Shown piece by piece: positions 1 to 38,024 of a stretch of DNA of 38,024 bases. Made by a program: the position numbers and the translations under genes. Below the pieces are notes generated by a model, which saw only the letters and a program-made list of their open reading frames with translations, ran no database searches and was not told the DNA's origin. Origin of the DNA: an uncultured Geobacter sp. (GTDB lineage Bacteria; Desulfobacterota; Desulfuromonadia; Geobacterales; Geobacteraceae). Position 1 is the stretch's first letter; each line of letters opens with the position of its first letter. Where the stretch lies: positions 1-38,024 of the forward strand of contig CAIYDQ010000253.1 in assembly GCA_903925075.1 (NCBI GenBank), written 5' to 3'.

Positions 1-2
1 AC

Positions 3-122
3 ACCATGCAGGGGCATTTGGACGAGACGGCGCTCTTGATAAAGGCGACCAAGGACGGCAAGCTCGACACCATCGGCAGGGCGTCCGCCTTCGCCGGCGG
101 CTGGGTAGAGTAGGTAGGCGGG
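3..122 (+). pseudogene. Upstream part of the poly-HAMP receptor gene, separated by an in-frame amber codon
   Basis: Reading in the same frame as the receptor that starts at 123, these bases encode the end of another HAMP-repeat unit ([20 protein letters not shown], then LDTIGRASAFAGGWVE, a stop, then VGGV). It aligns without gaps to the following repeat, where the residue at the stop position is Leu (ctg at 384-386, exactly 273 bp later). TAG lies at 111-113. The gene therefore once continued upstream past the window edge. Either the array really is broken here or the stop is a sequence error; two base changes separate TAG from the ctg in the next copies, and neighbouring codons also diverge, which favours real decay. 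There is no frameshift. Confidence 0.6.
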
Positions 123-1214
123 GTGAACGAACTGATCGACGCCTTCGTGGGTCCGATCAACGTCACCGCAGAATACGTGGACCGCATCTCAAAGGGGGAC
201 ATCCCGCCGAAGATCACCGACACCTACAACGGCGACTTCAACGAGATCAAGCTGAACCTGAACAACTGCATCGACACCATGCAAGGCTTGCTCGACGAGA
301 CCGCCAGGCTCATCAAGGCGACCAAGGACGGCAAGCTCGACACCCGCGGCAACGCGGCGGGTTTCGCCGGCGGCTGGGGAGTGCTGGTCGGCGGAGTGAA
401 CGAGCTGATCGACGCCTTCGTCGGCCCGATCAACGTCACCGCCGAATACGTGGACCGCATCTCCAAAGGGGACATCCCGCCCAAGATCACCGACGCCTAC
501 AACGGCGACTTCAACGAGATCAAACTGAACCTCAACAACTGCATCGACGTCATGACGAGCCTGCTCGAGCAAACCAACATCCTGATCCGGGGCGCGGCCG
601 ACGGCGACTTGGACAAGCGCGCCAACGCCGATCTCTTCGTCGGCGGCTGGAAACAGCTGGTGTCGGGGGTTAACGACACGGTCGGCAACATCGTCGATCC
701 GCTCAGGGTGACGGCCGACTACGTGGACAAGGTGGCCAAGGGGATCATCCCGCCCGCCATCGCCACTCAGTACAAGGGCGAGTACAACGTCATCAAGGGC
801 AACCTGAACGCCATGGTCAAGATGATGAACGAGCTTTTGGAGCAGACCGGCATCCTGATCAAGGGCGCGGCCGACGGCGACTTGGACAAACGCGCCAACG
901 CCGAGCTGTTCGTGGGGGGGTGGAACAAGCTGGTGGTGGGCGTGAACGACACGGTCGGCAACATCGTCAACCCGCTGATGGTGACGGCCGACTATGTCGA
1001 GCGCATCTCCAAGGGGGACATGCCGCCGCTCATCACCGCCGAATACCGGGGGCAGTACAACCTGATCAAAAACAACCTGAACGTGCTCGTGGAGGCGACC
1101 AACAGGATCACCGAGGCGGCCAAGGAAGTGGCCGGCGGCAACCTGATGGTGAACCTGAAAGAGCGCTCGGCGCAGGACGAGCTGATGCACGCCCTGTCCG
1201 CCATGGTCGGCAAA
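123..1214 (+). repeat. Four tandem 273-bp in-gene repeats encoding HAMP units
   Basis: Repeat boundaries fall at 123, 396, 669 and 942, an exact 273-bp (91-codon) period; a fifth, decayed unit precedes 123. Units 1 and 2 differ by a single residue over their first 50 codons and are nearly identical in DNA. Units 3 and 4 are more diverged. The array is a substrate for unequal recombination and for assembly collapse. Confidence 0.85.
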
Positions 1215-2126
1215 CTGGTGGAAATAGTGGCGGACGTGAAGAACGCCGCCGACAACGTGGCCAGCGGCAGCCTCGAGCTGTCGTCCAACGCCCAGTCCAT
1301 GTCGGAAGGGGCCTCGGAGCAGGCAGCCGCGGCCGAGGAGGCATCGGCCTCCATGGAGCAGATGTCGGCCAACATCAAGCAGAACGCGGACAACGCCCAG
1401 CAGACCGAGAAGATCGCGGTCAAGTCCTCCGAGGACGCCCAGGAGGGGGGCAAAGCGGTGGCGGAGACGGTCCAGGCCATGAAGACCATCGCCGGCAAGA
1501 TCTCGATCATCGAGGAAATCGCCCGCCAGACCAACATGCTGGCGCTGAACGCGGCCATCGAGGCGGCGCGCGCCGGCGAGCACGGCAAGGGATTCGCCGT
1601 GGTGGCGAGCGAGGTGAGAAAGCTGGCCGAGCGCAGCCAGCTTGCCGCCGGCGAGATTTCCAAGCTCTCCGTCTCCAGCGTGGAGGTGGCCGAGAAGGCC
1701 GGAGCCATGCTCTCCAACATCCTGCCCGACATCCGCAAGACGGCCGATCTGGTCCAGGAAATCAACGCCTCGAGCAAGGAGCAAGATACCGGTGCGCAAC
1801 AGATCAACAAGGCTATTCAGCAACTGGACAAGGTCATCCAACAAAATGCCTCGGCCAGCGAGGAAATGGCTGCCACAGCCGAGGAGCTATCGTCTCAGTC
1901 GGCCCAGCTGCAGTCCACCATCGCCTTCTTCCGGATGGACGACCATTCGGCAAATCGTCAGCAGCGGCAGGTGGTTGCCAAGGCTCAGCCGGTAAAAAGC
2001 GCCGCCAAGGTCGACCCGAGGGCTATCAAGCAAGTGAAGTCGAACGGCAACGGGAAATCGGCCATGGGCCACAGCCTCGATCTCAACGATCGCGGGGCGA
2101 GCGATTCGGATTTCGAAAAGTTCTAG
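123..2126 (+). CDS. Methyl-accepting chemotaxis protein with poly-HAMP array (N-terminally open)
   Basis: Cytoplasmic signalling part of a chemoreceptor that would drive CheA through CheW. Residues 1-364 are four 91-residue repeats (GTG/GTT boundaries at 123, 396, 669 and 942), each combining a HAMP-like half ([16 protein letters not shown]) with a divergent HAMP half ([12 protein letters not shown]). Residues about 370-620 form the helical signalling hairpin, with the conserved tip [20 protein letters not shown] and methylation-type helices rich in Glu, Gln and Ala. No transmembrane segment or ligand domain is visible in this part. There is no CheR-docking pentapeptide at the C-terminus (ends DSDFEKF). 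The GTG start at 123 is only the first start after the amber codon; its Shine-Dalgarno is poor, so it may not be a true start. First gene of the che run, 85 bp before cheW. Confidence 0.85.
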
Positions 2127-2211
2127 CAACAGGGCGTAGAGTTAACTCGACGGCGGTAACTCTTCGGGGGGGCCGGGAACGGTCGCGAGACCCCATCAAT
2201 CGGAGGAGCAG

Positions 2212-2724
2212 ATGAGCGAAACAGCTACGGCGATAGCGACGGCGGCAAGCGGAGTCCAGCAGTTTTTAACGTTCCGGCTCGGCGAGGAGATCTTCGCCGT
2301 GGAGGTGGCCAAGGTACGGGAGATCCTGGACGTCAGCACCATCACCAAGGTGCCGCAGACCCCCGACTTCATGCGCGGGGTAATCAACCTGCGCGGCGGC
2401 GTGGTGCCCGTGATCGATCTGAGGCTGAAGCTGGGGCTGACCCGCACGGAGAGCACGGTGAACACCTGCATCATCGTGCAGGAGATCCTCATCGGCGACG
2501 AGACCGTCGTCCTTGGCACCCTGGCCGATTCGGTGCAGGAGGTGCTCGATCTGGAGGGTTTGCAGATCGAGGCCGCGCCGCGCATCGGCACCAAACTGAA
2601 CACCGACTTCTTGAAAGGGATGGCGAAGCACAACGACGGCTTTCTGATGGTGCTCGACATCGACCGGATCTTTGCCGCCGGCGATTTCCAGTCGGAGCCG
2701 GAACTGCAGGGCGACGCGGCCTGA
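2212..2724 (+). CDS. cheW: CheW-type chemotaxis adaptor
   Basis: Couples the receptor to CheA in the cytoplasm. The 170-residue protein is one CheW domain: QFLTFRLGEEIFAVEVAKVR opens the SH3-like fold, followed by the conserved MRGVINLRGGVVPVIDLR strand-turn and a C-terminal FLKGMAKHNDGFLMVLDIDR segment. An N-terminal Ala/Thr-rich stretch of about 14 residues precedes the fold. A strong ribosome-binding site (ggaggag, about 2202-2208) sits just before the ATG. It lies between the MCP and the STAS gene, in the same direction, so it most likely serves the receptor encoded immediately upstream. Length is normal for the family. Confidence 0.95.
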   Translation: MSETATAIATAASGVQQFLTFRLGEEIFAVEVAKVREILDVSTITKVPQTPDFMRGVINLRGGVVPVIDLRLKLGLTRTESTVNTCIIVQEILIGDETVVLGTLADSVQEVLDLEGLQIEAAPRIGTKLNTDFLKGMAKHNDGFLMVLDIDRIFAAGDFQSEPELQGDAA

Positions 2725-2753
2725 AACGGCGGCTGAGCGAGGAGGGGAAGGGA

Positions 2754-3131
2754 ATGGACCAGGACCAGGTACTGGTACGGATCAACGAGCGGGAAGCTAG
2801 CACCGACATCGCCCTCAGCGGCCCTTTGACCGTTGACAGGATCGAGGAAGTCAGAGTCGGATTGTTACGGGCCTTCGCCCTCGGCAAAAGCGTGCGCATC
2901 TCCCTGGCCGCGGTGACCGACGTCGATCTCACCGGACTGCAGCTTTTGTGCAGTGCCCACCGGACTTCGATAGCCCGCGAACTCGATCTGCGCGTCACCA
3001 GCGACGGCTGCCCGGCTCTCTCCTCGGTGGCCGGCGTGGCCGGCATGCTGCGCCACATCGGCTGCCCGCAGGACGGTTGCGGGACCTGCGTCTGGAAGGG
3101 CGACTCCGCCCTCGGCAGGGAAGCTGCATGA
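2754..3131 (+). CDS. STAS-domain (anti-anti-sigma-like) protein with Cys-containing tail
   Basis: A 125-residue single STAS domain of the SpoIIAA/MlaB type. Strand DIALSGPLTVDRIEEVRVGL is followed by VRISLAAVTDVDLTGLQLLC, where Thr in DLTG occupies the position of the phosphorylatable Ser/Thr of SpoIIAA. The C-terminal tail has three closely spaced cysteines (GCPQDGCGTCVW), which I recall in other STAS proteins of chemosensory clusters; its role is unknown. The stop codon overlaps the cheA start (ATGA at 3128-3131), so translation is coupled to CheA. It may modulate CheA or act as a small scaffold or phospho-acceptor; that role is inferred only from position. Confidence 0.85.
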   Translation: MDQDQVLVRINEREASTDIALSGPLTVDRIEEVRVGLLRAFALGKSVRISLAAVTDVDLTGLQLLCSAHRTSIARELDLRVTSDGCPALSSVAGVAGMLRHIGCPQDGCGTCVWKGDSALGREAA

Positions 3132-5293
3132 AAGACGATTTCGCTCAGGCGTTCAAGGAGGAGGCTCGCGAGCAGTTGGCGGATCTGGAGAATTCGCTGC
3201 TCGCCCTGGAAGAGAGCCCCGAAGACCTGGGTCTCGTCGGCCGGATCTTCCGGACCATGCACACCATCAAGGGGTCGGGGGCCATGTTCGGCTACGACGA
3301 TATCGCCTCCTTCACCCACAACGTCGAGACCGTTTACGACCTGGTGCGCGGCGGAGAACTGGCGGTGACTAGGGAGCTGGTCGACCTGAGCCTGGCCGCC
3401 CGCGACCGGATACTGGCGATGCTGGAGGCCTCGGAGACCGGGGGGGCGGTCGACGCCGGGCTGAACGAGCAGGTGATCGACGGCTTGAAAAAGCTGATGC
3501 CGGACGGCTGCCGTGGCGAGCAGAGGCCCGCGGCCGGCGACGACCGGCAGGCCGGCGGGCGTGCCGAGGCCGGCGGGCGGGATAAAGGCGGAAGTGCTCT
3601 CGCCACCTACCGGATTCGCTTTCGACCGGAACCCGCCATGTTATGCCGCGGCAGCAACCCCTTGAGCCTGCTGCGCGAACTGCAGGAGCTTGGCAACTGC
3701 ACCACGGTGGCGCAGACCGGCGCAATCAAGACCCTGGAGGAGCTGGAGCCGGAGCTGTGCCATTTTTTCTGGGACCTGATCCTGACCACCGACAAGGGGG
3801 AGGACGCCATCCGCGACGTCTTCATCTTCGAGGACGACTGCCAGCTGTCGCTCGCCGTGATCGACGACGGCTCCGGACAGGACGAGGGGGGGGGCTACAA
3901 GAAACTGGGAGAGATCCTGGTGGAACGGGGCGATCTTACCGCCGAGCAGGTGGCGGAGCTGCTCGGCGCGCGCAAACAATTCGGGGTGTTGGCGGTGGAG
4001 GCGGGAATTCTCGGCCCCGAGAGCCTGGCTCCCGCTCTTTTGGAGCAGCAGCACGTAAGCGGCGCGCGCCGGCAGCGTCAGGAACAGGGGCAGGAATCCG
4101 CCTCCAGCATCAGGGTCCCGGCGGAAAAGCTCGACGTGCTGGTGAACCTGGTGGGCGAGCTGGTGACCGTGCAGGCCCGCCTGACCCTGGTGGCCCAGGA
4201 ATTCAAGATGCACGCGGAGCTGGTGAACGTGGCGGAGGAGGTGGAGCGACTGATCGGCGAGCTGCGCGACAACGCCCTGGACATCAGGATGCTCCCCATC
4301 GGCGCCACCTTCAGCAAGTTCAAGCGGCTGGTGCGGGACCTCTCCGCAGAGCTGGGCAAGGAGATCGAGCTCACCACCCACGGCGCCGAGACCGAGCTGG
4401 ACAAGACGGTGATCGAGAAGCTCAACGACCCGCTGGTGCACATCATCCGCAACTGCATCGACCACGGCATCGAGACCCCGCAAGAGCGGCTGGCCGGCGG
4501 CAAGCCCAGGGGGGGGACGGTGCACCTCTCCGCCGTCCACTCCGGCGACAGCGTGCTCCTCACCATCAAGGACGACGGCGCCGGCCTGAACCGCGAAGCC
4601 ATCAGGGCCAAGGCGATCGAGCGTAAACTGATCGCCCAGCACGCGGAGCTGTCGGACAAGGAGATCTGGGGGATGATCTTCGCCCCCGGCTTCTCCACCG
4701 CGGCCAAGGTGAGCTCCGTCTCCGGGCGCGGCGTCGGCATGGACGTGGTCAAGCAGGCGATCGACGGCCTGAGGGGGACGATCGAGGTGGAGAGCGCGCC
4801 CGGCCGAGGGACCGCCATCACCTTGAGGATCCCGCTGACCCTGGCGATCATCGAAAGCCTGCTGGTGCAGATCGGAGCGGATCGTTTCGTGCTGCCGCTC
4901 TCCCTGGTGGAGGAATGCATCCTGTTGAGCCGCGAGCAGATCGACCGGCAGCACGGCAGGGACCTTTTGCAGGTGCGGGAGACGATCGTCCCCTACCTGC
5001 CGCTCAGGAGGATCTTCAAGATGGCCGGCTCCCCCCCCGAGCTGCAGCAGGTGGTGATCTGCCGGATCCAGGAAAAACGGATCGGTTTCCTGGTGGACTG
5101 GGTGATCGGCGGGCATCAGACGGTGATCAAGTCGCTGGGACCCATGTACCAGCGGGTGGAGGGGGTCTCCGGGGCGACCATCCTGGGCGACGGCTCGGTG
5201 GCGCTGATCCTCGACATCCAGGCCATACTGCGGGGGGCGGAGCTGGAGACGGACCACTCTTTAGGCATCCTTTCAAAGGACGACATGGCATGA
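3128..5293 (+). CDS. cheA: Chemotaxis histidine kinase CheA with extra MshEN-like insert
   Basis: Autophosphorylating kinase of the receptor complex, 721 residues. HPt (P1) is at about 1-105 with phospho-His45 (MHTIKGSG). A P2-like alpha/beta domain lies at about 160-246. An extra helical segment at 259-307 has two LG-x6-G-x6-L/V-x3-L modules resembling the type II secretion ATPase/MshE N-domain. P3 dimerisation is at about 326-385 (IRVPAEKLDVLVNLVGELV). The P4 ATPase is at about 430-570 with the N box HIIRNCIDHGIE, G1 DDGAGL and G2 SGRGVGMDVVK. P5 (CheW-like) is at 570-705. The ATG at 3128 overlaps the STAS stop, and the TGA overlaps the next start, so the genes are translationally coupled. 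All catalytic boxes look intact. Confidence 0.95.
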   Translation: MKDDFAQAFKEEAREQLADLENSLLALEESPEDLGLVGRIFRTMHTIKGSGAMFGYDDIASFTHNVETVYDLVRGGELAVTRELVDLSLAARDRILAMLEASETGGAVDAGLNEQVIDGLKKLMPDGCRGEQRPAAGDDRQAGGRAEAGGRDKGGSALATYRIRFRPEPAMLCRGSNPLSLLRELQELGNCTTVAQTGAIKTLEELEPELCHFFWDLILTTDKGEDAIRDVFIFEDDCQLSLAVIDDGSGQDEGGGYKKLGEILVERGDLTAEQVAELLGARKQFGVLAVEAGILGPESLAPALLEQQHVSGARRQRQEQGQESASSIRVPAEKLDVLVNLVGELVTVQARLTLVAQEFKMHAELVNVAEEVERLIGELRDNALDIRMLPIGATFSKFKRLVRDLSAELGKEIELTTHGAETELDKTVIEKLNDPLVHIIRNCIDHGIETPQERLAGGKPRGGTVHLSAVHSGDSVLLTIKDDGAGLNREAIRAKAIERKLIAQHAELSDKEIWGMIFAPGFSTAAKVSSVSGRGVGMDVVKQAIDGLRGTIEVESAPGRGTAITLRIPLTLAIIESLLVQIGADRFVLPLSLVEECILLSREQIDRQHGRDLLQVRETIVPYLPLRRIFKMAGSPPELQQVVICRIQEKRIGFLVDWVIGGHQTVIKSLGPMYQRVEGVSGATILGDGSVALILDIQAILRGAELETDHSLGILSKDDMA

Positions 5294-8040
5294 ACAACGA
5301 ACCGACCGCCGTTTTGCTGATCGAGGATGACCCGGATCACGCGGAACTGATCAGGCGCTCCTTCGACGGCAACCGCAACGACATGAGGCTGGCCATCGCC
5401 GGCTCGCTGGCTCAGGCCCGCGCCTCGCTGGCGCTGGGCTCCCACTCGGTCATCGTCTGCGACTACCAGCTCCCCGACGGCACTGCGCTGGAGATGCTGC
5501 GGCACTGCACCGGCGCCGGCGACGCAGCACCTCCCTTCGTGCTCCTGACCAGTCACGGCGACGAGACCATCGCCGTCGAGGCGATGAAAGCCGGAGCGGC
5601 CGACTACATCGTCAAATCGGAGCGCTCGCTCGCCTCGCTGCCGGAGGTGTGCCGCGCCCTGATCGGCGGTTACCGGCATCGACTGGAAAAAGAGCGCCTG
5701 GAGAGGCAACTGATCCGACAATTGCAAGCCAACGAATCCGAACTGCTCGAGTCCCGGCGGCAGCTGCAAAAAAGCGAACAGTTGCTGAACAGGGCGCAAG
5801 AGATGGCCAAGGTGGGGTGTTGGGAGCTGGACGCGGCCGCCAACCGCCTCTACTGGTCCGACGAGGTCTACCGCATCTTCGGCCTGCAACCGCAACTGTC
5901 GGCGGCGAGCTATCGGGCTTTCCTGGAGGCGGTGCATCCGGACGACCGCGCCCTGGTGTCGGACGCTTTCTTTTCCTCCCTGGCCGACGGAGCCGACGCT
6001 TGCGAGTTGGAATATCGCGCGGTGCAAAAGGGGAGCGGGGAAACGCGCTTCATTCACGGCAAATGGGACCATATCAGGGATGCCTGCGGCAAGCTGGAGC
6101 GCACGGTCGGCATCATCCACGACATCACCGAGCGCAAGCTCATGGAGATGAACGTCGCCGAAAGCGAGCGTAAATACCGCACCTTGGCCGATTCGGGGCA
6201 GGCGCTGATCTGGACGACCAACGCCGAGATGCAGTGCGACTATTTCAACGAGCCCTGGCTGCGCTTCACCGGGCGCTCTCTGGCGCAGGAGCTGGGTAAC
6301 GGCTGGAGCGAAGGGGTGCATCCGGAGGACCTGGAGCGCTGCCTGCAATGCTTCGTCTCTTCCTTTAAGCGGCGTCAAAAATTCAGCATGGAGTACCGCC
6401 TCCGGCATGTCAGCGGCGAGTATCGCTGGCTGCAGGACGACGGCACCCCGCGCTTCGACGCCAAGGGGAACTTCCTGGGCTACATAGGCCATTGCTTCGA
6501 CGTCACCGACCGCAAACGGGTGGAGGAGCGGATACAGCAGAGCGAGGCGAAGTTTTCCAAGGCCTTCGACAACGCCCCCATCATGATCAGCCTCAGCAAC
6601 CTGGAGGACGGCGCCTATCTGGACGTGAACCGGAAGTTCTGCGAGCTGACCGGCTTCAGCAGCGCAGAGGCCATTGGCAGGACCGCTCTGGAGCTGAGAA
6701 TCATCGCCCCTGAGGACCAGCGGCGGGTGCTGGCCGAGTTGCAGCGCACGGGGCAGGTCTCCGGCATCGAGCTGACCGCTCACGCCAGGAACGGCAAGGC
6801 CATCCAGCTTTTGTACCATGGGGAGATCATCGTCGTCGACGGCCTGAGGAGGCTGCTTTCCATCTCGGTCGACGTCTCCGGACACCGCCATCTGGAGGAT
6901 CAACTGCGCCAGTCGCAGAAGATGGAGGCGATCGGACAACTGGCCGGCGGCGTCGCCCACGATTTCAACAACATCCTGACGGTGATCATGGGCTACGGAA
7001 ACATCCTCTCCATGGACGACTCGCTCGACGCGGGGGGGAAGGAGGCGGTGGATCAGATCGTCCGTTCCTCGGAGCGGGCCGCGGAACTGACCCACGGCCT
7101 TTTGGCCTTCAGCCGCAAGCAGGTCATGGCCAAGAAGATCTGCAACTTGAACGACATCGTGCGCCGGGTGCGCAATTTTCTGGTCCGGACCATCGGCGAG
7201 AACATCCAGTTCGACGTGCTCTGCGACGAGGGCCATCTGGACGTCTGCGTGGACAGCGGCCAGATCGAGCAGGTGCTGATCAACCTGGCCACCAACGCCC
7301 GGGACGCCATGCCGGGCGGCGGCACGCTCGCCATCAAGACCGATCTGCAGGAGTTGGACGCATCCTTTGTCAGCAGCCACGGCTTCGGCGCCGACGCCCG
7401 CTACGCGGTGATCACCATGTCCGACAGCGGCTGCGGCATGGACAAGGAGACCCAGAGCCGGGTGTTCGAGCCCTTCTTCACCACCAAGGCGGTCGGCAAA
7501 GGGACTGGCCTGGGGATGGCCATCGTCTACGGCATCGTGCAGCAGCACAAGGGGTTCATCTACGTCTACAGCGAGCCGGGGGTGGGGACCACCTTCCGCA
7601 TCTTTTTGCCGATTGCCGAAACGCCGCAGGGGACTGCGCCGCCATCGGCCCTGCCCGATCAGCCCAAGGGGGGCGTCGAGACCATCCTGGTGGCCGAGGA
7701 CGAAGAGAGCGTGCGCAAACTGGTGGAGACCGTTCTCAAGAGGTACGGCTACCGGGTGATCCTTGCCGAGGACGGCCAGGAGTGCCTGGACAAGTTCCGG
7801 GCGCACGCGGGGGAAATCGACCTGGTGCTGATGGATATGATCATGCCCCGGAAAAACGGTATCGAGGCCTACGCAGAGATCCGGCTGCTGCAACCCGGGG
7901 TCAAGGTGCTGTATTCCAGCGGCTATGCCGCCGACTTCATACAGAAAAGCGGCGTGCAGCAAGACCAGATCGAGATGATCATGAAGCCGGTCAAGCCGAT
8001 GGAGCTGTTGAGGAAGGTGCGGGAAATCCTGGACAGGTAA
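5290..8040 (+). CDS. Hybrid histidine kinase, REC-PAS-PAS-PAS-HisKA-HATPase-REC
   Basis: A soluble 916-residue phosphorelay protein. N-terminal receiver at about 7-125 with acceptor Asp58 (VCDYQLPDG). A coiled linker at about 130-165 is followed by three PAS folds at about 170-283, 293-410 and 418-533. HisKA has phospho-His557 in GGVAHDFNNIL. The HATPase has N box LINLATNARDAMP, G1 SDSGCGMD and G2 GKGTGLGMAIVYGIV. C-terminal receiver at about 797-916 with Asp849 (LVLMDMIMP) and Lys899. No transmembrane segment is visible, so input is probably cytoplasmic, through PAS ligands and through phosphorylation of the N-terminal receiver, possibly by the adjacent CheA. Start overlaps the cheA stop (ATGA). 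Confidence 0.93.
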   Translation: MNNEPTAVLLIEDDPDHAELIRRSFDGNRNDMRLAIAGSLAQARASLALGSHSVIVCDYQLPDGTALEMLRHCTGAGDAAPPFVLLTSHGDETIAVEAMKAGAADYIVKSERSLASLPEVCRALIGGYRHRLEKERLERQLIRQLQANESELLESRRQLQKSEQLLNRAQEMAKVGCWELDAAANRLYWSDEVYRIFGLQPQLSAASYRAFLEAVHPDDRALVSDAFFSSLADGADACELEYRAVQKGSGETRFIHGKWDHIRDACGKLERTVGIIHDITERKLMEMNVAESERKYRTLADSGQALIWTTNAEMQCDYFNEPWLRFTGRSLAQELGNGWSEGVHPEDLERCLQCFVSSFKRRQKFSMEYRLRHVSGEYRWLQDDGTPRFDAKGNFLGYIGHCFDVTDRKRVEERIQQSEAKFSKAFDNAPIMISLSNLEDGAYLDVNRKFCELTGFSSAEAIGRTALELRIIAPEDQRRVLAELQRTGQVSGIELTAHARNGKAIQLLYHGEIIVVDGLRRLLSISVDVSGHRHLEDQLRQSQKMEAIGQLAGGVAHDFNNILTVIMGYGNILSMDDSLDAGGKEAVDQIVRSSERAAELTHGLLAFSRKQVMAKKICNLNDIVRRVRNFLVRTIGENIQFDVLCDEGHLDVCVDSGQIEQVLINLATNARDAMPGGGTLAIKTDLQELDASFVSSHGFGADARYAVITMSDSGCGMDKETQSRVFEPFFTTKAVGKGTGLGMAIVYGIVQQHKGFIYVYSEPGVGTTFRIFLPIAETPQGTAPPSALPDQPKGGVETILVAEDEESVRKLVETVLKRYGYRVILAEDGQECLDKFRAHAGEIDLVLMDMIMPRKNGIEAYAEIRLLQPGVKVLYSSGYAADFIQKSGVQQDQIEMIMKPVKPMELLRKVREILDR

Positions 8041-8090
8041 GGTGCGGGAAGTCCTGGACGGGCAAGGGACGGGAAGTCCCGGACGGGCAC
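8016..8090 (+). repeat. Three tandem 25-bp repeats spanning a stop codon
   Basis: Copies at 8016-8040, 8041-8065 and 8066-8090 share a core of the form g-g-x-x-cgggaa-rtcc-ggac-ggcaa. The first copy is the last eight codons and stop of the hybrid kinase gene; the other two fill the gap before the next start at 8104. The 25-bp unit is not a multiple of three, so extension lengthens only the intergenic spacer. Confidence 0.85.
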
Positions 8091-8103
8091 GAGGCGGGGG
8101 AGC

Positions 8104-9678
8104 ATGAATATGGCGCACCAGCATGTCGCAACCAGCTACATGGAGCACGGCTACTGTTTTTCCTGGGAGGCGGGGCTGGTCTGGCTGCACGTAGCCTCGG
8201 ACGTCGCCACCGGCGTCGCCTATTACTCCATCCCGCTGGCCATGTTCTACTTCGCCTTCAAACGCCGGGACATCGTCTTCTTCAGGATCTACCTGCTGTT
8301 CGCCACTTTCATCCTCGCCTGCGGCACCACCCATTTCTTCGCCGCCTACACGGTCTACGTGCCGGCCTACTGGGCCGAGGGATACCTGAAGGCGTTCACG
8401 GCGCTGATCTCGGCGCTCTCCGCGTTCCTGTTCATCCCGCTGATCCCCAAGGCCATAGCCATGCCGAGCCTCTCCAGGGCGCTCGACGAAAACCGGCAGC
8501 TCAACGCCGAATTGACCCGCAAGGTCGACGAGTTGCAGCAGGCCTCGAAGACGCTGGAGCAGGCCCATTACGAGCTGCAGTTGAGCGAGACCCGCTTCCG
8601 GGCCACCTTCCAACAGGCGGCGGTCGGCGTGGCCATCATCGGCGCCGACGGCGGCTTCCTGGGGGTCAACAGCAAGCAGTGCGATATCGTCGGCTATAGC
8701 ACCGAGGAACTGCTCGCCATGAAATCCCAGCAGATCACCCATGTCGAGGATCGGCCGTCCACCTTGGCGCTGTTCCAAAAGGCTCTCGACGGGGAGATCA
8801 AGAACTACGCCATCGAAAAACGGTTCATCCGCAAGGACGGCAGCCACGTCTGGATCAACCAGAGCGTGTCGCTGGTGCGCGACCTGAACTCGGTCCCCGC
8901 CTACTTCATCTCCGTTTCCGAGGACATCTCCGCCAGACGGGAAACGGAACAGGAAAAAGAGCGCCTGATCGATCAGCTCCAGGACAAGACCACGGAGCTG
9001 GAGCGCTTCATCTACACCATCTCCCACGATCTGAAGAGCCCCCTGATCACCATCTCCGGTTTCCTGGGTTTTCTGGAGGAGGATTTCCGCTCGCAGAACG
9101 CCGCCGGCTTCAACTCCACCGTCTCCCGCATCTCGCTGGCCTCGGAACGGATGAAGCAACTGCTCGACGAGTTGCTGGAGTTGTCCCGCATCGGCAGACA
9201 GATGAGTCCGCCGCAGCAGGTCGATCTGGGGAGTCTGGTGGCCGAGGCGATGGAGGTGGTCGCCGGACGCATCAGTGCAGCCGGGGCGATGGTCGAGGTG
9301 CAAAGCGCGCTGCCGCAGGTCGAGGTCGACAGGCAGCGCCTGCTGCAGGTCTACGAGAACCTGATCGACAACGCGGTCAAGTTCTCGGCCAATTCGCAGC
9401 CGCCGCGCGTCTGGATCGGCGCACGGCTGGACGGCTCGGAGCCGGTCTTTTTCGTTGGGGACAACGGCATCGGCATCAAGCCGGCCTACCTCGACAAGGT
9501 CTTCGACCTGTTCGAGAAGCTCGATCCGCGCAGCAGCGGCACCGGGGTGGGACTGGCCATCACCCACAGGATCATCACCATCCACGGCGGCAGGATCTGG
9601 GCGGAATCCGACGGAGAGGGGCGCGGCGCGGTTTTTTGTTTCACATTGCCAAACAGGGAGAGAGGGGCAAGGTCATGA
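8104..9678 (+). CDS. Membrane histidine kinase with ETR1-like ethylene-binding domain
   Basis: Sensor kinase of 524 residues. Residues about 20-117 carry three membrane helices matching the ethylene-binding domain of plant ETR1 and cyanobacterial Etr1. Asp33, Tyr40, Ile43, Pro44, Cys73 and His77 have exactly the spacing of ETR1 Asp25, Tyr32, Ile35, Pro36, Cys65 and His69, the last two being the Cu(I) ligands (here LACGTTHFF). A coiled linker (about 121-162), one PAS fold (about 163-280), HisKA with phospho-His308 (TISHDLKSPLITISGFL) and an HATPase (N box ENLIDNAVKFS, G1 GDNGIGI, G2 GTGVGLAITHRI) follow. There is no receiver in the protein; the next gene, overlapping by ATGA, supplies one. Ethylene or copper binding is inferred from the motif, not shown. 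Confidence 0.9.
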   Translation: MNMAHQHVATSYMEHGYCFSWEAGLVWLHVASDVATGVAYYSIPLAMFYFAFKRRDIVFFRIYLLFATFILACGTTHFFAAYTVYVPAYWAEGYLKAFTALISALSAFLFIPLIPKAIAMPSLSRALDENRQLNAELTRKVDELQQASKTLEQAHYELQLSETRFRATFQQAAVGVAIIGADGGFLGVNSKQCDIVGYSTEELLAMKSQQITHVEDRPSTLALFQKALDGEIKNYAIEKRFIRKDGSHVWINQSVSLVRDLNSVPAYFISVSEDISARRETEQEKERLIDQLQDKTTELERFIYTISHDLKSPLITISGFLGFLEEDFRSQNAAGFNSTVSRISLASERMKQLLDELLELSRIGRQMSPPQQVDLGSLVAEAMEVVAGRISAAGAMVEVQSALPQVEVDRQRLLQVYENLIDNAVKFSANSQPPRVWIGARLDGSEPVFFVGDNGIGIKPAYLDKVFDLFEKLDPRSSGTGVGLAITHRIITIHGGRIWAESDGEGRGAVFCFTLPNRERGARS

Positions 9679-10112
9679 GCGGAGAAGCGATCAACATCCT
9701 GCTGGTGGAAGACAACCCGGACCACGCGGAACTGGTCAAGCGCGGGTTGCAATCAAACAACGTCGCCAACAACGTCTTTCACGTGGAGGACGGCGAGTCG
9801 GCCCTGGAGTTCGTTTTTCAACGAGGCCCCTACGTCGGCGCCAAGCGGCCGCACCTGATACTGCTCGACCTGAGGCTGCCGCGCATCGACGGTTTGGAGG
9901 TGCTGAAGGCCCTGAAGAGCAACGAGGACTCGAAGCGCATCCCGGTGGTGATCCTGACCACTTCCGACGCCGAGATGGACATAGCCAGGGCCTACGACTA
10001 CCATGCCAACAGCTACATGGTGAAGCCGGTGAATTTCGAGAAGTTCAAGGAGCTGACCAAGACGCTCGGCTTTTACTGGTTCGTCTGGAACAAACAGCCG
10101 GAGAATCAGTAG
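9675..10112 (+). CDS. Single-domain response regulator, Rcp1-like
   Basis: A 145-residue lone receiver domain. Acidic pair VEDNPDHAEL, phospho-acceptor Asp65 (LILLDLRLPRIDG), switch Thr in ILTTSD and Lys117 in YMVKPV are present. The HANSYMVKPVNFEKF segment and the C-terminal FYWFVWNK are typical of the Rcp1/CheY-like family that partners phytochrome and PAS kinases. There is no output domain, so it probably passes phosphate on or acts by protein contact. The ATG at 9675 overlaps the TGA of the ETR1-like kinase gene, making that kinase its likely cognate donor. An upstream in-frame start at 9636 is rejected because it would overlap the kinase gene deeply and lacks conserved residues. Confidence 0.92.
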   Translation: MSGEAINILLVEDNPDHAELVKRGLQSNNVANNVFHVEDGESALEFVFQRGPYVGAKRPHLILLDLRLPRIDGLEVLKALKSNEDSKRIPVVILTTSDAEMDIARAYDYHANSYMVKPVNFEKFKELTKTLGFYWFVWNKQPENQ

Positions 10113-10118
10113 CGGCGC

Positions 10119-10160
10119 GAGCCGGCAAGGGACGCGCGGCTCCCGCCCTTATTCGGCGGG
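10119..10160. terminator. Possible stem-loops between convergent genes
   Basis: Two short inverted repeats lie in the 36-bp gap and at the edge of the convergent stops: gagccg (10119-10124) with cggctc (10137-10142), and cccgcc (10143-10148) with ggcggg (10155-10160). Neither has a T tract, so a terminator role is only suggested by position. Confidence 0.3.
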
Positions 10161-10922
10161 CCGCCGCCCGTTGGCTACGCCGAAGTCGCCTTTCACCTTG
10201 TGGAAGCAGTCCGGGCACATGCCGTGGCTGAAGGTCGCGTCCGAATGCTCCGAAAGATACTTCTCCAAATGGTGCCAGGAGTTCTCGTCGTCGCGAATCT
10301 TCTTGCAGTACATGCAGATCGGTATGATCCCTTCCAACTGCCGCATCCTCTCCAAGGTGGCTTCCTGCTCGACGATTTTTTCCGACAGGCGCCGCTGGGT
10401 TTGCAGAAGTTCCTTGTTGAGCAGCACCGAGGCCTCGTAGGTGGAGATCAGCAGGTCGACGACCCGCTGCACGTCCGGCTTGACCGTGTAGCAGGCCTCG
10501 TCGAAGACCACCGTGGTCTCGTTTTCGGGGAAACTCGCCTTTTGCGAGCGGCGCGCGCGGATGATCTCCGCGGTGCGCGAGATGAGGTAATCGGCGTTGT
10601 AGGGCTTGGAAAAAAAGTAGTCGGCGCCGCTTTCAATGGCTTGCAGCACGTCTTTGGGATTGGAAAGGCAGGTCAACAGGACCACCGGGAGCTCGCGCAT
10701 GGCTTCGGAGGCCCGGATCGCCCGGCAGAGCTGGTAGCCGTCCATCTCCGGCATGATGATGTCGGCGAAGACGATTGCCGGGAGCTCTTCTTCCAGCCGG
10801 GCCAGAGCCTCCTTGCCGCTATGCGCCACAACCGTCCTGTAGCCGTGTTCGTTGAACAACTGGCAAAGTTGCAGGGTATGAAAGGTGCTGTCGTCCACCA
10901 CCATGATCAGCCGGTTTTCCAT
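10149..10922 (-). CDS. Response regulator with C-terminal Cys4 domain
   Basis: Receiver at residues 1-125 (MVVDD, phospho-acceptor Asp54 in VFADIIMPEMDG, Lys106 in FFSKPYN). A helical linker at about 145-198 is predicted to coil. A C-terminal module has Cys203/Cys206 (PICMYCKKIRDD) and Cys236/Cys239 (GMCPDC) around a SWHHLEKYLSEHSDATFSHG core. This tail recurs at the ends of response regulators and kinases of Geobacter and Desulfo-type bacteria, as I recall; a metal-binding or redox role is plausible but unproven. ATG at 10922 starts directly at the receiver; an in-frame start at 10973 would add 17 unlikely residues. It faces the kinase operon and is transcribed towards it. Confidence 0.88.
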   Translation of the reverse strand: MENRLIMVVDDSTFHTLQLCQLFNEHGYRTVVAHSGKEALARLEEELPAIVFADIIMPEMDGYQLCRAIRASEAMRELPVVLLTCLSNPKDVLQAIESGADYFFSKPYNADYLISRTAEIIRARRSQKASFPENETTVVFDEACYTVKPDVQRVVDLLISTYEASVLLNKELLQTQRRLSEKIVEQEATLERMRQLEGIIPICMYCKKIRDDENSWHHLEKYLSEHSDATFSHGMCPDCFHKVKGDFGVANGRRPAE

Positions 10923-11075
10923 AGTAGGCTCTCGCTTTCCGCTTGGGTCGGTCGCCGGGTAGCCTATGGCCAAAACCGGGCCCTCCGTACTCTGCGTAGA
11001 GGTAGCACAGATAACTGCGATTTAGAAGTCAATTTAAATAGTATACTAACTTGGTAGACTAAATATCTTTTTTCC

Positions 11076-11104
11076 TTGACGTGCCCGCAGCGCTCCGCTA
11101 TGCT
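11076..11104 (+). promoter_or_regulatory. Sigma-70-type promoter for the hydrolase gene
   Basis: TTGACG (11076-11081) and TATGCT (11099-11104) are separated by 17 bp and lie about 50 bp before the start at 11155. An AT-rich stretch (about 11025-11075) lies just upstream. This gap also separates it from the divergent response regulator gene. Confidence 0.6.
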
Positions 11105-11154
11105 GGGGACAGCACTCCATCAACGAACCTGCAAACGAACCTGCGAGGCAAGCC

Positions 11155-11940
11155 GTGCATGATAAGGACGTGACAGATCTGACCGTGGTTTCCTCGCTGG
11201 ACGGCTCCGCCGAGCGGGCGCTTTGGTTCCGGCCGCATGGCGTGGACGGGGGGCCCTTGGTGGTTGGGCTGCATACCTGGAGCTACGATCGCTTCAACCA
11301 ACTGCAGCAGATGCTTCCCTTTTGCCGCGAGCGCGGTTGGTCCTTGTTGCTCCCGGAATTTCGCGGTCCCAACCTGAAGAGCAATCCGCGCGCGCCGCAG
11401 GCCTGCGGCTCCGCGCTGGCGTGCCAGGACGTGTTCGACGCCATCTCCGAGCTGCAAAGCGGGCAGGGGTTTTCGCCGAGCGAACTCTTTTTGCTGGGTG
11501 GGAGCGGCGGCGGCCACATGGCCCTGATGCTCGCCGCGCAACGTCCCGCCCTTTGGGGCGGCGTCAGTTGCTGGGTGCCGATCACCGATCTCCCCGCCTG
11601 GCATGAGGAGAACCCGGATTACTCCGTCGACATCGAGGCCTGCTGCGGTGGCGCGCCCGGCGGCGGCGACCAGATCGACCGTGACTACCTCCGGCGTTCG
11701 CCGCTCAGTTACGCGCAGGAACTGGCGGGGGTGAAGCTATCCGTGCATCATGGCCGCTACGATCCGGTGGTTTCCTATCGGCACACCATGAAGCTGGTTG
11801 CGGAGCTGGAACGGCTGCAGCCGGCGAATTTTTTCTTCGAAATATTCAACGGCGGACACGACATCCGTTACGAGGTGGCTTTTCGCTGGTTCGACGAGCT
11901 GAAGGGGGAAGCAGGGGAGGGGGCACGGCTCAGCGGTTGA
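11155..11940 (+). CDS. Alpha/beta hydrolase (prolyl-oligopeptidase/esterase type)
   Basis: A 261-residue cytoplasmic hydrolase of unknown substrate. The nucleophile elbow is GGSGGGHMAL with Ser117. The likely acid is Asp203 (HHGRYDPVVS) and the His is His235 (NGGHDIRYE), giving a complete Ser-Asp-His triad in the expected order. The early PLVVGLHTWSYDR strand and LLLPEFRGPN contain the usual oxyanion-side region. No signal peptide is seen. The GTG at 11155 is preceded by a gcgagg element. It is transcribed alone from the promoter at 11076, before the methyltransferase gene 122 bp downstream. Peptidase S9-like or acyl-esterase activity cannot be told apart from the sequence. Confidence 0.85.
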   Translation: MHDKDVTDLTVVSSLDGSAERALWFRPHGVDGGPLVVGLHTWSYDRFNQLQQMLPFCRERGWSLLLPEFRGPNLKSNPRAPQACGSALACQDVFDAISELQSGQGFSPSELFLLGGSGGGHMALMLAAQRPALWGGVSCWVPITDLPAWHEENPDYSVDIEACCGGAPGGGDQIDRDYLRRSPLSYAQELAGVKLSVHHGRYDPVVSYRHTMKLVAELERLQPANFFFEIFNGGHDIRYEVAFRWFDELKGEAGEGARLSG

Positions 11941-11987
11941 ACAAAAGAGCGCACCCGCGTGGCAGCCCCTTCCTTCGGCCGTCGGCT

Positions 11988-12038
11988 GCGGTATGATGAT
12001 GGAAGCGGTATGAAGATGGAAGCGGTATGAAGATGGCA
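11988..12038 (+). repeat. Three 17-bp tandem repeats upstream of the methyltransferase
   Basis: The unit gcggtatgaagatggaa occurs at 12005-12021, with a one-base variant at 11988-12004 and a third copy (last base changed) from 12022. Each copy holds an ATG, so it could create spurious starts; the repeats lie just upstream of the ribosome-binding site at about 12050. Confidence 0.8.
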
Positions 12039-12062
12039 GGATGCAGTCAAGGAGGTGACGTC

Positions 12063-12608
12063 ATGGCGATTTCAGCGATCAGCGTCAGCAGGTATAAGAG
12101 ATTTTTCCAGCAAAAAAAATTGGTGTCGGTGCTCGATTACGGGGCCGGCACCCTTAGAAATTCAAAGTTCCTGGCGGAGGAGGGCTTCCGGGTTTATGCG
12201 GCCGACATCCCGGCACAGGTCGAGCGCATCATGCAGATGTCGGGTCATGAGCGCTTGGCCGGAGTGCTGGCGAGCGACCAGTTGGAGCGCAGCCACCTGG
12301 ACGTCGACTTGGTGCTCTCCAGTTACGTGTTGAACATCATCCCGGACGGCAGCGAAAAAAGCCGCTATCTTAAAAACATCGTGCTCAACTTGCGCCCGGA
12401 AGGGTATTTTTTGATCGAGGTGCGCTGCCGGGTCCAATCCCAACAGTGCAGCAGCGGTTGCTCCCACGGGCACAAATGCTCCAGTTGCGTCAAGACCTAC
12501 TCCCATGAAGAGTTGGACGAGATGCTGGTTCCTTATGGGTTCAAGAGGATCAGTCACTACTACCGCAGGCACGCGGTAGCCGTACTTTATCAGCGCATCA
12601 ACGCCTGA
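12063..12608 (+). CDS. Class I SAM-dependent methyltransferase-like protein with Cys/His-rich insert
   Basis: A 181-residue protein. SAM motif I is VLDYGAGTLRNSKFLAEEGF (residues 24-42), followed by VYAADIP with the acidic residue at the end of strand 2. LDVDLVLSSYVLNIIP is motif IV-like, and LRPEGYFLIEV is the post-motif strand. Between residues 122 and 142 lies a cluster of five Cys and two His (C122, C129, C133, H135, H137, C139, C142) that could bind zinc; it is unusual for a small methyltransferase. The ATG at 12063 has a perfect aaggaggtg ribosome-binding site; an in-frame start at 12027 is within the 17-bp repeats and is rejected. The substrate is unknown. Confidence 0.75.
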   Translation: MAISAISVSRYKRFFQQKKLVSVLDYGAGTLRNSKFLAEEGFRVYAADIPAQVERIMQMSGHERLAGVLASDQLERSHLDVDLVLSSYVLNIIPDGSEKSRYLKNIVLNLRPEGYFLIEVRCRVQSQQCSSGCSHGHKCSSCVKTYSHEELDEMLVPYGFKRISHYYRRHAVAVLYQRINA

Positions 12609-12680
12609 AAGCCCGGGCTCCAGCGGGCGGGCTGTCGTCACTCTCCCCACTGCCGTCAAGTTAAGGATTGGGTGAATCCA

Positions 12681-12745
12681 AAAGCCCCCTCTCCCTCCTT
12701 CGCCAAGGCTTCGGCGGACAAGCCCTTGATGGGAGAGGGGGCTTT
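12681..12745. repeat. Palindromic intergenic element, 15-bp perfect arms
   Basis: aaagccccctctccc (12681-12695) is the exact reverse complement of gggagagggggcttt (12731-12745). The 35-nt loop contains a second partial palindrome, cgcc-aaggctt-cggcg. A related block recurs inverted at 12952-12981 (compare 12693-12719). It resembles the REP-like intergenic elements common in GC-rich genomes. Confidence 0.75.
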
Positions 12746-12804
12746 GGGAGAGGGTGAAAAGCTCGCGAAAGCTCTCCCTCCCCCCAACCCCCTCCGATAA
12801 AGCA

Positions 12805-12900
12805 TTGGCAGGTCGCGTTGAGGTACGAAACGCGACGTTGCCATGGTGGCGCCAGCGCGATGTTGCGTTTCACGATGCACCTGTTCAACGCAACCTACCA
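12805..12900. repeat. Double-hairpin intergenic repeat
   Basis: Two hairpins sit side by side: gtcgcgtt (12812-12819) with aacgcgac (12829-12836), and gttgcgtt (12862-12869) with aacgcaac (12887-12894). The two halves are themselves related as inverted copies (ttggcaggtcgcgttg against caacgcaacctacca), with a ggcgcc palindrome near the centre. The whole block could fold as a large cruciform. Confidence 0.65.
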
Positions 12901-13075
12901 ACTCCCCGATCCTCCCCCCTCCAACTCCCTCCAACTCCCTCCCATAAAAGGCTCCTCCGCCGAAGCCCAGGCGAAGGAGGGAGAAGGAAAATACGGCTTC
13001 AGGCGCAACTTTTTCCCCGCCGTCGGCATGCCAACCCCATTTCCCCATTCATTTGATTACCGCGTTCTATTTTGC

Positions 13076-13104
13076 TTGACAGCTCGGGCAATGCTCTCTA
13101 CAAC
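13076..13104 (+). promoter_or_regulatory. Sigma-70-type promoter for the liv operon
   Basis: Perfect TTGACA (13076-13081), a 17-bp spacer and TACAAC (13099-13104), about 55 bp upstream of the livK start. Confidence 0.6.
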
Positions 13105-13158
13105 TACGGACTAAACAACCGGAAGCATTGCAGCCAACCCCACACGGAAGGAGAAACC

Positions 13159-14337
<1,179 letters not shown>

Positions 14338-14349
14338 ACTCGAAGAGGA

Positions 14350-14380
14350 GCGGGGGGAGGCGTTTGCCGCCTCCCCCCGC
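14350..14380 (+). promoter_or_regulatory. GC-rich hairpin between livK and livH
   Basis: Perfect 12-bp arms gcggggggaggc (14350-14361) and gcctccccccgc (14369-14380) enclose a 7-nt loop. There is no T tract. It lies 12 bp after the livK stop and ends 9 bp before the livH start. It may protect the livK transcript end or cover the livH ribosome-binding region, which would give more binding protein than permease; the function is inferred. Confidence 0.6.
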
Positions 14381-14389
14381 GGCGCATTT

Positions 14390-15340
14390 ATGGGAACAGC
14401 ACAGCTTATCCAGAATCTGCTGAACGGCATCAGCATCGGCAGCGTCTACGCCATCTTCGCCCTGGGCTACACGCTGGTCTTCTCCATCCTCGGCATCATC
14501 AATTTCGCCCACGGCGCGATCTTCACCCTGGGCGCCTACCTCACCTACGCGCTGGCGGTCGGGCAGTTCGGCATCAACGGCCTGTTGTCGGGGATGAGCC
14601 TGGAGCGGCAGCTCCCTTTCGCCCTCGCCCTGCTGGTCGGTTCCGTGCTCGCCGGCGCGATCGGGGTGCTGGTGGAGCGTTTCGCCTTCCGGCCGCTTCG
14701 AAACCGGGGCGCCGATCCGCTGCTGGCGCTGGTGAGCTCCTTGGGCGTGGCGCTGGTGATCGTCAACGCCATCCAGTATCTGGTCGGCGCCGAGATCTAT
14801 ACCTTCCCCGCCGGGGTCTACGGCGAGCTTCCTCCCGCTCTCATGTTCCAGGTCTCGGGGCATCCGGTGGTGATCCGCACCGTGCAGGCCATCATCTTCG
14901 CGGTCTGCCTGCTGATCCTGGCCGTGGTGGGGTACCTGGTCCGCTTCACCAAGTTCGGCAAGGCGCTTAGGGCGGTGGCCGAGAATCCGGCCACGGCCAG
15001 CCTGCTGGGGATCAGCGTCGACCGCTTCATCCTGGTCACCTTCTTCATGTCCGGTTTTCTGGGCGGGACCGCCGGCGCGCTGGTCGGCACCAGTTTCGGC
15101 GTCGCCGGCCCCTATTTCGGCGTCACATACGGCCTGAAGGGGTTGGCGGTGATCGTGCTGGGGGGGCTGGGGAGCATCCCCGGCGCGGTGCTGGGCGGGG
15201 TGGTGATCGGGCTTTCCGAGGCCTTCGTCCCGGCCGATTACGGCGCCTATAAGGAAGCGGTCGCCTTCGCCTTCCTGTTCATCGTGCTCCTCTTCCGCCC
15301 CCAGGGGATCCTCGGGCGCAAACAGCTGCAGAAGGTGTAA
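14390..15340 (+). CDS. livH: Branched-chain amino-acid-type ABC permease LivH
   Basis: Inner-membrane permease of 316 residues with about eight hydrophobic segments. The N-terminal QNLLNGISIGSVYAIFALGY and LGIINFAHGAIFTLGAYL are hallmark LivH sequences. The cytoplasmic coupling segment GKALRAVAENPATASLLGIS, which contacts the ATPases, is intact. C-terminus LFRPQGILGRKQLQKV is standard. The start lies close behind the hairpin at 14350-14380 and has a weak ribosome-binding site. Two bases separate its stop from the livM start. Confidence 0.93.
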   Translation: MGTAQLIQNLLNGISIGSVYAIFALGYTLVFSILGIINFAHGAIFTLGAYLTYALAVGQFGINGLLSGMSLERQLPFALALLVGSVLAGAIGVLVERFAFRPLRNRGADPLLALVSSLGVALVIVNAIQYLVGAEIYTFPAGVYGELPPALMFQVSGHPVVIRTVQAIIFAVCLLILAVVGYLVRFTKFGKALRAVAENPATASLLGISVDRFILVTFFMSGFLGGTAGALVGTSFGVAGPYFGVTYGLKGLAVIVLGGLGSIPGAVLGGVVIGLSEAFVPADYGAYKEAVAFAFLFIVLLFRPQGILGRKQLQKV

Positions 15341-15342
15341 GC

Positions 15343-16263
15343 GTGGGCCATTTCCTCGACAACAACGGCTTTCTCCTGGTGACCCTCGTGCAGCAGGCGC
15401 TGCTCGCCATGAGCCTTTACTTTCCGCTGGCGGCAGGACAACTGAGCCTGGCGAGCCCAGGCTTCTACGCGCTGGGCGGCTATATCGCGGCGATCGTCGG
15501 CACCCTCGACTATTTCGCCCCCTGGCGCGCGTCGCTGGGGTGGCTGGTCTTCCCGCTGGAGTGGCTGCTTGCCGCGGCGGCGAGCGCCCTGTTGGCCCTG
15601 CTGGTCGGCATCCCGGCGCTGCGGCTGCGCGGCATCTACCTGGCGCTGGCCACCATCGCCTTCGTGGAGATCCTGCGCGTCTTGAGCCTGAACCTGGAGA
15701 TCACCGGCGGCGCCATCGGCATCTTCGGGGTGCCGCAGCTCTTCGAGAGCCGCTGGGGCTACATCGCCGTCTTCGGACCGCTGCTGGTCTGCACCCTCGT
15801 CTTCGGGCACCGGCTGGAGCGCTCCCGGGTGGGGCGCGCCTTCCGGGCGATCCGCGAGGACGAACTGGCCGCCGATGCCATGGGGATCAACACCACGCGC
15901 TACAAGGTGCTGGCCTTCGTGATCGGCGCGGTGCTGGCCGGGGTGGTGGGCGCCATGAGCGCCCCCTTTCTCAACACCTGGAACGCCCGGCAGGGGACCT
16001 TCGACGCCTCCATCGCCTATCTCGCCTACGTGCTGATCGGCGGCAGCCGCTCCATCTGGGGGCCGCTGTTCGGCGGCATGCTGCTCGCAGCCCTCCCCGA
16101 GGTGCTGCGACCGCTCAAGGACTCCCGACTGATCATCAACGGCCTGGTGCTGGTGTTCGCCAGCATCTATCTCCCCCAGGGGATCTCGGGGACGCTGGCC
16201 AGGTTCAGCCCCGGCAAACGCAAGGGCGCGCTCCCCGCCGGCGAGCCGCAGGAGGACGCGTGA
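15343..16263 (+). CDS. livM: Branched-chain amino-acid-type ABC permease LivM
   Basis: Second inner-membrane permease, 306 residues, GTG start. Family marks include QLSLASPGFYALGGYIAAIV near the N-terminus, the LRLRGIYLALATIAFVEILR segment and the coupling loop RAFRAIREDELAADAMGIN. The C-terminus YLPQGISGTLARF is typical; the tail adds a short charged stretch. It forms the LivHM heterodimer with the preceding product. TGA overlaps the livG GTG (16260-16263). Confidence 0.92.
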   Translation: MGHFLDNNGFLLVTLVQQALLAMSLYFPLAAGQLSLASPGFYALGGYIAAIVGTLDYFAPWRASLGWLVFPLEWLLAAAASALLALLVGIPALRLRGIYLALATIAFVEILRVLSLNLEITGGAIGIFGVPQLFESRWGYIAVFGPLLVCTLVFGHRLERSRVGRAFRAIREDELAADAMGINTTRYKVLAFVIGAVLAGVVGAMSAPFLNTWNARQGTFDASIAYLAYVLIGGSRSIWGPLFGGMLLAALPEVLRPLKDSRLIINGLVLVFASIYLPQGISGTLARFSPGKRKGALPAGEPQEDA

Positions 16264-17024
16264 ACCCGGTCATCGAGGTGAAAGGCGTGAGCCGCAGTTT
16301 CGGCGGGCTGATGGCGCTCAGCGAGGTCTCTTTCGCCGTGGGGGAAGGGGAGATCTTCGGGCTGATCGGACCAAACGGCGCCGGCAAGACCACCTTGTTC
16401 AACCTGGTGACCGGGCTCATGCCGGTGAGCGCCGGCAGCGTCGAGCTGCGGGGCAAGAAGCTCACCGGGCTCTCGCCGCACCGGATCGCGGAGCGAGGGG
16501 TGGCGCGCACCTTCCAGAACATCCGGCTCTTCAAGGGGCTGAGCGCGCTGGAGAACGTGATGGTGGCGCAGCACGCGCGCACCCGCGCGGGTCTTTTCAG
16601 CGGCGTGCTGCGCACCAGGGCCTGCGCCGCCGAGGAGCGCCGGGTCGAGCGCAAGGGGTGGGAGATCCTGGAATTGGTGGGGCTCGCCGGGCGCGGACTG
16701 GAACTCGCCTCCCATCTCGCCTACGGCGATCAGCGCAGGCTGGAGATCGCGCGCGCCCTGGCCCTGGAGCCGAGCGTGCTGCTTCTGGACGAGCCCGCGG
16801 CCGGCATGAACGCGGCCGAGAAGCACGGGCTCACCTCCTTCATTCGTGAGATGGCGGCTCGCTTCCGGCTCACCGTGCTGCTGATCGAGCACCACGTGCC
16901 GCTGGTCATGGACCTGTGCGACCGGATCGCCGTCTTGAACTTCGGGGAACTGATAGCCATCGGCCCGCCGGCCGAGGTGCGGGCCAACCCCGCCGTGATC
17001 GAAGCCTATCTGGGGGCCGAATAG
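16260..17024 (+). CDS. livG: Branched-chain amino-acid-type ABC transporter ATPase LivG
   Basis: Cytoplasmic ATPase of 254 residues. Walker A GPNGAGKTTLFN, Q-loop region ARTFQNIRLF, signature LAYGDQRRLEIARAL (a LivG-type variant of LSGGQ), Walker B VLLLDEPAAGMN and switch His in LLIEHHVPLVMD are all present. The GTG start overlaps the livM stop, giving translational coupling; livF starts on the base after its stop. Confidence 0.93.
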   Translation: MNPVIEVKGVSRSFGGLMALSEVSFAVGEGEIFGLIGPNGAGKTTLFNLVTGLMPVSAGSVELRGKKLTGLSPHRIAERGVARTFQNIRLFKGLSALENVMVAQHARTRAGLFSGVLRTRACAAEERRVERKGWEILELVGLAGRGLELASHLAYGDQRRLEIARALALEPSVLLLDEPAAGMNAAEKHGLTSFIREMAARFRLTVLLIEHHVPLVMDLCDRIAVLNFGELIAIGPPAEVRANPAVIEAYLGAE

Positions 17025-17735
17025 ATGGCGCTTTTGGAACTGGAAAACGTGAGCGTCGGCTACGGCTCGATTCAGGCCGTGCGCCAGTTGAGCCTGACCG
17101 TCGAGGAGGGAGAGATCGTCACCCTGATCGGCGCCAACGGAGCCGGCAAGAGTACCACCCTGCGCGCCGTCTCGCGGCTGCTCAAGGTGCGTCAGGGTGC
17201 CATCCGTTTTGACGGCCGCGACATCACCTCGCTCCCCCCCGACCGGGTGGTGCGGCTGGGAATCGCCCAGGGTCCGGAGGGGCGGCAGGTGCTGGCGCTG
17301 CAAAGCGTGCAGGACAACCTGGAGCTGGGGGCGTACGTGCGCCGCGACCGCGAGGGGATTCGCGAGGATCTGGCGCGCATGTATCGACTCTTTCCCCGGC
17401 TGGACGAGCGCCGCCACCAGCTGGCCGGGACGCTGTCCGGCGGGGAACAGCAGATGCTGGCCATCGCCCGGGCGCTGATGAGCCGTCCCCGTTTGCTGCT
17501 GCTGGACGAGCCCAGCCTGGGCTTGGCGCCGCTCATCGTGCTGGAGATCTTCTCCATCATTCGCGACCTGAACGCCCAGGGGGTGACCATTCTGCTGGTC
17601 GAGCAGAACGCCAAGTTGGCCATGCAGCACTCGGCGCGCACCTACCTGCTGGAGGCGGGCCAGATGGTGTTCAGCGGGCCTTCCTCCGAGCTTTTGGAGG
17701 ACGAGCGGGTGCTGCGCGCCTATCTGGGCGGGTAG
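17025..17735 (+). CDS. livF: Branched-chain amino-acid-type ABC transporter ATPase LivF
   Basis: Second ATPase, 236 residues, pairing with LivG beneath LivHM. Walker A GANGAGKSTTLRAV, LivF-type GIAQGPEGRQVLALQSVQDN, signature LSGGEQQMLAIARAL, Walker B LLLLDEPSLGLAP and switch segment VTILLVEQNAKLAM are intact. ATG immediately follows the livG stop. Length is normal. Confidence 0.93.
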   Translation: MALLELENVSVGYGSIQAVRQLSLTVEEGEIVTLIGANGAGKSTTLRAVSRLLKVRQGAIRFDGRDITSLPPDRVVRLGIAQGPEGRQVLALQSVQDNLELGAYVRRDREGIREDLARMYRLFPRLDERRHQLAGTLSGGEQQMLAIARALMSRPRLLLLDEPSLGLAPLIVLEIFSIIRDLNAQGVTILLVEQNAKLAMQHSARTYLLEAGQMVFSGPSSELLEDERVLRAYLGG

Positions 17736-17794
17736 GGGCCGCAAAGGGGCAACCATGCCGCTTCGAAAAATCAAAATCCTGGAAAGAGGCCACA

Positions 17795-18712
17795 GTGAAA
17801 GGTCAGAGTCTCCTCGAGTCCATCGGCTCGACTCCCATCGTTGAAATCGGCGCTTTGTGCGACAACCCGCGCGTGCGCATCATGGCGAAGCTGGAAGGGA
17901 ACAACCCCGGCGGTTCCGTCAAGGACCGCCCCGCGCGGCAGATGATCCTGGCCGCCGAGGCGAGCGGCGAACTCACCCCGGACAAGGTCATCCTGGAGCC
18001 GACCTCGGGCAACACCGGCATCGCCTTGGCGATGATCGCCGCGGCCAGAGGCTATCGCATCAAGCTGGCGATGCCCGCCTGCGTCAGCGTGGAGCGGCGC
18101 AGCGTGCTGGAGGCGTACGGCGCCGAGATCGTGCTCTCTCCCGGGTGCGAGGCCACCGACGGAGCCATTCGTCTGGCCCACAAGATCTACGCGGACGATC
18201 CCGACAAGTACTACATGCCCAACCAGTACGCCAATCCCAACAACGTGCTGGCGCACTATGAGACTACCGGTCCCGAGATTTGGCGGCAGACCGGCGGTGA
18301 ACTGACCCACGTGGTGGCCGGCATGGGCACCGGCGGCACGCTCATGGGACTATCGAGGTATTTCGGGGAAACCGAGCCGCGGGTCTGCGTGGTAGGGGTC
18401 GAGCCGGTGCTGGGGCACCAGATCCAGGGGTTGAAAAACATGCAGGAGGCCATCGTCCCGGCCATTTACGACCCCACGGCCTATCATCGCAAGCTGGTGG
18501 TGGAGGACGACGAGGCCTACGAGACGGCCAGGCAGTTGGCGGTGCGCCAGGGAGTTTTTTGCGGGATGTCGGGAGGCGCCGCCGTGGCGGGAGCGCTCAG
18601 GCTGTCGTCGGAGCTGGAGTCGGGCCTGATAGTGGTTATCATACCCGACCGGGGCGATCGCTACCTCAGCACCAATCTCTTCAAATCGATCTGCGCGCAG
18701 TGTCCGCCCTAG
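17795..18712 (+). CDS. cysK: Cysteine synthase (O-acetylserine sulfhydrylase), PLP enzyme
   Basis: Fold-type II PLP enzyme of 305 residues that would make cysteine from O-acetylserine (or O-phosphoserine) and sulfide. The PLP Lys lies in NPGGSVKDRPARQMI, the substrate loop is EPTSGNTGIALAMIAA, and the phosphate-binding loop is GMGTGGTLMG. FCGMSGGAAVAGAL near the C-terminus carries the Ser that holds the pyridine nitrogen. It could equally be CysM, since the two are hard to separate by motif. GTG start, with a gaaagagg element upstream; 59 bp after livF and ahead of a strong terminator, so it may be the last gene of the liv transcript. Confidence 0.9.
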   Translation: MKGQSLLESIGSTPIVEIGALCDNPRVRIMAKLEGNNPGGSVKDRPARQMILAAEASGELTPDKVILEPTSGNTGIALAMIAAARGYRIKLAMPACVSVERRSVLEAYGAEIVLSPGCEATDGAIRLAHKIYADDPDKYYMPNQYANPNNVLAHYETTGPEIWRQTGGELTHVVAGMGTGGTLMGLSRYFGETEPRVCVVGVEPVLGHQIQGLKNMQEAIVPAIYDPTAYHRKLVVEDDEAYETARQLAVRQGVFCGMSGGAAVAGALRLSSELESGLIVVIIPDRGDRYLSTNLFKSICAQCPP

Positions 18713-18758
18713 CACCGCGACCGATCGTAATTTAAAATCGACGCCCTGACAACAATGA

Positions 18759-18793
18759 AAAAAGGGACCAGTTTTGTAAACTGGTCCCTTTTT
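18759..18793 (+). terminator. Rho-independent terminator, probably bidirectional
   Basis: Perfect 16-bp stem: aaaaagggaccagttt (18759-18774), loop tgt, then the exact complement through 18793, which ends in a T run. The A run on the left arm serves as the T run for the opposite strand, so it can end both the cysteine synthase transcript and the leftward tRNA-Cys transcript. Confidence 0.93.
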
Positions 18794-18799
18794 CTATGT

Positions 18800-18874
18800 T
18801 GGAGGCGGCGCCCGGATTTGAACCGGGGAATAAAGGATTTGCAGTCCTTTGCCTTACCACTTGGCCACGCCGCC
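18800..18874 (-). tRNA. tRNA-Cys (GCA anticodon)
   Basis: On the minus strand the acceptor stem GGCGGCG pairs with CGCCGCC, followed by discriminator T and an encoded CCA (18800-18802). The anticodon loop is CTGCAAA with anticodon GCA, and the T arm contains GGTTCGAATCC. Total 75 nt including CCA. pgsA lies upstream on the same strand, and the terminator at 18759-18793 lies just downstream. Confidence 0.95.
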
Positions 18875-18935
18875 TAGTTGCTTTTGAGGAAACCGTTTTA
18901 TACCTTTTTTGTTTTTCGTTGTCAACGAAATTTTG

Positions 18936-19529
18936 CTATTTGGCGATCACCCTGATGAACTTGCTCAGATAATCGACGCCGGACCAGATGGTGATGACGG
19001 TGGCGATCCAGAGATAGAACATGCCGACATGGTGCATGTTGACGATCAGCAGCGGATGATCGAGCGAGAAGAACCAGTGGTAGTCGTAGTGCAAAAGCAG
19101 GCCGATGATGGCGACCAGTTGAAAGATGGTCTTGTACTTGCCAAGGTTGCTCGCCGGGATCACGATCCCTTCGGTGGAGGCTATGCCGCGCAGACCGGTG
19201 ATCACCATCTCGCGCCCCAGTATCACCAGCACCATCCAAGCCGGCACGCGGCCGAAAGGAAGGATCATGATCAGCGCGCCCATGACCAGCAGCTTGTCGG
19301 CTATCGGATCGAGGAATTTGCCGAAGACGGTGACGATTCCCATGCGCCGCGCCAGGTAGCCGTCCAGCCAGTCGGTGACCGAGGCGGCCGCAAAGAGCGC
19401 CGCGGCCCAGAAACAGGGGGTGCGTTGCGGGGAGAGCAGCAGCAGGCAAAGAAGCGGTATGGCGGCTATCCTCACCATGGTGATTATGTTGGGCAGGTTC
19501 AGTATTTGGGCGTGGGTGGATCTCGTCAT
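18936..19529 (-). CDS. pgsA: CDP-diacylglycerol-glycerol-3-phosphate 3-phosphatidyltransferase
   Basis: Inner-membrane enzyme of phosphatidylglycerol synthesis, 197 residues. The CDP-alcohol phosphotransferase signature D-G-x2-A-R-x8-G-x3-D-x3-D is complete: TDWLDGYLARRMGIVTVFGK then FLDPIADKL. Several hydrophobic helices are visible (LPNIITMVRIAAIPLLCLLL, LLVMGALIMILPF, LVAIIGLLL). It starts 17 bp after the transglycosylase stop, so the two are probably co-transcribed, with tRNA-Cys downstream. Confidence 0.93.
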   Translation of the reverse strand: MTRSTHAQILNLPNIITMVRIAAIPLLCLLLLSPQRTPCFWAAALFAAASVTDWLDGYLARRMGIVTVFGKFLDPIADKLLVMGALIMILPFGRVPAWMVLVILGREMVITGLRGIASTEGIVIPASNLGKYKTIFQLVAIIGLLLHYDYHWFFSLDHPLLIVNMHHVGMFYLWIATVITIWSGVDYLSKFIRVIAK

Positions 19530-19546
19530 GCTTTTTAGCCTTTACG

Positions 19547-20155
19547 CTATCGGTAGTTGTTCCTGTAGCTTAGCACCTTGGCCACGTACTGCTGGGTTTC
19601 CTGGTAGGGGGGGATGCCGCCGTACTTGGCCACGCTGTTGAGCCCGGCGTTGTAGGCCGCCAGGGCCAGCGACTCGTTCCCCTTGAAGGTGTCCAGCAGA
19701 AACCTCAAGTAGCGCACGCCGCCGCGGACGTTGTCGGAGGGGTTCAGGGAGTCGGCGACCTTCAGGCCCTGAGCGGTCTTGGGCATCAACTGCATGAGCC
19801 CTTGCGCCCCTTTGGGCGACACCGCGCTCGGGTTGTAGCCCGACTCCGCGTGGATCACGGCCTTGACCAGGGAGCTGTCCACGCCGAACTCGCGGGAACA
19901 GGAACTGATGATCGGCTCGAATTCCGCAGGGTTGCGCGCGTATCCGGGGAGCTTGAAGGCGGTGCGCAGCTTGCGGTCCCGCTGGATGTCCCTCATGATC
20001 ACCTTGTAGCGCTTGTCGGTCGGCGCATCGGTGAAATGGAGGGTGCCCTCGGCGTCTTCGTAGCGATAAATATCGGCGCGAGCGGCTGCCGGCAGGCAGA
20101 GCGCCGTCGCCGCCAGCAATAGTGTGGCAGTGAAAAGGATAGCGGACGGCTTCAA
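19547..20155 (-). CDS. Lytic transglycosylase with N-terminal DUF4124-like domain
   Basis: Periplasmic murein-cleaving enzyme, about 202 residues. A signal peptide (KPSAILFTATLLLAATALCL, then PAAARA) precedes a DUF4124-like segment (DIYRYEDAEGTLHFTDAP). The SLT catalytic domain has the Glu in VIHAESGYNPSAVSPKGAQG, then LMQLMPKTA and the LALAAYNAG motif. The TTG start at 20155 is chosen because a gggaggg ribosome-binding site lies just upstream and the signal peptide begins there; an in-frame ATG at 20230 would put 25 polar residues in front of the signal. Confidence 0.88.
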   Translation of the reverse strand: MKPSAILFTATLLLAATALCLPAAARADIYRYEDAEGTLHFTDAPTDKRYKVIMRDIQRDRKLRTAFKLPGYARNPAEFEPIISSCSREFGVDSSLVKAVIHAESGYNPSAVSPKGAQGLMQLMPKTAQGLKVADSLNPSDNVRGGVRYLRFLLDTFKGNESLALAAYNAGLNSVAKYGGIPPYQETQQYVAKVLSYRNNYR

Positions 20156-20525
20156 GCGCGGCCCTCCCTGGTGGCTTCGAACCGGCGTGTAGCTGCTGCC
20201 GGTCGACCAGCCGATGCGCCTCTTCCCCAAGAGCGGGCTCGGAGTCGGCGCGTGCTGAACATCGAAAAAGGCGAGAGGTTTCCGGCTCCTCGCCAGGGGC
20301 TCCTTGCGCTTTCCCGCCCGGGGCTTGGCCGAAGATCAGCCCCCCGCGCCGGGTGGGGCGAGAAAAAAGTCCTCAAAAGATATAGAACAATAACCGCGAT
20401 AATTCAAGGCCTAATGTGAACTGGGCCAACGATAACCTGTCAAAAGTCTTGACAAAAATCAGCGGGGGGACAATAATTTGCCAGTTTTCCAATGAAAGCA
20501 CAAATCTAGCTCAACCGGGGGAGTC
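20156..20525. other. 370-bp divergent intergenic region
   Basis: It separates the leftward transglycosylase from rightward nadB. It contains a short ggcgag/ctcgcc inverted repeat (20270-20275 with 20289-20294), a GC-rich left half, an AT-rich right half and the nadB promoter at 20449-20477. No gene or riboswitch was recognised. Confidence 0.6.
20449..20477 (+). promoter_or_regulatory. Sigma-70-type promoter for nadB
   Basis: Perfect TTGACA (20449-20454), a 17-bp spacer and AATAAT (20472-20477), about 50 bp before the nadB start. Confidence 0.65.
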
Positions 20526-22121
20526 ATGAAGTTGCAAAGTGATTTTCTGGTGATCGGCAGCGGAATCGCGGGGCTTTCCTTCGCCTTGCAGGCGGCCGCG
20601 CACGGCACGGTCGCCGTGGTCACCAAGCGTGATATAGCTGAATCCGCCACCAACTATGCCCAGGGAGGCATCGCCACGGTGTCGTCGGCGGAGGATACCT
20701 TCGACGCCCACGTCCAAGACACGCTGGTCGCCGGCGCCGGCATCTGCCATGAGGACGTGGTGCGCATGGTGGTTGAGGAGGGTCCTCAAGTCATCGAGCA
20801 TCTGATCCAGTGGGGGGTGCAGTTCACCAAGAACGGCGGCGTCTTCGACCTCACCCGCGAGGGGGGGCATAGCGCGCGCAGGATCCTGCACGCCGAGGAC
20901 ATCACCGGGCGCGAGATCGAGCGGGCGCTGGTCCAGGCGGCCCTGGCCCACGACAACATAACCATCTACGAGAACCATATCGCCATCGACCTGATCACCG
21001 AGTCGAAGGTCTTGAAGCAGAGCCTGGAGCAGAACCGCTGCCTGGGGGCCCACGTCCTCGACATCGCCGGCGGGACGGTGAAGACCTTCGCCTCCCGCAT
21101 CACCTTGCTGGCTTCGGGGGGGGCGGGCAAGGTCTACCTCTATACCTGCAACCCGGACGTGGCGACCGGCGACGGCGTCGCCATGGCCTACCGCGCCGGC
21201 GCCACCATCGCCAACATGGAGTTCATGCAGTTCCATCCGACCACCTTGTATCACGCCAACGCCCGTTCCTTTCTGATCTCGGAGGCGGTCCGGGGGGAGG
21301 GAGCGATCCTGCGCCGCCGCGACGGCACCGCGTTCATGGAGCGCTATCACCCCTTGAAGGACCTGGCGCCCCGGGACATCGTGGCGCGCGCCATCGACAA
21401 CGAGATGAAGACCTACGGCGACGACTGCGTCTATCTGGACATCACCCACCAGGACCCGGACTACGTGACCTCGCGCTTTCCCAACATCTACCAGACCTGC
21501 CTCGACTTCGGCATCGACATGACGCGCGACATGATTCCGGTGGTTCCCGCCGCTCATTATCTCTGCGGCGGCGTGGCGGTGGACGGCAACGCCGAGACCG
21601 ACGTCAAGCATCTCTACGCCATCGGCGAGGTCGCTTTCACCGGGTTGCACGGCGCCAACCGGCTCGCCAGTAACTCCCTTCTGGAGGCCGCCGTCTATGC
21701 CGGCCGCGCCTTTGGCCACGCGGTGACCACCCTGCAAAGCGAGCAATTCACCTCTCCGGAGATACCGGAATGGGATTGCGGCACCGCCACCAACTCCGAC
21801 GAAATGGTGGTGGTCTCCCAGAACTGGGACGAGATCAGGCGCTTCATGTGGAACTACGTCGGCATCGTGCGCTCCGACAAGAGGCTCGACCGGGCCATGC
21901 ACCGGATCGACCTGATCCAGGAAGAGATCGAGGAGTATTACTGGAACTTCATCGTCACCTCGGATCTGATCGAACTGCGCAACATCGCCACGGTCGCCAA
22001 GCTGATCGTTTCCTGCGCTCGCCTCAGGAAGGAGTCGCGCGGCCTGAATTTCAACATCGACCATCCGGGCGTGGATGACGTCCACTGGAAGCGCGACACC
22101 TTCATCAAAAAACGGTTCTGA
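20526..22121 (+). CDS. nadB: L-aspartate oxidase
   Basis: FAD enzyme oxidising L-aspartate to iminoaspartate, the first step of NAD synthesis; 531 residues, normal length. The FAD dinucleotide-binding motif [19 protein letters not shown] lies at the N-terminus. Family marks are [35 protein letters not shown] and the [14 protein letters not shown] loop with the FAD-contacting Arg. The C-terminal helical region ([20 protein letters not shown]) is also present. It begins a run of closely packed genes through xerD. nadA and nadC are not in the window. Confidence 0.95.
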
Positions 22122-22128
22122 GGGCGCC

Positions 22129-22404
22129 ATGACCATCGACGAAATCAGAGCGGAGATCGACCGGTTGGACAGCGAGCTGTTGCGGATCTTCAACGAGCGC
22201 GCTTCGCTGGCGCTCAACATCGGCCATCTCAAAAAAGGGCTCGATCTGCCGGTCTACGACCCGGCTCGGGAAAAACGCATTTTCGCGCGGATGACCGCCG
22301 AGAACCAGGGGCCCCTGGACGATCAGGCCATCGTCCGGTTGTTTGAGAGGGTGGTCGACGAATCGCGCCGGCTGGAGCGGATCATGACCAGCGGGGAACG
22401 TTAA
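22129..22404 (+). CDS. Chorismate mutase, AroQ type
   Basis: A 91-residue all-helical chorismate mutase converting chorismate to prephenate. IDEIRAEIDRLDSELLRIFN (with the catalytic Arg and following ERASLALNIGHLKK) and VYDPAREKRIFARM match the AroQ pattern, including Arg, Lys and Glu of the active site. It stands alone rather than fused to prephenate dehydratase or DAHP synthase. It starts 7 bp after nadB; an in-frame start at 22075 would overlap nadB and is rejected. The next small gene encodes a DAHP-synthase-like regulatory domain, linking both to the shikimate pathway. Confidence 0.9.
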   Translation: MTIDEIRAEIDRLDSELLRIFNERASLALNIGHLKKGLDLPVYDPAREKRIFARMTAENQGPLDDQAIVRLFERVVDESRRLERIMTSGER

Positions 22405-22419
22405 ACGGGGGGAGTTAAG

Positions 22420-22629
22420 GTGCTGATAGTCATGCGCAAAGAGGCCGATGCAGGGGCCCAGGACCAGATAAAAGCCTATCTAATCGAACGCGGCTACGAC
22501 ATTCACCAATCGACCGGCGCCAACCGGGTGATCATCGGCGTGATCGGCGATACGGAGAGCATCCCGCAGGAGGAGATCGCGGCTTTCCCGGGGGTCTTGC
22601 AGGTGGTGCGGATTGAGAAGGAAGGGTAA
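22420..22629 (+). CDS. Free-standing DAHP-synthase N-terminal ferredoxin-like domain
   Basis: A 69-residue protein (LIVMRKEADAGAQDQIKAYL, then GYDIHQSTGANRVIIGVIGD) resembling the N-terminal ferredoxin-like domain of AroF/AroG-type DAHP synthases, which mediates feedback control by aromatic products. The catalytic barrel is absent, and the gene ends cleanly with a 1-bp overlap to glnD (taatg at 22627-22631). GTG start with a gggggag ribosome-binding site. It may bind aromatic amino acids or chorismate-pathway products and modulate the chorismate mutase encoded just upstream, or a DAHP synthase encoded elsewhere. Function is inferred from similarity and position. Confidence 0.8.
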   Translation: MLIVMRKEADAGAQDQIKAYLIERGYDIHQSTGANRVIIGVIGDTESIPQEEIAAFPGVLQVVRIEKEG

Positions 22630-25313
22630 TGCAGTTAAACATTAACGGCTACCTTTCAGAGTCGCTGAAGGGCGACGGCAAAAGTTTCGAGGAAAAGCGC
22701 GGCGCCTATCTGGCCGCCGCGCGGGAGTTCCTGGAACACTTCCGCGAAGAGCTCAAGCGGGGACATCGTGAGGGCGAGGACGGCGCCTCGGTGGTGCAAT
22801 CGATCACCGCCATGACCGACGCCCTGGTGACCCGGCTCTTCACGGCGCTTTCCGACGACCTGCGGATCTCCAAGAGCGGGGAGTTGTCGCTGGTGGCGAT
22901 CGGCGGCTACGGGCGCGGCGAGCTGAATCCCTACTCCGACCTGGACTTGATGTTCCTTTACAGCGGCAAGGATTCCAAGCGGGTGGAAGAGGTGGCCAAC
23001 CGCCTGCTCTACTTCCTGTGGGATCTGCGCCTGGACGTCGGCTATTCGGTGCGCACCCTCCCGGACTGCCTGGAGATGGCGGGCAACGACGCCACGGTGA
23101 AGACGGCGCTGCTCGACGCCAGGCTCTTGATCGGCAGCGAACCGCTGTTTCGCGAGTTGAAAAAGCTGATGGTGACCCAGGTGCTCGCCAAAAGAAGCGA
23201 CGCCTTCATAACCGAAAAGCTGCAGGAGCTGAAAGGCCGGCGCGAGAAGTACGGCTCCAGCGTCTACATTCTGGAGCCGAACATCAAGGAAGGCGAGGGG
23301 TGTCTGCGCGACCTGCACGCGGCGATGTGGGTGGCGAAGATCAAGTACAAGGTCGACGAGCCGCGCGAGCTGGTGATCAAGGGGGTGCTCTCGGAGGAGG
23401 AGCTGGGCGTGTATCTCAGCTCGCTCAACTACCTTTGGCGCATCCGCAACGAGCTGCACTACCTGGCCGGCAGAAAGAACGATCAACTCACCTTCGACGC
23501 ACAGATCTCCCTGGCTCGTTTTTTCGGTTACGAGGACCGCGGCAGCACCCTGGCCGTCGAACATTTCATGCAGGACTTCTACCTGCACGCCAATCGCGTG
23601 GAGCACTTCAGTTCGGTGCTGATCGCCAAGTGCAGCCAGCGGGAGGAGGGCGCGCGCAAGATCCTGGGGTACTTCACCCGCAGGCCGGTCGGCGAAGGGT
23701 TCTACGTGATGAAGGGCGAGCTGGTGGTCCCCGACGAGTCGGTGATCGTCAAGGACCCGATCCGGCTGATACGCATCTTCGAGCTCGCCCAAAAGCAGGG
23801 AGTCGCCATCAGTCTGGCCACCAAGGGGCTGATCAGGGAGAACTTGGACCTGGTGAACGACAAGTTCCGCCGCTCCAAGGAGGCCAACGCCTCCTTCTTC
23901 AATATTTTGCAATCGGAAAAGGGGGTAGCCAGCACCTTGCAGCAGATGCACCACCTGGGCTTCCTGAACCGATTCCTTCCCGAGTTCGAGCGGATTTACT
24001 GCAAGGTGCAGCACGACGTCTACCACATCTACACGGTCGACACCCATACCCTCTTTGCGGTGGACGAGATCGCCAAACTGTGGCGGGGGGAGCACCGCGA
24101 GGCCCTGCCGCTTTTGACCCAGCTCGCCATGGAGGTCGACAAACGCTGGCTGCTGCTGCTGGCGGTGCTTTTGCACGACGTCGGCAAAGGGTCGGGGGGA
24201 GGGCACGCCGAGATAGGCGCGGACCTGTCGCGCACCATCGCGCGCCGCATGGGGCTCAGCAAGGAGGACGGCGACCGGCTGCAATTCCTGGTGAGAAACC
24301 ACCTGCTGCTGGCCCACATCGCCCAGCGCCGAGATCTGCACGACGAGCGCATGATCATTCAATTCGCCCGGCAGATGGAGAAGAGCGAAAATCTGAAGAT
24401 GCTCTATCTGCTGACCTATGCCGACATCAAGGCGGTGGGGCCGGAGGTCTGGACCGACTGGAAGGGTCTGCTGCTGCAGGAGCTTTACGAGAAGGCCTTC
24501 CAGGTGCTGGAACGGGGCGATTTCAAGCTGGAGGCCTCGGGCGACCGGGTGCGGCGGGTGAAGAGGGCGATCTTCGACCTCTTGAGCGACGACTACCAGG
24601 CTCAGCTCATCAAGGACGAACTGCAGTCGCTCAGCACGCGCCACCTGCTCTCCTACGGCTCCGAGGTGATTGCCGGCCACGTCCGAACGCTGTTGTCGTT
24701 GACCGACAACCAACTGGTGCTGAAGCTCTCGCACGAGACCGACCGAGGCTACACGAACTGCACCGTCTGCACCTACGACGAGCCGGGGCTCTTCTCCATG
24801 ATCACCGGGGTGATGGCCGCCAACGGCATGAACATCCTGGGCGCGCAGATTCACACCAACAGCAACGAGAAGGTGCTGGACATCCTGCAAGTGAACTCTC
24901 CGCAAGGCTTCGTCATCACCGACGAGGGGCGCTGGACTCGCCTGGAGACCGACCTGCGCCAGGTGCTGGCAGGCGAGGTGCGGGTGGATGCCCTGGTGGC
25001 CAAGCGGCACCGGCCGAGCATCCTGACCGACAAGGCGAAGCCCACGGTGCCGGCCAGGGTCGACATCGACAACGAGGTCTCCTCCGACTACACGGTCATC
25101 GATATCTATGCCCACGACAAGGTGGGGCTGCTCTACAGCATTACCAGCACGCTCACCAGGCTCGGGCTTTATATCGGCGTCTCGAAGATTTCGACCAAGG
25201 TGGACCAGGTGGCCGACGTCTTCTACGTCAAGGATATTTTCGGGCAAAAAGTCACCGATCCGGTCAAGCTTGAGGAAATCAGCCGCGAGCTGCTGGCCTC
25301 TATCGACAACTAG
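22629..25313 (+). CDS. glnD: PII uridylyltransferase/uridylyl-removing enzyme
   Basis: Bifunctional nitrogen sensor that uridylylates PII (GlnB/GlnK) at low glutamine and reverses this at high glutamine; 894 residues. The nucleotidyltransferase motif is GGYGRGE...SDLDL (about 92-107). The HD hydrolase motif is LLHDVGKG (His and Asp about 516-517). Two C-terminal glutamine-binding ACT domains lie at about 710-780 (CTYDEPGLFSMITGVMAANG) and 820-894 (DIYAHDKVGLLYSITSTLT). All catalytic motifs are intact. ATG overlaps the previous stop and its TAG overlaps the xerD GTG. Confidence 0.96.
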   Translation: MQLNINGYLSESLKGDGKSFEEKRGAYLAAAREFLEHFREELKRGHREGEDGASVVQSITAMTDALVTRLFTALSDDLRISKSGELSLVAIGGYGRGELNPYSDLDLMFLYSGKDSKRVEEVANRLLYFLWDLRLDVGYSVRTLPDCLEMAGNDATVKTALLDARLLIGSEPLFRELKKLMVTQVLAKRSDAFITEKLQELKGRREKYGSSVYILEPNIKEGEGCLRDLHAAMWVAKIKYKVDEPRELVIKGVLSEEELGVYLSSLNYLWRIRNELHYLAGRKNDQLTFDAQISLARFFGYEDRGSTLAVEHFMQDFYLHANRVEHFSSVLIAKCSQREEGARKILGYFTRRPVGEGFYVMKGELVVPDESVIVKDPIRLIRIFELAQKQGVAISLATKGLIRENLDLVNDKFRRSKEANASFFNILQSEKGVASTLQQMHHLGFLNRFLPEFERIYCKVQHDVYHIYTVDTHTLFAVDEIAKLWRGEHREALPLLTQLAMEVDKRWLLLLAVLLHDVGKGSGGGHAEIGADLSRTIARRMGLSKEDGDRLQFLVRNHLLLAHIAQRRDLHDERMIIQFARQMEKSENLKMLYLLTYADIKAVGPEVWTDWKGLLLQELYEKAFQVLERGDFKLEASGDRVRRVKRAIFDLLSDDYQAQLIKDELQSLSTRHLLSYGSEVIAGHVRTLLSLTDNQLVLKLSHETDRGYTNCTVCTYDEPGLFSMITGVMAANGMNILGAQIHTNSNEKVLDILQVNSPQGFVITDEGRWTRLETDLRQVLAGEVRVDALVAKRHRPSILTDKAKPTVPARVDIDNEVSSDYTVIDIYAHDKVGLLYSITSTLTRLGLYIGVSKISTKVDQVADVFYVKDIFGQKVTDPVKLEEISRELLASIDN

Positions 25314-26191
25314 TGGACCGTTACCTCGATCTGTTCCTGAGCTACCTCCTGGTGGAGAAGGGGGCGGCGGCCAATACGGTCATCGCCTACAGCCGGGACT
25401 TGACGCGCTATCTGCAGTTTCTGGGCGAGCGGCAACCGGGCGCGATTTCGCCGAGCGACGTGGCCTGCTATCTGGCGAAGCTGAAGGCGGAGTCGATCGC
25501 CCCACGCAGCCGGGCGCGCGCCCTTTCCGCGCTGCGGATGCTGCATCGTTTTCTGGTCGCCGAGGGGTACTGCGAGTCGAACCCGACCGCCATCATCGAG
25601 GCGCCCAAAGGGGTGGCGAAACTCCCCGCCGTGCTGAGCGGCAAGGAGGTGGAGGCGCTGCTGGCCGCGCCGCTCGATGCAGGCGCTGTCGAGCTTCGGG
25701 ACCAGGCGATGCTGGAACTGTTGTACGCGACGGGCTTGCGGGTCTCCGAGCTGGTGGGACTGAAGCTTGGCGAGGTGAACCTCTCGGCGGGCTACCTGCT
25801 GACGGTCGGCAAGGGAAACAAGGAGCGGCTGGTGCCGATCGGGGAGAGCGCCTGCAGGTCCGTGGGGCGCTACCTGTCGAAGGCGCGCGACGAACTCTTG
25901 AAGCAGCGGGCCAGTTCCCGCTTGTTCCTGAGCCGGCTCGGGGAGGGGATGACCCGGCAGGCCTTTTGGAACATCGTCAAGAAAAGGGCGTTGCAGGCCG
26001 GGGTGCGAAGCCAGATCTCGCCGCACACCTTGCGTCATTCGTTCGCAAGCCACCTGCTGGAGAACGGCGCGGATCTGAGAAGCGTGCAGATCATGCTCGG
26101 CCATGCCGACCTCTCGTCCACCCAGATCTACACGCATGTGACCCGGGAGAGGCTAAAGCGGCTGCACGGCGAGTTTCATCCCAGAGGCTGA
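25313..26191 (+). CDS. xerD: Tyrosine recombinase XerC/XerD
   Basis: Site-specific recombinase of 292 residues, most likely for chromosome dimer resolution at dif. An N-terminal SAM-like core-binding domain (about 1-95) is followed by the catalytic domain with the full set Arg143 (TGLRVSEL), Lys167, His238 and Arg241 (SPHTLRHSFASHLL), His264 (LGHADLSSTQIY) and nucleophile Tyr273. The GTG start overlaps the glnD stop, so it is a housekeeping operon gene rather than a phage or integron integrase. XerD is favoured over XerC by length and sequence feel, but they are hard to separate. Confidence 0.9.
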   Translation: MDRYLDLFLSYLLVEKGAAANTVIAYSRDLTRYLQFLGERQPGAISPSDVACYLAKLKAESIAPRSRARALSALRMLHRFLVAEGYCESNPTAIIEAPKGVAKLPAVLSGKEVEALLAAPLDAGAVELRDQAMLELLYATGLRVSELVGLKLGEVNLSAGYLLTVGKGNKERLVPIGESACRSVGRYLSKARDELLKQRASSRLFLSRLGEGMTRQAFWNIVKKRALQAGVRSQISPHTLRHSFASHLLENGADLRSVQIMLGHADLSSTQIYTHVTRERLKRLHGEFHPRG

Positions 26192-26250
26192 CGCTGATCT
26201 TGAAGCGAAGGCGCGTATTGCTATTAACCATGCTGGCAAAAGGATATTTC

Positions 26251-27450
26251 ATGAAGTACGTGGTACTGCTGGGCGACGGGATGTCGGATGAGGCTATGGA
26301 AGAACTGGGCGGCAAAACGCCGCTGCAGGCGGCGCACACCCCGAACATGGATTTCATGGCAAGACGGGGGGTGCTTGGTCTTGCGCAGACCGTACCGGCC
26401 GGCTATCCGCCGGGAAGCGACGTGGCCAACCTGTCGATGTTCGGCTATAACCCTGCCGACTGCTACACGGGACGCTCCCCCCTGGAGGCGGCCAGCATGG
26501 GGGTGGAACTGGGGCCGGACGACGTGGCTTTTCGCGTCAACCTCGTCCACCTTGACGCGCGCGGCGGCAGACTGCTGATGGACGACTACTCCGCCGGCCA
26601 CATCTCCACCGCTGACGGCCGGGAACTGGTGGCGGAACTGCAGCGTCAACTCGGCAACGACGAGTTCTCCTTCCACCCCGGCGTCAGCTATCGGCACCTT
26701 ATGGTCTGGCACAACGGCAGCACCCGGATTCAGGCGACGCCGCCTCACGACATCACCGGGCAAGACGTGATAAATTTCCTCCCCAAGGGCGAGGGGGGCG
26801 AGCGCCTCATCAACCTGATGAACAGTTCGCAGATGATCTTCCACAATCACCCGCAGTACAAAAGGCGCTGCCAGCTGGGCGAGACGCCGGCCAACTCCAT
26901 CTGGTTGTGGGGCCAGGGAAAGGCCCCTGCCATGGAGAGGTTCGAGAGCAAGTTTGGCCTAAGCGGCGCCGTCATCTCCGCGGTAGACCTGATCAAAGGG
27001 ATCGGCGTATACGCCGGACTGAAGGTCGTCAACGTCCCCGGCGCTACCGGCTATCTGGATAGCAACTTTGCCGGCAAGGCACAGGCGGCGCTGGAGGCGC
27101 TGAAACAAGGCGATTTCGTCTTTGTGCATGTGGAGGCGCCAGACGAGGCTTCTCACTCCGGAAAGCTTGCCGACAAGATTCAGGCCATCGAATGCTTTGA
27201 CCAGCAGGTGGTAGGTCCCGTGCTGGAGGGAATCAAGCAATTCGGCGAGTACCGTATACTCTGCGCTCCCGATCATCCCACGCCGGTTTCCTTGATGACG
27301 CACACCTCGGATCCCGTACCCTTCGTCATATATAAAGGGGAGGTGGAGGCGAAGCCGGAGGTGGCAGGCTATGACGAGTTCTCCGCTGCTGCGGCGAACC
27401 TACGGATCTCAGAGGGATTCCGTTTAATGGAACTGTTGCTTGAGAAGTGA
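26251..27450 (+). CDS. apgM: Cofactor-independent phosphoglycerate mutase, archaeal type (ApgM-like)
   Basis: Alkaline-phosphatase-superfamily enzyme of 399 residues. The metal ligand Asp9 lies in LLGDGMSDEAM, the nucleophile Ser56 in PPGSDVANLSMFGYNP, and later metal ligands in HVEAPDEASHSGK and LCAPDHPTPVS. The family interconverts 2- and 3-phosphoglycerate, but close bacterial relatives have been proposed as an alternative homoserine kinase, so threonine biosynthesis is a credible second role. ATG at 26251 with an aaaagga ribosome-binding site; 59 bp after xerD. It is the last gene before the gene-poor stretch. Confidence 0.88.
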   Translation: MKYVVLLGDGMSDEAMEELGGKTPLQAAHTPNMDFMARRGVLGLAQTVPAGYPPGSDVANLSMFGYNPADCYTGRSPLEAASMGVELGPDDVAFRVNLVHLDARGGRLLMDDYSAGHISTADGRELVAELQRQLGNDEFSFHPGVSYRHLMVWHNGSTRIQATPPHDITGQDVINFLPKGEGGERLINLMNSSQMIFHNHPQYKRRCQLGETPANSIWLWGQGKAPAMERFESKFGLSGAVISAVDLIKGIGVYAGLKVVNVPGATGYLDSNFAGKAQAALEALKQGDFVFVHVEAPDEASHSGKLADKIQAIECFDQQVVGPVLEGIKQFGEYRILCAPDHPTPVSLMTHTSDPVPFVIYKGEVEAKPEVAGYDEFSAAAANLRISEGFRLMELLLEK

Positions 27451-28045
27451 GGTGTTCTAGGTATCCGTGGAACAATCCCTCGCAAGTAGACCTGTTGCCA
27501 TCTGCAAACATGTCGAGTTGCGCCGCCGCAGTCGATGACTTCGCCTATGCTCTGAGCACGGTTTCGGTTTCGCCGCGTCTTATCGAACCTGGGGCAGCTT
27601 GCGCCAAATGATGCCGTGACTCCGACTGCCGCATCGTTTGAGATCTTTGTGAGTCGCTGGCTTCGTTTGATTTCTGGCGCAACAGAGCTCTGATTTCCAA
27701 AAACGACCTTCCCAAGCTACCTTCCCCGTTGTAGCGATCCAGCGATGTAATGGCACGATGATTGCCGGTTTTTCCCCACCCCGTCTAGCGCCCACTCGCC
27801 TTTTCAATGCTTTATGCTCGCCAGTGCCACCTCTACCTTGCTTGGCATCACCCTTCCCTGATAACGCTTCACCATTTCGCCAAGTTCCCCCACCGGTCTT
27901 ACGCAATTTTATCTCCTAGTGGTATTTCAATTTTGCCAAAGCATGATATCGTTAGTGAATGAAAATTAAATTTTGTATATTATATATAGCTAGTGCGAGA
28001 GAAGGCATGTTCACTTTTATATGAATACGGGGGGTTAACCAGACA
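27451..28045. other. 595-bp gene-poor region before the exopolysaccharide locus
   Basis: No gene is supported with confidence. The minus strand has a 108-codon TTG-started open frame (27580-27906), rich in Arg, Lys and Gly and with unusual codon use; it could be a remnant of a repeat or mobile element. The right third (about 27905-28020) turns sharply AT-rich (tatattatatata near 27976-27988), as expected for a promoter or leader. A sigma-54-like site lies at 27751-27765. Confidence 0.6.
27751..27765 (+). promoter_or_regulatory. Sigma-54 (RpoN) promoter candidate
   Basis: TGGCAC, five bases, then TTGC: an exact match to the -24/-12 consensus, oriented toward the exopolysaccharide genes about 280 bp away. 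The long leader and the chance of a random match limit confidence; no enhancer site was identified. Confidence 0.4.
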
Positions 28046-29425
28046 ATGGAGCTGCGTCTTGCCTTAATGCTGATCTCAGATTCCCTGCTTGCCTTTGCCG
28101 CATTTAGCACGGTTGTGGTGTTACGTCTCGGTTTGGAGATGTTGCACCGGAGCTGGCTGGAAGGGACGGCGCTGAGAGCCACCCTTATCTTTATGGCGGT
28201 ATCTCTTTTCTCTTCCTATTTGATGGAACTTTACTCTTTGGCCAGGGGCAGCAGTAAGCTTGAAATACTCATAAAATCGCTGCAATGCGGCTGTGCCAGT
28301 TTTTTCTTTCTTTCTGTCCTCTACTACCTTGATCCATACCCAATCCTAGATCACGGAGTGCTCTTTATCTCGATCGCCGTTTTCTGTCTTTACCAGTCCA
28401 CCTGGCACATCATTTCGGCTTCGGCAAAAAGTAGTCATGGTTTCATTAAAAAAGTGTTGATATTGGGCGCTGACGGGCTGGCTAAGGAACTCGGTGAGCT
28501 TGTCCGTGCCGGTAATATGTTTCTGCTGGTTGGGTACTTGGATTATGCAATAGAACCACCAGAAGCCGGATTTCCCAAACGGCCAGGTCTCGCTGCTGAG
28601 CCGAATGTGCCCCTGCGGGGAAGCCTTTTGACCACGGCCCGCAAGGAAAATGTGGATGTAATAGTAGTTGCCCTTCCTGAAAGAAGAGGGGCAATGCCTT
28701 TGCAGGAGATGATGCAATGCAAACTGAACGGCATCGAGGTTTTGGACGCAGCTGCCTTTTACGAGATCCTGCAAGGGAAGCTGATGCTGGAGAACATCAC
28801 GCCTAACTGGATGATTTTTTCTTCAGGTATTCACAGGACAAAATTGGTTAACTTTCTGAAGAGGAGTATAGACATCTGCCTTTCCCTTTTGGGACTCGTC
28901 ATATGTGCCCCATTCGTTCCGCTGGTTGCGATAGCCATTAAGCTGACATCGTCAGGCCCCTTATTCACTAAGCAGATTTTCGTAGGCGATGGCGAAAAAC
29001 CTATTCTCATCTATGGACTTAGTTGCGTAGCTGCGGAGGCGGAAGGGGCTTCGGATGGAACCCTTGGCAGCGATCCACGAGCGGCGCGAGTGGTGCGTTT
29101 GTTGACCAGCATCGGCATAGGCGAAATGCCAAAGCTCTACAACGTGCTTAAGGGGGATATGAGTTTGATAGGCCCGCGCCCGGAGCGCCCGGAATTTGTT
29201 GAGATGCTTAAAAAAGATATTTACTACTACTCTAAGAGGCACACGATCAAGCCGGGCCTCACCGGCTGGGCACAAGTGCATCGCCCGCAAGGCTCAACCG
29301 TTAAAGATGCCGTCGAGAAGCTGTCCTACGATCTGTACTACGTAAAGAACCTCTCGGTGTCTTTGGATTCGCAGATCATGTACGAGACGGTAAAGGTAGC
29401 GCTGTTCGGGCGAGGCAGCCGCTGA
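28046..29425 (+). CDS. Polyprenyl-phosphate sugar-phosphate transferase paralogue, probably catalytically dead
   Basis: A 459-residue EpsB/WcaJ-like membrane protein: four N-terminal hydrophobic helices (about 5-125), a Rossmann-like CoA-binding-type domain (about 135-240, VLILGADGLAKELGEL) and a C-terminal phosphoglycosyl transferase domain after the helix at 274-300. Compared with the next gene (full-length colinear paralogue), the KFRSM motif is GLSCV (324-328) and the catalytic Asp-Glu dyad is Gly359-Glu360 (GIGEMPKLYN). The basic segment VTRVGRFLR is also lost (AARVVRLLT). Yet LKGDMSLIGPRPERPEFV and KPGLTGWAQV are intact and the frame is open. It may be a regulatory or scaffold partner, or an early pseudogene. 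Confidence 0.85.
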   Translation: MELRLALMLISDSLLAFAAFSTVVVLRLGLEMLHRSWLEGTALRATLIFMAVSLFSSYLMELYSLARGSSKLEILIKSLQCGCASFFFLSVLYYLDPYPILDHGVLFISIAVFCLYQSTWHIISASAKSSHGFIKKVLILGADGLAKELGELVRAGNMFLLVGYLDYAIEPPEAGFPKRPGLAAEPNVPLRGSLLTTARKENVDVIVVALPERRGAMPLQEMMQCKLNGIEVLDAAAFYEILQGKLMLENITPNWMIFSSGIHRTKLVNFLKRSIDICLSLLGLVICAPFVPLVAIAIKLTSSGPLFTKQIFVGDGEKPILIYGLSCVAAEAEGASDGTLGSDPRAARVVRLLTSIGIGEMPKLYNVLKGDMSLIGPRPERPEFVEMLKKDIYYYSKRHTIKPGLTGWAQVHRPQGSTVKDAVEKLSYDLYYVKNLSVSLDSQIMYETVKVALFGRGSR

Positions 29426-29531
29426 AGCTTATTGGCATGAGGTGATGCAAGTGGGTCGAATAACGAGGATCTCCTGAACTTGTCTTGACAGGCGCTGCGG
29501 GCGTCGCCGGAATCCGGATAGAGAACGAAAA

Positions 29532-30905
29532 ATGAAACCTCGATTTGCTCTGATGCTGCTCATAGACGCTTTACTCGCCGTTGCCGCCCACTGCTCGGCT
29601 TTGACCGTCCGGTTTGGATATACGGCTTTTAGCAATGGCTGGTTGTCGCGACAGTCCTTGCAGGTAGCCCTCCTCCTCGTATCGGCGGTGCTTTTCTCTT
29701 CCTACCTGATGGAGGTCTACATCCTCGACAGGCGCTGCAGCAGGTGGGAGATATTCATAAACTGTTTGCAGGCGGCTGGAACGTCCTTTTTTTTCCTGTT
29801 CATCGTCTATTACCTGTCCCCCTCGGTGATGCTGGGACGCGGAGTGCTGTTTCTATCGGTAGCTATATTCCTGGCCTATCAATTCCTGTGGCACGCTTTT
29901 TCGATTTTTGCCGTGCGGGCTCCCCAGTTCTGCCAGAGGGTGCTGATTTTAGGTGACGGCCGGCTTGCCTGGCAACTTGGGGAACTGATCCACAGCGGCG
30001 ATACCCAGTATACACTGGCTGGATTTCTACGCTGCTCGGAGGAGGGGGATAGTGAAGAGCCGCTGATCGCGCCGGGATTGCTGGTGTCGCGGGAGGCCGA
30101 CCTTTTAACCACTGCCAGGAAGGTGAAAGCCGGCGTCATGGTGGTGGCGCTCTCGGAGAGGAGGGGGGTCTTGCCACTGCAGGAGATGATGCAGTGCAAG
30201 CTGGAGGGCATCAAGGTAGTCGACGCCCCGACATTTTACGAGATGGTCCAGGAAAAACTGATGCTGGAGGAGATTACGCCGGGCTGGATCATCTTTTCTG
30301 CTGGCTTCCACAGGACGGCGCTCAGTAAGGTCTACAAACGGTGTATCGATATGATGCTTTCCCTGCTGGGACTTATATTGGCTGCGCCGTTTTTCCCACT
30401 GATTGCCTTGGCCATCAAACTGGACTCTCCCGGACCGCTATTTTTCACCCAGGTGCGGGTCGGCAGCGGAGAAATTCCTTTTATGCTCTACAAGTTCAGG
30501 TCCATGACTCAGGACGCGGAGCGCAACGGTGCGGTCTGGGCGGTGAAAAACGATGCTCGCGTCACCCGGGTGGGGCGGTTTCTGCGGAATTATCGCATCG
30601 ACGAGATTCCCCAACTCTACAACGTGCTCAGGGGGGACATGAGCTTCATCGGACCGCGGCCGGAGCGCCCGGAATTCGTGGCATCGTTAAAAAAGGAGAT
30701 TTACTACTATTCGAAGCGGCACACCATGAAGCCCGGGCTGACGGGGTGGGCCCAGGTGCGCTACCCGTATGGCGCGACGGTCGAAGATGCGCTGGAAAAG
30801 CTACGATTCGATCTGTACTACATAAAGAATGTCTCCTTTTTACTCGATTCCCAGATCATCTTCGAAACTGTAAAGGTGGTGCTCTACGGGCGGGGCGGGA
30901 GATAA
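29532..30905 (+). CDS. Polyprenyl-phosphate sugar-phosphate transferase (EpsB type)
   Basis: Inner-membrane enzyme of 457 residues that loads the first sugar phosphate onto undecaprenyl phosphate to begin exopolysaccharide assembly. Hydrophobic helices at about 5-125 are followed by a Rossmann-like domain (VLILGDGRLAWQLGEL) and the transferase domain: anchoring helix about 271-295, YKFRSMTQDAE (320-330), dyad Asp357-Glu358 (YRIDEIPQLYNVL), then RGDMSFIGPRPERPEF and HTMKPGLTGWAQVRYPYGA. All catalytic elements are intact. It matches the XrtA/PEP-CTERM-associated transferase family as I recall it. The start aligns with that of the preceding paralogue. ggatagagaacg precedes the ATG. Confidence 0.93.
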   Translation: MKPRFALMLLIDALLAVAAHCSALTVRFGYTAFSNGWLSRQSLQVALLLVSAVLFSSYLMEVYILDRRCSRWEIFINCLQAAGTSFFFLFIVYYLSPSVMLGRGVLFLSVAIFLAYQFLWHAFSIFAVRAPQFCQRVLILGDGRLAWQLGELIHSGDTQYTLAGFLRCSEEGDSEEPLIAPGLLVSREADLLTTARKVKAGVMVVALSERRGVLPLQEMMQCKLEGIKVVDAPTFYEMVQEKLMLEEITPGWIIFSAGFHRTALSKVYKRCIDMMLSLLGLILAAPFFPLIALAIKLDSPGPLFFTQVRVGSGEIPFMLYKFRSMTQDAERNGAVWAVKNDARVTRVGRFLRNYRIDEIPQLYNVLRGDMSFIGPRPERPEFVASLKKEIYYYSKRHTMKPGLTGWAQVRYPYGATVEDALEKLRFDLYYIKNVSFLLDSQIIFETVKVVLYGRGGR

Positions 30906-30927
30906 AACCATCCTTACGCGCAAGCTT

Positions 30928-30965
30928 CACGGTTAGCATAACAACTTAAGTAAGAGCTAACTGTG
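30928..30965 (+). promoter_or_regulatory. Leader inverted repeat before the export gene
   Basis: cacggttagc (30928-30937) pairs with gctaactgtg (30956-30965) with one G-U position and an 18-nt AT-rich loop. It sits in the 104-bp gap before the export protein gene. It could be a mRNA hairpin or an operator; there is no T tract, so a terminator is unlikely. Confidence 0.4.
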
Positions 30966-31009
30966 TGTGGAGGCGCGGCCGAATTGTTCGACGAAAGAGG
31001 GGGAAGACC

Positions 31010-31816
31010 ATGAAGCGGATTGCAATGGTGTTAATTTGGGGAATGCTGTTCTGTCTGCCGATGGAGGCAGGAGCCGTGGACTACGTGATCGGGGAAGGCG
31101 ACAGCCTCGACATCGCGGTCTGGGGGGTAAAGGATCTCAACGTTTCTGTGCGCGTGCGTCCAGACGGCAAGATCACCGTTCCAGGCCTTGGCGAGGTGCT
31201 CGCCAGCGGCCGCACTCCGAACGACCTTCAGGCGCTTTTGGCTCTGAGGCTGAAGGAACTGGTGAAGAACCCCATCGTCACGGTGACCGTGGATGAGATC
31301 ACCAACAACAAGGTGTACATATTCGGCGGTGGCGTCAAGTCCAGCGTGTATCAACTGTCGCAGCGCACCTCTCTTTTGCAACTTTTGTGCACACTTTCCG
31401 AAGTGAAGGGGGCCGATCTGAACAAGGCATACCTGCTTAGGAACGGTAAAAAGTTGAAGCAGGGGCTGCACAACATGTTGGTGGCTGGTAAGACCGAAGA
31501 CGACCCGTTACTGGAGCCTGGAGATGTGCTGTTTATGCCGGTGCTTTTGGACAAGAACGTCTACGTACTGGGTGCGGTTACCACCCCGAAGGCGATTGAG
31601 TTCAGGGAGGGGATGAAGGTGATGGAGGCTATCTTGGAGTCGGGAGGTTTCACCAAGTTCGCCGACCAAAACGACATTACCGTCAGGAGAAAGAACGGAG
31701 AGCAGTCTTTATCGCTGGAGGTGAAGGCGAAGAGGCTCTTCCAGAAAGGGGATCTGTCCCAGAATATCGAGTTGAAGGCGGGCGATTACGTGATGGTGAA
31801 GGAAACGTTTTTTTAG
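31010..31816 (+). CDS. Polysaccharide export protein (Wza/XrtA-associated type)
   Basis: Periplasmic or outer-membrane export component of 268 residues. A signal peptide (MKRIAMVLIWGMLFCLPMEA, cleaved about AGA-VD) leads into the Poly_export domain (DYVIGEGDSLDIAVWGVKDL, VRPDGKITVPGLGEV, ELVKNPIVTVTVDEI). SLBB-like ligand folds follow (VYIFGGGVKSSVYQL and NVYVLGAVTTPKAIEFREGM). No lipobox is seen, unlike classic Wza. ATG at 31010 has a strong aaagagggggaag ribosome-binding site; an upstream in-frame start at 30965 is rejected. It would form the outer-membrane channel with the chain-length protein encoded next. Confidence 0.9.
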   Translation: MKRIAMVLIWGMLFCLPMEAGAVDYVIGEGDSLDIAVWGVKDLNVSVRVRPDGKITVPGLGEVLASGRTPNDLQALLALRLKELVKNPIVTVTVDEITNNKVYIFGGGVKSSVYQLSQRTSLLQLLCTLSEVKGADLNKAYLLRNGKKLKQGLHNMLVAGKTEDDPLLEPGDVLFMPVLLDKNVYVLGAVTTPKAIEFREGMKVMEAILESGGFTKFADQNDITVRRKNGEQSLSLEVKAKRLFQKGDLSQNIELKAGDYVMVKETFF

Positions 31817-31935
31817 ACGGCAAGGGGATTCACACGGATTCGGCCCAAGCGCCTGGACCTTGTTTCAATGAAAAAACGCGAGGGTTGATAACCTCTGACC
31901 TCTTATCCGCTTTGCGTGCCGTTCAAGGAGTTGCC

Positions 31936-33453
31936 ATGGACTCTTCCATGCTGAATTACAAGAAGTACCTGCAGTTGGTATTGAGACGCAAGGAGCTCTT
32001 CACGGCGTTGGCCCTGCTGGTCATGACCGTGGTTTTCGTGTGGAGCTTCATCTTGCCAAAAAAGTACGAGTCGACCAGCACGGTTTTCATCGAGAACAAC
32101 GTGATCCGCGAGATGGTCAAGGGAATCACCGTCACACCTTCCCTGGATGACACCATCAAAGTGCTTACCTACGCTATTACCAGCCGGTCACTGCTAATCA
32201 AGGTAGTCGAGAGCCTTGGGATGAGTACCGGAAGGAACAATACTGTTCCAGAGGGTCTGATTAGGAAATTGCAGGTGAACACTCATGTGAAGTTGAAGGA
32301 CAGTCAACTGTTCACCATCTCCTTTACTGATCAAAACCCCAGGTTCGCCAGGGACTTCGTCAACACGCTGGTGCGCGTCTACATCGAGCAGAACATGTCC
32401 TCCAAGCGCGGTGAATCCTACGATGCCACCAGGTTTCTCACCGAACAGATCGTTACCTTCAACTCCAAGCTGGAAAAGGCTGAAAGGGAAGTCAATAACT
32501 ACAAGCGCGAAAAGGGCGGCATCATCTCCATTGACGAGGGGAAACTCTTCCAAGAAATAAGCACCGCCCAGCAAAAACTCTACGATCTGGAATTGAGGCG
32601 CCACCAGCTTGAAGGGATGCGGCAGATCACCAGGAAGACCAACGATCCGCTCCTCTCCAAACTTAGCACGTTGCAAAAGAAACTGGATGATCTGCTTATT
32701 CAATACACGGAGAGCTTTCCGGAGGTGATCCAAGTCAAAGGTGATATCGAAACGGTCAAGGGGCAGCTTAAAGAGAGAAGGGGCGGGGAATACCAGTCGC
32801 TTGATCCGCAGGAAGTCGCCAGAATCGATTCGGAAATAGCCGCCATAAAGATCAGTGAAAGCGGACTGCACCGCTATATAGACTCGAACAAAGCTTTGTT
32901 GCGGGACATCCCTTCGGCCAAGGCGGGCTTGGAAAAACTCGAAATGGAAAAGCAAAACCAAAAGAACATCTACAACCAACTGTTCGCCCGTCAGGAGCAG
33001 TCGGAGGTCTCAACGCAGATGGCAGTCCAGGACAAGCTGTCCACTTTTCGCGTGGTGGACCCGGCCATATTACCGCTAAAGCCAAGCAGCCCGAATCGGT
33101 TGAGAATAATGATTATGGGGATCGTCGGGGGTATAGCTGCCGGTTTCGGATTGCTGCTTCTTCTTGATCAACTGGACGGCTCCGTGAAGGATGTGGCATT
33201 CGTCAAGGGACTGGGAGCTCCGGTATTGGCTATCATCCCCCGCATGCAGCATCCTGCGCTGGCAATCCGAAAGCGCAGGAGGGCGGTCAGTTTCTTCTCG
33301 GCGGCAGGGTTGTATTTCTCTCTGTTGCTCTGCTTCCCGGCGATGGAACTGCTCGGTCTCCCTTATATGGACAGGTTGCTCGATACCGCCTTTTCCGCCA
33401 ATGCCGCGCACAGTATCGGTGGCTCGCGCGCAAGCGGCGCTACGGTCAGGTAG
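31936..33453 (+). CDS. Chain-length determinant protein (Wzz/GumC, XrtA-associated type)
   Basis: Inner-membrane co-polymerase of 505 residues controlling polysaccharide length. A Wzz domain with the first membrane helix (about 22-42, ELFTALALLVMTVVFVWSFI) is followed by a long helical coiled-coil periplasmic part (about 150-375, rich in Lys, Glu and Gln). A second membrane helix with the Pro-rich lead-in lies at about 385-425 (LPLKPSSPNRLRIMIMGIVG), and a third hydrophobic segment at about 452-475. Start at ATG 31936 because aaggag lies six bases upstream; an alternative TTG at 31885 is less likely. The tyrosine autokinase is encoded 9 bp downstream. Confidence 0.9.
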   Translation: MDSSMLNYKKYLQLVLRRKELFTALALLVMTVVFVWSFILPKKYESTSTVFIENNVIREMVKGITVTPSLDDTIKVLTYAITSRSLLIKVVESLGMSTGRNNTVPEGLIRKLQVNTHVKLKDSQLFTISFTDQNPRFARDFVNTLVRVYIEQNMSSKRGESYDATRFLTEQIVTFNSKLEKAEREVNNYKREKGGIISIDEGKLFQEISTAQQKLYDLELRRHQLEGMRQITRKTNDPLLSKLSTLQKKLDDLLIQYTESFPEVIQVKGDIETVKGQLKERRGGEYQSLDPQEVARIDSEIAAIKISESGLHRYIDSNKALLRDIPSAKAGLEKLEMEKQNQKNIYNQLFARQEQSEVSTQMAVQDKLSTFRVVDPAILPLKPSSPNRLRIMIMGIVGGIAAGFGLLLLLDQLDGSVKDVAFVKGLGAPVLAIIPRMQHPALAIRKRRRAVSFFSAAGLYFSLLLCFPAMELLGLPYMDRLLDTAFSANAAHSIGGSRASGATVR

Positions 33454-33462
33454 AGGTTTACT

Positions 33463-34272
33463 ATGAGCAAAATAGAGATCGCAATGGAGAAGGCGGCCCT
33501 GCTGAAACAGGTAAGGGCGCACGTACAGGTAGAGCAAACCCCACCCGCGAGTATGCCGCCGGTATCCGCGCGTCATGGGAGGACGCTTTCTCCTACAAAC
33601 CCATTTTTGGTAAACCTGCATGACCCGCATTCACCGTCGGCCGAGGAGTACCGCAAGCTGAAATCGGTACTCGTGGAAATGACGAGGTTGCAGGATGGTT
33701 TTAAAAATGCGGTCCTCGTGACCAGCTCCGTTCCGAATGAGGGGAAGAGCCTTACGGCGATGAACCTTGCCCTAAGTCTTGCCCAGGAGTTGGATCACAC
33801 CGTGCTCCTGGTTGATGCGGACCTCAGGAGACCGGTGCTGCACCGGTACTTCGAAATCGAGCAGGGGGTGGGGCTTGCGGACGTGCTTCTTGGTGAGGCA
33901 CGGATCGGGGAGACCATCATCTCCACGGGTATTGGCAAACTCTCGATCATGAGGGCGGGGGCTTCGATAAACAACCCTGCCGAGCTTTTCTCTTCTTCGA
34001 AGATGAAAGGGGTGGTTGATGAGCTGAAGAAGCGCTACCCGGATCGTTACTTGATCTTTGACAGCCCTCCGGTCCTGCCGTTTGCAGAGACCAGGTCCCT
34101 TGCCCATCTGGTAGACGGGGTCGTTTTTGTCGTTATGGAGAGGCTTGCTTCGCAGGCCAATGTCAAGGATGCCATTTATTCTCTCAAGGGGTGCCGCCTC
34201 TTAGGATTGGTCTACAACGCCGCGCTTGAAAGCAGAGACGTACGCTACTACGGCGGCCATGATTCAAAATAG
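33463..34272 (+). CDS. Bacterial tyrosine autokinase (BY-kinase, CpsD/XrtA-associated type)
   Basis: A 269-residue cytoplasmic kinase that works with the chain-length protein to control polymer assembly. Walker A is SSVPNEGKSLTAMNLALS, Walker A' VLLVDADLRRPVLH and Walker B YLIFDSPPVLPFAETR. The N-terminal 50 residues are a linker with basic residues. The C-terminal tail is short, with Tyr-Tyr (DVRYYGGHD) as possible autophosphorylation sites, fewer than in classical Tyr-rich tails. The gene directly follows its membrane activator. Confidence 0.9.
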   Translation: MSKIEIAMEKAALLKQVRAHVQVEQTPPASMPPVSARHGRTLSPTNPFLVNLHDPHSPSAEEYRKLKSVLVEMTRLQDGFKNAVLVTSSVPNEGKSLTAMNLALSLAQELDHTVLLVDADLRRPVLHRYFEIEQGVGLADVLLGEARIGETIISTGIGKLSIMRAGASINNPAELFSSSKMKGVVDELKKRYPDRYLIFDSPPVLPFAETRSLAHLVDGVVFVVMERLASQANVKDAIYSLKGCRLLGLVYNAALESRDVRYYGGHDSK

Positions 34273-34347
34273 GCTGAAAGTCCGATAGGTATCGGTTGAG
34301 TGGAAGATCAAGCCCCTTCGGTTTAAAGTCGTGCGCCGGGAGACTGC

Positions 34348-35538
34348 ATGTACGAAGCCTTTTTTAATCTACGCAAAAAACCTTTTGAACTGGTACCGGA
34401 TCCCGATTTTATCTATTTGAGCAGTTCCCACAAAAGGGCGCTCACTTATCTGGATTACGGCATCAGGGAAAGGGCTGGCTTTATTCTTCTGACCGGTGAC
34501 GTCGGTTCTGGAAAAACCACCCTGATCCGGGAACTCTTGAACAAGCACTATGAAAAAGTGGTGCTGGCTAAGGTGTTCAACACACGTGTCACCTCCGAAC
34601 AGTTGTTGTCCATGATCAACGACGATTTCGGCCTCTCCGTCGCCGGAAAAGACAAGGTTTCGCTGATGCGCGATCTGAACGATTTTCTGCTCGATCAGTA
34701 CGCGGCGGGCAACCAGCCCATCCTCATCATCGACGAGGCGCAAAACCTCGACGCTGACAAGTTGGAGGAAATGCGTCTGCTCTCAAACCTTGAGAGCTCG
34801 CACAGCAAGCTTTTGCAGATAGTCCTGGTGGGGCAGCCCGAACTGCGCAGCACCCTGTCAGCCTCGGGCCTCTTGCAACTGCGCCAACGCATCAGCATAA
34901 ACTGTCACTTGAGGGCGCTCACTCGCCAGGAGGTGTCCGAGTATTTGGTCCACCGCATGGAGGTGGCAGGTAACGGAGCGGCATTGGTGTTTCCTGAGGG
35001 CGTGGTCGATCTCATCTTCAAGTTCAGCAGGGGGATTCCACGTGTGATCAACATCCTGTGCGAGTTTATTCTGCTTGCCGCCTTTGCTGAAGAATCGAAT
35101 GTGGTTTCGGTGGAAATGGTCCGCGAGGTCGTCGTGGATCTGGACTTCGAGAATCATTTCTGGGGTGCTGTGCAGGTGCCAGAGACCTCTTCTGCGCACG
35201 TACAGCTTCCCACGGCGGTAGTCTTACCGTCTCCGCAAGCCGCACCCCCGCTCTTGACCGCCATGGCTCAGCGCTTGGACTCGATAGAGAGGGGAAGCAG
35301 TGTGCAGGCCTCGGCGCTCAAAAAAGTGTGCGAGGCCCTGACCATGCTTAGGAGTGAACTTGCTGCCCAGATCGGCGACAACGACGTGACGGCAAGCGAG
35401 TTGCGCAGCAAGGTGGATTCGGTGTGCAAGACCCTCGAGAACCTGGAAATCAACCGCGCCCAGAACCGCTCGCCTGTCAAGGGTTTCACCCGTCGCCTGA
35501 TGGATGGAATGACAGGCTGCAACGGCAAGAAATGGTGA
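34348..35538 (+). CDS. ExeA-like AAA ATPase of the exopolysaccharide locus
   Basis: A 396-residue cytoplasmic ATPase. The N-terminus (YEAFFNLRKKPFELVPDPDF) is the ExeA/GspA family start. Walker A is LLTGDVGSGKTTLIRELL, Walker B PILIIDEAQNLD, and sensor LVGQPELRSTL with FSRGIPRVINILCE complete the AAA core (residues 1-270). The C-terminal about 120 residues are low-complexity and helical. It matches the XrtA-associated ATPase family as I recall it. Its role is not settled: secretion energiser or regulator of polymer export. The barrel protein gene starts 5 bp after its stop. Confidence 0.9.
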   Translation: MYEAFFNLRKKPFELVPDPDFIYLSSSHKRALTYLDYGIRERAGFILLTGDVGSGKTTLIRELLNKHYEKVVLAKVFNTRVTSEQLLSMINDDFGLSVAGKDKVSLMRDLNDFLLDQYAAGNQPILIIDEAQNLDADKLEEMRLLSNLESSHSKLLQIVLVGQPELRSTLSASGLLQLRQRISINCHLRALTRQEVSEYLVHRMEVAGNGAALVFPEGVVDLIFKFSRGIPRVINILCEFILLAAFAEESNVVSVEMVREVVVDLDFENHFWGAVQVPETSSAHVQLPTAVVLPSPQAAPPLLTAMAQRLDSIERGSSVQASALKKVCEALTMLRSELAAQIGDNDVTASELRSKVDSVCKTLENLEINRAQNRSPVKGFTRRLMDGMTGCNGKKW

Positions 35539-35543
35539 GATGC

Positions 35544-36770
35544 ATGAAGAAAGAAACGGCGCTTCTTCTTTTCCTTGGTTTAGTAAGCCCCTCCCGGCTC
35601 CCTGCAGCCGAGTTTCGTTTTGTGCCATCCATCGGCGTGAGCGAGGATGTTACCGACAACGTCAACGAAACGGCTTCCGGCAGGCGGGCGGAAATGGCGA
35701 CCAGGGTGCAACCGGGGGGATCTCTAAAGTATGAAGCCTCGTGGTCAACCTTGGAAGCGGTTTACAATCTGGACTACCGCTATTACGCACTTAAAAACGT
35801 CAAAGGCGGAATAAGTCATACCCTTGGGCTTCAGGGGGCCTTTACCTTCGTGGAAGATTTTTTGAAACTTGACCTAAGCGACACCTTTAGTCGCATATCT
35901 CTCGACGTAGCCCGCGATAATACTGCGGAAAGCCTCTCCCTCGATCAGACCGATCAAAATACGCTTTCCGTTTCACCGTATCTGCTCTGGCGCCTCGGCC
36001 CGAAAGGAACCCTTAAAACCGGTGTTCGCTACGGAGACATACGTTACTGGAGCCCGCTCGGCATCGACAGGCGCGAGGAGGGGGCGTTCGCGCAGCTATC
36101 TCATGAGTTGACCCCCAGGCTTTCACTTACCACTGGGTATGTGTTCAATAAAACGATGACCCAGCCTCTGCGTTACGACGATCATGATCTCTCCGCCGGA
36201 CTGCGGTACGAATATGCAGACAAATCCTTTATCTTTGGCAGCATCGGGAACAGTTGGCTGGCCTTTTCCAATGGGAAAGGCGTGAGCAATTATTTCTGGG
36301 ATGCCGGCGTCATCAACGATTTCGGCTTGGTGGTGGCCACGCTGGAAACGCAGGTCCGCTATACCGAGGACCCCCTGGCGGTTTCGCTTCGTCAGAAAAG
36401 CCATAGTTTGAAACTGGAAAAGGTCATGCCTCGAGCCACCTTGAGCCTATCAGCCGTGTACAACGAGTATGCCGACACCTCGACGGGAGCGGAAAGCCGC
36501 CAAGGCACAACAATAGGCCTCGGAGCAAGCAGTGAGCTCAGCCCTAGCCTGACCGCCTCGCTCAATGTCGCAGGCGACCGGTTGAGTCGCAGGTCGTCGA
36601 TTGACTACCCGTACCATCTGGCCGCTACCGGATCGCTCGGCTATGCAATGAAGAACGAGGCTACGCTAGGCTTCACCTACACCTACGCAACCTACCGCTA
36701 TCGGCCTGACGAAGGCAAAGGCTCCATTGATGTGAACCGGATCGTCTTGCAGCTCAGGAAGGCTTTCTAA
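35544..36770 (+). CDS. Outer-membrane beta-barrel protein, PEP-CTERM/XrtA-associated type
   Basis: A 408-residue secreted protein. A signal peptide (MKKETALLLFLGLVSPSRLP, cut near AA-EF) precedes alternating amphipathic strands (VYNLDYRYYALKN, RLSLTTGYVFNK, DHDLSAGLRYEYA, ASLNVAGDRLSRR). The final residue is Phe (LQLRKAF), the usual outer-membrane barrel signature. The length fits the PEP-CTERM-associated hypothetical family. It probably forms an outer-membrane component for polymer export or anchoring. Start at ATG 35544 avoids overlap with the ATPase gene. Confidence 0.82.
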   Translation: MKKETALLLFLGLVSPSRLPAAEFRFVPSIGVSEDVTDNVNETASGRRAEMATRVQPGGSLKYEASWSTLEAVYNLDYRYYALKNVKGGISHTLGLQGAFTFVEDFLKLDLSDTFSRISLDVARDNTAESLSLDQTDQNTLSVSPYLLWRLGPKGTLKTGVRYGDIRYWSPLGIDRREEGAFAQLSHELTPRLSLTTGYVFNKTMTQPLRYDDHDLSAGLRYEYADKSFIFGSIGNSWLAFSNGKGVSNYFWDAGVINDFGLVVATLETQVRYTEDPLAVSLRQKSHSLKLEKVMPRATLSLSAVYNEYADTSTGAESRQGTTIGLGASSELSPSLTASLNVAGDRLSRRSSIDYPYHLAATGSLGYAMKNEATLGFTYTYATYRYRPDEGKGSIDVNRIVLQLRKAF

Positions 36771-36846
36771 AGAAGTACCAAGCGCCGCAGCTGTGTGTGT
36801 GACCGAAGCTGCTACGAGGTTCATGAAATCAGGCAAGGAGAGAGGC

Positions 36847-37911
36847 ATGAAAATTCTCATCACCGGCAACATGGGGTACGTTGGCCCATCTGTAGTCAGG
36901 CAGCTGCGTTCATCATATCCCAAAGCGTGTATCGTCGGAGTGGATATCGGTTTTTTTTCCGGATGCCTTATTCCTCAGGATTTCCTGCCGGAGCTAAGAT
37001 TGGATCAGCAGCTTTTTGCCGATGTAAGACAGCTTCCTGAAAAGGTTTTTGACGGGGTTGATGCAATCGTACATCTAGCTGGTATTTCCAACGATCCGAT
37101 GGGCAATCTCTATGAAGAGGTTACCATGGAGATCAACCATCGAGCTACCATCAAGCTGGCTCGAAACGCAAAGAATGCTGGGGTGAAAAGCTTCGTCTTT
37201 GCTTCAAGCTGCAGCATTTATGGGTCTGCGGAGGAGTCCGACCGAACGGAGGATTCTCTGATTAACCCGTTGACGGCGTATGCTCGCTCTAAGGCTCTGA
37301 GTGAGAAAGATCTAAAGCCTCTCGCCGATGGCGGTTTTATCGTGACCTGTCTAAGATTTGCCACTGGGTGCGGCATAAGCGAGAGGCTGCGCCTGGATCT
37401 TGTCCTAAACGATTTCGTGGCAGGGGCGGTGGCTTCCAAGGAGATACGCATCCTAAGTGACGGCACTCCGTGGCGGCCGCTCATCAACGTGAAGGACATG
37501 GCGCGGGCCTTTGATTGGGGGGTGAGACGTGACTCCTCGTGGGGAGGTGAGTTCCTTGCAGTCAATGTGGGGGGGGAGTCGTGCAACTACCAGGTCAAAG
37601 AATTGGCCAATGCGGTTGCCTGTAAAGTTCCAGACGTGAGCGTAAAGATGAACGAGCATGCCAGCTCCGACAAACGCTCTTACCGCGTCAATTTCGATCT
37701 CTTCAGGAAACTGGCTCCAGAATACCAGCCGCTGTACAAGCTCGATTCCTCGATTGATGAACTCAAAGAGGGGCTTGAGAAACTGAATTTCAAAGACGAG
37801 AACTTTCACTCCTCTTATTTCATGCGTCTTGTGCAACTAAGCTACCTACGTGATAAGGGTCTACTCACTGAAGATCTGCGATGGAGTCAGCAATTCCCGC
37901 TGACGCTATAA
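36847..37911 (+). CDS. NAD-dependent sugar-nucleotide epimerase/dehydratase
   Basis: Extended short-chain dehydrogenase of 354 residues acting on nucleotide sugars. The NAD motif is LITGNMGYVGPSVVRQL and the adenine-side segment is AIVHLAGISNDPMGN. The catalytic Ser region is FASSCSIYGS, with Tyr and Lys in TAYARSKALSE. The C-terminal half (substrate domain, RPLINVKDMARAF) is present. ATG at 36847 has an aaggagagagg ribosome-binding site; an upstream start at 36793 is rejected. Its base composition is lower in G+C than the core genes and its codons look less biased, suggesting a variable glycan-type gene. The exact sugar cannot be told. Confidence 0.9.
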   Translation: MKILITGNMGYVGPSVVRQLRSSYPKACIVGVDIGFFSGCLIPQDFLPELRLDQQLFADVRQLPEKVFDGVDAIVHLAGISNDPMGNLYEEVTMEINHRATIKLARNAKNAGVKSFVFASSCSIYGSAEESDRTEDSLINPLTAYARSKALSEKDLKPLADGGFIVTCLRFATGCGISERLRLDLVLNDFVAGAVASKEIRILSDGTPWRPLINVKDMARAFDWGVRRDSSWGGEFLAVNVGGESCNYQVKELANAVACKVPDVSVKMNEHASSDKRSYRVNFDLFRKLAPEYQPLYKLDSSIDELKEGLEKLNFKDENFHSSYFMRLVQLSYLRDKGLLTEDLRWSQQFPLTL

Positions 37912-38024
37912 CATGCTGAAAACTAGTCTGTTTTAAAAATGGCATTTGTAATGATTGTCTAATTTAATGGTCTTCCCCTTGTCTCAACCCAGACCATCAA
38001 CCTTAGCTATGTGCCCTCTCGGAT
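37912..38024. other. AT-rich tail of the window
   Basis: No gene is evident after the epimerase stop. A weak inverted repeat, atggtct (37967-37973) with agaccat (37991-37997), has a 17-nt loop and no T tract. The next gene lies outside the window. Confidence 0.5.

Follow-up and report, generated by a model that had tools for sequence, protein, structure and literature searches.

A putative ethylene receptor two-component system in a Geobacteraceae genome and a related clade in which the ETR1 Pro36 proline is often absent

Results

The putative receptor gene and its domains

The DNA analysed here, a stretch of 38,024 nucleotides (the window), makes up contig C253 in a genome of 6.55 Mb and carries the gene of a putative ethylene receptor, P0001, followed directly by that of a response regulator, P0002 (Table 1). 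A first-pass annotation, made from the letters of the window, had described P0001 as an ETR1-like membrane domain joined through a PAS linker to a complete histidine kinase, and domain searches bear out both parts of this description. The Pfam family ETR1_N (PF25487; Ethylene receptor 1-like, N-terminal domain) matches residues 25-119 of P0001 with 107.2 bits (E 5e-31) against a cut-off of 27 and is followed in order by PAS, HisKA and HATPase_c, PAS being the only Pfam domain between membrane domain and kinase. All five boxes of the kinase (H, N, G1, F and G2) were found, in a reading frame that has no internal stop. P0001 is the sole ETR1_N match in the host genome, and the same family search gave none in 14 control genomes. 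A scan for promoters and terminators found nothing of use.

Table 1. Features of the locus, in coordinates of the window
Feature	Position	Strand	Details and basis
MCP, CheW, STAS, CheA, PAS-kinase with two receiver stretches	123..8040	+	Profile matches; membership of the receptor system not supported
EBD-PAS-histidine kinase P0001, putative ethylene receptor	8104..9678	+	524 aa, ATG start; four Pfam domains above cut-off
Ethylene-binding domain ETR1_N	8176..8463	+	About residues 25-120; Pfam and AlphaFold2 model
Seven putative ethylene-binding residues (D33, Y40, I43, P44, I70, C73, H77)	8200..8334	+	Alignment with an ETR1 row and 93 further rows
PAS domain	8584..8955	+	About residues 161-284; Pfam PAS_3 and TIGR00229
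HisKA and HATPase_c kinase core	8998..9657	+	Pfam; H, N, G1, F, G2 boxes
Receiver-only response regulator P0002, Rcp1-like	9675..10112	+	145 aa; Pfam Response_reg, PDB sequence matches
tRNA-Cys at the edge of synteny	18800..18874	-	Comparison with 12 sister genomes; receptor on the variable side

Putative ethylene-binding residues and predicted membrane structure

In the alignment, P0001 carries all seven ethylene-binding residues of ETR1, at the columns of D25, Y32, I35, P36, I62, C65 and H69. The first-pass annotation had named six of these at the ETR1 spacing (Asp33, Tyr40, Ile43, Pro44, Cys73 and His77); all six lie where it placed them, and the seventh, Ile70, which corresponds to ETR1 Ile62, is likewise kept. 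In a sequence of this composition, the seven-residue set at its fixed spacing would turn up by chance with a probability of about 6e-8 across 400 positions. ETR1 needs seven residues to bind ethylene (PMC11819568). ETR1 I35, P36, I62, C65 and H69 are named in a second source, which gives P36 as one of the residues essential for ethylene binding and models the site at the dimer interface (PMC6586836).

An AlphaFold2 model of 148 residues of P0001, built with 73 relatives, reached a mean pLDDT of 88.6. It used 74 of 75 alignment rows, L130 being left out, from a list that excluded six named rows, L143 and rows that could not be placed. Helices are predicted at residues 23-53, 60-85, 89-110, 113-119 and 123-147, the first three of which are the predicted N-terminal membrane helices. 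C73 and H77 lie one turn apart on the second predicted helix, about 40 degrees from each other on a helical wheel, and D33, Y40 and P44 share one face of the first. The first-pass annotation had named a model in which the Cys and His do not face each other as evidence against its reading; no such result was seen, the two sharing a predicted helix. With Foldseek, nothing in the PDB matched at E 0.001 (the best hit had 0.86), and a profile search for a solved relative gave two matches at chance level (E 0.38 and 0.86). Because no solved relative was found by sequence or by fold, the fold is purely a predicted one.

Ahead of the first membrane helix, residues 15-18 of P0001 form an HGxC motif whose Cys is present in 93 of the 95 aligned rows, the ETR1 row included. 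This Cys may serve like the dimer disulfide of ETR1, which involves residues 4 and 6 (PMC6586836).

The probable partner receiver

As the first-pass annotation had indicated, an Rcp1-like receiver gene overlaps the kinase stop: the ATG of P0002 overlaps the stop of P0001 by 4 bases. The acidic pair, Asp, Thr and Lys of a receiver were all found in P0002, which has no output domain; with the motifs present in both proteins and the genes adjacent, the two constitute a kinase-receiver pair. The best PDB match of P0002 is 5te9, a receiver without a specific name (E 2e-31), followed by 3heb and 5brj. RcpA (1k68) matches at E 1e-28 and Rcp1 (1jlk/1i3c) at 8e-28, whereas entries for chemotaxis CheY are much weaker (6azr_B, 2e-11; 1ab6, 4e-9). 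Two chains labelled CheY by their depositors, 3heb (2e-29) and 5ic5 (2e-28), match as well as Rcp1 does. A second receiver protein of 274 aa is encoded on the minus strand at 10149-10973, convergent with P0002, and contains an SHGMCPDC-like cysteine motif, read by eye.

Relatives and the recurrence of the pair

A scan of named genomes gave 417 relatives, of which we kept the best 80; these come from Geobacteraceae, Nitrospirota, cyanobacteria, alphaproteobacteria and others. The search patterns contained YYSIP or FI[LM][SA]CGT[TG]H. We surveyed 82 rows for receivers (the best 80 of the 417, the window and AzoEtr1), 78 of them with a closed frame. By phmmer, 20 of the 82 have a receiver-containing gene whose start lies no more than 60 bases upstream and 300 bases downstream of the stop, and in 13 of those 20, the window included, it matches P0002 at E 1e-30 or better.

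Among the matches listed, six loci from Geobacterales/Desulfuromonadales (L069, L070, L075, L076, L081 and L086) pair an EBD kinase with a receiver, the kinases being 45-67% and the adjoining receivers 56-70% identical to those of the window (in L076 the contig ends within the receiver). The middle region was scanned in five of the six: the two closest have PAS and PocR there, one has GAF and two have nothing. Ethylene-binding domain, kinase and receiver thus tend to occur together while the middle is swapped, which supports the receiver as the true partner of the kinase. No adjoining receiver gene was found in L079, L082, L083 or L087, whose kinases are 47-50% identical. The nearest membrane domain, 76% identical to that of the window, is in L063; its HisKA match is weak, its contig ends inside the frame and it does not appear in the list of the 30 best kinase matches.

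Two further observations concern the domain itself. Positions 4992-5408 of a 349,660-base viral contig (L192, IMG/VR) encode an ETR1_N protein of about 139 aa that stands alone, its frame containing no kinase; it scores 121 bits and keeps D, Y-x-x-IP, C and H by eye, and an ethylene-binding domain alone on a virus was unexpected. In the divergent ETR1_N proteins L062 (G349) and L045 (G451), Asn replaces ETR1 D25; one of the two lies within the same order and the other elsewhere in the phylum.

A clade in which the P36 proline is often absent

We built a tree of 87 membrane domains over 128 columns from an alignment of 95 rows, drawn partly from the best 80 of the 417 relatives. The 87 remained after five duplicates and two divergent rows were dropped, together with L122 for the tree or ETR1 for the count of prolines; rows identical within the domain (for example, L082/L083 and L084/L085) were counted apart. 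The tree was made by a quick method and many of its forks are unresolved. In it, the window groups with L063 in a clade of 32 rows (SH-aLRT 99) made up of Geobacterales, Nitrospirota and some loosely named MAGs. With the best 80 of 417 included throughout, the position of ETR1 P36 holds Pro in 13 of the 32 rows and Ala, Thr, Gly or Ser in 19; among the 55 other counted rows, none is without the proline. This absence from 19 of 32 clade rows was unexpected, and the protein of the window retains its proline (P44). Mapped on the tree, the P36 label changes five times, and the starred branches force two changes, which may be losses or regains. The Ser two residues before the proline has changed too in 17 of the 19 P36-less rows, and five P36-less rows have a downstream receiver-containing gene, Rcp1-like in four (counts again including the best 80 of 417). 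L081 and L086, two of the six loci with a similar pair, belong to the P36-less rows.

The Cys and His are kept in 95 of 95 aligned rows, the best 80 of 417 among them, an invariance that is partly by construction because one of the search patterns contained those residues. A set of 28 domains from the family search has no such bias; 13 of them are without the proline, and all 28 keep Cys-x3-His. This set excludes matches below the cut-off in G051 and G231 (outside the order) and G519:C1 (inside it).

The chemosensory neighbourhood

The first-pass annotation had placed the system downstream of a chemosensory operon, and the genes (MCP, CheW, STAS and CheA) are real. On the same strand as the receptor, 63 bases separate the stop of the last gene of the stretch, a hybrid kinase (8040), from the receptor start (8104). 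In the chemosensory cluster itself (123-5293), the MCP carries four HAMP_2 stretches, and CheW and CheA flank a gene with a STAS domain. Neither CheR nor CheB was seen among the window genes scanned; the contig starts just upstream of the cluster. The ORF at 3643-4626 lies within the CheA gene in a different reading frame, and stops interrupt most of the matches to it.

We searched 109 related loci (duplicates included, many of them short) for CheA, CheW and MCP by tblastn at E 1e-12. CheA was found in none of the 109, MCP in four and CheW in two; places retrieved twice account for two of the MCP records and for both of those with CheW. In a Nitrospirae locus, L066, an MCP whose signalling part is 70% identical lies about 2.4 kb upstream of the receptor. 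We considered this locus as a chemosensory operon and rejected it, since genes for Tim44, CxxCxxCC and glyoxalase proteins lie between the MCP and the receptor. Among these loci, a receptor beside chemosensory genes was thus seen on the window contig only.

Host genome, distribution and synteny

The host very probably belongs to Geomonas. Its GlnD shares 83-87% identity with that of each of the 18 further genomes in the genus, and this, together with the Geobacteraceae relatives, agrees with the Geobacter-type bacterium that had been proposed from the sequence. With the host included each time, ETR1_N was found in two of 19 genomes of the genus (17 show none), four of 48 in the family, 23 of 141 in the order and six of 395 in a phylum sample, four of these six over the cut-off. 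The receptor gene is accessory. A search for the S9 hydrolase found it in four of the 19 genomes of the genus.

We compared gene order with 12 of the 18 sister genomes, one of whose stretches reaches only 3.8 kb. The order tRNA-Cys, orf18909, FAD protein, chorismate mutase, GlnD is conserved in the 12 sisters. Left of the tRNA-Cys, blastn matches to the window in the same direction extend over only 74-88 bases, at the tRNA itself, in the 12 sisters, and opposite-strand matches are MCP and hybrid-kinase genes. Some sisters have up to 6.9 kb in common there and others almost nothing, as at a hot spot of gene exchange, which the low-coordinate side of the tRNA-Cys resembles. GC content falls from 63.5% on the left of position 18790 to 56.9% on its right. 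Because synteny in the sisters stops at the tRNA-Cys, the receptor, chemosensory and liv genes sit in variable DNA.

Discussion

Our results support a model in which P0001 and P0002 are probably a bacterial two-component system with an ethylene receptor, of the same kind as AzoEtr1 and SynEtr1. In this model, Cys73 and His77 of the three-helix membrane domain would ligate Cu(I) within a dimer. Binding of ethylene, or of another small alkene, to the copper would alter the histidine kinase activity of P0001, most likely reducing it, as has been reported for ETR1 and inferred for SynEtr1. Phosphate would then move to the Rcp1-like receiver, translated together with the kinase; lacking an output domain, the receiver would act by protein contact. 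Three copper-type P-ATPases encoded elsewhere in the host genome exceed the family cut-off, which fits the model but is ordinary, 13 of the 14 control genomes also having matches above it.

An unlikely alternative is that ethylene is not the signal and that, with Cu(I) bound to its membrane domain, the system instead reports copper, redox state or a different small ligand, for example O2, CO or acetylene. The persistence of Cys and His in every aligned row, albeit partly by construction, and in every family-search domain would suit such a role, as would the missing proline in more than half of the clade rows, which include some of the best 80 of 417 relatives; described Geomonas isolates also include strict anaerobes (PMC8859169). 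However, the window protein itself retains all seven residues, Pro44 among them, and the scan of window ORFs turned up no recognisable copper-handling gene. Moreover, AzoEtr1 binds ethylene and SynEtr1 is reported to do so (PMC11819568).

It also seems quite improbable that the receptor feeds the adjacent chemosensory genes and so controls motility or type IV pili, a coupling to motility that the first-pass annotation had suggested and that proves weak at best. The shared strand and short spacing would fit such a coupling, the upstream MCP of the Nitrospirae locus is at least compatible with it, and deletion of SynEtr1 leads to faster twitching (PMC11819568). Yet the chemosensory neighbours do not recur: CheA was found in none of the 109 related loci, MCP and CheW are rare, the genes between MCP and receptor in the Nitrospirae locus are not chemosensory, and the 12 sister genomes examined are without the stretch at this place. 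Loss of AzoEtr1, in turn, leaves swimming unaltered (PMC11819568). That the pair is a decayed or neutral acquisition, intact on paper and without a role in its host, would fit its sporadic presence in the genus and its variable surroundings but is very unlikely, given that catalytic and binding motifs are kept without an internal stop and that kinase and receiver resemble neighbouring genes in the six other loci among the matches listed.

Weighing against the preferred ethylene receptor reading, the 19 P36-less rows suggest that the clade may be shifting ligand. Tentatively, Geobacterales and Nitrospirota could hold a separate branch of ethylene-receptor-like kinases in which the copper ligands are fixed and the Ser-Ile-Pro turn has been replaced at least once; some members, the window protein among them, would sense ethylene and their sisters copper itself or another gas, some of them through a similar pair. 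These natural variants offer a ready-made test of the role of the proline and of other ligands.

Receptor-based ethylene sensing has been shown directly in few microbes, and ethylene in soil depends on water saturation (PMC11819568). Several described Geomonas species came from paddy soil, according to abstracts. Receptors of this kind could therefore let an iron-reducing group, with N2 fixers among its members, respond to rice roots or to microbial ethylene.

Among known systems, the closest in layout is AzoEtr1/AzoRR-etr1, which we compared through the corresponding gene of A. brasilense strain 2020WEIHUA_K (L143), with the same lengths and layout. Both kinases are ETR1_N-PAS-HisKA-HATPase proteins (524 aa in the window, 525 aa in AzoEtr1), both have a receiver-only regulator overlapping the kinase stop (145 and 135 aa) and both have all seven binding residues. 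The proteins align over residues 10-516 at about 30% identity, and their membrane domains are 50% identical. In contrast, the kinase cores are only 28% identical, with different H-boxes (AHEMSQPL versus SHDLKSPL), and the regulators 27% identical over 63 residues, so that kinase and regulator do not fall into the AzoEtr1 subfamily. The window system therefore appears to have been built with a different kinase-regulator module, and any function carried over from AzoEtr1 would come through the membrane domain alone. AzoEtr1, whose host is a root-associated alphaproteobacterium, binds ethylene; its loss reduces biofilm and it affects root colonisation (PMC11819568).

Synechocystis SynEtr1, with Slr1213 and Slr1214, likewise has an EBD on a histidine kinase and regulators encoded nearby, but SynEtr1 additionally serves as a light receptor and has a phytochrome-like domain, whereas P0001 has only PAS; Slr1213 is a predicted transcription factor, unlike the window regulator with its lack of an output domain (PMC6508509). 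No phytochrome-like domain of the SynEtr1 type follows the membrane domain of P0001. Arabidopsis ETR1 shares the seven residues at matching columns and the three membrane helices. It also has a GAF domain and an attached receiver. Plant receptors differ further in signalling mainly independently of the kinase (PMC11819568).

The Geobacterales loci L069 and L070 resemble the window most in the signalling parts (kinases 67% and 64%, receivers 70% and 63% identical) and differ in the region that links membrane domain to kinase, where PAS is followed by a PocR sensory domain. In a search at the level of titles and the beginnings of abstracts, with subscription journals mostly outside its scope, we found no report of an ethylene receptor in Geobacterales; the excerpt of PMC8396549 mentions only plant Etr1. 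Many proteobacteria and cyanobacteria were predicted in a 2020 review to encode ethylene-binding domains (PMC7700396), and since the AzoEtr1 layout has also been published as that of an ethylene-binding receptor, a precedent absent from the first-pass annotation, the window pair is not a new kind of system. Ordinary in this respect, it draws its interest from its host and from its P36-less sisters.
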